From the NCBI GenBank assembly GCA_002726515.1, contig PBTE01000061.1, forward strand, positions 1-64,000: a stretch of 64,000 bases of DNA. The letters run 5' to 3'. The translations under genes were made by a program, and so were the position numbers. Source of the stretch: Planctomycetaceae bacterium (lineage in GTDB: Bacteria; Planctomycetota; Planctomycetia; Pirellulales; Pirellulaceae). Positions 1 to 64,000 of this stretch are shown in pieces. Each line of letters opens with the position of its first letter. Position 1 is the first letter of the stretch. The notes under the pieces are model-generated. The model saw only the letters and a program-made list of their open reading frames with translations, did not search any database and was not told the origin of the DNA.

Positions 1-116
1 GTGTTGTTTTCATTGTCAAGGGTTCACTCGAGGTGACCATGTTGTTGCACGAACCGTCTCGATCAGGAGGGGTACGGGATGGATGTCGACCTGCGGACCT
101 GTTCTGTTTCGGGGTT

Positions 117-3100
117 CTATCGCCAATGCCAACGGCAAATGCAATCTCCCCGTGGATGACGCGGAGGTTGTTCCTTGTCTTTCTGTTGGGTGTTGATCAT
201 GGGAGCTTTGGAGCGGAGAATTTTCTGGACCAGTGTATTGTGCATCGCTTGAAACCTGGTGCGTAATTTCAGGTCGACGTGGCGGTCAAAGTATTTCCGT
301 CCTTCAATCCAGGTTTGTTCACAAAGTGAAAAATTCGACAGCGGTGGTCCGTTCCAAACGACAAAGTCTGCATGTTTGCCCGGTTCCAGCGATCCTACGA
401 AGTTGTCAATGCGAAGTTGGCGGGCCGGATTGAGGGTAACAAACTTCAGCGCTTCGACCTGGGGCACACCACCATACTTGACCGCTTTGGCCGCCTCTTG
501 ATTCAGGTGTCGCCCCAGTTCTCGACTGTCCGAGTTGAAAGACACGCATACCCCGGCCTGGTACATCAAGGCGCCGTTGTAGGGAATGGCATCGTAAACT
601 TCGAACTTGTAAGCCCACCAGTCCGAAAAGGCCGATCCCATTGCTCCGTGCCGGGCCATCTCGTCGGCAATCTTGTATCCCTCGAGCACATGTTGCAGGG
701 TCCCAATGGTCACTTCGTACTCTTCAAGAGTGCGCAGCAAAGCCAGCATTTCGTCTTGACGATAGGCATGGCAGTGAATCCATCGCTTGCCTTCAAGGAT
801 CTCGGCGATCGCATCCAATTCCAAGTCTTTTCGAGGTGGCAGCCCACGTCGAGTGTCTTCCCACTGTCGCCACCGCAAGCGATATTGTTGAGCCGAGTGA
901 AACGCGTCGCGAATGATCTGGTCAACTCCCATGCGCGTTTGAGGGTAACGCGTGGTGAACTTTTCACCCCAATTGCTCTGCTTCACATTTTCCCCCAGGG
1001 CGAATTTGATCCCTTGGGGGGCCAGGGCGAACTTCAATCCTTCACCTGTCGCACCCCAACGCAACTTGATCACCTGGTTTTGCCCGCCGATCGGATTGGC
1101 CGAACCGTGCAGGATGCTTGCGCAGGTGACACCTCCGGCCAGTTGATGGTAGATCGCTATATCCCGCGAGTCGACAAAGTCTCCGATGCGGACCTCTGCA
1201 GTGATTGCCTGGCCGCTTTCGTTGATACCTCCATCGCTCGCCATGTGTGAATGACAGTCGATGATGCCCGGGGTAATGTGCTTCCCTTGTGCATCGACTG
1301 TCCTGACATCCGCGGGTACATCCAGATCCGTCCCCACGGCCAAAACCTTTCCCTGGCCTACCAGCAACGAAGCATTTTGCAAAACACCTTCAGGTCCGCA
1401 GGTCCAAATCGTGGCACCCTGGAACAGGACTCGCTCTGGCTGAACCGGCGCTCCGTCCTGCCCGAAAGCCCCCAAAGGAAAATTCACAGGAAAAGATGCT
1501 GTCCGGTCAAATGCCGGCTGGTCGTCCGTTTCAGAATGCTCGCTGTCCTCAGTCTGGTGTTGGCCATCTTCCGTTAGAACAGGAGAACAGGTGAAGCCAA
1601 GGTGTCTGCCATCCGGGTAGACAAACTCACCCAGCCACGAGGTGTCCCCGCTGTCTGAAGCCGAAGCTTCATCCTTTCGGTGAGCTTGGATCAACGCAGT
1701 CATCCGCAAGACCCCCTCCACTCCTAACGATTCCCCCGCCAGGGAGGTGGTCAGTCGCGAGTCCTCGAACGTCACGTTTTCCAGTTTGGACCGTGGGCCG
1801 TCTCCCTGCACCAGGTCAATCGACAAATGTCCTTCCAGTTTGTCCGGTTTGCCACTCAGCCGGACCATGTAGTGAGGTGTGGGAGTGTTGGAAGGACGAA
1901 AACGGATTCGCCAACTGCCACGCAGATCCACCGGTGGCAATTTTGCGACGTCATAACGATCGCCTTGTACCCAGATGACCGATAACCTGGTGTCCTTTTC
2001 GAAAAGGTCGCCATCGGTAACCACAATGTTGGCAATCTTTCCGACCTCCAGGGTTCCGACCTGGTCGGCCACGCCCAACAGCTCAGCGGGTCTGGTCGTG
2101 AGCGCTCGAAGTGCTGCTTCTTTGCCCAATCCGCGTTGGACTGCAGTACGAACCGACGCCAGAAAATCGTTCACATCTTCCAAGCCATGACTCGTAAGAG
2201 CGATCCGCACACCAGCTCGATCCAGGCGGCCTGGATTTTCTGGTGCGAAATCCCAATGCATCAGTTCCTCAAGTGTCACATTGCGAGCCTGTCCGAGAGT
2301 TGTTACTTGGGGTGCTTTGGGAAAATGCACTGGGACTACGATTGTCCGGCCCGTTTGGCGTACGGCTTCCAAGCGACGATACTCGTGACCAGAACCTCGT
2401 AGGGCAATCTTCAAACCGAATTCGCGGGCAAAGCGATCAGCCCGCAACAAAAATTGTTCGTTGTCGGCATCGATGACAATCAGTTGGTCGGACTGAAAAT
2501 AATCTTGCAGTATCTGCAGCGCGTCGTTCCACTCCGGTTGCTCCAGGGTAGGATCCGATCGATAGGTTTGCCAGGCTTTCTGGTACCAGTTGGCGTCATA
2601 CATGGCTTGCCTTGCCAGTGCGACAGCGCCCATGGGAGAATTGGGGTAGGTTCTGTCCGCCCAGTTGCGATCGGTGGTCAGTCGGATGTGCAAAGCGACG
2701 GGCGAAGCGAGGAGGGTTTTCGAACTCGGTCCATCTCCCGTACCGACCACGGCACTTCGACCCTTGATGACGCCCAACTTCGGGACAACCAGTCTGGCAG
2801 CAATACCTTGGCTACGTAGTTTCTCGTTGAGCATCTTGTCAGGAGTAAACAACTCAGCTGACGAGCATTGTGGCTGGATCATTTTATTCCAATAAGGCGA
2901 CCCCGACGTGTCATCAAGGTCCTTCAGCCCGACCGCGGAATACGCATCAATGAAACCCGCATAGATCGTCTTTCCCGTCAGCATCCACTGTTTTGCTTCG
3001 CGGGGTACTTCTACGTCATCACCCACGCGTTCGATGATCCCCCGACGAAGTAGCAGGGTGCCATTCTCGATCACTTGGCCCGGTGCCACTACAATTCGGC

Positions 3101-3251
3101 AGTCCGTGAGAGCATGCAGCGTCGGCTTATTGCTGCGAATACCTTCCACAGGATGTGTTGTGGGAGTTGAGGCACAGATCTCGACAAGTCCGGCCGAGGC
3201 CAAGCACAGGAGGGAGCAAGCAAAAATGAAAAAGGCACGGTCAGGAAACAT
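117..3251 (-). CDS. Secreted tandem-domain amidohydrolase
   Basis: A 1044-residue protein with an N-terminal hydrophobic signal (about residues 5-27), so probably exported. It has two amidohydrolase-like halves. The C-terminal half (about 640-1010) keeps the metal-site pattern of the superfamily: an HxH motif (CHSHMASDGG, near residue 665), a His in RWIHCHAYRQDE (near 824), another in TLQHVLEGY, and an Asp in FNSDSRELGRH (near 905). It ends with the usual LEPGKHADFVVW beta-sandwich segment. The N-terminal half (about 45-450) has the same fold signals, including LEVGKIANIVV, but the first-strand HxH is replaced by FIDAYSAVG, so it is probably non-catalytic. Substrate is unknown; imidazolonepropionase or dipeptidase-like activity is possible. 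The gene ends close to the left edge of the window and has no obvious operon partner here. Confidence 0.85.
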   Translation of the reverse strand: MFPDRAFFIFACSLLCLASAGLVEICASTPTTHPVEGIRSNKPTLHALTDCRIVVAPGQVIENGTLLLRRGIIERVGDDVEVPREAKQWMLTGKTIYAGFIDAYSAVGLKDLDDTSGSPYWNKMIQPQCSSAELFTPDKMLNEKLRSQGIAARLVVPKLGVIKGRSAVVGTGDGPSSKTLLASPVALHIRLTTDRNWADRTYPNSPMGAVALARQAMYDANWYQKAWQTYRSDPTLEQPEWNDALQILQDYFQSDQLIVIDADNEQFLLRADRFAREFGLKIALRGSGHEYRRLEAVRQTGRTIVVPVHFPKAPQVTTLGQARNVTLEELMHWDFAPENPGRLDRAGVRIALTSHGLEDVNDFLASVRTAVQRGLGKEAALRALTTRPAELLGVADQVGTLEVGKIANIVVTDGDLFEKDTRLSVIWVQGDRYDVAKLPPVDLRGSWRIRFRPSNTPTPHYMVRLSGKPDKLEGHLSIDLVQGDGPRSKLENVTFEDSRLTTSLAGESLGVEGVLRMTALIQAHRKDEASASDSGDTSWLGEFVYPDGRHLGFTCSPVLTEDGQHQTEDSEHSETDDQPAFDRTASFPVNFPLGAFGQDGAPVQPERVLFQGATIWTCGPEGVLQNASLLVGQGKVLAVGTDLDVPADVRTVDAQGKHITPGIIDCHSHMASDGGINESGQAITAEVRIGDFVDSRDIAIYHQLAGGVTCASILHGSANPIGGQNQVIKLRWGATGEGLKFALAPQGIKFALGENVKQSNWGEKFTTRYPQTRMGVDQIIRDAFHSAQQYRLRWRQWEDTRRGLPPRKDLELDAIAEILEGKRWIHCHAYRQDEMLALLRTLEEYEVTIGTLQHVLEGYKIADEMARHGAMGSAFSDWWAYKFEVYDAIPYNGALMYQAGVCVSFNSDSRELGRHLNQEAAKAVKYGGVPQVEALKFVTLNPARQLRIDNFVGSLEPGKHADFVVWNGPPLSNFSLCEQTWIEGRKYFDRHVDLKLRTRFQAMHNTLVQKILRSKAPMINTQQKDKEQPPRHPRGDCICRWHWR

Positions 3252-3772
3252 GACTGCTTTCTACTACATCGGATCGGCGATCGTGAAACAGGGGGGACCG
3301 GTTGATCGGATCCTAACGACCATTCAAATCTAGCATGCCTTAAGACAGAAAGCACCTAGAAATTAGCCGACAACAGCCGGGCTAGAAGCTTCGATGCCGT
3401 TTTCTGCCAGCGTGAGAAGGCTTGAATGGTTCAATTCTTGGCGCACGCAGGAAAGCTACCCGGATTCGCTGGACCTTCACAGGGCTCGGGACGGTTTTTT
3501 CGCCCTGCAATTCGCTGGCACTTGCGATCTGCCCGGCGGCCACTGATCCCAAGCGGGTCTTCCCGTGCCGCTGGGCATCCAACCATTTAAACGAATCGAC
3601 GTCGGCGAGGATTCTTCGTGAAACCAGCAGTACCAGGTGAGGGTTACCACTCAAGACGGTCGTCCTGCCTGTCGCGATACAGTCTCTTTACGCACGGGTG
3701 GAGGGGGCTGACCTACTCGTGGCACTTGGCGCGAAGTAGAATGGTAGTAGCTTAATCAAAAGGAGTGTTTTG
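3252..3772. other. Intergenic region, no supported gene
   Basis: This is a divergent gap between the amidohydrolase and the processing protease. It must hold both promoters. A 90-codon minus-strand frame with a TTG start (3382-3654) has no family resemblance that I recognise, so it is not called. I see no tRNA or convincing terminator. Confidence 0.5.
3758..3765 (+). promoter_or_regulatory. Shine-Dalgarno of the processing protease
   Basis: AAAAGGAG lies 7 bases before the ATG at 3773. It decides the start against the TTG at 3770 in the same frame. Strong ribosome binding sites are uncommon in this window. Confidence 0.7.
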
Positions 3773-5170
3773 ATGCCGCCACGCAATATCATTATCATCA
3801 TTTTGACGGCCGTAATTTCGTACTTTTGTTACGAGAAGGCGCGACGTGATCACTATGCCGGACTTTTCGCGGAGGCGATTGACCACATTGAATCCCGGTA
3901 CGTCGAAAAAGTTGAACATCGCGAATTGTTTGAACATGCCCTGAACGGCTTGCTCGGTAAGCTGGATCCCTACTCTTCGTACATTGGTCCCCAGGAGTTC
4001 TCCAAATTCAAGGAAGATCTGGATCAAGAATTCGGCGGGATAGGAATCATCATCAGCCCAAATATGGAATCCGGTCATTTGACGGTGTTGAGTCCTGTAG
4101 TTGGTACTCCGGCTCATCGTGCGGGAGTCATGGCCGGTGACACGATTCTTAAGGTGGATGATGAGAGCCTGGAGGGGATGGCCCTGCGCGCGGCTATCGA
4201 ACGATTGCGAGGTCTGCCTGGTACAGAAGTAAAGATCACGATTGAGCGTGGTGGAGATAAAGAAACTCATGAGATCGCGATCACCAGAGCGATCATTAAA
4301 ATGCTCTCGGTGTTGGGTGACACGGTGAATCCCGATGGGAGTTGGCAATACTTTTTGAAAGATCATCCATCCATTGGCTACATCCGTCTCACTACTTTCG
4401 GGGAGCATACGGTTGACGAGTTGCGTTCGGCCTTGAAAAGCCTGCCAAATCAAGAGATGAAGGGACTGATCCTGGATTTAAGATCTAATGCCGGAGGGTT
4501 GCTTACTGCGGCGATTGAGGTTAGTGACATGTTCATAGGGGATGGTGCCATTGTGAGCACCCGGGGGCGGGGAGGGGCCGTCCAAAGTGTCGAAATGGCA
4601 ACCGAGAACATTGAAATTGACGAAGATCTGCCGATGGCAGTACTGATCAACGGCTTCAGTGCCAGTGCAAGCGAGATCGTTTCGGCCTGCCTGCAGGATC
4701 ATCATCGTGCTGTGCTGGTAGGTGAACGCACCTGGGGCAAAGGCACGGTACAAAACATCATTCCGCTTGAGATGGGAAAAAGTGTGATCAAGTTGACGAC
4801 TGCCACCTTCTGGAGACCCAGCGCTCGCAACATCCATCGATCGAAAGACGCCACGGAAGAGGACGATTGGGGAGTGAGACCCGATGATAGTTACGAAGTC
4901 AAGCTGACCGGCGAAGAATATGGAAAAGTGGTGGCTGCACGCAATCGGGCCGATTGGGGAAACTCTGCCTTGCAAACGGCTGAAGGATCCCAGGAATCGA
5001 ACGCTTTGGAGGAGCCGACATCAGAAGACGCCGTCGCAGTTCCCGAGGTTGTCACCTCCGATGAAACAGAAGCGGCTGACGAAAACTTCGAAGATCCCCA
5101 GTTGCGACGGGCAATCGAATACTTCCAAGACCAAACGGAATCTGCGAGTTCATCGGCGGAAGCTGCTTGA
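3773..5170 (+). CDS. ctpA: S41 carboxyl-terminal processing peptidase
   Basis: A 465-residue serine protease of the CtpA/Prc family, which trims C termini of exported proteins in the periplasm. An N-terminal membrane anchor (about residues 5-20) precedes a PDZ domain (about 95-170, with GIGIIIS and AGDTILKVDDE). The tail-specific protease domain follows. The Ser is in the GFSASASEIV motif (near 297) and the general-base Lys in GERTWGKGTVQ (near 322), so the Ser/Lys dyad looks complete. An acidic, Ser/Ala-rich C-terminal tail of about 80 residues is poorly conserved in character. Start taken at ATG 3773 because AAAAGGAG precedes it at ideal spacing. It is a single gene, followed by a small unknown gene about 290 bases later. 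Confidence 0.9.
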   Translation: MPPRNIIIIILTAVISYFCYEKARRDHYAGLFAEAIDHIESRYVEKVEHRELFEHALNGLLGKLDPYSSYIGPQEFSKFKEDLDQEFGGIGIIISPNMESGHLTVLSPVVGTPAHRAGVMAGDTILKVDDESLEGMALRAAIERLRGLPGTEVKITIERGGDKETHEIAITRAIIKMLSVLGDTVNPDGSWQYFLKDHPSIGYIRLTTFGEHTVDELRSALKSLPNQEMKGLILDLRSNAGGLLTAAIEVSDMFIGDGAIVSTRGRGGAVQSVEMATENIEIDEDLPMAVLINGFSASASEIVSACLQDHHRAVLVGERTWGKGTVQNIIPLEMGKSVIKLTTATFWRPSARNIHRSKDATEEDDWGVRPDDSYEVKLTGEEYGKVVAARNRADWGNSALQTAEGSQESNALEEPTSEDAVAVPEVVTSDETEAADENFEDPQLRRAIEYFQDQTESASSSAEAA

Positions 5171-5447
5171 AACGCATTCAGTTGGGCTTGCCTGCCGACA
5201 CGGATCGGTAATCTTTGCGCAATCCCGTCAGCTTGGGTGAGGCGCCACCCTTTACACACTTTTGGAAAGGTATTGAAATTTCTTCCCCGGTCTGAACCGC
5301 GAGGGTTTGGACCCAAGGCATGAACCAACAGTGGGTCGGAAATTTCTTACGTCTTGAAAACAAACGGGATAGAATAAGCCAGCTTGTTAACGGAGCAGAT
5401 TGTTTCTTGAATTGGTACTCAACTTGCACTGTCATGTTCCGTTCAAA

Positions 5448-5454
5448 AAGGAGG
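5448..5454 (+). promoter_or_regulatory. Strong Shine-Dalgarno of small gene
   Basis: AAGGAGG, essentially the full anti-Shine-Dalgarno complement, lies 8 bases before the ATG at 5463. It is the strongest ribosome binding site I noticed in the window and supports translation of the short frame behind it. Confidence 0.75.
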
Positions 5455-5462
5455 ATTCTGAC

Positions 5463-5672
5463 ATGCAACCAATTCGAAATCGTTACTTCGGCTGGGAAGC
5501 CAAGCAGCTGCTGCCCTGGGGCGATCCTTACATTCTCCAGTTGTTCGGGTTGCTAGATCGACTGGAAAATCGATCTGAGGCGACTAGTGCCTCCGCTTAC
5601 TCTGCTCAGTATTTGCGCGTCTCCGGAAAAACCGGTTCGGCAGGGAACGATCCCCAGCCACGATTCGATTGA
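5463..5672 (+). CDS. Small protein of unknown function (69 aa)
   Basis: A 69-residue frame starting at ATG 5463 behind a near-perfect ribosome binding site. The first 40 residues look ordered: a Trp- and Leu-rich segment with FGWEAKQLLPWGDPYI and LQLFGLLDRLENR, suggesting a short loop and an amphipathic helix. The remainder is Ser/Ala/Gly-rich and probably flexible. There is no signal peptide, membrane helix or Cys motif. It stands alone between the processing protease (same strand) and folC (opposite strand). A 6-bp inverted repeat (CACGAG/CTCGTG, 5674-5688) lies just after the stop but has no T-run. I do not recognise a family, and no function is proposed. Confidence 0.6.
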   Translation: MQPIRNRYFGWEAKQLLPWGDPYILQLFGLLDRLENRSEATSASAYSAQYLRVSGKTGSAGNDPQPRFD

Positions 5673-5812
5673 TCACGAGACGCTCGTGGCAACGCGACTC
5701 GAGGAGATTCGATGAAAGACGAGCGATCTTCAGCCGGTGATCTGCGGGCCGGATTTTGTTTGCAGGACGACCACCTTGATTGATCGGCGCTAAAATTTCG
5801 TGGTCACAACGG

Positions 5813-7237
5813 CTACACCGCGCCTTGGCACTGCGTCACAAATTCTCGTGCCAGCTGACGTAGTTCGGCTGCAATAAAGAATGAACCGGTGATGCAGATT
5901 AAATCGCTCGCACCCGATTTTTCCGTCATCAACTGCCAGGTGGAACGAGGGTCAGGGCGCATAGAAATTTCTACATTCAGCGATCTGAAAGTACTGTTCT
6001 CCAGGTGGTTCCGTGCCTGTTGCGCCAACCTTTCTGGCGACACGCTGCGCGGATTATTTAAGAACCGAGTGAACACGATGGACTTAAATTCCGGTAGCAG
6101 TATCTGCAGCATTCCATCGACGTCTTTGTCGCTACTGGTGGCAAAAATTAATCGACGGGACTGATGGGGCGCGATGTCGCGGAGTACGTCAATCAAAGCC
6201 TCAATGGATGCAACGTTGTGTGCACCATCGACAACAACCATCGGTTGGTTGTCAAATACTTCGACCCGCGCGGGCCAGGAAAGATTTGCCAGTCCATCCC
6301 GAATTGCCCCGTTACTGATTTTCCATCCAATTTTCCGCAGTTGTCCCAAGACGGCGATTGCCACAGACGCATTAGAAGCTTGATGTTTTCCCGGAAGTCC
6401 AACCTGGATGTCCTCCATCCTGAACTGAGCGCCCGGCTCGCGATAAGTGATGCGGGACAACGGGCGTCGCATTTCCGCGGAAGTCCAATCCAAAGCATAT
6501 TCAAAATCAAAATCTTGCCCCAGCGTGAGAAGGGGCGCACCCCAGTGGCGAGCTGTTGTTTCGATGACGCTGCCGGCCACGTTCTCACGGACTCCGCTGA
6601 CGACGGGCACATTCGGTTTAATGATTCCGGATTTTTCCGTTGCGATTTCACCAACCGTGTTTCCCAGTTGCATGGTATGGTCGAGGCTGATACTTGTAAT
6701 AGCAGTCACGAGAGGCAGGCAAACGTTGGTGGAATCCAACCGTCCACCCAATCCGACTTCCATCACGGCCAAGTCAACTTCGTCTTGGCAGAAGTAGAGT
6801 AGTGCAATGGCTGTGGTGATTTCGAAGTAAGTGGGACCGGTTTCTGCGGCACTTGAAGCGGTTGCCTCGCAGTCCATTTCAGAAACAACCGGCTCAACCT
6901 GTGCCACCAAATCCACAAACTTGTTTTCACCGCAAGCCCGGCCTGCCACCACAAAACGTTCTTGGATTCGCTCCAGATGGGGTGAAGTAAAGAGTCCGGT
7001 TCGGTAACCCGCATTATCCATGACCGATGCGATCATCGCCGCTGTAGAACCTTTCCCCTTCGTGCCAGCAACGTGTACGACATGGACATGATGATGCGGG
7101 CGCCCCAGTCGGTCCAGCAGATCCCTCATCCGGTCGAGTTTGAAGACCCGTGATCGATAGGGAATGGAGTCAACCCGTTCGTAGTCGATCCGACTATAAA
7201 GAAAGAAATGGGCCGAATTGAGGTCCACGATTTGCAT
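5813..7237 (-). CDS. folC: Folylpolyglutamate/dihydrofolate synthase
   Basis: A 474-residue Mur-ligase-family enzyme that adds glutamate to dihydropteroate and/or reduced folates in the cytoplasm using ATP. The P-loop reads HVAGTKGKGSTAAM (about residues 50-64), the classic FolC form, and is followed by GLFTSPHLERIQER and later VMEVGLGGRLDSTNV and SLDHTMQLGNTVGEIA. The C-terminal ligase domain has VVVDGAHNVASIEAL. Length fits the family. I prefer ATG 7237 (MQIVDLNSAHFF) because AGGAG lies 8 bases upstream; the frame is open to 7315 but the extra residues do not look like FolC. It diverges from the ABC gene at 7717. Confidence 0.9.
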   Translation of the reverse strand: MQIVDLNSAHFFLYSRIDYERVDSIPYRSRVFKLDRMRDLLDRLGRPHHHVHVVHVAGTKGKGSTAAMIASVMDNAGYRTGLFTSPHLERIQERFVVAGRACGENKFVDLVAQVEPVVSEMDCEATASSAAETGPTYFEITTAIALLYFCQDEVDLAVMEVGLGGRLDSTNVCLPLVTAITSISLDHTMQLGNTVGEIATEKSGIIKPNVPVVSGVRENVAGSVIETTARHWGAPLLTLGQDFDFEYALDWTSAEMRRPLSRITYREPGAQFRMEDIQVGLPGKHQASNASVAIAVLGQLRKIGWKISNGAIRDGLANLSWPARVEVFDNQPMVVVDGAHNVASIEALIDVLRDIAPHQSRRLIFATSSDKDVDGMLQILLPEFKSIVFTRFLNNPRSVSPERLAQQARNHLENSTFRSLNVEISMRPDPRSTWQLMTEKSGASDLICITGSFFIAAELRQLAREFVTQCQGAV

Positions 7238-7716
7238 CTTGAACTGCTCCTGCTCCGAAGTTCCTCCTCCCAGTTTAGCGGGATTTACCATCCGTGTCTT
7301 CACACAGCTGACCACCTTTTTGGGGCCTTCGTGGTTCTTTGAGTAAAGCTTTCAGTGGCCGGAAAAATGCGGGTCGTGGGATCGAGGGCGATACAGCAGC
7401 GATGCTGGCCGAGGAACGCGAGAGTCTGGTCTGCCGGAAGTCTGGATCCTTGCAGCCTCGGGTCCGCTGGCGTATAGTGAACGGGCTGGGGTTCCCCTGA
7501 ACCTTCCGCTGGTGGGTTACAGGAGGTTAACTGACGTGTGAACAAAATTTTCAGGTTGTGCCTACAAAACAAAATTCTCAGACACAGCCCGGACTCAGTA
7601 ACACGGTTGTCTGCCACTCTGGCTCGAACGGTTACTTTCAGGCTCGTTGACTTCATTTCCGTTGTTCCGTTCAGTACTAGAACATGACGCCTTTGGATAA
7701 TTAGGGAGAGAAGTAG
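7238..7716. other. Divergent intergenic region folC / ABC operon
   Basis: About 480 bases between two divergent starts, so it should carry promoters for folC and for the ABC module. Frames in it are shadows. I could not pick reliable -35/-10 boxes or an operator. Confidence 0.5.
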
Positions 7717-8649
7717 ATGGAACAGGCTGTCATCAAGCCTGCCGGGGAGGGTTCTGCCACATCCCCTGAGGTTGTAATCGAGACCAGAAACCTCACCAAG
7801 ATCTACCGGGATTTTTGGGGGCGGCAAAAGGTTCATGCTCTGAAGGCGCTCGATCTGGAAGTTCGCCAGGGAGAAATATTCGGCTTGCTGGGTCCTAATG
7901 GGTCGGGAAAAACCACTACCATGAAATTGGTGCTGGGACTGCTGTTTCCCACCAGTGGACAGGCGTTAGTTTTTGGAAAAGATGCGAGCGATGTCAATAA
8001 AAATGAGCGAATTGGATATCTTCCAGAAGAGTCTTACCTGTATCGTTTTCTAAATGCCGAGGAGACCCTGGACTTTTACGGTCGCCTTTTCACAATGGCC
8101 CCCGAAACGCGTCGACAGCGGGTCGAAAATCTGATCGAGCTGGTCAAGCTGGGATGGGCTCGAAAGCGCCAGCTGAAAGAGTACTCCAAGGGAATGGCAC
8201 GGCGCATCGGCCTGGCACAGGCCCTGATTAATGATCCTGAGCTGATTCTATTGGACGAACCGACCACCGGTCTGGATCCCATTGGCACGCGAGAGATGAA
8301 GGACTTGATTCTCCAGCTGCGAGACGAAGGGAAAACGGTTATTTTGTGTAGCCACCTCCTGGCGGATGTGCAGGACGTTTGCGATCGCATTGCGATTCTC
8401 TATCAAGGGGAATTGAAAGAACTGGGTCGAGTGGATGCTTTACTAAAAGTACGTGATGTCACCCAGGTTCAGGCATCGGGTTTGAACGATCAAGCGAAAC
8501 AAGAGATCCGCGAAGTCATTGAAAAACACGGCGGACAACTACAAATGATGGACAACCCTACTTCAACCCTGGAAGAGTTATTCCTGAATATTGTTCAGGA
8601 GAGTGAAGCTCGCCCAGGTCGAAGAGCCACGAAGTCAACCGATCAGTGA
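7717..8649 (+). CDS. ABC-2 type transporter ATP-binding protein
   Basis: A 310-residue ATPase of the ABC-2/NatA type. Walker A is [10 protein letters not shown] (about residues 60-69), the signature region is [15 protein letters not shown] (about 157), Walker B is [12 protein letters not shown] (about 176-187), and the switch His is in [13 protein letters not shown]. The C-terminal extension after residue 220 is a small regulatory domain, as in NatA-like ATPases. It starts at ATG 7717 with GGGAGAG upstream. It is the first gene of a tight three-gene unit: the permease starts 7 bases after its stop. The substrate cannot be read from the sequence. Confidence 0.92.
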
Positions 8650-8655
8650 AAATTC

Positions 8656-10461
8656 ATGGTTGTAGAAGAACTTCCTCTTCCTTTCATTGAATGGTTGGTC
8701 CAGAGCTTTCGCTATGGGCTGGCGGCGGTTGTCGTGTTTTTAATCGGAAGCCTCTTTTTCGGTTATCTTCTCAGCACCTTTCGCTATGGTGCGTCCGAGG
8801 GGTTTTACCTGACGGCAAGGGTCATGTTTCGTGGCGTGGGCGAGTTTTTTCAAATTTCGCCGCGCAGGATTATTGCCATGGCAACCCTTGCCTTTAAAGA
8901 GGCCATTCGTCGGCGTGTGTTGGTGTCTTTCGCAGTCTTCATCGCCATTCTCCTCTTCGCGGGATGGTTTCTGGACACCGAAAGTACACAGCCTGGCCAG
9001 TTGTACATCAGTTTTGTGCTCACTTCGAGCAACTTTCTGGTCCTGGCGCTGGTTTTGCTTCTCAGCGTCTTCAGTCTGCCAACCGACATCAAACAGAAAA
9101 CAATCTATACGGTTGTGACAAAGCCGGTTCGCGCATGGGAAGTGGTTCTCGGTCGGATTGCGGGATTTTGTGCGATCGGGACTCTCATTCTTCTAGCGAT
9201 GGGAGTATTTAGTTACTGGTTTGTTGTCCGCGGCCTTGCTCACAATCACGTGGTCAACACGGACGACATCAGGTCGTCCGAATTGATTGAAGGCGGCCTG
9301 GAAGGTGAAACACTGAAAAATAAAAATCATTTTCATTCGTTTCCCGTCGATGCCAACGATCAGAGTAAAACCGACATGCGCATGGGCCACTGGCATGGTG
9401 TGACCCGCCAAGGCGAAGGAGAAAACACATCCTACCGGGTAGGTCCGGCGCAGGATGGTTTGGTAGCCAGAGTTCCCCAATATGGCAAATTGAGATTTTT
9501 GGATCGAACCGGCGCGTTGGCTGAACCCATTTCAGTTGGTTACGAGTGGACTTACCGGGGTTATTTTGAAGGTGGAACACTTGCCGCCGCGATCTGGAGA
9601 CTGGAAGGCATCACGCCGGAAAAATTTTCAGACGGATTGGAGATCTTTTGGTCGATCAGCGTTTTTCGTACTCACAAGGGGGATATTGAAAAAGGTGTGT
9701 CAGGCTCGTGGACGCTGGCGCACCCCGAAAACGACAATCAAAGCCCACCCATTCCTTTCGAATCGAAAGAATTTAGCCTCGATTCGCTGTACATTGAGCG
9801 CGAATTTGAGTTAGCGACTGGTGAAACCGTTGACATCTTCAAAGAATATGCGGATGACAAAGGACGTATGGATTTTATTCTCCGCTGCGACGACCGGGGT
9901 CAATATTTTGGGGTTGCTCAAGCCGATTTTTATCAGCACGTGGGAGACAGGAATTTTGCTTGGAACTTTGCCAAAGGCTATCTTAGCATTTGGATCCAAA
10001 TGACGTTGGTGATTGGAATGGGGGTGATGTTCAGCACGTTTTTGAGCGCACCGGTTGCCTTGTTGGCGACGTTGGGATCGGTTGTCATGGGGTTCTTTAC
10101 TTCTCACGTCAAGGAATTGGCGCTAAGCGTGTTTAATCCCGAGAACTCTACCATCGATGGGGGTGGTCCCATCGAATCCCTGATTCGACTGGTCAATCAG
10201 ATGAATGTCAGTGTGGACCTGGATCTGGGATTTGCCACGACAGTGATTCAAGCGTTGGATGCGGTGATCATGGCTTTTATGTGGGCTTTTGCTGTCATGG
10301 TGCCGGACTTCAGTCGTTTTGATATGGTGCGTTATGTGGCGGAAGGTTTCAATGTGCCTGCTGACGTGTGGTGTCAGCAGCTGGTGGCCGGTCTGGCTTA
10401 TTCTTTTGTTGTGACTTGCCTGGGATATTTTTTGCTTCGTACCAGGGAAATTGCCGCATGA
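8656..10461 (+). CDS. ABC-2 type permease with large extracytoplasmic domain
   Basis: A 601-residue membrane protein. Helices lie at about residues 12-38, 90-112, 118-145 and 168-195. A soluble stretch of about 240 residues (195-435) comes next, and further helices run to the C terminus. The soluble part contains HFHSF (about 225) and MRMGHWHG (about 245), a local His/Met cluster that could bind metal, although this is only a suggestion. The phrase PTDIKQKTIYTVVTKPVRAWEVVLGR, seen as two adjoining segments, is typical of planctomycetal ABC-2 permeases that pair with a NatA-type ATPase. The gene is coupled to its neighbours: 6 intergenic bases from the ATPase, and a 4-base ATGA overlap with the next gene. 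Substrate unknown. Confidence 0.85.
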   Translation: MVVEELPLPFIEWLVQSFRYGLAAVVVFLIGSLFFGYLLSTFRYGASEGFYLTARVMFRGVGEFFQISPRRIIAMATLAFKEAIRRRVLVSFAVFIAILLFAGWFLDTESTQPGQLYISFVLTSSNFLVLALVLLLSVFSLPTDIKQKTIYTVVTKPVRAWEVVLGRIAGFCAIGTLILLAMGVFSYWFVVRGLAHNHVVNTDDIRSSELIEGGLEGETLKNKNHFHSFPVDANDQSKTDMRMGHWHGVTRQGEGENTSYRVGPAQDGLVARVPQYGKLRFLDRTGALAEPISVGYEWTYRGYFEGGTLAAAIWRLEGITPEKFSDGLEIFWSISVFRTHKGDIEKGVSGSWTLAHPENDNQSPPIPFESKEFSLDSLYIEREFELATGETVDIFKEYADDKGRMDFILRCDDRGQYFGVAQADFYQHVGDRNFAWNFAKGYLSIWIQMTLVIGMGVMFSTFLSAPVALLATLGSVVMGFFTSHVKELALSVFNPENSTIDGGGPIESLIRLVNQMNVSVDLDLGFATTVIQALDAVIMAFMWAFAVMVPDFSRFDMVRYVAEGFNVPADVWCQQLVAGLAYSFVVTCLGYFLLRTREIAA

Positions 10462-12293
10462 ATTCTTTTCAGTGGAAAGTGTTGTACATTGCCCTGATGG
10501 CGGCCTTGCTGTTGCCTATTTCATATATCAGCCGTCCTTCGACACCTCCCCGCAAAAACGCCGAATCGGATCCCGGTGGCTGGTTGGCACAGAAAAGGGC
10601 CCAGTACGATTTGGCCCAGGCCAACCTCGGCGAGATTGATCCTGCCAGTGAAACCATGAAACTTGCCCTGTTGGGGATGCGCGGAGTCGCGGCCAACATC
10701 CTCTGGACAAAAGCCAATCACTATAAGAAGACCGAAGATTGGCCCAAGATGATGGCCACGCTGGAACAGATCACCAATCTTCAGCCCAACTTCATCTCGG
10801 TTTGGCAGTTCCAGGGTTGGAACGTAAGCTACAACGTATCGGTTGAATTTGACAATTATCTCCACCGTTATTTCTGGGTGAAGAGAGGAATCCGTTTTCT
10901 AATCGAAGGCACGCGTTACAACCGAGATGAACCCAGGTTGCTTTGGGATGTGGCTTGGTTTTTCGGCCAGAAAATCGGGCGAGCCGACGAGCACAAACAA
11001 TTTCGAGAGGAGTTTCGCAAGGATGATGATTTTCACGATTTTGTTCGTGATTACGTCATTGATTTTGATAACAGGAGCACCGGACCGTTTAACAAGCCCG
11101 ACAATTGGCGAGTGAGTCATCAGTGGTACCTCATAGCGCAAGAGACGGTAGATTCCGGTCGAGCTACCATGCGGGGACGCAGTTTACAGTCGATGATTGA
11201 AGAGAAACCCCATGAACGAAACAAGGGGAAAAGTCCGGTGTTGTTTCACTCCGGACCTGGTATGGCTCTCATCAATTACTCAGCAGCGTTGGCGGACGAA
11301 GGCATCTTTGACGAATTTTCTGAAAGTGCATGGGCGGAGGCGGGATCTGTCTGGCGGAGTTTTGGCAACCGCGAAATTCGCACGAGTCGAGATTTCTATA
11401 TTCGTCTGAATGAACAGGAGGAGCTAGAATCGGAAGTGCGCGAACTCACTAAGCAGTTGGGCGAATTGCAACCCGGCCTGGTGGAGGAAATCAGGTTGGA
11501 GAAGCGGGAGTCGCTTTCAGAAGAGCTGAAATTGGCTCTCGAGACGCCGGTCGATCAGGTGACGGAAGACCAAGTACAACTCCGCGTGGAGGCGGAACGC
11601 CTGGTGGTAGTTTCACCCGCGGAGGTTGTGGAACGAATTAATGATGAAGTTATTCGCTCCAAGGCCCGCTGGCTGGCAGAAACAATCAATGACAAAGTGA
11701 TCCGTGCAACGTTTGTGGGACAGTATAGAGACATTGTTAACTTCGACTACTGGAGAACACGTTGCACGGTGGAGCAGGCAGAAGATGCCAATCAAGCCAA
11801 GAAACATTTATATCTAGCTGACAACGATCATCGGGAGGGACGCTTGCTGCAGGCGCAGAGGAACTACGAAATTGCATGGGAGGCATGGGCGAACATTTAT
11901 GAGAAATATCCGCAGCTTCAAGAAGATGTGGGAACCGAAGATGTGGTGAATGCCGTCAAGCGATATGACAATTTGCTCGGTCAACTCGACCAGGAGTTTC
12001 CGGCAGATTTCAAATTGAAGCGAGTGGTTGATTTCCACGAAAGGGGTCGATATCGACCCTGGGAGGAAACTGGCCACACCCACTCACCGGATCATTCGAG
12101 TTCAGGTTCAGAAGGACCAGCGCTGACACCGTCGTTACCCATTGCTCCCGACCAGGGGGCGAAGGAAGGGGATCAACAGGCACCGGAAGACGCCGGAAAT
12201 GAATCGTCTGAAGATGCGGCAGCTCCTGCTGCTGACGGGGAAGTCGATTCGGTACCAGAGGAAGGTATCCCGGATGCCAGCGACAACTCTTAG
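10458..12293 (+). CDS. Membrane-anchored protein of the ABC module
   Basis: A 611-residue protein starting at ATG 10458, which overlaps the permease stop (ATGA), indicating translational coupling. One N-terminal membrane helix (about residues 7-24) is followed by a soluble domain. The first 250 residues look alpha-helical and tetratricopeptide-like (LLGMRGVAANILWTKANHY, then LEQITNLQPNFISVWQFQGW). A charged helical region follows (about 320-450), and the C terminus is Glu/Pro/Ser-rich and disordered. Similar planctomycetal proteins have been labelled 'iron responsive element' in older annotations; I treat that name as uninformative. The context suggests a periplasmic partner of the ABC-2 transporter. 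The frame extends upstream to 10368, but that part overlaps the permease. Confidence 0.8.
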   Translation: MNSFQWKVLYIALMAALLLPISYISRPSTPPRKNAESDPGGWLAQKRAQYDLAQANLGEIDPASETMKLALLGMRGVAANILWTKANHYKKTEDWPKMMATLEQITNLQPNFISVWQFQGWNVSYNVSVEFDNYLHRYFWVKRGIRFLIEGTRYNRDEPRLLWDVAWFFGQKIGRADEHKQFREEFRKDDDFHDFVRDYVIDFDNRSTGPFNKPDNWRVSHQWYLIAQETVDSGRATMRGRSLQSMIEEKPHERNKGKSPVLFHSGPGMALINYSAALADEGIFDEFSESAWAEAGSVWRSFGNREIRTSRDFYIRLNEQEELESEVRELTKQLGELQPGLVEEIRLEKRESLSEELKLALETPVDQVTEDQVQLRVEAERLVVVSPAEVVERINDEVIRSKARWLAETINDKVIRATFVGQYRDIVNFDYWRTRCTVEQAEDANQAKKHLYLADNDHREGRLLQAQRNYEIAWEAWANIYEKYPQLQEDVGTEDVVNAVKRYDNLLGQLDQEFPADFKLKRVVDFHERGRYRPWEETGHTHSPDHSSSGSEGPALTPSLPIAPDQGAKEGDQQAPEDAGNESSEDAAAPAADGEVDSVPEEGIPDASDNS

Positions 12294-12374
12294 GTACCAG
12301 CCAAACAGCCGCTCCGGGGACTTGCAGGCGATGTGTTTGCCAATCTGCCTGCGGCCATTGCCCAACCAAATGGG

Positions 12375-13436
12375 TCAGTCCAGGGGCGGTTGAACAAAAG
12401 ATTGCCCCGCGTCAGCATGGCCGGATTCAGGTAACACCTGAGGGCGGATTATCTGACAACCGATGGCTTGCATGGCCCGCTGCAGCTTGATCCACGTGGT
12501 TTCGTTGGTACAGGTGCCGATGATCGCCCCCCCTGACCCGGCAAACTTTGCCGAAGCGCCGGCCGTGCGAGCTGCTTGAACCATTTCCATTTGTCTTGCT
12601 GCGATCGGAACAATAGATTGGCGCAAATCAAAATTTTCATCAATCAAATGAGCCAAAGTGATCGCGTCACCATTTTCGATTGCTTCACGAGCTGCGTCGG
12701 TGATTTGTGCAAATCGATCCATGGCCTGATGCACGGCCACGTTCCCTTGGTCATATTGAGCACGTAAGCTGTTGTGAGGGATTTCTGTCGGCTCGCTGAC
12801 CAGATCATTGTAAGCAAGGTAGAGCGGCGGCAGTAAGGAAGCATCAAGACGCTCGTATCTGCCGCATTCGTAGCCGTCTAAATTCAGACTTGTCGCCTTG
12901 GAAAAATCCATATAAACCAATCCCTCGTAGATCTGAATCACGCGATCCTGCAGACCGGCTGGTAATCCCAACTCGTCGGTTTCAACTTCGCGTACCAGTG
13001 ATGGCTGAATCTGCAAGGGAATTTCCAAATCGTAGAATTCCATCAGGCAACGCAGGGTGGCGACGATAATAGCACTGGAACCCGCCATACCCACCTGCCG
13101 TGGGATGTTGCTCTGAAAGCGAACTGAAAAGTTTGGTCGGTTCAGATCATGTCCATGGCGATCACAATAGTCGACAAACTTTTTAATGGTGGCTTTGATC
13201 AGGCGGATACCACCGTAATATCCGTGAAGCTGTACGTCGCGCACCAATCCGCGAATCGAATTGAAACGGATCTGGCTCTGGTGAGTCAGCACAATTTCCA
13301 GTTCATCCCACTCATACATCACCACTTCCGCAAAAAATTGGCGGACCATCAGTGATATTGTTTTGCCATGGTATCCATCGGATGGATTTCCGATCAGGCC
13401 GGCTCGAGCATAGGATCGATGGCGTATGATCTGCAT
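12375..13436 (-). CDS. GHMP kinase, glucuronokinase-like
   Basis: A 353-residue sugar kinase of the GHMP family. The start region HRSYARAGLIGNPSDGYHG, the glycine loop NIPRQVGMAGSSAII (about residues 120-135), the LQDRVIQIYEGLVYMDFS segment, and the C-terminal AKFAGSGGAIIG motif are all present. The combination GNPSDGYHGKTIS plus GYYGGIRL resembles, from memory, plant glucuronokinase (D-glucuronate to its 1-phosphate) more than galactokinase or mevalonate kinase. The next gene upstream encodes a UTP:sugar-1-phosphate uridylyltransferase, which would turn the product into UDP-glucuronate. The frame also has a TTG start at 13505 overlapping the upstream stop (TTGA); I chose ATG 13436 because the conserved domain begins there. 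Substrate assignment is an inference. Confidence 0.8.
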   Translation of the reverse strand: MQIIRHRSYARAGLIGNPSDGYHGKTISLMVRQFFAEVVMYEWDELEIVLTHQSQIRFNSIRGLVRDVQLHGYYGGIRLIKATIKKFVDYCDRHGHDLNRPNFSVRFQSNIPRQVGMAGSSAIIVATLRCLMEFYDLEIPLQIQPSLVREVETDELGLPAGLQDRVIQIYEGLVYMDFSKATSLNLDGYECGRYERLDASLLPPLYLAYNDLVSEPTEIPHNSLRAQYDQGNVAVHQAMDRFAQITDAAREAIENGDAITLAHLIDENFDLRQSIVPIAARQMEMVQAARTAGASAKFAGSGGAIIGTCTNETTWIKLQRAMQAIGCQIIRPQVLPESGHADAGQSFVQPPLD

Positions 13437-13501
13437 GGGAGCGATTTCAGTGCCTAGCAAATTAGCGTGTTTTGCTGCGAAAGAGGAATGTGGAAGACTT
13501 G

Positions 13502-14407
13502 TCAAAGTCCAAGGTCGCCAGACGGCTTAGCGAGCAAACCTTCGAGATGCTCGCGCAACAGGTGTCCGTAGTCCGGGTCGGCCAGCGCAAATTCGGTGAA
13601 TGCCCGAAAGTAGCTGCCGAAATTGCCGATGTCGAAGCGCTGTTCGTGAGCGGCCAGTCGCACACCCATCACCCGTTTTCCATCCCGAATCAGGCTCCGT
13701 AATGCGTCGGTCAGTTGGATTTCACCACCCGCGCCAGGCGGAGTTTCGGCCAGCCTCGTAAAGACAGCAGGACTACAGACGTAACGCGCGGCAATAGCAA
13801 GATTGCTGGGCGCATCGGCGACGGAGGGTTTTTCTACCAAGTCTTCCAACTCAAAGACGTCGACCGGATCACCTTTCGGCTGGGCGATTCCGTAACGCGA
13901 CACCTCCCGGGGCGGTACTTCCTCAAAGGCAATGGTGGCTGCGGCACCTTCTCCCTCGAACACATCTATCATGCGCCGGACGATGTCTGACTGCGCGTTC
14001 AATCCGATGATTGAATCACCCAGCGCCACCACGAAAGGCTGCCGGTCAAGCAGGGGGCGCGCGCAGAGCACTGCGTGGCCGAGCCCCAATTGACGGCGTT
14101 GGCGAGTGTAAAAATATTCCATCGTGTGCCGTTCGAACTCCAGTTCCAACAAAAGTTCTTCCTTGCCCTCGGTTCGCAAAAGCTGAATTAACTCGCTGTT
14201 TTCATCAAAATGGTTTTCGATGGCGGTCTTCCCCGGACCAGTAACGAATAACTGTCGCCGTATCCCGGAGCGCGCCAATTCTTCGACCACGTATTGCACT
14301 ACAGGCTTGCGGCCCACTGGCAACATTTCTTTGGGTTGACTCTTGGTGAGCGGCAGAAGTCGTGTGCCGTGTCCAGCGACGGGGATGATTGCGATATCGA
14401 TCGACAT
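13502..14407 (-). CDS. galU: UTP-glucose-1-phosphate uridylyltransferase
   Basis: A 301-residue nucleotidyltransferase that makes a UDP-sugar from UTP and a sugar 1-phosphate in the cytoplasm. The N-terminal signature VAGHGTRLLPLTKSQPKEML is complete; the usual third Ala/Gly of the loop is His (AGHGTR rather than AGLGTR). LGLGHAVLCARPLL and VVALGDSIIG match the GalU active-site strands, and VEKPSVADAPSNLAIAARY matches the sugar-binding region. Length fits GalU. It is the first gene of a two-gene unit with the GHMP kinase, so its natural sugar phosphate may include glucuronate 1-phosphate. Confidence 0.88.
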   Translation of the reverse strand: MSIDIAIIPVAGHGTRLLPLTKSQPKEMLPVGRKPVVQYVVEELARSGIRRQLFVTGPGKTAIENHFDENSELIQLLRTEGKEELLLELEFERHTMEYFYTRQRRQLGLGHAVLCARPLLDRQPFVVALGDSIIGLNAQSDIVRRMIDVFEGEGAAATIAFEEVPPREVSRYGIAQPKGDPVDVFELEDLVEKPSVADAPSNLAIAARYVCSPAVFTRLAETPPGAGGEIQLTDALRSLIRDGKRVMGVRLAAHEQRFDIGNFGSYFRAFTEFALADPDYGHLLREHLEGLLAKPSGDLGL

Positions 14408-14928
14408 TTACCGGTCCAAATTTGAGGGCGTATCAGGTTAACCGAAGAGCAACGCCCGAAATATGCCCACTGGAACAATCACGTCAGCACGGCATGAAGG
14501 GAGCTGGTTCAGCGATGGAAAAACCTGCCAGACGCGTTGGAACAGGTTAATTTCCAGCGTTTTGTCTCATTTGTTTCAGAATCAGGAGCGGCATGTCCCG
14601 AACAACTTGTTTTGTTGTAAAGGTCTATCAATCAAGGCCTTCGAGCCAACCTTCAGTCTAATCTGCAGCTTTTTTTTTGCAAACATGGCAGGAAGGTCGC
14701 GGCGCAGTACGCAATTTCAGTTCCCCCGTCTGGAGATATCAGAAAGGACCAGTACTCTGAAAAGCTGTGCTGTCCGTTACTGTTTGCAACACAGCGGCCG
14801 TTGAGGAGAATCGATAAACCTGTTCCTAACCCAATGCCGTTTCAGTCCTCTACGCACTTGGCATGGGCTGCCAATGTGACTAAAACGGTCCGTTTCAATC
14901 ACTCACGGCATCACTCATTCTTTACCGG
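14408..14928. other. Divergent intergenic region, no supported gene
   Basis: About 520 bases between galU and the acyltransferase-like gene. It holds a T9 run near 14670 without a convincing stem. The 113-codon frame at 14463-14804 is compositionally odd (many Ser, Arg, Cys) and is not called. Confidence 0.5.
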
Positions 14929-15879
14929 GTGGAACAGGTGGAAACATTCGAAAAAATCTACCACGAACGGATGGAAGAGGCCCGTAAGTACCCTCTGCCA
15001 GCAGAGAACAAGAGCAAATTTATGCGGGGTGTTGTGAAAGCGTTCTTGCGGTCAATCATCATTCCGGGTGGCCACCTGACTCGAGAAATGAGAGACGCCG
15101 TTTCGAGCCTGTGTGAGCAAGGGGTCTTCCAGCTTTGTTTGGATGGCGTAAGCGAGGTTGCAGACTGCGACCTGTTTTTTGGAAACCATCAAGGTCCCAA
15201 ACGGCCCGGTGGCCCACAAGGTGGAATAGAAGTCTTGTTCAGCACACAGTTTGTAAGAAATGCTACACGATATGTTCTGCGAGAAAACCTGATTGAATAC
15301 CGCTGGTCGGTCACGCAGTGCATCAAGGCGCGCGCCACGCGCAAGCCGAATCCTATCGTTGTCAGGGATAATGATCGCCTGCAGAAAGCTCGCGATCAGA
15401 AAGCTCCCTGGGCTGAGATAAAACAAACGGCGATTGGACTGAAGAAGGAACGCCAGCGAGTTGCCGCAGAGGTCTTTCGCGCAATTGATGTTGGAACTCC
15501 TGTCGCAATCTATCCAGAAGGGACCCGGTCGACCACGGGACGGATTCTCCCTTTTGTGAGCGACTTCATGCGGAAGGCGATCACCGATTACATCGTTCCA
15601 CGCATGTTAGCGGGAAAGCCCCGTCGAATAGGTTTGATCGTTGCCGAAACGTTACAAACGTTTCCCGACGGAGTCGGAAAAGGGGCCTTGCTCTGCGATC
15701 GACCCAGCACCCTGAAGGGCGTGCGGTATGACACGGGTTCGATTGAAGCGGAGTACCGGAAGATGCGCCATCTGAAACACAAAGATTATGAGACTGCCAT
15801 GACGAGGCTTTCCCGTACATTGGCGTTGTCTCTTCGGGATACCTTTGAACAGGAACTGCGAGCGATTTTACAGAAGTGA
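14929..15879 (+). CDS. PlsC-like acyltransferase domain protein
   Basis: A 316-residue protein with two features of the glycerol-3-phosphate/lysophosphatidate acyltransferase family. One is an NH motif after a hydrophobic strand (CDLFFGNHQGPKRPGG, about residues 82-97); the other is VAIYPEGTRSTTGRILPF (about 188-205), the FPEGTRS block. However, the HX4D pair is incomplete: the position four after His is Arg/Pro-rich and no Asp follows, so catalysis may differ or be lost. No membrane helix is obvious; the N terminus is charged and helical. The frame begins with GTG 14929; ATG 14971 is an alternative start and no clear ribosome site decides. It is a single gene, possibly acting in lipid remodelling. 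Confidence 0.65.
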   Translation: MEQVETFEKIYHERMEEARKYPLPAENKSKFMRGVVKAFLRSIIIPGGHLTREMRDAVSSLCEQGVFQLCLDGVSEVADCDLFFGNHQGPKRPGGPQGGIEVLFSTQFVRNATRYVLRENLIEYRWSVTQCIKARATRKPNPIVVRDNDRLQKARDQKAPWAEIKQTAIGLKKERQRVAAEVFRAIDVGTPVAIYPEGTRSTTGRILPFVSDFMRKAITDYIVPRMLAGKPRRIGLIVAETLQTFPDGVGKGALLCDRPSTLKGVRYDTGSIEAEYRKMRHLKHKDYETAMTRLSRTLALSLRDTFEQELRAILQK

Positions 15880-16248
15880 AGCGAAACCGAAATGAAGCGC
15901 GTGCCATTTCTCGGTATCCCGCTACCCCGGTCAGGTTTCCAGGTTCCGCACCTTTCAGGTGATGACTGCCACGCGAAACACGCATTGCGCGAAGTAATGA
16001 AACACACTTGTCGCGTGTTGGAGCAAGGGCGCGGGTCCTGCAAAATGTTGCAAGCGGCTGGCACCCTTTCAGCTAAATTTCCAGACCGCATTTTCTGTCG
16101 CCAGACTTTCCTTGGAGCAACCCTGCCGATCGAAGCAGCAAATACCGCCTCCAGTGAATCGCTGTCTCACAGTAGACCATTTCGACCGAATTAATTAAGA
16201 TCATGGGATAGTTGTACTTGTCACCCTGCTGCGGATACGGAAGAAACA
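15880..16248. other. Intergenic region, no supported gene
   Basis: About 370 bases between two plus-strand genes. I see no open frame with family character, no tRNA and no clear terminator; an AT-rich patch (TTAATTAAG) near 16191-16199 may belong to the promoter of the dioxygenase gene. Confidence 0.4.
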
Positions 16249-17109
16249 ATGGGCGTTTTTGAATCTGATGCCATTTCCAAATCGGCGGTCAGGAAAACCT
16301 TTCCTGACAGTCAACAACTGGCTCAAGTAGAGCGAGAGTTGCAGTTTTACCCGAGCACCGTCGAAACACCACGGGAGCTGTCGAGAAATCAAATTGAGAA
16401 ATTTAATCAGTGCGGGTACATTCAAGGTATCGATGTGTTGTCGGATTCGGAAGTCAACGAGCACTGCCAGTTGTTTGATGGATTATTGAGATCCGTTGTT
16501 CAGGAGGGGGGGAGCAGCTATTCGATCGTTTCAGCGCACTTAAAGTACGGTCGAGTTTACGACCTGCTCACCAATCCTCGGATCGTGGCCTGCGTGCAGG
16601 ACATCCTGGGAGAGGATGTGATTGGTTGGGGGGCCCACTATTTCTGTAAAATGCCGGGCGACGGAAAAATAATTGCCTGGCACCAGGATGCCAGTTACTG
16701 GCCACTGACCCCGTCAAAGACCCTGACGGTTTGGCTGGCAATCGATGATGCTGATGCAGAAAATGCCTGCATGCAGGTCATTTCTGGTACCCACCTGCGG
16801 GGTCATCTCTCTTTTCGTGCTAGTAGTGAAGAAGAACAAAACATTTTGACTCAGACAGTAATCGACGCGGAACAGTACGGTGAAGTAGTCGATGTCGGCC
16901 TGAAAGCTGGCCAAATTTCTATCCATAGCGATTTGTTACTGCATGGATCCGGGGCGAACCATTCTAGCCGAAGAAGGTGTGGTTTGACCCTTCGTTATTG
17001 TACGACAGATGTTCGCGGCTCATATGGATGGAATGATGAGGGTGTGATTGTCAGTGGAAAGGACTCCAGTGGCCATTGGGCGAATCCGCCTCGACCAGCG
17101 AATGACTGA
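16249..17109 (+). CDS. Phytanoyl-CoA dioxygenase family protein
   Basis: A 286-residue Fe(II)/2-oxoglutarate oxygenase of the PhyH family. The metal triad is visible: His and Asp in WHQDASYWP (about residues 144-152) and the distal His in SDLLLHGSGANHS (about 228). The 2-oxoglutarate Arg is probably in GLTLRYCTTD. Because the second ligand is Asp rather than Ala, it should hydroxylate rather than halogenate. The substrate is unknown; planctomycetes carry many such paralogues. GGAAG lies just before the ATG. It converges on the RraA remnant with 15 bases between the stops. Confidence 0.87.
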   Translation: MGVFESDAISKSAVRKTFPDSQQLAQVERELQFYPSTVETPRELSRNQIEKFNQCGYIQGIDVLSDSEVNEHCQLFDGLLRSVVQEGGSSYSIVSAHLKYGRVYDLLTNPRIVACVQDILGEDVIGWGAHYFCKMPGDGKIIAWHQDASYWPLTPSKTLTVWLAIDDADAENACMQVISGTHLRGHLSFRASSEEEQNILTQTVIDAEQYGEVVDVGLKAGQISIHSDLLLHGSGANHSSRRRCGLTLRYCTTDVRGSYGWNDEGVIVSGKDSSGHWANPPRPAND

Positions 17110-17124
17110 TCGCCGCAGGCGCAA

Positions 17125-17403
17125 TCAGAAACCGTAGTCTGTCAGTGGTCCGAAAACCAGTTTGCGCTTTGCGTTCACCGTGATGTCGGTCCTGCGCATT
17201 TCCCGGTGCGCCGCATGTTCGAACGCTCGCATGGCAACAGCGCGGCCTGGTAATTCTTCCAGGCAGGATGTGGGAATCTTAATGACTCCTTCCCGGGTAG
17301 CGTGTAAAAAGTCGCCTGCCTCGATCGTAATGGAACCAATCGTATTTGCTAACAACGGCGTATCGAAGTCCGTAAGTTGTTGCAGGAGAGTGTGGAGTTG
17401 CAT
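17125..17403 (-). pseudogene. Internally deleted RraA-family remnant
   Basis: A 92-codon frame that begins like the RraA/4-carboxy-4-hydroxy-2-oxoadipate aldolase family (LQQLTDFDTPLLANTIGSI). It then jumps directly to the C-terminal family segment (AGDFLHATREGVIKIP, with a helix ELPGRAVAMRAFEHAAHREM). The normal family length is about 200-230 residues, and the middle, which carries the substrate- and metal-binding loop (GGxxRD), is missing without breaking the frame. It could be a decayed gene or a shortened protein; the missing active site makes decay more likely. It lies between the PhyH gene and the FAD oxidoreductase. Confidence 0.6.
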
Positions 17404-17569
17404 GCGGATGGAAATCGCTATGAGAAGAAGTCAATGTGATCGTGAAGGCGAAAATCGTCGAAGGTAGCCGCCGCCGGCGATCCCGGAAGATGGTCGCTCA
17501 CACCCGTATCCCGTGATGCGCGAGGAGTCACGAATAAGTCAGTGCAGCGCCAAAGCAACCCTGGGAATG

Positions 17570-19162
17570 TCAGACCTCTCTCGCTGCCGGATGAGGTGCC
17601 TTGCGGATCGACTTGCCGGCCTGTAGCTTGGGCCAGGAATGACGTGTTGGATCAAGCAACCGAGTGGGGCTGAAATATTCTGGCGGAAAATCATCGGGTT
17701 CCTGGTTACGACCCAGGATGCGGTTGACAATACAGCGGGCCCCATTGAACCCAACCGCCGAGCCAGAGCCGGCCATACCGCCAATGATGTATTGACGTTT
17801 GCCGTCCATCGTTCCCACGACTGGAAATTCATCGGGAGTGTATGTCACCGTGCCACTCCATTCGTTGTTGATTTGATAATCAAATCGGCCGTAGAATTTT
17901 TTGAGTTGTGCGCTACAGAATTTAGTCAGGAATCGCGAGGGCTGAATGCGGCCGGCCTGATAATCCGGAACCCAGGTAGCGTCAGAGCCCACGATGACCG
18001 CGTTTCCGTGCCGGCCAAAAAATCCGTTAGTTCCAGAAATACCCATGAACGGTTTTAAGCTTTCCGGTCCGCCGCTACCTGTAGCCGCTTGTGTCTGGGT
18101 GGGTCGCATCAGACCACTGAATTGGCGATGCAGCAGCGCCGTGTACGACTCGGTACAGTTGACGACATGCCGGGCTCGAATGTCCCCACGCCGGGTGCGT
18201 ACCAGATAGTACTCTCCCCGATCCTCGACCCTTACGACTTTTGTCTGAGAATAGAGTTCGAAGGAATCACGTTCCAGAGCCCGTTGCACGAGACTCCAGC
18301 ACCATTTGGCAGGATGGAATGTAGCCGCAGCGAGGGAAAATCCGGCGTTGTGACGTACTTGCATGCCCGAAAGTTGTTCGACTTGTTCTGGGGTAATGCT
18401 GGTCCAATCGTCGAAGCCGGACTCCAGGGCCATGTGGACCGACTCTTGGAGCGACATCTGTTCATTTTCATCCCGGGCCTGTACCCAACCTTCACGTGCG
18501 TAATCGCACTCGAACCCCTCTTTTCGAATTGTAGTTTCGATCAAATCGGCGTTGCGATAACAACCGCTACAGTAGGCTGCCGCAAACTGACGCGCCAGCA
18601 GTTCGTGATCATCCTGATTCAAATCAGGACGAGCCATGGGTAGGTGTTTCAGCACGGTTATGTAAACCATATGGTAATAGCGACCCATGACTATCAGGCC
18701 TTCGTTACGCCCGGCCGAACCGCTGGCAACGTCATCCATTTCTAACACGATCAATTGCCGTTGAGCCGGTGCACATGTGGCCCAGTGGTAAGCCATGGCG
18801 CTACCGGCCAGCCCGCAACCGATTGCTACAGTATCAGTTTCTTCAGGTAGGGTCGCGCGGGGGTTCTGGCACCATGGATGATTGGCCAATGGATTTCCCT
18901 CAGCCAGCCAGAATGGCACACGGGATACGGGACGGGAAAAGCGAATATCGCGCATGATGTCGGGGAGATCGAACCAGACTTGCCGCCACGCCCAGATCAG
19001 AAACTTTCGCAACTTGGCAAGCCAGGTCGCGTCGGGCCATTGCGTACTTGCGAATGTCCGGGCCGCACGAAAATCGTGACAGCGCAAACCCAGAAGCAGC
19101 CCGATTATGACGCGAATGCGAAAAAGAATCGTCGGTGGTGGAAGGGGTTTGGAGTGTCTCAT
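17570..19162 (-). CDS. FAD-dependent oxidoreductase (DAO family)
   Basis: A 530-residue flavoenzyme of the D-amino-acid oxidase/glycine oxidase fold. The dinucleotide motif is VAIGCGLAGSAMAYH (about residues 92-106), a GxGxxG form, followed by an acidic strand end (VLEMDDVASGSAGRNEG), with the SGRNEG-like loop that often contacts flavin. The C-terminal part has TPDEFPVVGTMDGKRQYI and GMAGSGSAVGFNGARC, matching the flavin-binding C-terminal block. About 85 extra N-terminal residues precede the FAD domain and include a hydrophobic stretch (VIIGLLLGL). The gene starts 16 bases after the AhpD-like gene stop, so they are probably co-transcribed. Substrate unknown. Confidence 0.85.
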   Translation of the reverse strand: MRHSKPLPPPTILFRIRVIIGLLLGLRCHDFRAARTFASTQWPDATWLAKLRKFLIWAWRQVWFDLPDIMRDIRFSRPVSRVPFWLAEGNPLANHPWCQNPRATLPEETDTVAIGCGLAGSAMAYHWATCAPAQRQLIVLEMDDVASGSAGRNEGLIVMGRYYHMVYITVLKHLPMARPDLNQDDHELLARQFAAAYCSGCYRNADLIETTIRKEGFECDYAREGWVQARDENEQMSLQESVHMALESGFDDWTSITPEQVEQLSGMQVRHNAGFSLAAATFHPAKWCWSLVQRALERDSFELYSQTKVVRVEDRGEYYLVRTRRGDIRARHVVNCTESYTALLHRQFSGLMRPTQTQAATGSGGPESLKPFMGISGTNGFFGRHGNAVIVGSDATWVPDYQAGRIQPSRFLTKFCSAQLKKFYGRFDYQINNEWSGTVTYTPDEFPVVGTMDGKRQYIIGGMAGSGSAVGFNGARCIVNRILGRNQEPDDFPPEYFSPTRLLDPTRHSWPKLQAGKSIRKAPHPAAREV

Positions 19163-19178
19163 TTTTCACGCGTGGCCG

Positions 19179-19493
19179 TCAGGGAGTGCCAACGCCACAT
19201 TCGGAACCACTGCACGCCTGTTCGATTCCCGCTTTAAATAACTCGGATCCCGAAATTGCTGTACGGAGCGTAACGCCGGCATTCACAGCCGCCGCCAGAT
19301 CAATGGCTGCCCGAACTGTTTCATACGTCAGACCGGACTGCAACGCCAGTTCGATGCGGCTGCCACTACACTCCTGACATCCCCGTGTGAGTGTCACAGC
19401 CAGGCCTATCAAGTGTTTGTCCCGCTCTGTCAGTTCGGTTGCCGCTTTGGCGGTTTCCAAAGCTTTGATGCTGGTGAATTCTGCTGCATCCAT
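19179..19493 (-). CDS. AhpD-like carboxymuconolactone decarboxylase family protein
   Basis: A 104-residue all-helical protein. The family CxxC is present as RGCQECSGSRIELAL (about residues 37-51), followed by GLTYETVRAAIDLAAAV, the usual helix pair. The CxxC points to a thiol redox role as in AhpD rather than lactone chemistry. A further Cys pair near the C terminus (CSGSECG) is unusual and could be a second redox or metal site. It is the first gene of a pair with the FAD oxidoreductase. Confidence 0.82.
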   Translation of the reverse strand: MDAAEFTSIKALETAKAATELTERDKHLIGLAVTLTRGCQECSGSRIELALQSGLTYETVRAAIDLAAAVNAGVTLRTAISGSELFKAGIEQACSGSECGVGTP

Positions 19494-19983
19494 GATGATT
19501 CCTTTTGCGTGTGATTTGGGAGCAAAGAGTAGAACGGCGCCACCAATCTGGTCGACCGTTCAATCGCGCTGCCGCATTCCTTACGAAGGGAAAAACGATT
19601 CTTCTACCAGTGGCTGAAGTCCACCTTCCAACGCTCGACGGCGACTTGTTCATCGTTGAGTTCAATTTGTATTGTAGCAGCGGTTGCACACGTTGGGCGA
19701 GGTCCACGCGCGAGAACAACAACTGGTTCGGGGGGCGTTGAGGGCCGGATTTGGCGTGGATAATGTTGGATCGCAAGAACCTCCGGCAGGCCGTTTCTTC
19801 TCTTCCAGACCCGTAAAAACAATGCCCGAGAATCGGCAATCGAACATTCTGGTGGTAAGATGAATGCCCATCGATCTTTTGAGATTGTATAGTTCTTTAT
19901 TTCTTCAGCAGGTAGAATGGATGCGCCGATAACTGAATTCGAAGACCCGGTCCCGCGTCTTCAAAAGATGATCAAGGGTGGAG
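19494..19983. other. Divergent intergenic region
   Basis: About 490 bases between the divergent AhpD-like and DUF1501 genes. On the minus strand one frame is open from about 19891 to its TAG at 19604 and has a protein-like ending (IQIELNDEQVAVERWKVDF). It has no ATG, only an internal TTG at 19822, so I leave it uncalled. Confidence 0.4.
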
Positions 19984-21426
19984 ATGATGTTAACCATTCG
20001 GGGAGGCCAACAGCGAGTGTGTCAGGGAGTCAGTCGCCGCGACGTCTTGCGAGCTGCCGGCAGCGGATTGTTTGGTGTGAGCCTGTCAAAAGTCCTGGCG
20101 GCCGAAGAGATGGCCGAACCTTTTCAGGGTGGGCGGGCCAAATCGGTGTTGTTTTTGTATTTGTTTGGCGGACCGAGCCAACTGGAAACCTTTGATCTCA
20201 AGCCCACCGCCCCAAGTGAGTTGCGCGGTCCCTTCAAACCGATTGCCTCACGGACTCCCGGATTATTGATCTCCGAACATCTTTCTCGCTGCGCGCAAAT
20301 CTCCGATAAGTTTGCGGTCATCCGCTCGATGACCCATCCCTACAACGACCATGGAGCTGCCCACTACATTCAAACCGGCCATCCACACCCCAATCGGTTT
20401 GGAAACAATCCGGATGAGGCACCCGTCAGCGACAGAGAATGGCCGGCGATGGGATCAGTGGTTGAGTACCTGTCACAGCAGGCCACAGAAAATGTACAGC
20501 GTCTAGTTCCAGACTACGTGTACTTTCCGAATCGTTTGGGGGCCTTGCAGGGTGTGGATCGAGGAGGCCAGTATGCGGGCTGGCTCGGAAAATCTTACAA
20601 CGCCCTGGCGACAGATATTCGAAAACGGGGTGAGGGCGACAATCCGTACTTTCGCGATTGTGACGACAGCGAACTTGATTTTCGTATCCGGGGTCTGCTC
20701 ACGAAGACCCAGATGCCGCTGGACCGTCTGGACCGTCGGCATTCTTTGTTAGAGCAGTTTGACAAGCAGCGCAAATTACTGGACGAGAGCCCGGCCGCTG
20801 AATCGTATAACAAGCTACGCGAACGCGCGTTTACACTGGTCCAGTCGGAAAAAATACGCCGCGCATTGGACATTCGTCAGGAGTCTGCTGCCCTGCGCGA
20901 CCGCTACGGACGGCATCTGTTTGGACAATCGACCCTCATGGGTCGCCGAATGATTGAGGCAGGAACGCGGTTTGTGACCGTGACCTGGGACGCACCCGAC
21001 GGGTACAGTTGGGATTCACACGGCAACAGTCGAGATCTTCAGAATCACCTGCTACCGGGATTCGATCAAGCGTTTTCCGCGTTGATGACCGACCTGGAAG
21101 ACCGTGGCCTGCTGGAGGAGACACTCGTGGTGGTCGTGGGGGAAATGGGACGAACTCCTCGGGCCAATGACTCCTGGGGCCGTGGTCACTGGAGCTACTG
21201 TTTTCCTGCTCTGCTAGCCGGTGCCGGGATTCGCGGAGGCATTGTCTACGGTCGTTCCGACCAGGATGCTGCCTATCCCAGCGAACATCCCACCGGCCCC
21301 GCTGATCTGGCAGCCACGATTTTCTACGCCTTGGGCATCGATCCGGAAATGCGGATCCGAGACAAGCAAAACCGACCGGCTACGCTTGTCGACGGTGGCC
21401 GACCACTGCTGGAATTGTTTGGCTGA
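19984..21426 (+). CDS. DUF1501 protein with Tat signal
   Basis: A 480-residue sulfatase-like protein of the DUF1501 family. A twin-arginine signal (SRRDVLRAAGSGLFGVSL) predicts folded export. Family hallmarks include LYLFGGPSQLETFDLKP, DHGAAHYIQTGHPHPN, VVVVGEMGRTPRANDSWGRGH and ADLAATIFYALGIDP. The alkaline-phosphatase-like fold may bind metal through the GEMGRTP and GRGHW regions. In planctomycetes these usually sit beside a DUF1549/DUF1553 cytochrome-like gene, but this copy stands alone. Start chosen at ATG 19984 behind AAGGGTGGAG; GTG 19978 is in frame too. The biochemical role of the family is not established. Confidence 0.85.
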   Translation: MMLTIRGGQQRVCQGVSRRDVLRAAGSGLFGVSLSKVLAAEEMAEPFQGGRAKSVLFLYLFGGPSQLETFDLKPTAPSELRGPFKPIASRTPGLLISEHLSRCAQISDKFAVIRSMTHPYNDHGAAHYIQTGHPHPNRFGNNPDEAPVSDREWPAMGSVVEYLSQQATENVQRLVPDYVYFPNRLGALQGVDRGGQYAGWLGKSYNALATDIRKRGEGDNPYFRDCDDSELDFRIRGLLTKTQMPLDRLDRRHSLLEQFDKQRKLLDESPAAESYNKLRERAFTLVQSEKIRRALDIRQESAALRDRYGRHLFGQSTLMGRRMIEAGTRFVTVTWDAPDGYSWDSHGNSRDLQNHLLPGFDQAFSALMTDLEDRGLLEETLVVVVGEMGRTPRANDSWGRGHWSYCFPALLAGAGIRGGIVYGRSDQDAAYPSEHPTGPADLAATIFYALGIDPEMRIRDKQNRPATLVDGGRPLLELFG

Positions 21427-21492
21427 GCCGAACGGATCGGGATTGGATCCGGGCACGGTGCCGCATGTGGCGCCCGTTGTACGGACACCGTT

Positions 21493-22446
21493 CTACTGAT
21501 CCGCCACCACCCGATTCCGCAAGATGCCGACTCCTTCCAATTCCACCTCAATCTCGTCACCCGGTTGGATGCTGTCGGTGGTCCCCGACGTGCCCGTGAA
21601 GATCAGGTCGCCAGCACGCAGGGTGATGTGTTGACTGATGGAGGCGACAGTTTCGGCCACGCCGTGAATCAATTGGCTCGTGCGTTCTTTTTGCACGGTT
21701 GTCCCGTTGAGTCGGAGTTGCAGCAATAGATCATCGTAATTCACTCCCGAGACGATGAACGGGCCGCAGGGTCCAAATGTGTCGGCGCCCTTTGCCCGCC
21801 ACCATTGTACGTCGCTCTTTTGCCAACGCCTGGCACTTACGTCGTTTCCGATGGTAACACCCAGAACGTAATCCAGTGCGTCTTGCTGCGACACGTTAGC
21901 TGCTTCACGTCCGATGACGATCACCATTTCGGCTTCGTAGTGTACTTCCTCGGCACCCCGAGGAATCACAATGTTGCCTTCGTGCCTTACGAGGCAGGAG
22001 GGACTTTTGAAAAACGGTTGCGGGATTTGAAACTTTGGTGGAATCTTCCCGCTGACCCGGACTTCTTCCGTGGTCTTAGTGGCAGTCGTCGTCTTTCCTG
22101 TCTTGGGGTCATTGACGATCGTTGTCGTCGTGGTGATTGTCTTGGTGGTGGTTCCGCCACCCAAATGGCTTTTATAGTTGCCTGCCATTGCAAACACGTG
22201 GGAAGGTTCACTGGGTACCAGGAGGGTCACTTCCTTCAAAACATGCATCTTGTTCGTTTTGGAAAAATCACCAAACAAACTTCCTGCCAACTCACGGACG
22301 TGTTCTCCCTCCACGATTCCATAGGCCACTCGATCACCAGCCTGGAATCGACAATACGTTGTCGGTGTGGCGGCTCGAAGGGATTGAACAGAAAGACATA
22401 TAACAATCAGCCCTGATAGTGCAGCAACAACTTGGTTACGTGACAT
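21493..22446 (-). CDS. Exported fumarylacetoacetate hydrolase family protein
   Basis: A 317-residue FAH-fold protein. The core is clear: FAMAGNYKSHLG, then VHYEAEMVIVIGREAANVS (acidic metal ligands), GVTIGNDVSARRWQ, and the C-terminal LRAGDLIFTGTSGTTDSI plus GDEIEVELEGVG. Two things are odd. First, it starts with a signal peptide (MSRNQVVAALSGLIVICLSV), so it should act outside the cytoplasm, unlike most FAH enzymes. Second, about 40 residues (96-137) rich in Thr and Lys interrupt the domain after the SHLG loop. ATG 22446 is chosen because AGGAG precedes it by 10 bases and it opens the signal. Substrate unknown. Confidence 0.8.
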   Translation of the reverse strand: MSRNQVVAALSGLIVICLSVQSLRAATPTTYCRFQAGDRVAYGIVEGEHVRELAGSLFGDFSKTNKMHVLKEVTLLVPSEPSHVFAMAGNYKSHLGGGTTTKTITTTTTIVNDPKTGKTTTATKTTEEVRVSGKIPPKFQIPQPFFKSPSCLVRHEGNIVIPRGAEEVHYEAEMVIVIGREAANVSQQDALDYVLGVTIGNDVSARRWQKSDVQWWRAKGADTFGPCGPFIVSGVNYDDLLLQLRLNGTTVQKERTSQLIHGVAETVASISQHITLRAGDLIFTGTSGTTDSIQPGDEIEVELEGVGILRNRVVADQ

Positions 22447-22818
22447 GACGCATATTCTCCTTGTCTTCAACCTATTGGGAAACATTTGAAGTGATCGAAC
22501 GAAAGGAATTCTTTCGGCGGTCCATTATACCTCAATCAATCAGAGGCAGAAGGAGGCAATCAAACAGACCGACCGGTTGAGGGAGAAAACAAAGTCTGCT
22601 GCGCCGCAGCGGCTCAAGAGAACACGCATGAATACCGGGGTGAAAGACTTGGTCTTAGCCAGCGAATGTCGTGTTTTGAGACGGATGACGAAGTGTATGT
22701 GGAGCGGGAAGTGATTGTAAAACTACCGCGGAACAGACACGTTCGATGAAGTGAAAGCGAATCCCTTTCACTTTCTGTTGATCTTGTGTGAAGGTCGTGA
22801 GTGTGAGCAAGTCGAGGC
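22447..22818. other. Intergenic region, no supported gene
   Basis: About 370 bases upstream of the exported FAH gene and downstream of pheT, both on the minus strand. It should contain the FAH promoter and the end of the pheT transcript. No structure strong enough to call. Confidence 0.4.
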
Positions 22819-24834
22819 TCACTTCAACAGGACTGCGCCACAACTTTGTTCACACACGTTTTCAATCTTCTGACGAACCGCGTCAGTTTCCTCACCCGTG
22901 AGAGTCCGGTCCGAAGAGCGGAAGGTGACGGAGTAAAAGATGCGTTTTTTACCCGGCCCATCCTTTTCCAGATCACGATAGGTTTCGTTGTAACGGATGT
23001 TTTCCAACAGCGGAGCACCGGCAGCACGAGTTGCTGCAGCGATCTGAGACCAACGCACGTTTTCGTCAACCACTAGGTTCAGGTCTCGAGAGATTGGTGG
23101 ATACGGGCTCTGCGGAACATGTTGCCGCTTAAGGTTGGCGATTTGACTCAAGACGGCCAGTTTGAGTTCTGCCAGAGTGGTAGGTTTCCGTAAAGAAAAC
23201 TGCTTCTGCCCCGACTGACTCACTTCGCCCACGTAACCCGCGTGTTGTCCGTCGATCCACAGTTCCACGCAGCGAGAGGGTTCAAACAGATCCAGATGAG
23301 TATCTTTCACTTCCAACTCGGAGTCCGGGTTCAGAGCTGCTAGCAACTCAACCAGATCGCCTTGTACCTCGCAGAACCTCTTGCCGCTGGTCAGCGCCAG
23401 CATGTGCTCTTCCTGTGGAAGTGATTCTTTCCCGGGAAGATAGATGCGAGCGGTTTCGAAAAGTTCGATGACCGGGTTCGAAAGGGTTTCGTTGACTCGT
23501 CGTGCACCCAGGAGACTGGGCAGTAAACTGTGTCTCAACAAATCGGCACCATGCAGCATCGGGATCTGGCTTTGAAGTGGCGGCGACTTGATCCAGGGGC
23601 TGAATGAACGGGACCATTCCTCTGAGATAACGCTGTAAGTCATGGCTTCATCGTAGCCGGCAGCTGTCAGTACGCGGCGCACGATTTCCAGGACTCGCTC
23701 GTCGTCCGTGCGGTGAGAAGGCACCATGCCCACGCGGGTGTCTTCGGGAATTTTGTCATAGCCGTGAATGCGGGCAATTTCTTCGATTAAATCGATTTCA
23801 CGTGTCAGGTCCCTGCGCCAGCTTGGAGGAACCACTTCGACGTGTTGCTGGTCAACCGTGGTTTCCTGATTACCCAACTCAGCCAGGATTCGACGGACGG
23901 TATCCGGTTCGATTTCGATGCCCAGCACTCTTGGTAGCTGGTTCCAGCGCAGCACGATCGATTGTCGTTCAGGAATCTCGCGCCCCACATCAAGCGACCC
24001 CTCGGCCAGCTCGCCTCCTGCCAGATCCAGGATCAATTCGCAACAACGCCGACTGGCCCAATCGACTCCCTCAGGGTCGATACCCCGCTCGAAGCGGTAC
24101 GAAGAAGGGCTGTGCAGATTGAGTCGGCGTGCCGTTGTCCTCACCGAGACGGGATCAAACTCGGCGGCTTCAATCAGCAGGTCCACACTTGAATCACTAA
24201 CCTCCGTCTCGGCTCCCCCCATCACTCCGCCGATTGCTACCGCCTGATTCGGATCGGCAATGATGCACATGCTAGGATCGAGGTCGTAAGTCTTGTGATC
24301 GATGGCCAGGAATTTCTCGTCGGCCCGCGCCGATCGCACAAGGATTTCAGGACCGCCGAGTTTCTGCAGATCGAAGGCATGCAACGGTTGGCCGCTTTCC
24401 ATGCAAACGTAGTTGGTGATATCGACGATATTATTGATCACCCCAATGCCAATTGTGCGCAACCGGTCAACCAGCCAGTCGGGACTAGGCCCCACACGAA
24501 CCCCGCGGATCACGCGGGCCGTATAACGATAGCAGAGTTCCGGGCACTCCAGGGTCACCCGCGTCAGGTCCGTCACGGGTGTGGAACTTTGCGGGGGGGA
24601 GGCTGGGGGCGATGTCAGCTCCTGCTGAAACAGGATCGAGATTTCACGTGCCACGCCAAGGTGTCCCAGGCAGTCAGGCCGGTTACTCGTCACCTCCAGG
24701 TCGATGGCCAAGTCGTCTTCGACACGACTGGTTCCTTCGTGATTCAGTCCGGCCATGGTGAGCCGTTCCTCGAGTTCTGCAGGATCGACCTGCAACGCGA
24801 CGTATTCTTTTAACCAGTTCCAGGATACAAGCAT
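22819..24834 (-). CDS. pheT: Phenylalanine-tRNA ligase beta subunit
   Basis: A 671-residue subunit of the alpha2-beta2 PheRS. It has the B3/B4 editing region (IDLEVTSNRPDCLGHLGVARE, given here as a pair of adjoining blocks, then INNIVDITNYVCMESGQPLHAFD), B5 (ILAELGNQ...DLTREIDLIEEIARIHGYDKI), the catalytic-like domain, and a C-terminal ferredoxin-like anticodon-binding domain (PPISRDLNLVV...YSVTFRSSDRTLTGEE). Usual bacterial PheT is about 800 residues; here the tRNA-binding OB domain normally inserted near residue 40-150 is missing, because the N-terminal helix runs straight into the NRPDC block. It is the last gene of the rpmI-rplT-pheS-pheT unit, 162 bases after pheS. Confidence 0.92.
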   Translation of the reverse strand: MLVSWNWLKEYVALQVDPAELEERLTMAGLNHEGTSRVEDDLAIDLEVTSNRPDCLGHLGVAREISILFQQELTSPPASPPQSSTPVTDLTRVTLECPELCYRYTARVIRGVRVGPSPDWLVDRLRTIGIGVINNIVDITNYVCMESGQPLHAFDLQKLGGPEILVRSARADEKFLAIDHKTYDLDPSMCIIADPNQAVAIGGVMGGAETEVSDSSVDLLIEAAEFDPVSVRTTARRLNLHSPSSYRFERGIDPEGVDWASRRCCELILDLAGGELAEGSLDVGREIPERQSIVLRWNQLPRVLGIEIEPDTVRRILAELGNQETTVDQQHVEVVPPSWRRDLTREIDLIEEIARIHGYDKIPEDTRVGMVPSHRTDDERVLEIVRRVLTAAGYDEAMTYSVISEEWSRSFSPWIKSPPLQSQIPMLHGADLLRHSLLPSLLGARRVNETLSNPVIELFETARIYLPGKESLPQEEHMLALTSGKRFCEVQGDLVELLAALNPDSELEVKDTHLDLFEPSRCVELWIDGQHAGYVGEVSQSGQKQFSLRKPTTLAELKLAVLSQIANLKRQHVPQSPYPPISRDLNLVVDENVRWSQIAAATRAAGAPLLENIRYNETYRDLEKDGPGKKRIFYSVTFRSSDRTLTGEETDAVRQKIENVCEQSCGAVLLK

Positions 24835-24996
24835 GATGTTTTTCGGGGATCTTCAATCCCGACTCTGTCGTCTGTCTTTTGGAGCAATCAGGACGGCTAA
24901 AAAGCAAAACGTCGTTTGCCACAGACCGGTAATGTTTCGATGATCTCCTGTAAAATGCGGGGGGAGTAAACACCCCAACAGTTTGCGGTTGGAGGG

Positions 24997-26019
24997 CTAA
25001 AACTGGTGCAAGAACCGTACATCGTTCTTGTAAATTTCACGAATGTCGTCGATACCATGCCGCCGGGCACAAAGTCGTTCAATTCCCAGGCCGAAAGCAA
25101 ATCCGGTGACCTCGTCCGGGTCGTAACCGACTGCCTTGAGTACGGCCGGATCAACCATGCCTGCTCCCCCCATTTCTATCCACTTGTCATTCCAACGCAT
25201 GTCGACCTCCACGCTCGGTTCAGTGAACGGGAAAAAGGAAGGGCGGAAACGTACATGGACATCAGCTCCCAGGTAACTGCTGGCGAACAGACGGAGGACC
25301 GATTTAAGATCAGCCATGGTCACCTGTCGGTCGACAAGTAGACCCTCGATTTGATGGAACATGGGCAGGTGGGTCGCATCGGGTGTATCCGGTCGGTAAA
25401 CCCGCCCCAGGGAAATGATCCGTACGGGAGGCCGCGTGTTTTCCATCACACGGATTTGGACGGTGCTCGTTTGACTCCTCATCAACAGTGCTTGATCATA
25501 GGTTTTCTCGCCCACGCGGAGGTAAAAATTGTCGAGTGGGTCACGAGCCGGATGTGACAGTGGAATGTTCAGTGCTTCGAAGTTATGCCACTCGTCTTCG
25601 ATTTCCGGTCCGTCTGCCAGCGAAAATCCAAGGCGACCCATGATGTCTTTCAATTCTTCAATCGTTTGAGTGATCGGATGAAGGTGACCCAAACGGGGTC
25701 GTGGGCCGGGAACCGTAGGATCGAACTGCTCACCTCCGGTACCACCTCCCGAGGCGTTGGCCATCTGCTGCTGCTGCTGCTGCTCGTAGGCAGCCTGAAT
25801 CTGTGTTTTGACTTCGTTGAATCGCTTTCCGGCAGCAGGCTTGTCGGTTTTTTCAATTTTCCCCAGAAGTTTTTGAGTGGCCTTGAGCCGACCACTCTTG
25901 GTCCCGATGAATTCGACGCGCGCAGACTCCAGTGCGTCAAGATCCGCAGCCTGTTCCAACTGTTGTTGCGCTGACGAAGCCAGTTCATCCAGTTGATTCA
26001 GAAACTCTGCAAGTGTCAC
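24997..26019 (-). CDS. pheS: Phenylalanine-tRNA ligase alpha subunit
   Basis: The catalytic subunit of PheRS (340 residues from GTG 26019). A coiled-coil tRNA-binding N terminus is followed by the class II core: [19 protein letters not shown], motif 1 and [12 protein letters not shown], motif 2 region [13 protein letters not shown] and [15 protein letters not shown], and motif 3 [12 protein letters not shown] spacer of about 25 residues between the coiled coil and the core has six Gln in a row plus Gly/Ser, encoded by identical CAG codons. The start is uncertain: GTG 26061 is also open, but alignment with other PheS N termini favours 26019. The gene follows rplT by about 80 bases. Confidence 0.92.
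25765..25782 (+). repeat. (CTG)6 trinucleotide repeat inside pheS
   Basis: Six perfect CTG triplets, read on the coding strand as six CAG Gln codons in the PheS linker. It can change length by slippage without shifting the frame. Confidence 0.8.
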
Positions 26020-26096
26020 GGTCCTACGATCCTCGCTCAACTTGGTACGTGCCGACGGCACACATCATGAGCAGTCCAGGAGCAGTTGAAAATCGT

Positions 26097-26453
26097 TCAG
26101 GCGGAGAGTGCTTCTGTGACCTGTTCGACGACCACATCGAAGGCGGCCGGATCGTGAATTGCCATTTCAGATAGCATTTTGCGATCCAGTTCGATATTGG
26201 CCTTTTGCAAACCGTGCACAAACGTGCTGTAGCGCAAACCGCGCTCGCGGACAGCCGCATTGATTCTAATGATCCAGAGTTTACGGAATTCGCGGCGGCG
26301 GACACGACGATCGCGATACGCGAATTGCCCGGCTCGTACGAGTGTTTCTTTAGCACTGCGGAGAAGATTACCACGACCGCCGCGATAACCTTTCACCTTA
26401 CGGAACAGACGACGCTTCGCTTTGGTGCGCGCCGCACCCTTGATGGTTCTCAT
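26097..26453 (-). CDS. rplT: Large ribosomal subunit protein bL20
   Basis: A 118-residue basic protein with the full bL20 pattern: [57 protein letters not shown] and the C-terminal AFDVVVEQV. It binds 23S rRNA early in 50S assembly and in several bacteria represses its own operon. It lies between rpmI (133 bases upstream) and pheS, the common order. Confidence 0.97.
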
Positions 26454-26586
26454 TGCTTTCCCTTACCTTCTATTATCTCGCACATCCGAGGCCCTCCCGG
26501 ATAAACTCCTGGGAGCGTTTGACTGCCCGTGTGCGGCATCCGTCTAACTTCAATGGCCACTGGTCTTGGCCTGAATCATACTGGCT

Positions 26587-26790
26587 TCAGTAACTGTTGC
26601 CAGCCAGTGCTTCTCGAATCGACTTTTCCATCACCGCAGCCACGGCTTTGGTTCCGCGCAAGTTCCGCTTTCTTTTCTGGTCCATGCGGGCCGCCAGATG
26701 ACTCGTTCCAGATTGGCGATGTTTCGCTTTTCCTTTGGCCGTCAGTCGAAACCGTTTCTTTGTTCCCTTGTGAGTTTTTTGCTTGGGCAT
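26587..26790 (-). CDS. rpmI: Large ribosomal subunit protein bL35
   Basis: A 67-residue basic protein starting MPKQKTHKGTKKRFRLT, with the bL35 core KGKAKHRQSGTSHLA and KRKRNLRGT. The start is ATG 26790; longer versions of the frame lack family character. infC, which usually precedes rpmI, is absent here: the next gene upstream is a DUF481 protein. Confidence 0.95.
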   Translation of the reverse strand: MPKQKTHKGTKKRFRLTAKGKAKHRQSGTSHLAARMDQKRKRNLRGTKAVAAVMEKSIREALAGNSY

Positions 26791-27014
26791 TTTGTAGACC
26801 GCCGGAAGTTGAATAACAGACGCGCCAATCACCCGCGAGAGCCCGCGGCTAAGTTACGCCGAATCCGCCATTGTAGGAATGATAGGACCCATCTGGAAGG
26901 GGTATCGAGCCCATACTGGCTGGAATTCTGCCGCGTTTTGACCCACTTCGAGCAAGTCTCTCAGAGGCAGGCCTGTCATCCCTTGAAGGCCTGCTCATTT
27001 CAAGTGAGTTGCAC

Positions 27015-27968
27015 TTAAATCTCCCAGAGGAGCAATACCGAGTAGGTCAGGTCATTTGGCTTGGCCCCGTTAGACGTGCTGTCATACCGGTCGACCAGAC
27101 CAATCTTCAGGTGGAGGTTGGACTCCTGATCCAAGAGAAGATTCCAATGTGCATCCGTCACGACACGATAATTCGCGAATTCTCCCCATTCCGGCAAATA
27201 CTGTAAATCGACTTTCAAATTTTGTCGGGCTGTGACTTGCTGCTCGAAATTACCACCAAATGTTGCTTCCGGTACGAGACGGTTATCCGGACCATTGACC
27301 TCGCGTGACCAACCCGCACCAAAACGTCCGATCAATTTGGTGCGTTCGGTGTCGAAAAAGTCGTAACCCCCGCCACTGTTCATTGATAGGCGCAAGTCGA
27401 AGGCCTTGAATTCGTCGTACACAACGTGGGAAGTGTTGAACCAACTGTACTTGCTTTCGTCAAAGCGATACTGGTAATCCGCGTTGAAAATAGCATGGTG
27501 TTGGCTGATGATATCGCTGGATTTTGTCTTCACATAGGTCACATCCCAAGCCAAATCGGTGGGCCCGATTTTGCGTGAAGCGTTGAGACCCGTCGTCAAA
27601 GACAGCATGTCTGAATTGCCATCGGCACCGTTGAGACCTATTTCGAATCCACCGTCCCAAACCTCACTGGTTCGCCACAAACCTGGATAGAGCCAGCTTT
27701 TCGTGTCCGGCTCGACGGCCTCCAGGTCAATCCCTTCGCTGTCGGTCGAGGTCTCTTTGTCACTTGCCGGAAGATCTTCACCGGAAGGTGCCACTTCTAC
27801 GTCAGGCTCTGCGGTCAACGGAAGCCGGACCACCACCGAGGGAAGATTACTTATCGTCTCAGATTCGACAGAAGGCAGCAGGCTGATTGGATCAGACGTT
27901 AGGGCCAATACACTGGAGTGCCACAAAGTGACGGTGACGATGACGAGATGGAAGAAGCGTAAGCTCAT
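27015..27968 (-). CDS. DUF481 outer-membrane beta-barrel protein
   Basis: A 317-residue exported protein. The signal peptide starts at ATG 27968 (MSLRFFHLVIVTVTLWHSSV). An acidic low-complexity segment (about residues 30-85) leads to a barrel of alternating hydrophobic strands typical of DUF481: GGFEIGLNGADGNSDMLSLT, WDVTYVKTKSSD, NADYQYRFDESKYSWFN, FGAGWSREVNGPDNR and the final LTYSVLLLWEI. The protein ends in an aromatic/aliphatic strand, as expected for insertion by BamA. The family is sometimes called salt-induced outer membrane protein (YdiY); its role here is unknown. Confidence 0.8.
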   Translation of the reverse strand: MSLRFFHLVIVTVTLWHSSVLALTSDPISLLPSVESETISNLPSVVVRLPLTAEPDVEVAPSGEDLPASDKETSTDSEGIDLEAVEPDTKSWLYPGLWRTSEVWDGGFEIGLNGADGNSDMLSLTTGLNASRKIGPTDLAWDVTYVKTKSSDIISQHHAIFNADYQYRFDESKYSWFNTSHVVYDEFKAFDLRLSMNSGGGYDFFDTERTKLIGRFGAGWSREVNGPDNRLVPEATFGGNFEQQVTARQNLKVDLQYLPEWGEFANYRVVTDAHWNLLLDQESNLHLKIGLVDRYDSTSNGAKPNDLTYSVLLLWEI

Positions 27969-28081
27969 TGCGATTGGCCAGGAAGAAAAAGTCCACGGGG
28001 AAAAGAGGAACGGACTCTTGTAGCAAACGATGGTGCTAGCAATCAAGATCGATTGGCGAAAATGTGCTGCCGGATATGTTG

Positions 28082-30115
28082 CTATAGATAAACGCGTCGG
28101 TTGAAGATGTACCATTCAAGTAAGGCTACTGCCAGCGCAACGACTAACAGGTATTTCCAGGCCTCGCGTCGCGTTGGGGTTGAAGCCGACTGAACAGGTA
28201 TGGTTTCGTGTCCGATTTCAAGTTCAAGTTGCGGCCAGATGCTGCTTTCTCTGCTGTCAAACAGATTCACAGTAAAAAGCTGTTGCCTATCCGTGGCAGA
28301 GGTGTTTTTTATTTTATAAACACCAATGGTTTCTGTATCGGTAAACGTAAAGTGTCCCAAGCCACTTCGGGTGACTTCGAGGTTACTCCCGTCAGGACTG
28401 ACAACTTGTATCTTTTGTAGGGGTTCATCAGTTTGCACTACGACAGGTTGACCCGGTTGGACGTTCATGAACGTCTGGGAAGCGCGCCTGGCACTTCCCA
28501 GGTAGGACAGCACATTGTTCACAAACAGTGGAAAACTGACACGAATGGGCCAGTTGGTGATGACTTCACCGGCCACCGTATCGACCAATCGAAAACCTAA
28601 GACCGTATCCTCAAATCCTCCACGCGGTGCAATGGCAAACAAGGCTGCGTGTGTGGTGTTCTCCTGTACCAGGTCAGAATCGATCAATACCGTCCCTCCC
28701 CGAGGAGGGCTAATGGGCGTCGCTTCGACTATCTCCACGTTTCCCATCTCGATGAATTGCATCAAGGGATGAGTCCGGTCGGTGTCAATGATGCTTACCG
28801 GGCTTTGTACTTGTCCGCTAGTCCAGGAATCCATCGGGGGGAGTTGGCCAATGAAAAGCGTATTAGCCTGAGGCATTTTATCGGGTGCACATTGATCGTA
28901 AATAATCAGGTCGTACAGACCTCCTTCTGCCTGCTGTTGGTAGTTTGCATCATTCAAATAACCGGGAGTTTCGTGACGCACGGTGGCAAGTTTCTGCGAC
29001 TGTTTGGTGCCTAAGGCCAAATCGAGCGCATCATTTCCGGAAGTCAGCAGCAAAACTCTGGAAAGCTTGGGGCGATTCACGCTTGCGAAAGCCACATCAT
29101 CGACTACCAGGTCATTTCGGGAGTCCGCCTGCAGCTGCATCTTCAGGACGCCAGAATCGATATCGGACATACTGAATTCGATTCCTCCTGTCCCTTCCTC
29201 CGAAATCTGCACCTCGCGCGACTCAATCAGATGATCGTCGAGAAAAACATCCACTCCCACTTGGATGTCGACCGCCTGTTCGCCCCTTGTATTCTTTTGC
29301 TGAAAGTGTCGCAGCCGCCCGAAGACCTGCAAGTGATCTGGTTTTTCAGGGTTTCGCTCCGCGCTGAAGGCTGTAATACCGATGTTCTGGCACTCGTCTG
29401 TCCCCATTCGGGTGTAAACAGGCTCCAGGTTACCCAAGGAAAAATCAGCCACATCCGGCACGTTTCCATCGCTGAAAATATACAGTGTGGCAGGCAGGGC
29501 TTCGGCCACCGACATGACATCTCGCTCTCCTTCACGGCTATCGGCAGGATTTGCCCGCCCGGCCGAGTAGCGCAGAGACTCGTCGAGACTAGTTGTACGG
29601 TGTGTCAGCTTTACGGCGGCCAGCGCGCGCCGCAGCCGACGACGATTCTGTGTGAACTCCTGCTCGACACGCGAACGATCCGAAAAGCTCATAAGCATCG
29701 CGGTGTCACTGGTATTCATCTGGTCGATCAGTTCATTGACCCGCTGCTTTGCCACCTCCAGACGTGTTGGTCCCAGGTCGGTGGCACCCATGCTCGCTGA
29801 AGTGTCCACCAGAAAAATGAATCGCTCACCAACCAGCTCCCGGCCTTGCCAGCTGGGACGTAGGCAAGCAAGCATCACGATGGCAATCAACAGGAGCTGT
29901 AAAAATAAAAGCAGATTTTTTCGCAAGCGCTGCCACAAGCTGTTGACGTGTAAGTCCTCAATCGTGCGGCGCCATAAATAGGTACTGGGTACTTCCAGTG
30001 GCTGACGTTTCAACTTGAGAAAATAGAGCGCAATGATCAACGGCGGGATGGCACCCAGGACCAGCCAGTGCCACCAGGAAAGTGCGTTGTTAAGGAATCC
30101 GAGGATGAGTTGCAT
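28082..30115 (-). CDS. Membrane protein with BatA and VWA domains
   Basis: A 677-residue membrane protein. The N terminus (about residues 12-85) has the two-helix BatA-type region with YFLKLKRQPLEVPSTYLWRR between the helices. A von Willebrand A domain begins at residue 98, with the MIDAS start FLVDTSASMG (Asp104, Ser106, Ser108) and a later SFSDRSRVEQ and IFSDGNVPD. A long extracytoplasmic region and one C-terminal helix (about 650-668) follow. It is 14 bases upstream of nothing else on its own side but directly downstream of the DUF58 gene, the usual partner of such proteins. The full aerotolerance-like operon also has a MoxR ATPase, which is not here. Confidence 0.85.
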   Translation of the reverse strand: MQLILGFLNNALSWWHWLVLGAIPPLIIALYFLKLKRQPLEVPSTYLWRRTIEDLHVNSLWQRLRKNLLLFLQLLLIAIVMLACLRPSWQGRELVGERFIFLVDTSASMGATDLGPTRLEVAKQRVNELIDQMNTSDTAMLMSFSDRSRVEQEFTQNRRRLRRALAAVKLTHRTTSLDESLRYSAGRANPADSREGERDVMSVAEALPATLYIFSDGNVPDVADFSLGNLEPVYTRMGTDECQNIGITAFSAERNPEKPDHLQVFGRLRHFQQKNTRGEQAVDIQVGVDVFLDDHLIESREVQISEEGTGGIEFSMSDIDSGVLKMQLQADSRNDLVVDDVAFASVNRPKLSRVLLLTSGNDALDLALGTKQSQKLATVRHETPGYLNDANYQQQAEGGLYDLIIYDQCAPDKMPQANTLFIGQLPPMDSWTSGQVQSPVSIIDTDRTHPLMQFIEMGNVEIVEATPISPPRGGTVLIDSDLVQENTTHAALFAIAPRGGFEDTVLGFRLVDTVAGEVITNWPIRVSFPLFVNNVLSYLGSARRASQTFMNVQPGQPVVVQTDEPLQKIQVVSPDGSNLEVTRSGLGHFTFTDTETIGVYKIKNTSATDRQQLFTVNLFDSRESSIWPQLELEIGHETIPVQSASTPTRREAWKYLLVVALAVALLEWYIFNRRVYL

Positions 30116-30129
30116 CGTCAGCTGCCGGT

Positions 30130-31032
30130 TTACCGAACGAGACCCCGTTGCCTTAGATAACTGGCTACGAAATGTTCCACCGGAATATTTGTATTGGTCA
30201 ATAAGTACGTCATGCCTCGCCGCGTGCAGAACTCGCGTGCAGAATCGACGAACGCAGCCACGGTCTGTTTGTAGCGGTCCAACAAAGGACGGCTAACCGT
30301 GATCTCCGCATGTTCTCCGTCCTCACAGTCGATCAGGCGCAAGTCTCCTTGCAACTCCGGGTCCAATTCCTCAGGCGAAAGGACGTGCACCACATAGACA
30401 TCCATTTGCTGGGCCAGTAGGAACCGGAATGCCGATTCATAGCCCTGCTTATCCATCAAGTCGCTGATGAATAGGAGAATGCCTTTTCCGCTGTTTCGCA
30501 GACAGAAGTTCTTGACTCCATCGACCAGAGGAACACTGTCTCCCCCTTGAATGGCTTCCAGATATTCCACCATTCTCCAGAGACTATGGCGTCCACGAAG
30601 CACAGGCCCGGGTTGACGGAGCGTTTGTCCCAGGGATTCGATCCGGACGCGATCCGCCCGGCACAGTCCAATGAACCCCACCGCCGCCGCCAACTGCTTT
30701 GCATAATGCAACTTGGTGGGATCACCAAAGTCCATCGAAAGACTGTCATCAAGGAGCGCGTAGAAATGAAGATCCTCTTCTTCCAGGTACATCTTCAAAA
30801 ACAGTTTGTCCAAACGGGCATACAGATTCCAATCGATAAAACGCAAGTCGTCTCCGGGAACGTAGTTGCGGAAGTCGGCAAATTCGACGCTCTGACCTTT
30901 TCGCTTGCTGCGGCGTTCTCCCTTCATCCGACCCCGGAAGATCTTGCGGCTGACCAGCTCCATCCGTTCCAGTTGAGCCAGTAGTTCTGGCGTCAGCAGT
31001 CGGCTGAGAGCTTCCGTGGAAGAGGAGGACAT
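30130..31032 (-). CDS. DUF58 domain protein
   Basis: A 300-residue cytoplasmic protein of the DUF58 family, itself a VWA-related fold. Hallmarks: KIFRGRMKGERRSKRKGQS (about residues 26-44), VEFADFRNYVPGDDLRFIDW and LYARLDKLFLKMYLEEED, then LLDDSLSMDFG, the MIDAS-like strand, and LLFISDLMDKQGYE. Start set to ATG 31032 (MSSSSTEALSRLL), because the frame beyond it (to 31167) is not family-like. The pair DUF58-VWA is normally driven by a MoxR AAA+ ATPase, absent from this neighbourhood. The VWA gene starts 14 bases after its stop. Confidence 0.88.
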   Translation of the reverse strand: MSSSSTEALSRLLTPELLAQLERMELVSRKIFRGRMKGERRSKRKGQSVEFADFRNYVPGDDLRFIDWNLYARLDKLFLKMYLEEEDLHFYALLDDSLSMDFGDPTKLHYAKQLAAAVGFIGLCRADRVRIESLGQTLRQPGPVLRGRHSLWRMVEYLEAIQGGDSVPLVDGVKNFCLRNSGKGILLFISDLMDKQGYESAFRFLLAQQMDVYVVHVLSPEELDPELQGDLRLIDCEDGEHAEITVSRPLLDRYKQTVAAFVDSAREFCTRRGMTYLLTNTNIPVEHFVASYLRQRGLVR

Positions 31033-31305
31033 GGCAGCTTGGTGGTGAGAAGGAAAGAAAGATGCCAGTGGTGTACGCGTTGCAAGGTGTACGGTAGCGA
31101 GCCTGTGAGACGCTGAACTTGCCCAGCTGCCTCGATTTCGCGGCCAGTCACTACCGATCCACCCCACTTCTACTGGTTAGAACCTGTCGGCAACGAAGAT
31201 GCAAGAGTCTCTGGTCCACGAGCCTGGAAATGCGGGATGGCTGCATTCCGGCCAGGGCTTTCGGCAAGCATGGCCAATTCCAACGAGCCACTCCAGCAGG
31301 AACTT

Positions 31306-32184
31306 TCACGAGTGTTTCTGCCTCATCCGGCGACTGTATTCCTCCAGCACCCGCCGTTCGGCGTCGGTCAGTTGGTCGGCACCCAGCCGGTGCATTTTGT
31401 CCAGCACACGGTCAGCCTCGGCATCCTGCGACCCACCCTGCTGGCTCGGATCGTGAATTCGAAGCTTGGGCCGCGATTTGACCGTTTTGAGAACGGCACC
31501 TAAGGAGAAGTTGGAGGGCATCAACCTGCCCAAGTTCCAACCGAACTTACAGTACAAGAAACCGAATGTGGCACCCACTAAATGGACATCGTAAGCGATG
31601 CCGGAGTTTCCGTGGCGAGACCCGACGAGATTAACGACCACGATCAAGACCCCCAGCAGCCACGCCGGTACTGGTATCACCATCATGAGCAGGAGCATCC
31701 GTTTCGGGTACAGCATACAGTACGCAATCACCACCGCCGTGACAGCCCCCGACGCTCCCAACATGGTTACGTCCGAACCCAGTCGGATCACAGACCAGAT
31801 GACCGAACCTAAAACAATGGCCACCAGGTAAAATCTCAAAAACTCCTGGCGTCCGAATCGCAGCTCGATATCGCGACCGAACATCCACAGGGCGAACATG
31901 TTCCACAAAACATGCGACGGGTCGTATGCGTGAGCAAATCCCGAGCTGACAAACTTCCACCATAGCCAGGGTTGAGTCACGACCTGTGGAGTTACGGAGA
32001 GTGTTTCCTGAAGTGCAGACAGGCCCAGTCGCATTTCCTGCACAGGGTGTTCAAAAAACAGACGATCCACCAGATAAATGGCGACATTGATGATCACCAA
32101 CGTCACTGCCATCGACTGGGGGCGTTGGAGGGTGAAGCCGGGTTGATCCGGTTCGCGGTAGTATTGGCGGTCCGCTAATCCCAT
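31306..32184 (-). CDS. Rhomboid family intramembrane serine protease
   Basis: A 292-residue polytopic membrane protease. The Ser/His dyad is visible: Ser145 in MLGASGAVTA and His201 in DVHLVGATFGFLY. The family HxxxN pattern is in SHVLWNMFALW (about residues 90-100). Six helices can be placed between residues 25 and 215. The C-terminal tail (about 255-292, RVLDKMHRLGADQLTDAERR and a basic helix) matches the short DUF6576-type domain attached to many planctomycetal rhomboids. Substrate unknown. Start at ATG 32184. Confidence 0.9.
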   Translation of the reverse strand: MGLADRQYYREPDQPGFTLQRPQSMAVTLVIINVAIYLVDRLFFEHPVQEMRLGLSALQETLSVTPQVVTQPWLWWKFVSSGFAHAYDPSHVLWNMFALWMFGRDIELRFGRQEFLRFYLVAIVLGSVIWSVIRLGSDVTMLGASGAVTAVVIAYCMLYPKRMLLLMMVIPVPAWLLGVLIVVVNLVGSRHGNSGIAYDVHLVGATFGFLYCKFGWNLGRLMPSNFSLGAVLKTVKSRPKLRIHDPSQQGGSQDAEADRVLDKMHRLGADQLTDAERRVLEEYSRRMRQKHS

Positions 32185-32531
32185 ATGGTTCGTCTCAAAT
32201 CTTTGCCCGCTACGGTGCACCCGATCATCCGCGGTAGGGACCCACCGGCAGCAGGGACTGAAAACTCAGTGGCGAGGGGGGGCCAGCGGCCCGTCACAAG
32301 TAGCCCAGGCAGCTTTCCCAGGTATCGTACGACAACTGACTCCAAAAGTGGAGTGCAATTATCGGGCGGGGGGGCCCAATTCAGACAGTGAAAACGTTAG
32401 CGGAACCGGATTGGCGGCCGGAGACGTTACCCTGGCCACTTGCCGCTGAGAGGTACAAACCGCGGGGCATGCATGTTGCCAGAAAAACTTTTGTCCCCGT
32501 TCTCATTTTAAAAAAAAGAGTTTCAGGAAAT
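32185..32531. other. Intergenic region, no supported gene
   Basis: About 350 bases between two minus-strand genes. It has a G-rich run (about 32364-32372) and an A-rich run after TTCTCATTTT near 32505. No gene or RNA supported. Confidence 0.4.
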
Positions 32532-34172
32532 TTAGTTTGGGGTCGGAGAATCGTTGCCAAGGGCTTGATCAGCTCGTTGGTCCGCTGCGTTTTCGATTCG
32601 TTGACTGATCGCAGCCAGCTGTGCAGCAAGACGACGATTTGTTCGGTAGAGTCCGCTCAAAGCGTTTAAAATTTCTGAGTAACGTTGATCGACCGCCTGC
32701 CGGTATTGTGTGATCTGTTGCTGCTCGTAATCGAAGTTTTTAAGATCCACGCCAAGGCTTTCGAGTTCTTCTTGTCGATAGTCGATGTCGTCCTTCGCTT
32801 TGACGGTTGCATTTTCCAACAGCCGTGTATCTTTTTGAAGGGTCCTGTTTTCGTCTTCGAATAACGTGCGTTGTCGGTGGACATCGTGAAAGAAGAATTC
32901 ATAGTCCTGCAGTTGGCGTACGTAGATTCGTTCGATCTCGTCGCAAATGTCCTCCGCAATCAACTGTTGAGCTGTCTGCGAATCTAGTAATGCCTCGTCG
33001 CCCGGCCCGAACGAAACTCTGCCTTTCTCATCTCCTTCACCACCTTGTCGCAGCCAAGCGGGGACGGCCCGGCCCAGCGGATCAAAATCGTTCGAGGGAA
33101 GCAGGGGTGCTTCGTCCGTTGCGTCCACGTCGATCTGGTTGTAGTTTTTTTGAAAACTAACCCTTACCATCAGGCGTTCCGGAGGATCCTCGTCGCGATT
33201 GCCAGGCTTTAAGTCCTTCAAGTACTCCCGCACTACCGCTTCCGGGAGTTTTGCAAACAGTGCGCGCTTTTGATCGTCAGACAAATCCTCGTGGGAAAAA
33301 TCCTCGTGAGAATCAACCGGTATCATCTCCAGCAGGGCCCATGAACCACGTTGCTGATCAATCACCGCCAGTTGCTGCCGCGTAAGAGGTAAGGTGGGAG
33401 ACATTGTGATGGAATCGGCAGCCGTATCGGTAACGGCCCATTCTCCCAGATAGACAGTGGGTACCGTACAGATTCTTTGGCGACCTTCCAGATTGGTGTC
33501 CAATCCGGCAAACAACGCTGCATTTACCTCCGGGTCGAGTTCTTCGAGCGGGACCTCGAGAAAAGCGTGCAGTATCAATTGATCTTTGATACCGTGGGGT
33601 CGACCAGTCGGTGGTGCGCCTTCCGCCTCTCCGGCGGGATCCTCTCCCGGATCTGGGGCTTGCGCCAATCTCACAAATTCTGATTCGACATTAAAAAACG
33701 CCGTTTCTGCATCGGTGAGAGGATTAGCAGATGTGGTGATCGTAGCACCTGTGCACTGTTCGTTACCCCAATTGGCCGTGTTCACCGTGACCGAGCCGCC
33801 TGCAAATTCTAAAGGAAAGCAATTCCTCCAAATCCGACCCCGGTTGTAGAGTTCACGTCCCAGCTGCTGCTGCGATTCAGGCAGTGAAACCTCCCCGCGT
33901 TCAATTTGACCCAGTCGGTTGACAGTGTAACCAGTTTCTAACTTTTCGATTTCTCTCCGCACATCTGCGAGTTGATCTTGCATCTGTTGATAGCGTGAGC
34001 CCCAAATGTCCCTCGTTTTCAAAGTGGCCGCTGTCAGAATAGCCAGTGTGATTACCGACGGAAAAAACAGGGCCACGGCGACAATATCCAGCCAGTGCCA
34101 CGTTTTGGCTGCAAAGACCACGAAGAGTATGAACAGAATGGTCGCCAGACCAATCACAAGGTAGAACATCAT
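32532..34172 (-). CDS. Membrane-anchored coiled-coil protein, unknown function
   Basis: A protein of about 546 residues. Two N-terminal membrane helices (about residues 2-20 and 27-48) lead to a heptad-rich segment (YQQMQDQLADVRREIEKLE). A globular part (about 90-330) contains several Asp/Glu-rich stretches, including the tandem SHEDFSHEDLSDDQ. The C terminus (about 400-530) is a second long coiled coil (RTLQKDTRLLENATVKAKDD and onward). I do not recognise a characterised family, though proteins of this build are common in planctomycetes. Start at ATG 34172 or the adjacent 34169. Diverges from the MarR gene; a link to the export locus cannot be shown. Confidence 0.75.
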   Translation of the reverse strand: MMFYLVIGLATILFILFVVFAAKTWHWLDIVAVALFFPSVITLAILTAATLKTRDIWGSRYQQMQDQLADVRREIEKLETGYTVNRLGQIERGEVSLPESQQQLGRELYNRGRIWRNCFPLEFAGGSVTVNTANWGNEQCTGATITTSANPLTDAETAFFNVESEFVRLAQAPDPGEDPAGEAEGAPPTGRPHGIKDQLILHAFLEVPLEELDPEVNAALFAGLDTNLEGRQRICTVPTVYLGEWAVTDTAADSITMSPTLPLTRQQLAVIDQQRGSWALLEMIPVDSHEDFSHEDLSDDQKRALFAKLPEAVVREYLKDLKPGNRDEDPPERLMVRVSFQKNYNQIDVDATDEAPLLPSNDFDPLGRAVPAWLRQGGEGDEKGRVSFGPGDEALLDSQTAQQLIAEDICDEIERIYVRQLQDYEFFFHDVHRQRTLFEDENRTLQKDTRLLENATVKAKDDIDYRQEELESLGVDLKNFDYEQQQITQYRQAVDQRYSEILNALSGLYRTNRRLAAQLAAISQRIENAADQRADQALGNDSPTPN

Positions 34173-34467
34173 CTCTCTGTCCGTTTCCGTAGCACGTCGG
34201 GTGGTGGAAAAGGCGCCACGAACATGGGTCGGACGATTGAGCGTCCAATAAACGGGACGTGCCATCAAACCTTGATGATAAGCTGGGCAAGCTCTAGCGT
34301 CAAGATTCTGTGTGCAGGAACCAACGGTCTTAAACGGTGTGAGCGACTGATTTTACGGTTCCTTTGTCAGGTTCACGGCTCACAACTGGCACAATCGTTC
34401 AAGTCCGCACCGTTCGGACCCGAAATAGTTCCGCAGCGAACGATTTTCACAGCGGGGCACCAACCGC
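34173..34467. other. Divergent intergenic region before the export locus
   Basis: About 295 bases between the coiled-coil gene and marR. A MarR operator would be expected here, but I could not find a clear palindrome of the usual size. Confidence 0.4.
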
Positions 34468-35010
34468 ATGCATCGCTGGCAAGGGCCATCGGATATGAAC
34501 GAGAGAAGTTCCCCGCGCGGCGCGATCGACGACTGGTTGCAAGCCATCCAGTGGACTGGTTGTGTCGGACGCCAGTTGCGCCGGAACTTGAATCAGCAAT
34601 TGGCCGGCGCCGCGGTCAATGACGTGGAATTTCTACTGCTATGGAATTGTTACCGATACGGCGACCGTGACCCGGGGCAGGGCGAATTGGCCGCGATTCT
34701 GGCCTGGAGCAAGGCACAAATAAGTGCAACGGTGGAAACCCTTCGACAGCGGGACCTGCTGGAATGCTACCGGCCGACAAAAGACCGCCGCCGGCAACAC
34801 TGGAAGCTGACTGATGGCGGGCACCAACTGATCGAAGAACTGCTTTCCCAGTTGGTCTTGCCGCCCGACGCTTTGCAAACACCTGGTCACTTCCTGGACA
34901 CCAGTGCAGCGGTTTCTCTTTTTCGCCGTTTGGCCCATGCATCCTGTTGGACCACGGCCAGCGCCCAGCCTCTTGAATCGTCCTCCGCGATCAGCACGGA
35001 GGCCAACTGA
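34468..35010 (+). CDS. MarR-family transcriptional regulator
   Basis: A 180-residue winged-helix regulator. The DNA-binding core is visible: NDVEFLLLWNCYRY, then GQGELAAILAWSKAQISATVETLRQRDLLE as the helix-turn-helix and recognition helix (given as two adjoining blocks), and the wing YRPTKDRRRQHWKLTDGG with the typical DxR. It is the first gene of the export locus and its stop overlaps the start of the TolC-like gene (TGATG), so it probably regulates the transporter from within its operon. The start may be ATG 34495 instead. Ligand unknown. Confidence 0.85.
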   Translation: MHRWQGPSDMNERSSPRGAIDDWLQAIQWTGCVGRQLRRNLNQQLAGAAVNDVEFLLLWNCYRYGDRDPGQGELAAILAWSKAQISATVETLRQRDLLECYRPTKDRRRQHWKLTDGGHQLIEELLSQLVLPPDALQTPGHFLDTSAAVSLFRRLAHASCWTTASAQPLESSSAISTEAN

Positions 35011-37895
35011 TGGGACGACTGCGACTCATTCGGCCGATTTCGTGGGGCCAGTTGGTTGTCATTCTGTTGTCGTTCTTGATTTTGTCGTTTGTCGGTTGTT
35101 CACGGGGTTTCTACCGCAAGCAGGCTGACCAGCAGGTGAGCTTCTTACTGCGCGAAAAATCTCATGATCCAGATTGCGAGTTGAGCCGGTACGACATTCG
35201 CGTCAAGCGGATTTCCCGTATGTACGACCCGTTCTCGCCAGATTATCCGCCCCTTCCGCCCGACGACCCGGCGGCGCATCGTCTGATGCACTGCGTCGAT
35301 TGCAAGAAGGGGTATCCCTGTTGGCACGCCGGCGGAGAGACCCCCTACGTTGCCAGTCCTCTCTGGATGGAATTCCTCCCGCTCGACGACGATGGAATTC
35401 TCCACCTGGATGCTGCCCTGGCCGTTCGATTAGCCCTGGTCAATGCACCCGCCTATCAGAGTGAGTTTGAAACGTTGTTTCTCTCTGCCCTGGACGTGAC
35501 AGCCGAACGGTTTGCTTTTGATAAGCAAATTTTTGCCGGGACAAACGTACGATACACTTCCGACGGGCAGCGACGCACCGGTCGAGGGATTGGGTCCAGC
35601 GAGCTAGGACTCCCTGCCAGCAGTCTGCGCGTCGAGAAGATGTTCACGACCGGTGCCGAGATGGTGGTGGGGCTGGCAAACTCCATCGTGTGGGAGTTTT
35701 CAGGAAACGATTCAAACGCAACTTCTACTTTACTCGATTTTACGCTTGTACAGCCGTTGCTCCGCCGGGCCGGACGTGACCGTATCATGGAAACCTTAAC
35801 GCTGGCGGAACGTACGTTGCTCTATAACGTCCGCCAGATCGAACGTTTTCGCAGAGGATTCTATCTGGAGATTGTGACAGGCCGCCAGGCGGAACGGGGG
35901 CCAACCCGACGCGGCGGATTTTTTGGGACCAGCGGCCTGACAGGGTTTACCGGCGTAGGGGCCGGTGGTTTTGGCGGTGTGGGTGGTGCCGGTGGCTTTG
36001 GGTTCGGAGGTGGAGGTGCCGGCGCTGCGCAAGCAGGCGGTTTCATGGGGTTGCTCCAAAGTCAACAAGATATTCGCAATCAGGAATCGAATATCGCGGG
36101 ACTACGCAGCAGCCTGCTGCAACTGGAAGAATCGCTGCGAGAAAGCCTGCGCAAAATTCCCGACCGGCCTGACGATATACTGCGACAACGCCTCCAGATT
36201 GCACAGGCGCGACAGGCCCTGGTGAACGCTCAAAGTCGGTTGCTCAACACGCAGAACCAATACCTGGGCGAGTTGGACCAGTTTAAACTCGATTTGGGAC
36301 TTCCTCCCACGATTTGTCTCGTGATTAACGATCCCATGTTGGATCAGTTCAATCTGATTGACACAGAAATCGTTCCCGTCCAGAACCAGATCATCGAATT
36401 GCAACAGCGGGTGGGCACCTCAACTGAATCCCTGCTCGCCGAGATCGAGCAATTTTCGGCCGAATCAGGCAACCGGTCTCTCCAGACGGATAGCGATGAA
36501 GTTGTCCGTTCCCTGCAGGGATTTATAGCCTACGTTGAACAAATTCGACGAATACAGGAGCGCCTGGTCACCACGAACATCCCCCGCGTTCGAAAAGACA
36601 TCGCCGTCCTGAAAGAGATCCTGCCGCGGCGTCGCGAAGAACTCACCCGTCTTTCTGCAATGCACCACCCGGAGACTTCAGAAGCTTCGTGTTTCGATCC
36701 GGTGCCCTACCAGGCTAAGCTACCGGCCCAATTCGACTCTTCGGTACTGGACATTCAAAGACTTGCCGGACAACCTTCGAAGTTGTTTCAAGAGGTTGAA
36801 CGTTTGGAGCATGCTTTGAAGAACTACGGGCTACAGCTGGATACACTTCGCGAGTGGTTGAACCAGACTTTGGCAGATGGCGTGCAACTGGACTCAGTTC
36901 AAATGCGGCAACAGATTCGCAGCAAGGTCCTTTTTGCCACACCGGGGATACTTTCTCAAATGGCTGCGGACGTGCTGGATCTTTCGCTTCTGCAAGCCAG
37001 GGCACGCACGGAGAACATCCTTCTGGTGCCGGTGGAAATCGATCCGGTCGAAGCGACAGAGATCGCTCGGGAATGCCGTCGCGATTGGAAAAACGCGCGG
37101 GGGACCCTGGTTGATGCGTGGAGACTGATCGAGTTTAACGCGGATGATCTCGAGAGCGGGTTGGACTTAACTTTCAGTGGAGATCTGGCGACGGCGGGGG
37201 ACAATCCCGTCAAGTTTCAATCGCCAACCGGACGTTTACGCGTTGGACTGGAGTTCGATGCACCGCTCACGCGACTGCTGGAACGGAACCGCTATCGCCA
37301 ATCGCTGATTGAATACCAACAGGCTAAGCGTTCCTATTACCGTTTCGAGGACCGGATTGCGCGCAATCTGCGGGGAACTATCCGCACGATCGATCTCAAC
37401 CGGCTCAACTTCGAACAACAGCGACTGGCGGTTTTGGGAGCGATCGACCAGATTGTTCTGAACGACGAGATTCTCACACTGTCTGAACAACGCGGAGAGA
37501 CTTCCGGAGCGACCGCCGCCCGCGATGTTGTATCGGCGCTGGCAGACCTGCAGAATGCGCAGAATAATTTTTTGAGTGTGTGGGTCAACTATGAAGTATT
37601 GCGGCGAAATCTAGATCTTGAACTGGGCGTCATGCAGTTAGACGATGATGGCCAGTGGATCGACCCCGGGCCCATCGGAGGGAAAAATGACTTGCCAAGT
37701 TGTTCCCGTTGCGCGTTGTCAAACACTGCTCCGGACGCAGATAATGACGAAAACAGCGATTTGCGGGGGCAGCATGTTGAGACGGATCCGTCACGAGACT
37801 TTGTATCCCCGGAATTTGAAGCGGGTATCGAAGTGTCACACCAAGAAACATCCGCCATCACCAGTGACGTGTCCCGTAGCCGGCTTCGGCGATGA
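35010..37895 (+). CDS. TolC-like outer-membrane efflux lipoprotein
   Basis: A 961-residue outer-membrane channel subunit, about twice the usual TolC length. A lipobox (LILSFVGC, Cys30) predicts a lipid anchor. Two OEP-type helical regions are recognisable, for example LVQPLLRRAGRDRIMETL and LRQRLQIAQARQALVNAQSR, then a second repeat with LEFDAPLTRLLERNRYRQS and NFLSVWVNYEVLRRNLDLEL at the end. Between about residues 292 and 347 a Gly/Phe-rich insertion (FTGVGAGGFGGVGGAGGFGF) replaces a helix tip. A 250-residue extra segment in the middle adds more coiled coil. GGAGG precedes the ATG and the start overlaps the marR stop. It partners with the adaptor and MacB-like genes downstream. Confidence 0.85.
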   Translation: MGRLRLIRPISWGQLVVILLSFLILSFVGCSRGFYRKQADQQVSFLLREKSHDPDCELSRYDIRVKRISRMYDPFSPDYPPLPPDDPAAHRLMHCVDCKKGYPCWHAGGETPYVASPLWMEFLPLDDDGILHLDAALAVRLALVNAPAYQSEFETLFLSALDVTAERFAFDKQIFAGTNVRYTSDGQRRTGRGIGSSELGLPASSLRVEKMFTTGAEMVVGLANSIVWEFSGNDSNATSTLLDFTLVQPLLRRAGRDRIMETLTLAERTLLYNVRQIERFRRGFYLEIVTGRQAERGPTRRGGFFGTSGLTGFTGVGAGGFGGVGGAGGFGFGGGGAGAAQAGGFMGLLQSQQDIRNQESNIAGLRSSLLQLEESLRESLRKIPDRPDDILRQRLQIAQARQALVNAQSRLLNTQNQYLGELDQFKLDLGLPPTICLVINDPMLDQFNLIDTEIVPVQNQIIELQQRVGTSTESLLAEIEQFSAESGNRSLQTDSDEVVRSLQGFIAYVEQIRRIQERLVTTNIPRVRKDIAVLKEILPRRREELTRLSAMHHPETSEASCFDPVPYQAKLPAQFDSSVLDIQRLAGQPSKLFQEVERLEHALKNYGLQLDTLREWLNQTLADGVQLDSVQMRQQIRSKVLFATPGILSQMAADVLDLSLLQARARTENILLVPVEIDPVEATEIARECRRDWKNARGTLVDAWRLIEFNADDLESGLDLTFSGDLATAGDNPVKFQSPTGRLRVGLEFDAPLTRLLERNRYRQSLIEYQQAKRSYYRFEDRIARNLRGTIRTIDLNRLNFEQQRLAVLGAIDQIVLNDEILTLSEQRGETSGATAARDVVSALADLQNAQNNFLSVWVNYEVLRRNLDLELGVMQLDDDGQWIDPGPIGGKNDLPSCSRCALSNTAPDADNDENSDLRGQHVETDPSRDFVSPEFEAGIEVSHQETSAITSDVSRSRLRR

Positions 37896-38007
37896 CAGCA
37901 GACGTGACGGGGTATAGAATATGAGCAGTGCCGCGACGAGCACTTCATACACTGCCGATCTACCGAAACAACCTTTTCAATTGATCCTTTTCGCGTGAGG
38001 CTCGACC

Positions 38008-39711
38008 GTGTCCTTGCATCGGCTATCTTCCACGAACCGGCGCACGCAAGGTTCTACCTTGGTGGCGGTGATTATTGTTCTTATGATCCTGGCCGTTGCC
38101 GTTTTGTTGGCGAGGTTCTTTTTGAATCGCACCGGGAAGGTCCTCCAGGATGCTCCGCTGCTGGCGGAAGTGATTCGTGGTCCCTATGAGCATGTCGTTC
38201 TTGAACAGGGCGAAGTTGAAAGTACCAAGAACGTCGAAATTCGTTGCGAGGTCAAGGCCCGCGGTGGCGGTGGTTCGTCGACGACGATTTTGGATGTCAC
38301 CCCGGAAGGTACCATGGTGGAAGCTGGCGACTGGCTGGTGACCCTCGACTCCTCCTCGCTGGAAGAAGATCTAAGCCGCCAGCGGATTGTCGTGAACACG
38401 AGTGAAGCATTGATGATTCAGGCTGAAGCGATATACGAGACGTCTAAGATCGCCCAGAAAGAATACCTTTTGGGGACTTCTGTTCAAGAAGAAAAGATGA
38501 TCCTGAACGAAATATACGTGGCAGAAGATGCACTGAAGAAAGCGGAACTCGAGCTGAAATCTTCAGAACGACTCTTGGCAAAAGGCTTGATTACGGATTT
38601 GCAGGTCGAAGCCCAAAGGTTTTCGGTTGCCAAAGCGGACAACGAACTGGATGCAGGCAGAACCAAATTGCGGGTGTTACGCGACTATACCCGGAAGAAA
38701 ATGCTCACTCAGCTCAACAGCGACATCAAAGCGGCCGACGTGAAATGGAAAAACGAAAAAGACAGTCACGCCGAAGAAGTCAACAAGTTGGGTGAAATTC
38801 GCTCGCAGCTGGAAAAGTGCACCATCCGGGCTCCCAATGAAGGCGTGGTTGTTTATGCCAATGTGCAGTCGGGCCGCAGCAACGAGTTCATCGTTGAGCC
38901 GGGCTCACCGGTTCGCGAAAGACAGGTTATCATACGCCTGCCAGACCCAAAAAAAATGCAGATCAAGGCAAAAATTAACGAGGCAAGTATCAACCTTGTC
39001 CATGCTGGTCAGCAGGCGATAATTCGCATTGAGGCCCTGGGAGACGTTGAGTTGCCCGGGCAAGTTGTCAAAGTCAGCCAATATGCCGAACCTGGCCATT
39101 GGTGGCGGTCGAATTCCAAGGAATACGCCACCCAAATTGCGATCTCGGATCCTCCGGACAACATCCTTTCGGGCCTCACCGCTGAAGTTCGTATTCACGT
39201 TGAACAAGAGCGAGAGGCCCTACAGTTGCCGATACAGGCGGTCTATGAATCTTCCGGGCGCACCTTCTGCCTCATACAGAATGACGACCAGTTAAAGACC
39301 AAAGAAATTATCATTTTGTCAAGCAATGAGAAAACCGTCGTAATTGACGAAACCAGCTCGGAGTTGCTCCGGCCGGGCGACAAAGTGGTGGCCAATGCCC
39401 GCCGGCATGCCACTTCGTTTGTGTTTCCCGAAGGGGACACGTCCATGGCCGCCGATTCCCGGAACGAAAAAGAATTATCTCCTCGGCCCCGTGTCGCTGA
39501 GAAAAAGGAAGCCGCCGGTGACAAAGCGAAATCTTCCCAGGGGATCATCAGTCACCTGGATCGGGACCAGGACGGGATGATTTCTCAATCGGAAATTGGG
39601 GCACTTCCCGAACAGTTTCGACAGAGGCTCTCCCGGGCGGACAAAAACGGAGATGGAAATATCGATCAAACAGAACTGTCTGCGGCAATGGCCAGTTTTA
39701 AACGCCAGTAA
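38008..39711 (+). CDS. HlyD/MacA-type adaptor with C-terminal EF-hands
   Basis: A 567-residue periplasmic adaptor of a tripartite exporter. One N-terminal membrane helix (about residues 17-37), then a first lipoyl half (EIRCEVKARGGG, VEAGDWLVTLDSS), a coiled-coil hairpin (about 130-255), the second lipoyl half (KCTIRAPNEGVVVYANVQSG) and beta-barrel (KAKINEASINLVHAGQQA). The last 50 residues hold two EF-hand loops, LDRDQDGMISQSEI and ADKNGDGNIDQTEL, each with the DxDxDG spacing of a calcium site. Such a calcium module is not part of standard MacA. Start is GTG 38008 with GAGG upstream. The ATPase gene follows after about 160 bases. Confidence 0.88.
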   Translation: MSLHRLSSTNRRTQGSTLVAVIIVLMILAVAVLLARFFLNRTGKVLQDAPLLAEVIRGPYEHVVLEQGEVESTKNVEIRCEVKARGGGGSSTTILDVTPEGTMVEAGDWLVTLDSSSLEEDLSRQRIVVNTSEALMIQAEAIYETSKIAQKEYLLGTSVQEEKMILNEIYVAEDALKKAELELKSSERLLAKGLITDLQVEAQRFSVAKADNELDAGRTKLRVLRDYTRKKMLTQLNSDIKAADVKWKNEKDSHAEEVNKLGEIRSQLEKCTIRAPNEGVVVYANVQSGRSNEFIVEPGSPVRERQVIIRLPDPKKMQIKAKINEASINLVHAGQQAIIRIEALGDVELPGQVVKVSQYAEPGHWWRSNSKEYATQIAISDPPDNILSGLTAEVRIHVEQEREALQLPIQAVYESSGRTFCLIQNDDQLKTKEIIILSSNEKTVVIDETSSELLRPGDKVVANARRHATSFVFPEGDTSMAADSRNEKELSPRPRVAEKKEAAGDKAKSSQGIISHLDRDQDGMISQSEIGALPEQFRQRLSRADKNGDGNIDQTELSAAMASFKRQ

Positions 39712-39868
39712 TCATCGCGAGCTGACGCCACGGGATCTTGAGCGGGTTGATGACGAGGTTGCTTTGGGTGTCAGAGAAAAGTAGATAAAGTCGAAAGCCA
39801 GAACAGCAGACAACTTCAAGACGTCCATAAAATATAACGCTGCAGCGACGACCGCTTTACCCTCCACT

Positions 39869-40552
39869 ATGCAACTTGCCGCCCGGATCCATGAACTGAC
39901 GAAAGATTATGTTCTGAAGGGAGAGACGGTACGCGCACTTCGTGGCATTTCACTGGAAATCCCTGCCGGAGATTGCGTGGCGATTATGGGGCCCTCCGGT
40001 TCCGGAAAAAGCACGCTACTGAATTTGATCGGGTGTCTGGACCGTCCCACCTCGGGTTGTCTTCAACTTGGAGACGACGATGTCTCGAGCATGGACGACA
40101 GCCAACTCTCGCGTATCCGAGCCTCGCGTATTGGGTTTGTGTTCCAATCTTACAATCTGATCGCGCAACTTAATGTTTTGGAAAACATAGAAGTTCCGCT
40201 CTATTACCGGGGTCGCATCACACGCCACGAACGCTCACGCTGTCGAGAGCTGGCAGATATGGTTGGTTTGAGCGACCGTCTGAAACATCGGCCGCAGCAG
40301 CTTTCCGGGGGCCAACAGCAGCGGGTTGCCATTGCTCGAAGTCTGGCAAATGATCCCGACTTCATCCTGGCCGACGAACCAACAGGAAACCTTGATACCC
40401 AAACGACAGAAGATATTCTCGACTTGCTGGGTAATCTTCATCGGGCAGGTAAAACAATCATCATTGTGACTCATGAAAAGGAAGTGGCAGCACGGGCCCG
40501 TCGGATCATTCGACTGCTCGACGGCAGGATTGACGAGTCCCTGGTGCAGTGA
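39869..40552 (+). CDS. MacB/LolD-type ABC ATPase
   Basis: A 227-residue nucleotide-binding subunit of the MacB/LolD class. Walker A is GPSGSGKST (about residues 41-49), the Q-loop is in [17 protein letters not shown], signature [15 protein letters not shown] (about 147), Walker [16 protein letters not shown] (about 164-177) and H-loop [13 protein letters not shown]. MacB is usually one polypeptide; here the ATPase and permease are separate genes, as in LolD/FtsX-type systems. It belongs with the adaptor and permease on either side. Confidence 0.93.
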
Positions 40553-40740
40553 CAGACAGCAGGTTCCCCAGTGTCCATTTCTCTTGAGTACAGAAATCGA
40601 AACCGTGGCCTTGTATTTTTATCTCCGAGGATTTCTACGGAGCTGAAAACGATCGTCAAGGACGTTGTTCATAGAAAGCTGTTTTTTTTCTTTCCTTGCT
40701 AGCGAGTGCGAATGTTCGGTTCGCACGTCGGGATCCCCCC

Positions 40741-41931
40741 ATGCTTTGGCTCCGCACCTGGCTGATCGGCATCAAGAGCGTCTTGCTGCATCCCATGCGC
40801 TCGCTACTGACCGTGCTGGGCATCTTCATCGGAGTGGCCAGCGTGATTTGGCTTTTGGCCATTGGAGCGGGGATCAGCCAAAAAGCGCAGGAACAGATTG
40901 AAGGCCTGGGAGCCGACAACATCATCGTGCGATCTGTCAAACCGGCCAAAGCGCCGGATGGGTCCACTTCCTTCATTTTGCCATACGGACTCTTACGAGC
41001 AGATTACGACATCCTGGTGGAAACGATTCCCACGATCCGTGGCGCGCTTCCGATCCGAGAAATGCGCCGAGAGGTTCGCTACGGGCAACGGGAACTCTTG
41101 GCAAGGGTCGTTGGCTGTACACCCGAATACGCCGACATCACCCAATTGGAGATTGATCGAGGGCATTTTGTATCGGACGCCGAGTTGCAGCTGGAACAAA
41201 ACCATTGTGTCCTGGCCTCGAACGTCGTTGACACTTTGTTTCCCTACGAAGACCCGATCGGCCGTCGTATCTATTTGCCCGAGGCCCAGGACTATTACAA
41301 GATCGTAGGAATTCTCAAGTACCGCGCTCCAACGGCTGCCATCGGCGGTTCGTTGGCGGCACAAGATTTCTCACAGGACGTTTACATCCCCATCACCACG
41401 TTACGACGACGATTGGGCGACACGGTAGTTGTTCGACGAGGTGGTTCACGCGAGGGCGAAACGGTTGAATTGAATCAAATCACGCTTCAGGTCGATGATA
41501 TCGCGAACGTGATGAAGACAGCGGACCTCGTACAGCAAACACTTGATCGTCGCCATTCAAAACTCGAAGATGTCGCCGTGATTGTTCCCAAAGAACTGCT
41601 TGAACAGGCAGAAACAACAAGAGTTATGTTCATGGTCTTTATGGGGGTTATCGCCAGCATCTCACTGTTGGTGGGTGGTATTGGAATCATGAACATCATG
41701 TTGGCAACCGTGATGGAAAGGACACGCGAGATTGGGGTCCGGCGGGCGCTGGGTGCGAGCCGCAGCAACATTGTTCTACAGTTTCTGATTGAGACCACGG
41801 TCCTGTCGGTTGCCGGTGGGCTGGCGGGAATCCTGGGTGGAGCCTTTTGCCCCTACGCCGTCAATGGTCTGCGACAAATTCTGACAAGCTATGCGTCCGA
41901 CCTCATCTCGACACTGCCACAACTGGTGTAG
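40741..41931 (+). CDS. MacB-type permease, frame cut before last helix
   Basis: A 396-residue MacB/FtsX-family permease with helix 1 (about residues 20-42, SLLTVLGIFIGVASVIWLLA), a periplasmic MacB_PCD domain (about 45-285), helix 2 in ISLLVGGIGIMNIML, the loop ERTREIGVRRALGASRSNI that contacts the ATPase, and helix 3. The family has a fourth helix followed by DPIEALR. Here a TAG (41929-41931) comes just before it, after STLPQLV. The missing helix and tail are encoded in the same frame directly behind the TAG (see next entry). TAG is a normal stop in this genome (for example at 12291 and 58079). Start is ATG 40741; no strong ribosome site. Probably a nonsense mutation, a sequencing error or read-through. 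Confidence 0.85.
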   Translation: MLWLRTWLIGIKSVLLHPMRSLLTVLGIFIGVASVIWLLAIGAGISQKAQEQIEGLGADNIIVRSVKPAKAPDGSTSFILPYGLLRADYDILVETIPTIRGALPIREMRREVRYGQRELLARVVGCTPEYADITQLEIDRGHFVSDAELQLEQNHCVLASNVVDTLFPYEDPIGRRIYLPEAQDYYKIVGILKYRAPTAAIGGSLAAQDFSQDVYIPITTLRRRLGDTVVVRRGGSREGETVELNQITLQVDDIANVMKTADLVQQTLDRRHSKLEDVAVIVPKELLEQAETTRVMFMVFMGVIASISLLVGGIGIMNIMLATVMERTREIGVRRALGASRSNIVLQFLIETTVLSVAGGLAGILGGAFCPYAVNGLRQILTSYASDLISTLPQLV

Positions 41932-42069
41932 GAAGTAACACCTATCCTGCACCCCACCTACTTTGCCCTGGCATTTCTTATTTCAGTTGTTGTGGGCATT
42001 CTGTTTGGCATTTATCCGGCCATTCGCGCCGCTCACATGGATCCTATCGAAGCATTGCGCCACGGGTAG
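41932..42069 (+). pseudogene. Detached C-terminal helix of the MacB-type permease
   Basis: Forty-five codons and a TAG stop, in the same frame as the permease. They encode a hydrophobic helix ([17 protein letters not shown]) and the family-typical end [19 protein letters not shown]. There is no start codon or ribosome site of its own before the helix, so it is only meaningful as the continuation of the upstream permease. Confidence 0.85.
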
Positions 42070-42423
42070 AATTTGTTCTTTCCCGGATAACGGCGGAATC
42101 TCAGGATCGGATCAAGAGTAGTTGCGTCAAGTCAAACAAGTTCGATTTGCCGAGCCCTGGTTTCATTTTCTGCCAACAAACGCGCGTCACTTTCCTAACA
42201 CGCGTCACTTTCTTGAGGTGCAGCGCATTGCGGTTTGTTTGCCCCGGCAGACGTTCATGGGGTAACGGTTCGACTTGGATCGCTCCAATCTCGGGGTGAA
42301 TAATGATGATAGTACAACCTGTTGGTGCCAGGGCAGAGGATTGCAGGCGAGCTTGGCACGGGATAGTCGCCCGAAGTGCAAATCGCATGGCCTGGCCGGC
42401 CACCCGGTCGGTAGGGGCAACTT
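42070..42423. other. Intergenic region with a 12-bp direct repeat
   Basis: About 350 bases between convergent genes. CGCGTCACTTTC occurs at 42183-42194 and 42201-42212, a spacing of 18. Frames on both strands here show no family resemblance. No clear terminator. Confidence 0.45.
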
Positions 42424-43260
42424 CTAACTCGCCTCGAGATAGCGCCGGGTGATCAATTCCAAATACTGTCGTTGATCCCAGTTCCAGTACTCCTCCGAAA
42501 ATACTTCGACTTCATGGAATCCTGTAAAGCCGGCTGCTTCCACTTTCTCGCGGATGCCACGCAGGTCGATGCATCCGTCTCCCATGAGGCCCCGGTCGCT
42601 ACGCAGACTGCGAGTTTCCACTCGCCAGTCGCAGATGTGGAATCCAAACAGTTTGCCCGCTTCGCCAGCCAGATGAATCTCCTGGTCAAGCTCCGGGTCG
42701 AACCAGACGTGGTAGACGTCCAGAACAACACCCAGCAGTTCGTGCTGGATCGACTCCCAGAGCTGTCGCGCTTCCCGCAGGCGGTTGATGCAAGACCAGT
42801 CGGCCGCGTACATCGGGTGCAGTGGTTCGATGGCGAGGCGGATGCGGCAAGATTCAGCGTGAGGTAGCAGTTGAATGATTCCATCCTCCACTTGTCGCCG
42901 GGCTTCATCCAGTGGCATGTGGGGTACGGCGCCCACGACCAACACGACCATGTCTGCCCCCAGGGCCGCCGCTTCATCCACACAACGCCGATTGAGATCG
43001 ATGGCTTTCGCCCGTTGTTCTGCTGCCGATGCCGGAAAGAATCCGCCCCGCACCAGCGCCGGTACCTGGAGGTGGGAAGTTCGTATGAGCTGTGCAGCCT
43101 TGTCGATGCCAATCCCGCCCTCCTCGGGGTTAATCACATTGCGCCATACTGACATGGCCGGGATCCCCAACGAGCTGTAATTCTCAATACACTCGGCCAG
43201 GGACCAGGGACGGTTGGTCATGGTGTGAACAGAGAGACGTGAGAGATCATTGTGGCTCAT
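42424..43260 (-). CDS. Sugar phosphate isomerase/epimerase (TIM barrel)
   Basis: A 278-residue xylose-isomerase-like TIM barrel (AP_endonuc_2 family). Metal-ligand candidates are Glu in LAIEPLHPMYAADW (about residue 140), Asp/His in VVLDVYHVWFDPE (about 180), His in GFHICDWRVE (about 208) and Glu in GFHEVEVFSEEYW (about 253). The set matches the family's Glu-Asp-His-Glu arrangement. The start ATG overlaps the stop of the Gfo/Idh/MocA gene by four bases (ATGA), so the two act together, probably in catabolism of an inositol-like compound or modified sugar. The specific substrate is not readable. Confidence 0.87.
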   Translation of the reverse strand: MSHNDLSRLSVHTMTNRPWSLAECIENYSSLGIPAMSVWRNVINPEEGGIGIDKAAQLIRTSHLQVPALVRGGFFPASAAEQRAKAIDLNRRCVDEAAALGADMVVLVVGAVPHMPLDEARRQVEDGIIQLLPHAESCRIRLAIEPLHPMYAADWSCINRLREARQLWESIQHELLGVVLDVYHVWFDPELDQEIHLAGEAGKLFGFHICDWRVETRSLRSDRGLMGDGCIDLRGIREKVEAAGFTGFHEVEVFSEEYWNWDQRQYLELITRRYLEAS

Positions 43261-44453
43261 GAATCTAGCATTGCCAACGGATTCTGCCGATTGACCAGGG
43301 GAAGTTTGACCTGACGTCCCAGACGGTGCGATTCAAACACAGCCACGATCATTTCAGTAGCGCCCAAGGCATCGTAGACGTTGCTGCGTGGTTGGCGATC
43401 CTGCTCGATCGCAGCCAACAGGTCTTCGATCATCAGCAGATAACGAGCTTCGTATCTGCGTCCTGAAAGGGGTTCAGGCAAGCCGATGCCGGCTGAAGAG
43501 ATGTCCTGCCATCGAACGCCGGATCGGCCAGGTGACCAGGCTGCATCTCCCAGGTATTTGACCTTTGGCAGCAAACCTTCTGTCAATTCGATGATTCCCT
43601 GAGAACCGTGAATTTGTAACGCGTAGCGTTTGCTTTGTCCGGCGTTCTTCAACGAACTGAAATAAGCTATCGAGCCATCAGGCATTTCATAGGTGGCGTG
43701 CACCGCATCGCCCGCCAGCGGACCGATTCCCTCGGGACCCTCGAAAACATCTTTGCGTGCAACTGGTTTTCCATTCTGATAAACGCGGGCAAAACACGAC
43801 TTGGGATGACCGCCGATTGCCCGAATCATATCCATGATGTGAGTGCCCAGGACCCACAGGTCCTCGCCACCGCCTCGCCGATCTTCTTTTCCGCGGCCAC
43901 GGTACTCGAGCACCCGGCCGATTTTGCCCTGCTCGATGAGTTGCCGGACCGTTTCGAGTTTAGGACTGTAACTTGTCGGATGTCCGATTGCCAGTTTCAC
44001 ACCAGTCTTCTCACAGGCTGCCACGATTTCGTCGGCCTCGGCCAGCGTTCGACAAAACGGTTTTTCCAGCAGAATATGCATGCCGCGGCTGGCGGCGGCA
44101 ACTGCCATGTCTCGATGTTGATCCACCCAGCGTGGACAAATGGAAACGATATCCAGTTCCACGTCGTCCAGCATTCGGCGGTAATCGGCGAAAGTGTTCT
44201 GGATCGACAAACGTTGCGCAGCATCTTTGAGGCCTTGTGGATTGTCGTCGGCGACAGCCACGATTTTCGTGCCTGGAACCTCGAGCCAGGCACGGTCCAT
44301 GGCGTGGCCATAGTTGCCACGACCCGTGCTTCCAATCACTCCAACACGGTACAGATGTTTGCTCGCGGCAGGTTTTGAGGCAAGTGCCGTGAAAGGAGCG
44401 TACGTTGCACTCGCGGCGGTCAATGTTGTTTGCAGGAAGAGTCTTCGTTGCAT
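43257..44453 (-). CDS. Gfo/Idh/MocA family oxidoreductase
   Basis: A 398-residue NAD(P)-dependent dehydrogenase. The signal (MQRRLFLQTTLTAASATYAP) has an RR pair and may direct Tat export; many planctomycetal members are exported. The dinucleotide motif is VGVIGSTGRGNYGHA (about residues 37-51), and the catalytic Lys is in HILLEKPFCRTLAEAD (near 131). The C-terminal domain has LWVLGTHIMDMIRAIGG, with the expected HxxD-like pair. It is upstream of and coupled to the sugar isomerase gene. Substrate unknown. Confidence 0.88.
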   Translation of the reverse strand: MQRRLFLQTTLTAASATYAPFTALASKPAASKHLYRVGVIGSTGRGNYGHAMDRAWLEVPGTKIVAVADDNPQGLKDAAQRLSIQNTFADYRRMLDDVELDIVSICPRWVDQHRDMAVAAASRGMHILLEKPFCRTLAEADEIVAACEKTGVKLAIGHPTSYSPKLETVRQLIEQGKIGRVLEYRGRGKEDRRGGGEDLWVLGTHIMDMIRAIGGHPKSCFARVYQNGKPVARKDVFEGPEGIGPLAGDAVHATYEMPDGSIAYFSSLKNAGQSKRYALQIHGSQGIIELTEGLLPKVKYLGDAAWSPGRSGVRWQDISSAGIGLPEPLSGRRYEARYLLMIEDLLAAIEQDRQPRSNVYDALGATEMIVAVFESHRLGRQVKLPLVNRQNPLAMLDS

Positions 44454-44645
44454 CGGGTACTCCAGCAGAGTTGGGAATGTCCGTCAATGAGGAACAGGTC
44501 TGGTAGCAATTTTGAGCCAGCGGTGAATCGGATCAGGCAGGAAGTCACACGTTTGATGACCTTCCGGGGTTAGTGGACGCATGATTTTCTAGTCACTATA
44601 ATCTGCCAGGTCATGATCCACCACTCACTCAAAGGTTGTTTCCAC

Positions 44646-45644
44646 ATGTTCGGAGCAGCTCATCTTCCCAGGGGCGTAAGCTTTGGGGTATTGGTCGTAA
44701 TTTTTTATTTAGGAGGCTGGCAAGTGTCTGCTGAATCGCTGGATGATCGTTGGAATATGGTACTCGAATTGGACGGGAAGCGAAGTGTGCAAAAGGGTAG
44801 CTCGGAAGAACTGGCCGCTGCGATTCGACGCGGAGCGGACTTGCGCGTTATGACGGAATTCAAGGAAAACGAACACGTCGATCCGGATTCCGACAGCGAT
44901 GAATTGGTCCGGGAAGTGTGCGATTTTCAAATCACCTACTTGGTGGACAACCGTTGGACTGCCGGCATCATGCAACTCCGTCAGCCGGTCAGCCTGCCCT
45001 ACGGGTTCGGAAGTCGGCCGTCGATGTCTTTCTTTGTGTACAACCAGGATGGTGAGCAGGGGATTGCCCGACCGTTTTTGGACGGTCGGCCAGCCGGTAA
45101 CCAGTTGGGTTCGGGGCCGGTGCTCGACCACCCGAAGATGCCCAAGATGCATCAGCACGACAATTTGGACGGCGAAACCAATGCCCCTAGTCACAATTTC
45201 ATTTACGATTTTGACGTCTTTCGTTACTTCGTGCGCGACGACTGGCAGCAGGTACTCGAGCATGACGATCAAGGAGTGGTGCAATCGGGTTCGGTGGAAG
45301 ATCTGGCTGCTGCTTTCACCGCCGGCCGACAAGTCAAACTAGCGCTGCGCAACTTATGTAGCGACTTGCCATCGAAAGCGGGGGCGAATCAAATCGAACA
45401 CGAAGTCTTTACGCGAGGCGGTTCGTGCTACTACTACACCGAGCGAAAATTGTTCATTACGGGTGCTGACCCCCTGATTCGTGTTGGTCCCTGCATTCCC
45501 CTTCAATACTCCAGTGGCGGTTGGGACGTCTCGTGGGTCATGGCCCGCACGGATGGATTTGCCGCACAACGCCTCCTGAATCCCCGCACGCTCCAGTTCG
45601 AAGATCGAGAGGGACGCTATGCCATGCGCTGGTTTGTGAGATAA
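44646..45644 (+). CDS. Secreted protein with internal duplication, unknown function
   Basis: A 332-residue exported protein with a signal peptide (FGVLVVIFYLGGWQVSA, ending about residue 30). The mature part has two copies of one module. Copy one has WNMVLELDGKRSVQKGSS then EELAAAIRRGADLRV; copy two, about 185 residues later, has WQQVLEHDDQGVVQSGSV then EDLAAAFTAGRQVKLAL. Each copy is followed by beta-rich sequence with conserved aromatic residues. A His/Pro-rich linker (DHPKMPKMHQHD) lies between. I do not recognise the family. Start at ATG 44646 behind AAAGG; ATG 44613 is an alternative. It diverges from the Gfo/Idh gene and converges on bioF. Confidence 0.75.
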   Translation: MFGAAHLPRGVSFGVLVVIFYLGGWQVSAESLDDRWNMVLELDGKRSVQKGSSEELAAAIRRGADLRVMTEFKENEHVDPDSDSDELVREVCDFQITYLVDNRWTAGIMQLRQPVSLPYGFGSRPSMSFFVYNQDGEQGIARPFLDGRPAGNQLGSGPVLDHPKMPKMHQHDNLDGETNAPSHNFIYDFDVFRYFVRDDWQQVLEHDDQGVVQSGSVEDLAAAFTAGRQVKLALRNLCSDLPSKAGANQIEHEVFTRGGSCYYYTERKLFITGADPLIRVGPCIPLQYSSGGWDVSWVMARTDGFAAQRLLNPRTLQFEDREGRYAMRWFVR

Positions 45645-45689
45645 AACAGCCTCGGCGTCGTAAACTGCGCCGCGACCCCCGGTGAAGCA

Positions 45690-45712
45690 GCCTTTTTTAG
45701 TCTTTAAAAGGC
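45690..45712. terminator. Candidate bidirectional terminator
   Basis: A 7-bp stem GCCTTTT/AAAAGGC with a 9-base loop, between the convergent genes ending at 45644 and 45774. Each strand has a short T-rich arm. Stability is modest. Confidence 0.4.
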
Positions 45713-45773
45713 AGTGAATTGCTGCAGTACTGGTTTCTGCGAATTGCCTTTCTGTGACTTGCCGGTGAGCAGT

Positions 45774-46934
45774 TCATCTTGCCAGCTGGCCCATGGTCTG
45801 AACCAACGTTTCAATTTGCTGGTCCGTGTGTGCATAACTCAGGCTAATGCGCAGCAGAGATTCTCCATCCGGAACGGAGGGCGGTCGGATACCGGGCACG
45901 AAAAACCCCTCTTCTCGTAATCTGGACGCCAGGGACATGGTCCAGCCCGGCTCGCCTATGAGAATCGGAATAATCTGGCTGTCGGAAGAAACCGTATTCC
46001 AGCCTTGGTCTTGCAAGTGGCTGCGAACAGAGTTCGCTTTTTTCAGGAGCGTGGTGCGTCGATGCGGCTCTTCCTGCACGATGCGAAGTGCCGCACTGGC
46101 CGCCGCCGCACCGGCAGCTGGTTGGGCAGTTGAAAAAACATAAGTCCGTGCGCGGTTGGCGATCCAGTCGATCAGCCGGCGCGATCCTGCGACGAATCCC
46201 CCGGCACAGCCGAGCGCTTTACTCAGGGTACCGACTTTGATGGGAATACGGTCCTCCACGTTCATGGCCTCAGCCAATCCTCGACCCGCATTACCAAAAA
46301 TCCCTGTCGCGTGGGCTTCATCAATCATCAGCATCGCTTCGTACTGTTCGGCCAATTCGACCAGTCTGTCCAGTGAAGCCGCGCTTCCGTCCATGCTGAA
46401 CAGCGAGTCGGTGGTGATCAGCCGTCGCCGGAAACCGCTTGCTTGGGCCAGCAGCTTTTCCAGATGGGCCATATCGCCATGGACGAAGACCCGGACTTTC
46501 GCCCCGGACAAGCGGCAACCGTCAATGATACTGGCATGATTCTTGGCATCACTGAAGATGACATCACCATGGCCGACCAGGGCCGTGATCGTGCCAACAT
46601 TGGCTGCGAAACCCGAGGAGAAGACCAGGGCTGCTTCGGTTGCCTCGAAGTCCGCCAGCTGTTTTTCCAGATCGGAGTGCGCGCCCGTATGTCCCGTGAC
46701 CAGGGGGCTCGCTCCACTGCCCCAAACAGAGGATTCGAGATAGTTTCTGGCGGCTGCGATCAGGCGTGGGTCGGAAGCCAGACCCAGATAATCATTCGAG
46801 CCGAAGTTTAAGAGCGTTTGTCCCTTGACAACAATCCGGAGGTCCTCAACAGGAGAACAAGTCAAGAGGCGCCGAAGTAAACGTTGCTGTTCGAGCAGCG
46901 CTAATTCGTCGTCAATCCAACGGAGAGAATCCAT
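45774..46934 (-). CDS. bioF: 8-amino-7-oxononanoate synthase
   Basis: A 386-residue PLP enzyme of the alpha-oxoamine synthase family. In biotin synthesis it joins pimeloyl-ACP/CoA and alanine. Landmarks: NFGSNDYLGLASDPRL, GSGASPLVTGHTGAH, FSDAKNHASIIDG, the Asp of MLMIDEAHATGIFG, and the PLP Lys in GTLSKALGCAGGF (near 237). Length fits BioF, and the residues around the Lys favour BioF or KBL rather than serine palmitoyltransferase. No other bio gene is nearby, so a related acyl-CoA:amino acid synthase remains possible. The start is ATG 46934; TTG 46940 is two codons further out and overlaps the upstream fragment. Confidence 0.85.
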   Translation of the reverse strand: MDSLRWIDDELALLEQQRLLRRLLTCSPVEDLRIVVKGQTLLNFGSNDYLGLASDPRLIAAARNYLESSVWGSGASPLVTGHTGAHSDLEKQLADFEATEAALVFSSGFAANVGTITALVGHGDVIFSDAKNHASIIDGCRLSGAKVRVFVHGDMAHLEKLLAQASGFRRRLITTDSLFSMDGSAASLDRLVELAEQYEAMLMIDEAHATGIFGNAGRGLAEAMNVEDRIPIKVGTLSKALGCAGGFVAGSRRLIDWIANRARTYVFSTAQPAAGAAAASAALRIVQEEPHRRTTLLKKANSVRSHLQDQGWNTVSSDSQIIPILIGEPGWTMSLASRLREEGFFVPGIRPPSVPDGESLLRISLSYAHTDQQIETLVQTMGQLAR

Positions 46935-46936
46935 GT

Positions 46937-47338
46937 TCAACGAAGTTTCCCGTTGCCTGATCCGTGTTCTGTTGAAACGCTCGAAGTGGGTAGGTCATCC
47001 AGAAATTTGGAAAGGTCGACCATCTCTTGCAGTGTCAGATTGTCCGATAAATCCTGGGGCATCGTGGAGACGCTACTGGGAAAAAGGTCTTCGATATCAC
47101 TCTTGGCAATTGCAGGTCGGTAGCTATCGCCCTGCAGCGTGCCCAGTCCATTGGAAGACCCCCGACGCAGAACTCCGGTATACGTTTTTCCGTTCTCAGT
47201 GACAACCACTTTGGAAACGTGTTGGGCAGAGGTGACAGGTCGATAAAAGGATGAAAGACAAGAGCATCCTGCCGGAAAACATTGTTCCGGTGGAGTCAGC
47301 CAATCACCACAACGGCTAGACAGGTTTTCGCCCCACAA
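46937..47338 (-). pseudogene. Fragment of a PVC-type heme-binding domain
   Basis: The last 85 codons resemble the C-terminal end of planctomycetal heme-binding dehydrogenase proteins: KVVVTENGKTYTGVLRRG, then IAKSDIEDLFPSSVSTMPQD and LTLQEMVDLSKFLDDL. The rest of such a protein, including the CxxCH site, is absent. In the neighbouring frame, just upstream (about 47225-47280), RQDALVFHPFIDLS looks like the preceding family segment, so a one-base shift plus an earlier stop would explain the break. The frame as read opens with TTG 47338 and overlaps the btaB end. Decayed remnant is the simplest reading; a small expressed protein is possible. Confidence 0.5.
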
Positions 47339-48047
47339 AGATGTAATAGGGAATCCGCAGGAACGGGAGGTACGGGATTTTGGCCCTCTTCTGTTGAAAG
47401 ATCATTGACTCAAATCGGCTGTGCAGAAACGGAACATGTTCAGACGATGGGAAGACGTTGTCGCTGCTCATCCAAATTGGCCAGAAGTGCCGAGTAAACC
47501 AGGAGTGACGTTGAAAATTATTAGCGGGATGTTTTCGCGACACAAAAAAATCAACCACCCCCAGGATGCCACCGGGCCGCAACATCTGAAACGCATTGTC
47601 CACAGCGGAAAACCAGTTTGGAATCATTGTCAGGGAGTAGGAGAATGTGACCACATCGACGGGACCTGCAGGAGGTTGAAACTGTGTCGCATCGTCCTGG
47701 ACGATGTCAACATGGCTCCACCCTTTATCGCTGGCCCGCCGTCGTGCCACTTCCAACAGGGATCTTGCCAGATCCACCACATAGATGCGATCGAGACGTT
47801 TGATGGAATCCCCGAAATAATCAAGATTGGATCCTGTGCCTCCCCCCATATCGACCCAGTGACCGTTTTCCGGCACCTCGATCGACTGCCAAAGTTCCCT
47901 GCGACCTTTTAACAAACGTTCCCGGAAGTCGTCATAGGCGTCGGCTTGGCCTGAATAAAAGTTGTCCATGCGGTCAGCATGATTGTCCCCTCGGATTGGC
48001 CGCAGGGCCATGTGGTACAAGATCTTGAGGTCTGAAGCAAAACTCAT
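47316..48047 (-). CDS. btaB: BtaB-like betaine lipid methyltransferase
   Basis: A 243-residue SAM-dependent methyltransferase. Motif I is VDMGGGTGSNLDYFG (about residues 64-78), the acidic strand is IYVVDLARSLLEVA, and motif IV is VDVVTFSYSLTMIPNWF; the last matches BtaB-type enzymes. The neighbour upstream is a BtaA-type (DUF3419) protein, and together they would make diacylglyceryl-trimethylhomoserine: BtaA transfers the aminocarboxypropyl group from SAM to diacylglycerol and BtaB methylates the amine three times. About 180 bases separate the two genes. Assignment rests on context as well as motifs. Confidence 0.82.
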   Translation of the reverse strand: MSFASDLKILYHMALRPIRGDNHADRMDNFYSGQADAYDDFRERLLKGRRELWQSIEVPENGHWVDMGGGTGSNLDYFGDSIKRLDRIYVVDLARSLLEVARRRASDKGWSHVDIVQDDATQFQPPAGPVDVVTFSYSLTMIPNWFSAVDNAFQMLRPGGILGVVDFFVSRKHPANNFQRHSWFTRHFWPIWMSSDNVFPSSEHVPFLHSRFESMIFQQKRAKIPYLPFLRIPYYIFVGRKPV

Positions 48048-48228
48048 AATGCAGGCGAGGAATAATCGCTGGGGGAGAAAGAAGGAAACTCTAGAATTTA
48101 AAATCGATTCTCTTGAGATAGCGTAAGAACGGGCAGTGCCCTGTGCCGGTTCGCCATGTTTCGAGAGATTTGATGTTAGTTTTTGGGAATTGGTTCTTCA
48201 TTTGTCGGAGATGCCATGTGGCAATGGC

Positions 48229-49422
48229 TCAAGCAGCCAGATCAGCAATGTAGAAGCTACCGTACGTATGGACACGATCCTGGCTATGAAGTCGCCTGGC
48301 CAAGTTCGTGTGGTATGTAAGAAGTTCACCGACGGACCGGGCTTGGCCGTTGACACGCACACGCGCCCGATCCACAAAATCGGCCTGCAAGCCCCCACTG
48401 CGCCAAATGACCCGTGCGTGCGGGGCGGCCTGATCAACAATCGCCTGCCATTCCGCTTCCAGCAAGTCAAAGTACCGGCCGCTCATCCAATCCATGTGGT
48501 CCAGCAGCACGAAGCGCGAAATCTGTTCAGGGCAAGTCTCAAGAAAGCTCTGAACCGAACAGGTGATGACATTCACTCGGTCAACTAACCCTTCTTTTAA
48601 TCGCGTAAAATTTTCGGGTCGCAAATATTCCGGACAACACTCGTGTGTGTACCGCCCCGTCAAGTAAACTCTCCAAAAGTAATTGTCAACCAAAGGTAGA
48701 TGTGCCATCACAGACTCGACGCAGTCTTTTGCAAATCCGCCAATTCCGCCGTCATAGTGCCGCTCCACTTCCTCTCGTTGCGCTCTGGGGACACCCAGCA
48801 TGGAAAGAGTGGTGTCTCTGCCCATGGCGTAACGAATGAACCGGGTCCAAAATCGGTCCCGCAATTTACTGTTATAAATTTCTCTCTGTTCACTCACACT
48901 GTTTGCTTCCAGCAGCTCGTTAACATAGGGCCGCAATTTGACAACGCGATCAATGTAGAAATTGATGAGCCAGGCGAAACTGCCCGATGTGCCCCGAAAA
49001 TAAAATGATCGGCGGCGATCGGCTTCAAAGAACGTGATCCAACGGTCCCAATAGTGACGGGACCAACTCGACAGGGACCGCCGCAGTTTGTCGGCATAGA
49101 TCTTGTGAACATTGTGGATGCTGCCCGTGCCGAACATGTCGAAGAACGACTCAAATTCCAAGTGGCGAATTGCCGACAGTTTTAGTTCAAGTAGGGCGTT
49201 TTGGCGTGGATTCATGTCCACGGCATAAATCCGCCGCGGTTCTGTCAACGCATAATCCAATGCGTTGCAACCCGCCGACGTAATGACCACAACGGTGTCA
49301 TCCGGACCCAGCTTCAAAGCCTCGCGGTCAAGACGGGGATCTTCCCAACAAGTGTTGTAAACCAAATTATGGCCGTGAACGAGCTTGAAAACCCGTTCGC
49401 CTATCCAGTCGCTGACAGCCAT
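48229..49422 (-). CDS. btaA: BtaA-like (DUF3419) aminocarboxypropyltransferase
   Basis: A 397-residue DUF3419-family protein. Diagnostic segments: [17 protein letters not shown] near the N terminus, [16 protein letters not shown] and [18 protein letters not shown] as the SAM-binding Rossmann part, then FEAD...[11 protein letters not shown], and [16 protein letters not shown] in the C-terminal half. This is the 3-amino-3-carboxypropyl transferase of betaine-lipid synthesis and works on diacylglycerol at the membrane. The start ATG 49422 has AAAAGGA at 7-8 bases. First gene of the bta pair. I could not find a convincing Pho box upstream. Confidence 0.87.
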
Positions 49423-49821
49423 CCGCTGTTCCTTTTAGAAGCAGGCGTTGTTGATTCCAACCCAATGACTGGATGGAAAGTAAACCACCAACGTTCCGGC
49501 CCGTAGGGCGATGGTTTGTGAATTTTGGGCGATTGAGCTCGACCTCGTTGAACGAAGATGCGTCCTGCGCCGTGGGCCACCCAATCCACAGATTTTACAG
49601 TTGTCCCGAAAACCAACAAGTATCAGCTGAAAAAGGAGAGGTCTTTCATCAATGTCCAAGATCCGCATGTACCCATCGCACAGGCAATAAATTTTGTGCA
49701 GATCGTCTAACCGGACACCTGGCCGGGAAGTCTCGCCCGGCGGGTACTCGCTGGTCAGCATGGGACTGGCGAAGCCTGTGCGCGGGATGCTGGTTAGCGA
49801 CTGTCGTGAAGTGTGCGGCTA
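49423..49821. other. Intergenic region upstream of btaA
   Basis: About 400 bases containing the btaA promoter. Frames of 70-137 codons on both strands lack family character. No RNA gene seen. Confidence 0.45.
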
Positions 49822-50772
49822 CTAAATGTCGATTTCGACACGGCCTGCGGAGTCGGCAGCTGCGCGATACATGCCGGGGGTATTAAATTGCATGGCAATC
49901 GAACCGCAAGTATCCATGGCGATGATGCCTCCTGAATCGGCTGGCAACTTGGACTTGAAAAGGTGTGAGACAGCCTGTCCTACAGTGAGTTGGCGGTACT
50001 CCATCAAAGCGGAAATGTCATAGGCCACAACATGCTGAATAAATCGTTCACCGACACCGGTACACGAGACTGCACATGTGTTGTTGTCTGCAAATGTGCC
50101 TGCTCCAACGACGGGTGAGTCGCCGACTCGGCCGAATCGTTGCAATGTGCGACCGCCCGTAGACGTTCCGGCAGCCAGATTCCCATCACGATCCAGTGCC
50201 ACACATCCGACGGTTCCCATGTGCTGGCTATTTTCGTCTTCCGCGCCTTGCGCTTCGTTGAGTGCCCGCTGCCATCCCCGGAGTCGTCGCTCCGTACGAA
50301 AAAAATCCTGGTCCACTAACTCGATTCGCATCTCTCGAGCAAACTGGTCCGCGCCGTCCCCAACCAGGAAGACGTGTTCCGTTTCGGTCATAACCAGACG
50401 GGCCAAATGAATTGGATGTCGTACCGTGGTCACCGCTGCCACTGCGCCACAAGCACGGTTTCTGCCATCCATGATGCATGCGTCCAGCACGTGGTTGCCG
50501 TCGTAATTCAACACGGAACCATGACCCGCGTTAAACTTCGGATCGTCCTCCAACGCACGAACGACCGTCTCCACCGCGCCCAAGCTGCTGCCCCCCTGCT
50601 CCAGGACAGACTTGCCAAGCTTTAAAGTGTCGGCCAGGCAGGCGTGGTACTGCTGCTTTTCAGCACGGCCCAAGAACAGTGTTTCCGATCCCGCACCACC
50701 ATGTAGCGCGAGGGCGTAATCCAATCGATCCACTTCAGTTTCGCCTGAATTCAATTTGTCGCTTCTTGCCAT
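49822..50772 (-). CDS. Isoaspartyl peptidase/L-asparaginase (Ntn hydrolase)
   Basis: A 316-residue type 2 asparaginase-family precursor that cleaves itself before Thr. ALALHGGAG opens the fold, and DDPKFNAGHGSVLN and VLDACIMDG follow. The nucleophile is Thr in SQHMGTVGCVALDRDGN (near residue 185) with the downstream GTSTGG and GDSPVVGAGTFADN loops. It hydrolyses beta-aspartyl dipeptides or asparagine; a glycosylasparaginase role is possible too. It has no signal peptide. The next gene on the same strand, protoporphyrinogen oxidase, is 142 bases away and probably separate. Confidence 0.9.
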   Translation of the reverse strand: MARSDKLNSGETEVDRLDYALALHGGAGSETLFLGRAEKQQYHACLADTLKLGKSVLEQGGSSLGAVETVVRALEDDPKFNAGHGSVLNYDGNHVLDACIMDGRNRACGAVAAVTTVRHPIHLARLVMTETEHVFLVGDGADQFAREMRIELVDQDFFRTERRLRGWQRALNEAQGAEDENSQHMGTVGCVALDRDGNLAAGTSTGGRTLQRFGRVGDSPVVGAGTFADNNTCAVSCTGVGERFIQHVVAYDISALMEYRQLTVGQAVSHLFKSKLPADSGGIIAMDTCGSIAMQFNTPGMYRAAADSAGRVEIDI

Positions 50773-50914
50773 GCGGCTGACGATTCACATGCTGGAACCC
50801 GGGCCCGTCGGCCTGATTTCTGCGTTGAGCATTCATTACAAGCCTTACGGACGTCGAAATTTTCTCAAGGGCATCGAGGGTCGGGGCTTGCGAAGACAAG
50901 TTTTGAATTCCAGC

Positions 50915-52342
50915 CTAGTCATGTTGACTAAGGTCATCATGGAGCAACTTTTCGGCAGCCTGTTCTCCACTGTGAATGGCTGCGGGAATGCCGACTCCGT
51001 GATAGGCATTGCCGGCCAGTTGTAAGCCGGGCAATTGTTGCAAGTATTGTTCGATGCGACCGACCGTTGCTAAGTGTCCCACGTGGTACTGTGGCATGGA
51101 TCCGTGCCAACGGACGATGTCCTGCAGGACAGGTGGGCCTTGAATGTGCAGCAGTTCGGCAAGTTCTTCCCTGGCGACCTTCGTCAAGACGTCGTCATCT
51201 TGATCCGCCCAGCTGGGCTGCAACACGCCACCTAGAAAAACTCGAATCAGGACACAGTTGTCGGGTGCACGATCGGGATATTTAATACTCGGAAAGCTCG
51301 CGGCCAGGATTCGCCGCCGTTCCACGCGTGGTACCACCAGGCCGAAACAGTCAAGCGGCCTCCGGAATTGTTCGCGTCGATAACCCAAAGCGACACTCAC
51401 AGCACTGGCAACTTCCACCTTTTGCAGTTCTTGGCTCAACGGGGTTGTCGTTGACTCCACCATGAGTGCGGCTTGTGGCGCTCCCACAGCCAGAATGACG
51501 CCCATGAAGGACTCACCGGTTTCCGAAGCATCATGTTCAATCTTCCAGCAGCCGTCTGCCTGGCGTTGAATACGGCGGACAGGAGTCCCCAGTCGGACGG
51601 ATTGCTGAGGCAACCGATCAGCAATGGCGGTGGCAAGGTTTTGCATCCCATCGCGGAGCGTTACAAACAAACTGTATCTGGCACCGGAACTGGTGTTGTC
51701 TCGGTATTCGTTTGGTCGTTTCTTCATCCCCCGACTTAAACTGCCCCAGGTTTTTTCCATTTCGACAAACTGTGGCATTGTCGCTGCAGCGCTAAGCTTG
51801 CGGGCATCACCCGTATAAATACCAGCGGCCAGGGGCTCGACCAGTTGTTCAAAGGTTTTTCGCCCGAGGCGTCGAGTGGCGAACTCCTCCAGGGATTCTT
51901 CGGGACCAGTGTGGCGTGGGACGAAGGGCTCGCATAACAGCCGTAATTTACTGCAGCAGCTCAGTGCGTTTGAAGTAAGAACGGGCCACATTTTGCTGGG
52001 AGCCAGCATTTGAAATCCATCCGGCAACTTGACCAACTTGCCTCGTCGCACAACATACACACCTCGATGATGGGGACTCGTCGCTAGCAATTGGTCACTA
52101 CAACCGACGCGGTCGCAGAGGTCGCTCGCCCAGGGAACATTGGTAATGAAACTGTCGGCGCCACGTTCGATGAGGTATCCCTGGGTTCGATACGTGTGCA
52201 AGGCGCCTCCCAATCGATGGCTACTTTCGAACAGGGTCAGCTCGGCCTGAGGATAGAGTTCCACGATGCGATGAGCAGCGGCCAGTCCACTGATTCCACC
52301 GCCAATGACGGCCAATCGAAATGGATGTTTAGAGTTGGACAA
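50915..52342 (-). CDS. hemY: Protoporphyrinogen oxidase (HemY type)
   Basis: A 475-residue FAD enzyme that makes protoporphyrin IX or coproporphyrin III, depending on the lineage. The FAD motif is LAVIGGGISGLAAAHRI (about residues 9-25), followed by ESSHRLGGALHTY and GYLIERGADSFITN, typical of HemY/HemG-type oxidases. Also present: FVTLRDGMQNLATAI and AGNAYHGVGIPAAIHSGEQAA at the C terminus, the usual FAD-closing block. Only a TTG (52342) is available as a start because TAA precedes it in frame. No other heme-synthesis gene lies nearby. Confidence 0.9.
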   Translation of the reverse strand: MSNSKHPFRLAVIGGGISGLAAAHRIVELYPQAELTLFESSHRLGGALHTYRTQGYLIERGADSFITNVPWASDLCDRVGCSDQLLATSPHHRGVYVVRRGKLVKLPDGFQMLAPSKMWPVLTSNALSCCSKLRLLCEPFVPRHTGPEESLEEFATRRLGRKTFEQLVEPLAAGIYTGDARKLSAAATMPQFVEMEKTWGSLSRGMKKRPNEYRDNTSSGARYSLFVTLRDGMQNLATAIADRLPQQSVRLGTPVRRIQRQADGCWKIEHDASETGESFMGVILAVGAPQAALMVESTTTPLSQELQKVEVASAVSVALGYRREQFRRPLDCFGLVVPRVERRRILAASFPSIKYPDRAPDNCVLIRVFLGGVLQPSWADQDDDVLTKVAREELAELLHIQGPPVLQDIVRWHGSMPQYHVGHLATVGRIEQYLQQLPGLQLAGNAYHGVGIPAAIHSGEQAAEKLLHDDLSQHD

Positions 52343-52737
52343 GTGGCGTTATTTGTGTGAATGGACTGACTGAACCAGCAGTTTTTTTAAAATGGCAGCA
52401 GCTGGATCTTCACCGCTACCACGCATCAAGAGGGGCCACGAGGCCCACAGGTGTGACACCCGGCCGGTCTTTCGCGAGTGCCATAGAATCATTTTGTTGC
52501 AGCCTCTGGGAACGACCCGCGGGACTTGTACCCGGAGCGATAAAACATCGCACGTCTTAAGATACCATTTTCCATACAACAAAATCGAGCCTGGATTGTA
52601 AAACCCGCAAAAACAGGGATCAGAGCTGTGCACACACTGATCGGGTAATCTATTGACGAGGCGGTACATTTTGGTCGAACATGCTTTCATCAGCCGTGGT
52701 GGCACTAAAAGGGAAGAGAAACAAAGCAGACAGAAAC
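52343..52737. other. Divergent intergenic region
   Basis: About 395 bases between the divergent oxidase and aminotransferase genes. Frames here are not family-like. It should contain both promoters. Confidence 0.45.
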
Positions 52738-53925
52738 ATGGAAAGCTCCTTATCTGGGTCCGTTGAGAACGAAAAGGTGTGGAAAGAGCTGCAAACTGAA
52801 TGGACTTTGCGCGAGGGTGTGATTTACCTCAATCATGGTTCTTTTGGACCCCCACCCAGGAGAGTTCAAAAAGCAAGAGATGATTGGTCGCATCAGCTGG
52901 ATAGTCAACCGATGGATTTTTTCTGGAGAAAATTTGAGCCTGCTTTGCTGGAGGCCCGTTCACAACTCGCAAAGTTCGTAGGCACGACGGCGCCTAATCT
53001 TGTTTGTGTTGATAATGCGACGTACGGAATGAATGTTGTGGCACAAAGCAGCCAGCTATCTGCCGAGGATGAGGTTTTGTTGACGGATCATGAATACGGT
53101 GCGGTGCGTAGGGTGTGGGAGCGATCCTGCCGGCGGGCCGGTGCTCCGCCGCCCAAGGTCGCGACGCTTCCTTTTCCGGTTGACTCTCAGGAACAAGTCA
53201 TCGAGTCGATTTTTTCCCAAGTGACCGACCGAACCAGACTACTCATTGTCAGCCACATTACTTCTCCTACGGCCATGACTCTACCGGTGGCCACGATCTG
53301 TCAGCGTGCTCGAAAAATTGGTCTGGCGACGTGCATCGACGGTCCTCATGCGGTTGCCCAGTTGCCCCTGGACATTGATAGTTTGGACTGCGATTTTTAC
53401 ACGGCCAGTTGTCACAAGTGGCTCAGCGCACCCTTTGGATCGGGATTCCTGTATGTCCACCCCCGGCAGCACGCGGCGATCGAGCCAGTGGTCCTCAGCT
53501 GGGGGCGACTCGGTGACATGCCTCGAAAATCCTGGGTGGATGATTTCAATTGGATCGGATCGCGTGACCCGTCCCCGTTTCTGGCCATCCCGGCGGCGAT
53601 TCAGTTTCTGCAGGAGGTTGGTTGCGAGGCCTTCCGCGCGCGAACGCACTATTTGGCGACCTACGCCCGTGAACGGCTAGTGGAACTGAGCGGGCAGCAA
53701 CCCACACTTCCCGCAGGTCCTGAATGGTACGGATCGATGACACACGTGCCACTGAAGACGAAAGATCCGCTGGCACTTCAAACGGCGCTCTGGGAACAAC
53801 ACGGCATCGAAGTGCCCATTTTCGGATTCGAGGGACGTAACTTCATTCGTGTCTCGTGTCACCTGTACAACGATCGAGAGCAAATCGATCGGTTGGTTGT
53901 CGCGCTCGGTAAGTTGTTAAGTTGA
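52738..53925 (+). CDS. Class V aminotransferase family protein
   Basis: A 395-residue PLP enzyme of the isopenicillin N epimerase/cysteine desulfurase group. Start of the fold: VIYLNHGSFGPPPRRV, then DNATYGMNVVAQSS and LLTDHEYGAVRRVWER. The PLP Asp lies in CIDGPHAVAQLPLDID and the Lys in TASCHKWLSAPFGSGF (near residue 226). The C-terminal domain ends with FIRVSCHLYNDREQIDRL. This subgroup is often annotated as isopenicillin N epimerase without evidence for that activity. ATG 52681 is an alternative start. Confidence 0.87.
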   Translation: MESSLSGSVENEKVWKELQTEWTLREGVIYLNHGSFGPPPRRVQKARDDWSHQLDSQPMDFFWRKFEPALLEARSQLAKFVGTTAPNLVCVDNATYGMNVVAQSSQLSAEDEVLLTDHEYGAVRRVWERSCRRAGAPPPKVATLPFPVDSQEQVIESIFSQVTDRTRLLIVSHITSPTAMTLPVATICQRARKIGLATCIDGPHAVAQLPLDIDSLDCDFYTASCHKWLSAPFGSGFLYVHPRQHAAIEPVVLSWGRLGDMPRKSWVDDFNWIGSRDPSPFLAIPAAIQFLQEVGCEAFRARTHYLATYARERLVELSGQQPTLPAGPEWYGSMTHVPLKTKDPLALQTALWEQHGIEVPIFGFEGRNFIRVSCHLYNDREQIDRLVVALGKLLS

Positions 53926-54185
53926 GGAGGAAATTCGTCGCTAACGGGGTGTTTCTAAAGACAGGATGCCAGGCGCGCTTTTCACCGGACAGACCTGATC
54001 GACAACCCTTGTGCTGATTGTCCGCCGGTCCTGTCGACAGACTCCAGTCTCAGCACGGCGTCGTCCTGCAGTGGCTCTGCGGGCCGGCGAAAATCCTGCC
54101 CCCATCGGGCCCACTATCCCACAGCTGCTTCGACTCCGCTACAATCCACGCACCGCAGGCTCGTAAACCAATACGGAGTTATTTC

Positions 54186-55271
54186 ATGACCATCTGGCGT
54201 TGGGCAGAATACTTCAGCGACACTCCGGTGGAGAACCAGATCACATTGGGGGAAGGAAATACGCCGCTGGTCAGGTCGCGCCAGATCGGTCCCCAAGCCG
54301 GCCTGAGCCAGCTCTACTTCAAGCTCGAGAGCTCTAATCCGTCAGGATCGTACAAGGACCGTTACGCGGCGGCGGCCATCTCGGACATGTTAGACCGCGG
54401 TCAAACACGATCCGTAGGAACATCGAGTGGCAACACGGGTTCGGCAGTGGCGGCCTATTGCGCACGAGCTCAAATCTTTTGCGAGATCGGCGTCATGGAA
54501 ACAACGCCTATCGGAAAACTGAAGCAGATGCGCGCCTACGGAGCCCAGGTTTACAAGATCAAGGGACTGGGTTTGGATTTGGCAACTTCGGAAAGGGCGA
54601 TGAAGGAGTTGCAACTGAAAACAGAGCGGCCGGATTACCAACTGCAGATCAGTGCATTCCGTTTTAGTCCCCGAGGGATGGTGGGTGTCAAAACGATCAG
54701 CTATGAATTGGCCGAACAAGCCAGTTTCCTGGAGACGAAGGTTGAACACATTTTCAGCCCGGCAGGCGGAGGGGGATTAACGCTGGCCGTGGCCCGCGGT
54801 TTTGCAGATCTTGTGGAGCGGAGCGAGTTGTCCTCCATGCCTGCCGTGCATTGTGTGCAGCCGTCAGGAAACGACACCATCGCCGGACCTCTGAGAGATG
54901 GTAGTCTTCAGGGTCGGTCGTGCAGTTGTACCTCGGAAATCAGCGGATTGCAGGTTGGGGCGAACGTCGATGGAGATGCGGTGATCAAGATCTGCCGCGA
55001 CTCAGGTGGTACGGGATATCTTGTTGAAGACCCCGTGGTCTGGAAAGTTCAACAGCGATTGGCATGCGAGGAAGGAATTTTCTGTGAGCCGGCAGGGGCC
55101 GTGGCTTTGGCGGGAGCGCTGGAGGCAAGCCGGCGCGGCGAGGTCGAAAAGCACGCACCGATTGTCTGCCTGGTAACGGGCATCGGTTTTAAAGATCCAG
55201 CCTCGGTAGATCGCATGATTGAAGGGGGGGATTGTCCCACAATCAACGCGGATCAGATTCAGCACCAGTAA
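54186..55271 (+). CDS. thrC: Threonine synthase-like PLP enzyme
   Basis: A 361-residue fold-type II PLP protein of the threonine synthase/threonine dehydratase group. The LGEGNTPLVRS opening and SNPSGSYKDRYA, with the PLP Lys near residue 57, are typical of short-form threonine synthases. SSGNTGSAVAAY binds the phosphate of PLP and FSPAGGGGLTLAV is the glycine loop. It would convert O-phosphohomoserine to threonine. GGAG lies 7 bases before ATG 54186, and upstream in-frame codons do not look like ThrC. It is followed by the symporter gene at about 80 bases. Confidence 0.85.
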   Translation: MTIWRWAEYFSDTPVENQITLGEGNTPLVRSRQIGPQAGLSQLYFKLESSNPSGSYKDRYAAAAISDMLDRGQTRSVGTSSGNTGSAVAAYCARAQIFCEIGVMETTPIGKLKQMRAYGAQVYKIKGLGLDLATSERAMKELQLKTERPDYQLQISAFRFSPRGMVGVKTISYELAEQASFLETKVEHIFSPAGGGGLTLAVARGFADLVERSELSSMPAVHCVQPSGNDTIAGPLRDGSLQGRSCSCTSEISGLQVGANVDGDAVIKICRDSGGTGYLVEDPVVWKVQQRLACEEGIFCEPAGAVALAGALEASRRGEVEKHAPIVCLVTGIGFKDPASVDRMIEGGDCPTINADQIQHQ

Positions 55272-55349
55272 GATGTACAACCATCGGTGGCGGCTGGTAC
55301 GAGCAAACCTGAAGAACATTGCTTTCCCAGCGGTCCTTCTTCCAACGTG

Positions 55350-56879
55350 ATGTGTGTTATGGAATTCACAACTAATTTCACCTGGGTGGACTGGACGATT
55401 GTCACCGTCTACCTACTCGGCACGGTGGCCATCGGCATCTACGCCAATCGTTATATCAAGGACATGGCAGACTACATTGTTGCCGGGCGATCCTTAAAAT
55501 CGTTTGCCTCGATTGCCACCATGCTGGGATCCGAGATCGGTTTGATCACGGTGATGTATGCGGCCCAGAAGGGCTTCACGGGCGGGTTAGCGGCGCTGCA
55601 CATTGGATTGATTGCAGGTGCGGTTTGTTTCTTGGTGGGAATCACCGGTTTCATCGTGGTGCCCTTGCGCGAGGCCGGAGTCATGACAATCCCGGAGTTT
55701 TACGCCCAGCGTTTTAGCCCCGGAATCCGGATTTTGGGAGGCCTGTTGTTGTCCATTGCAGGAATTCTCAACATGGGCATGTTCCTCAAGGCGGGAGGTA
55801 TCTTTGTTACCGCATTGACGGGATTGAATGATCCGGCAGCTGTCAACGTGGTGATGGCCATCCTGATTTCGCTGGTCGTGCTGTATACGATTCTCGGCGG
55901 CATGGTTTCCGTGGTAATCACCGACTACATTCAATTTGTCGTCTTGTCTTTCGGTCTGCTCGTCTCCTGTGTGTATGCCATTCGAGCTGTAAGTTGGCAG
56001 GGCATCATCACGGCCGTGGAATCGGTACATGGTGCGGCAGGTTTCAACCCATTGGATGGTGATGGCTTTGGAGTCGGCTACCTGATTTGGATGGGTTTCG
56101 TGGCAGGGCTGATATCCTGCGCGGTTTGGCCGACGGCCGTCATGCGGGCTTGCGCTGCCGAAAACACCCAAGTTGTAAAACGGCTCTATACCTGGTCGTC
56201 GATCGGGTTCATGACGCGGTTCATCATTCCCCAGTTACTCGGCCTCTGCGCCCTGGCATATTTCCACGCATCGAATCAAGGCGCCGTTTCGGTCGACAAT
56301 CATGATATGACCCTTGCCGCGTTGCCCGCATTCTTGGGCCAGATTTTACCGGTCGGTGTGATTGGATTAATCGGGGCTGGCATGTTGGCGGCGTTCATGT
56401 CGACGCATGATAGTTATCTTCTGTGCTGGAGTTCGGTTCTGGTTGAGGACGTCATCCATCCGTTGGCGGGCGGACAATGGTCGAACCGAATGCGGTTGTT
56501 TATGGCGCGGACACTGATTTTGTTGATTGGCATCTTTCTTTACGTGTGGAGTGTGTGGTATCCCATGCGCCAGGATATGCTCGATTATCTGGCCGTGAGT
56601 GGGGCCATTTATTTTACGGGCGCGTTCGCCGTACTGGTTTTTGGGATCTATTGGAAACGGTCCAGTACAATGGGTGCTTATCTGGCGCTGTTGTGCGGCT
56701 TGCTTGCCCTACTGGGTCTGCCACCGATTCAGCAACTGCTGGGCTTGACGCAGGAAAAGCTTGGTTTTCGCCTCACCGAAGCCCGCGTCGGTTTGGGAAC
56801 CACCACCCTGGCGATGGTGCTGATGGTTGCGGGTTCGTTGTTGTTTCCTGATTCAACTCCAGAACTTCAAGAAGACTGA
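55350..56879 (+). CDS. Sodium:solute symporter family protein
   Basis: A 509-residue membrane transporter of the SSS family with about 13 helices. Helix 1 is TIVTVYLLGTVAIGIYANRY. The family loop is YIVAGRSLKSFASIATMLGSEIG, given as adjoining blocks, and LISLVVLYTILGGMVSVVITDYIQ is the sodium-site helix pair. GAGMLAAFMSTHDSYLLCWSSV follows near residue 340. It imports a solute with Na+; the substrate is unknown. It is followed 4 bases later by a small membrane protein and then by an SMP-30 lactonase, which suggests a sugar or sugar-acid substrate. Start is ATG 55350 or 55359. Confidence 0.9.
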   Translation: MCVMEFTTNFTWVDWTIVTVYLLGTVAIGIYANRYIKDMADYIVAGRSLKSFASIATMLGSEIGLITVMYAAQKGFTGGLAALHIGLIAGAVCFLVGITGFIVVPLREAGVMTIPEFYAQRFSPGIRILGGLLLSIAGILNMGMFLKAGGIFVTALTGLNDPAAVNVVMAILISLVVLYTILGGMVSVVITDYIQFVVLSFGLLVSCVYAIRAVSWQGIITAVESVHGAAGFNPLDGDGFGVGYLIWMGFVAGLISCAVWPTAVMRACAAENTQVVKRLYTWSSIGFMTRFIIPQLLGLCALAYFHASNQGAVSVDNHDMTLAALPAFLGQILPVGVIGLIGAGMLAAFMSTHDSYLLCWSSVLVEDVIHPLAGGQWSNRMRLFMARTLILLIGIFLYVWSVWYPMRQDMLDYLAVSGAIYFTGAFAVLVFGIYWKRSSTMGAYLALLCGLLALLGLPPIQQLLGLTQEKLGFRLTEARVGLGTTTLAMVLMVAGSLLFPDSTPELQED

Positions 56880-56883
56880 AAAC

Positions 56884-57048
56884 ATGCACGGCTGGGCCAC
56901 ATTCTGGGCGGGGGTGATTATCGTTTCCCTGGCGGCTTTTACAGTGCTTGCCGTTGTTGTCACGATTGGAGGTTGGCGCGACCTGCTGGCGCTGTTGAAA
57001 CACGATTCCAAGCCAGAGAATCCAGACCGAAAATCTTTGGTTGATTGA
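56884..57048 (+). CDS. Small single-helix membrane protein after symporter
   Basis: A 54-residue protein starting 4 bases after the symporter stop (ATG 56884). It has one membrane helix (WATFWAGVIIVSLAAFTVL, about residues 4-30) followed by a charged cytoplasmic tail (KHDSKPENPDRKSLVD). It is too short for independent catalysis. The tight spacing implies co-translation with the transporter, as an accessory or assembly subunit. Not recognised as a named family. Confidence 0.6.
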   Translation: MHGWATFWAGVIIVSLAAFTVLAVVVTIGGWRDLLALLKHDSKPENPDRKSLVD

Positions 57049-57178
57049 TTCCAATTTAGAACTGCGGCGAAGCGGTCTCACCTGGCAGGCGTGCCGGGTC
57101 CCTTGTTTGTTGCGCAGCCTTCTGGTTGAATTGTTTCTAGGTGTGAAATGGAGTCCGTCCGGTCACGAGGAGTCAACG

Positions 57179-58081
57179 ATGAATTGGGAAATTGAATTAC
57201 TTCAGGAACCTTATGGTGCGGTTAGTGAAGGTCCGGTGTGGGACGGCTCGACACTTCTCTACACTCAAATTCAGGCATGTCGAATCATGCGCTTTGACCC
57301 GCAGACAGGTTCGATCAGCGTCTACCGTACGGATACCCACTATGCAAATGGACTCACGCTGGATGTCCAGAATCGAATTTATGCCTGCGAGGGTGGTGCG
57401 CGGCGCGTGGTGCGCTACGAGGCAGATGGAAGCACAACCGTTCTTGCCGATCAGTTTGAAGGCAAGCGGCTCAATGTACCGAACGACCTGGTCATCGACC
57501 GCCAGGAACGGGTTTGGTTTACTGATCCTTTCTACGAGGGAGCAGCCGGGCCCTTCAGCTACGACCGGGTCCACCAGGAACTTCAGCACGAATCGGTCTA
57601 TCGACTTGATCGGCGATCTGATTCCAGTTGGTCGATTGAACGGGTGACCTTCGACACGACCCGACCGAATGGCGTACTGCTTTCGTTGGACCAAAGGACG
57701 CTTTTTGTGGCGCAGTCCGGGCGTCGGTCTGACGAAAAACGCGAACTTCGTGCCTACCCCATCGAAGCGAGTGGCCAGTTGGGATCCCCTACGGTGCTCC
57801 ACGACTTCGGGGAGTACCGAGGTGTGGATGGCATGCGCCTGGACAGCGAAGGCAATATCGTGGCCACGGCTGGATTTGAGTTGGGAGGCCCCGGTCCGTC
57901 AATCTATATCTTTTCCCCTGCCGGGGAGATTCTGGAAAGGCACCCCGTTCCCGCAAACCGGCCCACGAACTGCGTTTTTGGAGACGACGATCTCGGTACA
58001 CTCTACATCACCACTACCGAAGGTCACCTGCTGCGTGCGCGAACGGAAAGAAGAGGAAATCGGCTGACAGGAAATGTATAG
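57179..58081 (+). CDS. SMP-30/gluconolactonase family protein
   Basis: A 300-residue six-bladed beta-propeller of the SMP-30/gluconolactonase/LRE family. Metal-site positions: Glu in YGAVSEGPVWDG (residue 18), Asn in RLNVPNDLVID (about 103), and Asn/Asp in DTTRPNGVLLS and GVDGMRLDSEGNI. It hydrolyses sugar lactones or aryl esters, with Ca2+ or Zn2+. GAGGAG precedes ATG 57179 by 7 bases. It lies downstream of the symporter and small membrane protein. Confidence 0.9.
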   Translation: MNWEIELLQEPYGAVSEGPVWDGSTLLYTQIQACRIMRFDPQTGSISVYRTDTHYANGLTLDVQNRIYACEGGARRVVRYEADGSTTVLADQFEGKRLNVPNDLVIDRQERVWFTDPFYEGAAGPFSYDRVHQELQHESVYRLDRRSDSSWSIERVTFDTTRPNGVLLSLDQRTLFVAQSGRRSDEKRELRAYPIEASGQLGSPTVLHDFGEYRGVDGMRLDSEGNIVATAGFELGGPGPSIYIFSPAGEILERHPVPANRPTNCVFGDDDLGTLYITTTEGHLLRARTERRGNRLTGNV

Positions 58082-58279
58082 AGGACCGGGACCAGGAATT
58101 TTCCACACAGCGCATGACCCGGCGGGAAGATTGTGAGTTCCGGCCTTCAAGCAATCGCACCCGGCGCCGACTGTGCCTGTGGAGAGAGACGCGCCTGGAC
58201 CAGATCGGTCATTGGGCCAGATCCGGCACAACACAAATCCTTTCCAGACAAAAGAATTAGCTGGCAAGAGGAGATGTCT

Positions 58280-59065
58280 TTATGCCGCGAATTCGAGTTG
58301 TCGAGTACCCAGTTGTGTTTGCAGTCGCTGTAAGATCGTGCTGTGCATCTGGCTGACCCGGCTTTCGCTCAGGTTCAGCGTGTCACCGATCTCTTTCATC
58401 GTTAGTTGTTCGTAGTAGTAAAGGATGATGATCAGCCGCTCGTTTTTATTGAGTCCTTTGGTTACCAGCCGCATCAAATCCTTCTTTCGATATCTTTGCG
58501 TAGGATCGTCACCTTTCTTGTCTTCCAGGATGTCGATTTCGCTGACGTCTTTGTAGCTATCCGTCTCGTGCCACTTTTTGTTGAGACTCGTCAAGTTGAC
58601 CGCATTGGCATCCAGTACAAATTTCTCCAACTCCCGGATGGTGATCCCCAAATGGTCAGCCAGCTCGTTGTCGGACGGTTTGCGACCCAGTTTGACGTCA
58701 AGTTGTTTCGTGGCTTCTGCTAGCTTGGAGGCCTTGGAGCGAACAAGTCGTGGCACCCAGTCGGTTGCCCGCAATTCATCGAGCATGGCGCCGCGAATCC
58801 GAGGGACGCAGTACGTTTCAAACTTGACGCCCCGTGTCAAGTCGAAGGCGTTAATGGCGTCGATCAGTCCGAATACACCGGCAGAAATGAGATCATCGAT
58901 TTCAACACCATCTGGGAGCCGAGCCCAGACTCGTTGGGCGTTGTATTTCACCATGGGGAAGTACTGCTCGACCAGCCGATTTCGCAGCGACTGGTTGGTC
59001 GAATCGTTTTTGTACTCTTGCCACACTTGATAGATTTCATCCGCTGCGGGGCCATTTTTAACCAT
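58280..59065 (-). CDS. Sigma factor of the FliA/WhiG group
   Basis: A 261-residue sigma-70 family factor without region 1. Region 2 is EQYFPMVKYNAQRVW and IDDLISAGVFGLIDAINAFD, followed by RGVKFETYCVPRIRGAMLDELR (the FliA/WhiG hallmark, here given in adjoining parts). Region 3 has GRKPSDNELADHLGI, and region 4 has KEIGDTLNLSESRVSQMHST as the -35-binding helix-turn-helix. Family members run flagellar or developmental regulons, but no flagellar gene is within the window. The gap upstream (about 880 bases) is unusually long. No anti-sigma factor gene (FlgM-like) is visible. Confidence 0.93.
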   Translation of the reverse strand: MVKNGPAADEIYQVWQEYKNDSTNQSLRNRLVEQYFPMVKYNAQRVWARLPDGVEIDDLISAGVFGLIDAINAFDLTRGVKFETYCVPRIRGAMLDELRATDWVPRLVRSKASKLAEATKQLDVKLGRKPSDNELADHLGITIRELEKFVLDANAVNLTSLNKKWHETDSYKDVSEIDILEDKKGDDPTQRYRKKDLMRLVTKGLNKNERLIIILYYYEQLTMKEIGDTLNLSESRVSQMHSTILQRLQTQLGTRQLEFAA

Positions 59066-59949
59066 TTAATTCTCCATGATCGTGATTCGTCCGCAGTCAT
59101 CTTCAAGATGACAGAACCCTCGAACCGCCGTGTCAGAAAGAGCCAATGGCAGGCTTTGAAGCGACAGCATGACTTCTCTTCGAGGCGAAGTAACAGGCAA
59201 TCGTTGCTGCAATTCTGCGAAAGACGGTTGTCAGGCTCGACTTGTTATCGGTGACGGAAGTCGTGTGCGTGAGCAGAGATTCCGGGTTTTATGAATTCTT
59301 TGCAACGACATGTAAATTCACAAGAAATTCAACTAGTGAAACAGTCCTGGGGGTATCAGTTGCACTACGCGAATGGGAACACAGGCCAGGGAACGGCGCA
59401 GTGCTTTACAGTGTGAGAACCAGGGATTGTCTTGTGTTGGTACGCAGTTGGGAAAACACCCAGAGTGACAAGCGAACGATTTTTCAGGTCTTTTAGACTT
59501 TCACTCGGTGACGGCCTCTCCGCTGAAGGCAACGCATTGACAGCAGTGCTGCCCAAGGACATTAGCCTGCTGCGGACCAGCATTCATCAGAAGTTCGTTC
59601 GGCGAGTTCCAGGCGCTTCCGGAAGGGACTTTCTGGGTAGCGAACTGTTTTGCGATGGGAACGTGCGGGAAGTTAAACAGGCTGATATTAAAGGCGACGG
59701 CGCCAATGAAATGATGGGCCGTCTTTGGGCAAAGGAAGTTCGGCTACTCCGGTTTCCCGTCGATGAAATGTGGCTCGGACCAACTCGGGTCGCATGACAC
59801 GCTGCCCCGACCTTGTCAAAGACCGCATTGCCTGGAACGGCAGTGTTTTTCAAGAGAACCTTTTTTGCTGCGAACGCAGTATGGCAGGGGCGCGGAAATG
59901 GGACTAAAATCAAAAGAAGGTGAAACCGGCAGACCCATGATGCAGACCC
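59066..59949. other. Long intergenic region upstream of the sigma gene
   Basis: About 880 bases between divergent genes, the largest gap in the window. Frames of 60-121 codons on both strands, such as 59432-59797 and 59587-59913, start mostly at TTG or GTG and show no known domain. Promoters for the sigma factor and the DUF1549 gene must lie here. I see no tRNA. Confidence 0.5.
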
Positions 59950-61950
59950 ATGATGAAGCCCTCAAAATCCAATTGGAAATTTGTGGTTGTGGCCCTCTCG
60001 GTACTGACGGGCAGCATCAGTATCGTTCATTTGGTGGTCGCTGCTGACGAAGAACAGGTTGTCCGAACCAGCGGTGAAATCACTGCTGCCGATCGACAAT
60101 ATTGGGCCTATCAACCTGTGCAAAGCCCCAAGATTCCGGCGGTGCGAGATGAGGCCTGGTGCGACTCTCCACTGGACCGCTTCGTGTTGGCCCGACTGGA
60201 AGCAAATCATTTTGTTCCAGTAGAGCCTGCTGAGCGACGTGTATTGATTCGGCGTGCTACGTTCAATCTGACCGGACTCCCGCCCGATCCGGCCGATGTG
60301 GATCACTTTGTGTCCGACCTCTCCCCCGATGCCTATGACCGTTTGCTTGATCGTCTGTTGGCTTCGCCCCACGGAGGACCGCACATCGCTCGGCGTTGGC
60401 TGGACGTGGCTCGCTATGCTGAAGACATTCGACCTAACAATTTTAAACACCAAGAATTGCCATTAGCCTATCTCTATCGAGACTGGGTTATTGAGTCATT
60501 CAATGCAGATTTGCCCTACGATCGTTTTGTCACGATGCAGATTGCGGGGGACTTGCTGGAACAGGCCGGTAACGACGGGCTGATTGCCCTCGGCTTCTTC
60601 ACGGTGGGACCGGTCTATGGTTCGGATGGGGGAAATAAAGACAGCGTGCTCAAGGCGGCGGCCGAAACGCTCGACGACAAGGTCGATGTACTGTCTCGTG
60701 GTTTACTCGGGTTAACAGTCAGTTGTTCCCGTTGCCACGATCACAAATTCGATCCGATCCCCACGGAAGATTACTATTCGCTGGCTGGACCGCTGAAGAA
60801 CACAACATTTGGTGTTGAAGTACCGTTAGTGTCGGAATCTGAAGTAAAAAATTACAAGCAAGCACACGAGCCAATCGAATCGCTCAGGAAACGTCTTAAG
60901 GAAGCCCGTGATCAAGTTGCTGATCGCCAGACTATTGAGCAGATGGAATCAGATCTGGCAGAGATGCAGGCGAACGCACCGGCCATTTATCCACGCGCCT
61001 ATTCGGCAGTCGACCAGGCAACCGAAGACATGGCGGTTGCTCTGCGAGGCAATCCTCAAAATGCGGGTCCCCGGGTACCACGTCGCATGTTGAGCATCTT
61101 GGGAGGCGACAAATCAGTTGCTTTCACGCAGGGAAGCGGGCGACTGGAATTAGCACGTGCCGTTGCCAGTGCTGACAATCCTTTGACGTCGCGAGTGATG
61201 GCAAATCGTGTCTGGCAACAACATTTTGGCAGGGGCATTGTCACAACACCGGATAACTTTGGTCGACTCGGGGCGCGGCCGACGCATCCGGAGTTAATTG
61301 ACTGGCTGGCGCGCACGTTCATAGAAGGGGACTGGTCCATCAAGCGGTTGCGTCGCGAAATCATGTCGTCGGCCACTTATTGTCTCAGTAGTCGAGTTGA
61401 TGAACATAATGGTCAATTGGATGGGGACAACAAGTTTTTGTGGCGGATGAATCGTCGCAGGTTGGAAGTCGAATCTTGGAGAGATTCAGTTTTGAGTGTT
61501 GCAGGTACGCTTGATACAAGCTTGGAAAATCCTGCCGATGGGGACCTCTTAACCAACCGCGGACGAACAATATTCAGTCATCTTAGTCGGAACAGCAAAA
61601 CCGCATCCGACAAATTCCTGCGCACGTTTGACTTTCCAGACGCAAATATTTCCAATAGTCGGCGCGTGGTGACCACCGTGCCGCAACAGCAGTTATTTGT
61701 CATGAATGACAAGTTCATGGTCGATCAAGCCAAGGCGTTTGCTCAACGAGTCTCAGAGAGTTCTGATAATGTGGACCAGCGGATCGACAGGGCGTTCATG
61801 TTGGCCTATGGACGTCGGCCTCTGGATGTCGAGCTGACATTCATACGGCAATTTTTGTCTACAGATTCGCAAGGAGACACCTCCTTTTCCAAATGGGAGC
61901 AGGTCGCACAGGTGATCTTGGGGTCGAACGAGTTTATGTATTTGGAGTAA
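59950..61950 (+). CDS. DUF1549/DUF1553 domain protein
   Basis: A 666-residue exported protein with a signal peptide (KFVVVALSVLTGSISIV). DUF1549 spans about residues 60-280 (SPLDRFVLARLEANHFVP, RRWLDVARYAED, FVTMQIAGDLLEQAG) and contains a CxxCH heme-type motif in TVSCSRCHDHKFDPIPT (near residue 257). DUF1553 spans about 395-640 (SRVMANRVWQQHFGRGIV, YCLSSRVDEHNG, VPQQQLFVMNDKFM). It lacks the extra N-terminal planctomycete cytochrome c domain seen in longer members. The gene is paired with the DUF1501 gene 55 bases downstream. The family's enzymatic role is unproven. Confidence 0.9.
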   Translation: MMKPSKSNWKFVVVALSVLTGSISIVHLVVAADEEQVVRTSGEITAADRQYWAYQPVQSPKIPAVRDEAWCDSPLDRFVLARLEANHFVPVEPAERRVLIRRATFNLTGLPPDPADVDHFVSDLSPDAYDRLLDRLLASPHGGPHIARRWLDVARYAEDIRPNNFKHQELPLAYLYRDWVIESFNADLPYDRFVTMQIAGDLLEQAGNDGLIALGFFTVGPVYGSDGGNKDSVLKAAAETLDDKVDVLSRGLLGLTVSCSRCHDHKFDPIPTEDYYSLAGPLKNTTFGVEVPLVSESEVKNYKQAHEPIESLRKRLKEARDQVADRQTIEQMESDLAEMQANAPAIYPRAYSAVDQATEDMAVALRGNPQNAGPRVPRRMLSILGGDKSVAFTQGSGRLELARAVASADNPLTSRVMANRVWQQHFGRGIVTTPDNFGRLGARPTHPELIDWLARTFIEGDWSIKRLRREIMSSATYCLSSRVDEHNGQLDGDNKFLWRMNRRRLEVESWRDSVLSVAGTLDTSLENPADGDLLTNRGRTIFSHLSRNSKTASDKFLRTFDFPDANISNSRRVVTTVPQQQLFVMNDKFMVDQAKAFAQRVSESSDNVDQRIDRAFMLAYGRRPLDVELTFIRQFLSTDSQGDTSFSKWEQVAQVILGSNEFMYLE

Positions 61951-62005
61951 AGGTGGCGGGCAATACGCTCCTCATCTCTCGATTTGAGAAACAGCATCTG
62001 AACCT

Positions 62006-63523
62006 ATGAAACCACCAGAGAGCAGTAACGTTTGTCGAATTCCCCAGGTTGTGATGCGTCCCTTTCTTACTCGTCGACAAATGTTGCAGCAGTGCGGGAC
62101 GGGAATCGGCATTCTCGGTTTGGCCGGTGTGTTGGCTGACGATTCGTCACTTGTTTCATCCGGGCATGCCGCGGTGCGGCAGGTGATGCCCGGTCCAACG
62201 GTTGCTAGACCCCCGCATTTTGCACCGCGGGCCAAACGGTTCATTCATTTGTACATGAATGGAGGACCGTCGCAGGTGGACACATTTGACTACAAGCCGG
62301 CCCTGAAAAAATACGCGGGCCAGCGACCCAAAGAAGTTGACATCAAGACGTTGAGAAAGACCAGCGAGTTAATGGATTCACCCTGGAAATTCCAGAGGCA
62401 AGGTCAGTCCGGATTGTGGGTGAGCGAACTGTTTCCTCATGTTGCACAATGTGTCGACGACATCTGCATGATGCACTCCATGCACACGAACATTCCCGAG
62501 CACGCAGCTGCATTACTTATGATGAACGTAGGTTCCATTCAGCCCAACCGTCCGGCCTTGGGCGCTTGGTTGGGTTATGGGCTGGGGACTGAAAACCAGA
62601 ACCTGCCGGGGTTCGTCGTCCTGTGCCATCGGGGAAAACCCCGTCCGGAAGGTGTCTCTTGGAGCAACAGTTTTTTGCCGGGAATTCATTCGGGAGTGTT
62701 TGTGGACACCCACAATTTGGATCCCAAGACGGTGTTGTTGAACATTCAGAATTCCCATCTGGCTACCAAGCAACAGAGGGCGCAGCTTGATTTGTTGCAA
62801 CGCATGAACCGATTGCATCTGGAGCGACTGCAGAAGGAAGCGGTTTTGGAAGCCAGGATTGAGTCGATGGAGTTGGCTTTCCGCATGCAGTTTGCCGCTC
62901 CCGAGGTGTTTGATTTACGCCGGGAAACCCAGGCCACGCTTGATCTGTATGGGATACGGGAGGAACCGAGTTTTACCGATGCCGACAATTCGGGAGGGCG
63001 ACCCTTCGGCGGTTTTGCAGAAGGATGCTTGCTGGCTCGCCGATTGTCGGAGCGTGGCGTGCGGATGGTGCAGCTAGCCTTCGCACCAGACATCCCCTGG
63101 GATGACCATGAGGACATCTTTAATCATGCCCGCCGGGCCCGTGACTGCGACCGGGCGATTGCGGCCTTGTTGAAGGACCTGAAGGCACGTGGCTTGCTGG
63201 ATGAAACGCTAGTATTATGGGGGGGCGAGTTCGGTCGCACCCCGGTCAATGACAAGTCAGGTGGCACCCCGGGGCGCGATCACAACCACGTTGGTTTCAC
63301 CGTCTGGATGGCGGGCGGGGGTGTGCAAGGAGGCATGACCTACGGAAAAACGGACGACTTTGGATTTCGGGCTGTCGAGGAACCGATCCATGTCCACGAT
63401 TTACACGCCACGATCCTGCACCTGATGGGATTGGATCACGAAAGACTTACTTTCCGTCACAGCGGCCGCGACTTTCGCCTGACCGATATACAGGGAAACG
63501 TGGTTGACGGTATTTTTGCGTAA
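62006..63523 (+). CDS. DUF1501 protein, partner of the DUF1549 gene
   Basis: A 505-residue DUF1501 protein with a twin-arginine signal (RRQMLQQCGTGIGILGLAG). Characteristic blocks are HLYMNGGPSQVDTFDYKP, HTNIPEHAAALLMMNVGS, SERGVRMVQLAFAP, LVLWGGEFGRTPVND and RDHNHVGFTVWMAGGG. It is likely an alkaline-phosphatase/sulfatase-fold enzyme exported folded. It follows a DUF1549/DUF1553 gene, the standard planctomycetal arrangement. ATG 62054 would shorten the N terminus by 16 residues. Confidence 0.9.
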   Translation: MKPPESSNVCRIPQVVMRPFLTRRQMLQQCGTGIGILGLAGVLADDSSLVSSGHAAVRQVMPGPTVARPPHFAPRAKRFIHLYMNGGPSQVDTFDYKPALKKYAGQRPKEVDIKTLRKTSELMDSPWKFQRQGQSGLWVSELFPHVAQCVDDICMMHSMHTNIPEHAAALLMMNVGSIQPNRPALGAWLGYGLGTENQNLPGFVVLCHRGKPRPEGVSWSNSFLPGIHSGVFVDTHNLDPKTVLLNIQNSHLATKQQRAQLDLLQRMNRLHLERLQKEAVLEARIESMELAFRMQFAAPEVFDLRRETQATLDLYGIREEPSFTDADNSGGRPFGGFAEGCLLARRLSERGVRMVQLAFAPDIPWDDHEDIFNHARRARDCDRAIAALLKDLKARGLLDETLVLWGGEFGRTPVNDKSGGTPGRDHNHVGFTVWMAGGGVQGGMTYGKTDDFGFRAVEEPIHVHDLHATILHLMGLDHERLTFRHSGRDFRLTDIQGNVVDGIFA

Positions 63524-63571
63524 CGCGGGTAGTCCCACTTTGCAACATGTCCGACGAACAACGAGCACACG

Positions 63572-64000
63572 ATGACGTTAAATTTCAGTAGTCGATTACG
63601 GAATCATGAAACACTGCTGGGTACATTTGTTACCTTGCCGACCCCTTCGACGGCCGAGATTCTGGCCGATCTTGGTTTTGATTGGTTGTTACTGGATGGT
63701 GAGCATGGTCCTCTGGAAACTCCCGACATTCTGACGATTTTGCAAGCGGTGGGTGACCGCGTCGCCTGTGTTGTCCGCGTACCAGATTCTCAGGAGGTTC
63801 CTATTAAAAAGGTTCTCGATCTGGGGGCTGCAGGGATCGTCGTGCCCCAGGTGAATACGGCCGAACAGGCGGCCGAGGTCGTCCGTTATGCAAGGTATGC
63901 ACCATCCGGTGCGCGGGGGGTAGGTCTGGCGCGGGCCCACGGCTACGGCATGCGTTTTCAGGAATACATGGAAACGGCCAACGATCAGGTTGTCGTGATC
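63572..64000 (+). CDS. HpcH/HpaI aldolase, cut by the window end
   Basis: A partial gene (143 codons) running off the right edge. It starts MTLNFSSRLRNHETLLGTF, then TPSTAEILADLGFDWLLLD and GEHGPLET, the signature start of the class II HpcH/HpaI aldolase barrel (residue Glu-His of DGEHGP). VVRVPDSQEVPIKKVLDLGA and GIVVPQVNTAEQA follow, with the metal-site region to come further on. Similar enzymes cleave 2-keto-3-deoxy-sugar acids or 4-hydroxy-2-oxoheptanedioate. It follows the DUF1501 gene after about 50 bases. Confidence 0.85.
   Translation, partial: MTLNFSSRLRNHETLLGTFVTLPTPSTAEILADLGFDWLLLDGEHGPLETPDILTILQAVGDRVACVVRVPDSQEVPIKKVLDLGAAGIVVPQVNTAEQAAEVVRYARYAPSGARGVGLARAHGYGMRFQEYMETANDQVVVI

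Follow-up and report, generated by a model that had tools for sequence, protein, structure and literature searches.

A Planctomycetaceae genome encodes, side by side on one strand, a sugar kinase of the GHMP family and a GalU-type uridylyltransferase, and the question is which sugar this pair activates. The window, by which we mean the whole 64,000-nucleotide stretch of DNA analysed here, contains both genes. The usual assumption is that oxidation of UDP-glucose is the sole bacterial source of UDP-glucuronate. The first-pass annotation of this DNA instead read the pair as a salvage route from free glucuronate to UDP-glucuronate, a prediction that is now backed by the glucuronokinase-type clade in which the kinase falls, by the conserved pairing of the two genes and by their co-occurrence across genomes. 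We consider it likely that the pair salvages D-glucuronate to UDP-glucuronate through the kinase and a dedicated GalU-type enzyme. In this scheme the two genes would form one transcription unit dedicated to the salvage of free D-glucuronate. The kinase would phosphorylate glucuronate at C1 with ATP, and the resulting glucuronate 1-phosphate would react with UTP on the GalU-type enzyme to give UDP-glucuronate; this would presumably go into surface polysaccharides and add to the supply from the UDP-glucose dehydrogenase route. The putative source of the glucuronate is more likely the breakdown of uronic-acid polysaccharides than myo-inositol.

Both reading frames lie on the minus strand where they had been annotated, with the GalU-type gene, which has an ATG start, as the upstream member (Table 1). 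The longest kinase frame (12375-13505) opens with a TTG, encodes 376 amino acids and overlaps the GalU stop by 4 bp, as the first-pass annotation had remarked. However, the kinases of relatives have their first residue opposite residue 24 of this frame, which is the ATG at 13436 (MQIIRHRSYARAG); their N-termini, for example MELIRKRAFARA, can be compared with the window's MQIIRHRSYARA in the start-site alignment. The true start is thus probably this ATG, giving a protein of ~353 residues, and the two genes would then be 65 bp apart with no overlap, the gap falling inside the 5' extension of the longest frame. The overlap is therefore real for that frame but an artefact for the gene. Genes on the opposite strand flank the pair, namely an uncharacterised ORF (10368-12293) and an acyltransferase-like ORF (14929-15879). 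Elsewhere in the window we observed a PhyH-type dioxygenase (16249-17109, plus strand), whose nearest NCBIfam models, chlorinating enzyme and methylphosphonate hydroxylase, both scored below their cut-offs, and near it an FAD oxidoreductase (17570-19162, minus strand) for which a putative aminophosphonate oxidoreductase is the top-scoring model.

Table 1 Features of the kinase-GalU locus in window coordinates, with the evidence for each
Feature	Coordinates	Strand	Evidence and remarks
Glucuronokinase-type GHMP sugar-1-kinase, probable true CDS	12375..13436	-	353 aa + stop, ATG start; Pfam GHMP N + C; relatives' starts align; AlphaFold2 mean pLDDT 91.9
5' extension of longest kinase frame, TTG start, probably untranslated	13437..13505	-	Missing in most relatives
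GalU-type sugar-1-phosphate uridylyltransferase, 301 aa	13502..14407	-	PF00483 5.6e-29; TIGR01099 280 bits (cut-off 326.8); orthologues beside relatives' kinases
Arg188 (longest-frame numbering; residue 165 of 353-aa form), after Asp187 in GLQDR	12942..12944	-	Conserved-column comparison

In Pfam, the kinase scored over the cut-offs for both GHMP domains (GHMP_kinases_N, PF00288, 4.4e-12; GHMP_kinases_C, PF08544), and among the NCBIfam equivalogs it reached no cut-off, those for heptose, homoserine, mevalonate and galactose kinases included. The mevalonate kinase model gave 57 bits against a cut-off of 163, the ThrB model TIGR00191 gave 17.8 against 168, and the HddA model NF049969 gave 33.4 against 600, the last being a strict cut-off, as the genome's own HddA-like gene (contig C228) scores only 158 bits. 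These scores, together with the tree described below, rule out identity as a heptose, homoserine or mevalonate kinase; a grouping with heptose or homoserine kinases was the outcome that the first-pass annotation had named as fatal to its reading, and the kinase stands apart from both. The nearest solved sequences were heptose and mevalonate kinases with E ~1e-9 or weaker, and no structure named glucuronokinase was among the PDB sequence matches. A structure search with the AlphaFold2 model placed galactokinases, a heptokinase and mevalonate kinases at similar scores (Z ~31-33), and matches to a modelled fold that lie so close together do not single out a substrate. The presence of galactokinases and a heptokinase among the closest folds (Z ~33) leaves the substrate unfixed and so lends something to a different reading, in which this sugar-1-kinase acts on galacturonate, some other uronate or a neutral sugar, and the GalU-type partner makes the matching UDP-sugar.

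We next turn to sequence relatives. Eighty public contigs, mostly metagenome bins, carry kinases 47-64% identical to the window's, under the labels Planctomycetota, Chloroflexota, Acidobacteriota, Balneolota, Verrucomicrobiota, Desulfobacterota, Aminicenantes, Abditibacteriota, Hydrogenedentota and Actinomycetota. Judged from these sequences, the kinase belongs to a distinct clade spanning about ten phyla. For the plant glucuronokinase (Arabidopsis GlcAK1, EC 2.7.1.43), itself a GHMP kinase of similar length, we used a provisional sequence, fixed before that of any relative was known and not taken from a database record. This provisional GlcAK1 was 40.7% identical to the window kinase over 322 residues and 41-50% identical to all 80 relatives. 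The HddA-like kinase of the window's genome gave 27% over 189 aa, and E. coli GalK gave no significant match. In a maximum-likelihood tree the bacterial family and the provisional plant sequence formed one clade (support 100/99), apart from E. coli GalK and from two kinases of the window's genome, one HddA-like and one galactokinase-like, and the provisional sequence branched with the bacterial family at 98-100 support. A deeper bacterial branch, clade C, falls outside the branch holding the provisional plant sequence and the window's kinase, so that the plant sequence is bracketed by bacterial ones; outside the family comes a sister clade, D (L155-L159), followed by HddA and GalK. At five or six positions conserved in the family the window kinase has a different residue, S77, F130 and Q250 among them; at those compared, the provisional GlcAK1 has the family residue (for example Tyr at 130 and Arg at 250), which argues for a genuine homologue rather than a copy of the window's sequence.

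The motifs that had been quoted as signs of a plant-type glucuronokinase are all present: GNPSDGYHG (residues 39-47), GYYGGIRL (95-102) and NIPRQ...GSSAII (133-147). Every family member has N40, P41, R188, H244, R295, R313 and S324, whereas all three outgroups differ at these positions; the provisional plant sequence has the same residues, which argues against a kinase for some other sugar. Position 188 is Gln in HddA and GalK, His in a galactokinase-like fusion and Ala, His or Gln in clade D. Arg188 lies directly after the catalytic-type Asp187 and may be the contact for the uronate carboxylate.

Published enzymology bears on the same point. Zebrafish glucuronokinase, which is fused behind a nucleotidyltransferase of bacterial type, uses glucuronate specifically, with a Km of 31 uM, and does not act on galacturonate or on seven further sugars, and plant galacturonokinase was described as very different in sequence (PMC3938481). 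Among the bacterial relatives, moreover, UDP-glucose dehydrogenase and MIOX (inositol oxygenase) genes adjoin some of the kinases, again speaking for glucuronate over another substrate. On the other side stands clade D, a GalU-paired sister branch that does not carry the Arg signature, and substrates in the wider clade may vary. Weighing these points, we regard a different sugar as an unlikely substrate, at perhaps the level of a serious minority view. The kinase step of glucuronate salvage is predicted by homology to enzymes with measured activity; in the literature searched, measured glucuronokinase biochemistry comes from plants and fish.

The kinases of clade D (L155-L159, from genomes G097, G135, G172, G117 and G103) have GNPTD, and each lies directly downstream of a GalU-type gene; from these sequence features, their substrate is likely to differ from that of the window family. 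Because clade D has the GalU gene yet lacks Arg188, the presence of a GalU partner is not enough to tell the sugar of the kinase. In clade C (L110, L112-L115, L135 and L137) the partner is a short nucleotidyltransferase of ~250 aa, and the pairs usually lie beside a Gfo/Idh/MocA oxidoreductase. One clade C locus (L110, 2264-3928, minus strand) encodes a single 554-aa protein in which the kinase precedes the short nucleotidyltransferase, opposite to the zebrafish arrangement. Open-frame length had suggested a fusion at L135 as well, which proved to be two abutting genes.

The partner of the window kinase had been annotated both as GalU-type and as a UDP-sugar pyrophosphorylase. The first description holds, as the protein belongs to the GalU-type uridylyltransferase family (NTP_transferase, PF00483) and its best PDB matches are GalU proteins. 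However, it does not belong to the UDP-sugar pyrophosphorylase family of plants: the UDPGP domain, PF01704, was absent among its Pfam matches, and the genome has a separate PF01704 gene on contig C26. With GalU it shares the fold family and the motifs GTR-LP-TK--PKEML and VEKP, whereas it has LGDS and DIGNF where E. coli GalU has LPDV and DCGNK, and its 280.3 bits fall below the TIGR01099 cut-off for the GalU equivalog. It also differs from GalU in its occurrence, which follows the kinase and not a housekeeping pattern.

This last point was weighed with care, since the neighbour could be a plain housekeeping UDP-glucose pyrophosphorylase, with the kinase adjacent by chance or for an unrelated product. 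It is the genome's only strong GalU and keeps the general GalU sequence, and UDP-glucose feeds UDP-glucose dehydrogenase, the genome encoding three NDP-sugar dehydrogenases. Against this, the PF01704 enzyme of the genome could make UDP-glucose, the neighbour scores under the NCBIfam GalU cut-off, and the distribution of the gene is not that of a housekeeping function. A GalU-type gene is adjacent to the kinase on the same strand in 72 of the 80 relatives, directly upstream in 50 and directly downstream in 22, and at least two of the other eight (L005 and L080) lie near the end of their contig stretch on the side where the GalU would be expected. The orthologues beside relatives' kinases are 60-73% identical to the window's GalU, and the downstream type is a different branch, 39-45% identical over the full length, so the coupling of kinase and GalU recurs in two gene orders. 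We set aside some large neighbour clusters from a simple ORF scan because they consisted of antisense ORFs. Conservation of the GalU neighbour on this scale rules out chance adjacency or a frame artefact and, from gene order, indicates that the kinase is functionally tied to the GalU-type gene. In Phycisphaera-group loci (L065, L069, L071 and L078) the kinase and GalU, in this order, stand between a UDP-glucose dehydrogenase gene ahead of them and a UDP-sugar epimerase gene after them, a neighbourhood whose predicted content is UDP-glucuronate metabolism.

The pairing that the first-pass annotation had proposed is likewise borne out across whole genomes. Counting as the kinase any match within 1e-30 of the window's, which excludes clade C, we found kinase and GalU together in 14 of 294 genomes of the phylum, the kinase only in 3, the GalU only in 9 and neither in 268 (Fisher p=1.7e-15, an optimistic value, as the test ignores shared ancestry). 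In four of the nine genomes with the GalU only, a clade D kinase adjoins that GalU. Within the window's class every genome with the kinase has exactly one such GalU (7/7 kinase-bearing relatives tested) and every kinase-free genome has none (12/12 kinase-free relatives). Thus the GalU travels with the kinase in this lineage and is not housekeeping there, and we consider a housekeeping role improbable. For glucuronate salvage, the gene pairing points weakly to the second step, acceptance of glucuronate 1-phosphate by the GalU-type enzyme, and the transfer is weakened by the near-inactivity of the zebrafish pyrophosphorylase domain (PMC3938481).

In plants, the partner of glucuronokinase is a PF01704-type UDP-sugar pyrophosphorylase encoded elsewhere, and the route is fed by MIOX, whereas the window has an adjacent GalU-type partner in a genome without MIOX. 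The link to inositol oxygenase drawn in the first-pass annotation was not supported: a profile search for MIOX (PF05153), which does detect the enzyme in other genomes, did not find it in the window's assembly, which is 94.8% complete, and this speaks strongly against a MIOX-fed pathway in this organism. MIOX occurs in eight genomes of the phylum sample, and only one of these (G072) also has a kinase of this kind, so the two are not associated. That the pair serves a plant-type inositol-to-UDP-glucuronate pathway, with MIOX supplying the glucuronate, is accordingly a very improbable reading, although MIOX is present in 4 of 42 kinase-bearing genomes and lies beside the kinase in one distant relative. 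In that clade C locus (L113, 1464-5204) MIOX is divergent from the kinase and short nucleotidyltransferase, with 58 bp between the start codons, and an IolG-like Gfo/Idh/MocA oxidoreductase is convergent downstream; its gene content makes it a possible complete bacterial inositol-to-UDP-glucuronate cluster.

Among the closest known arrangements is the zebrafish and Xenopus GKUP (PMC3938481), in which, as in the window, a glucuronokinase-type kinase is coupled to a bacterial-type nucleotidyltransferase. GKUP is a fusion of pyrophosphorylase then kinase, and its partner domain is short (~260 aa), whereas the window has two separate ORFs and a 301-aa GalU; the bacterial fusion in clade C has the reverse domain order. 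FKP (fucokinase/GDP-fucose pyrophosphorylase) and HddA/HddC also couple a GHMP sugar-1-kinase to a nucleotidyltransferase, but their kinase clades and products differ from the window's, the HddA cut-off being missed by far (33 of 600 bits). Glucuronokinase is already known as a kind of enzyme, and its name is already in use for bacteria in function predictions, being listed among the predicted functions of bacterial communities (PMC8571626). In the literature searched, including 'glucuronate kinase' with bacteria, we found no characterised bacterial glucuronokinase. The conserved GalU partner, the fused bacterial form and the breadth across phyla are new, their function being predicted.

Bacteria thus probably have a UDP-glucuronic acid salvage route of their own, as far as can be read from sequence. 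For the broader proposal the chances seem to us evenly balanced: that about ten bacterial phyla share a MIOX-independent salvage to UDP-glucuronate, that a GalU branch has turned into a glucuronate-1-phosphate uridylyltransferase, that the plant kinase is nested in the family and that the fused enzyme of animals has its equivalent in bacteria. If true, it would change the annotation of uronate flux in planctomycetes, acidobacteria, verrucomicrobia and chloroflexi, and a working partner enzyme would be the positive control that the zebrafish study (PMC3938481) was without. A further use would be the production of UDP-glucuronate from cheap glucuronate with a pair of bacterial enzymes.

The genome of the window holds another coupling of a kinase with a nucleotidyltransferase, and perhaps one more. 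On contig C57 (34833-38096, L099), an ORF of ~900 aa has a GlmU-like nucleotidyltransferase region at its N-terminus and a galactokinase-like kinase at its C-terminus, the kinase part having the galactose-binding signature PF10509 at 3.5e-15. On contig C228 (~10.1-11.1 kb, L098/L086), the HddA-like kinase lies near a 487-aa frame that has a weak match to GalU, and by their sequences the two are possibly a heptose kinase/nucleotidyltransferase pair.
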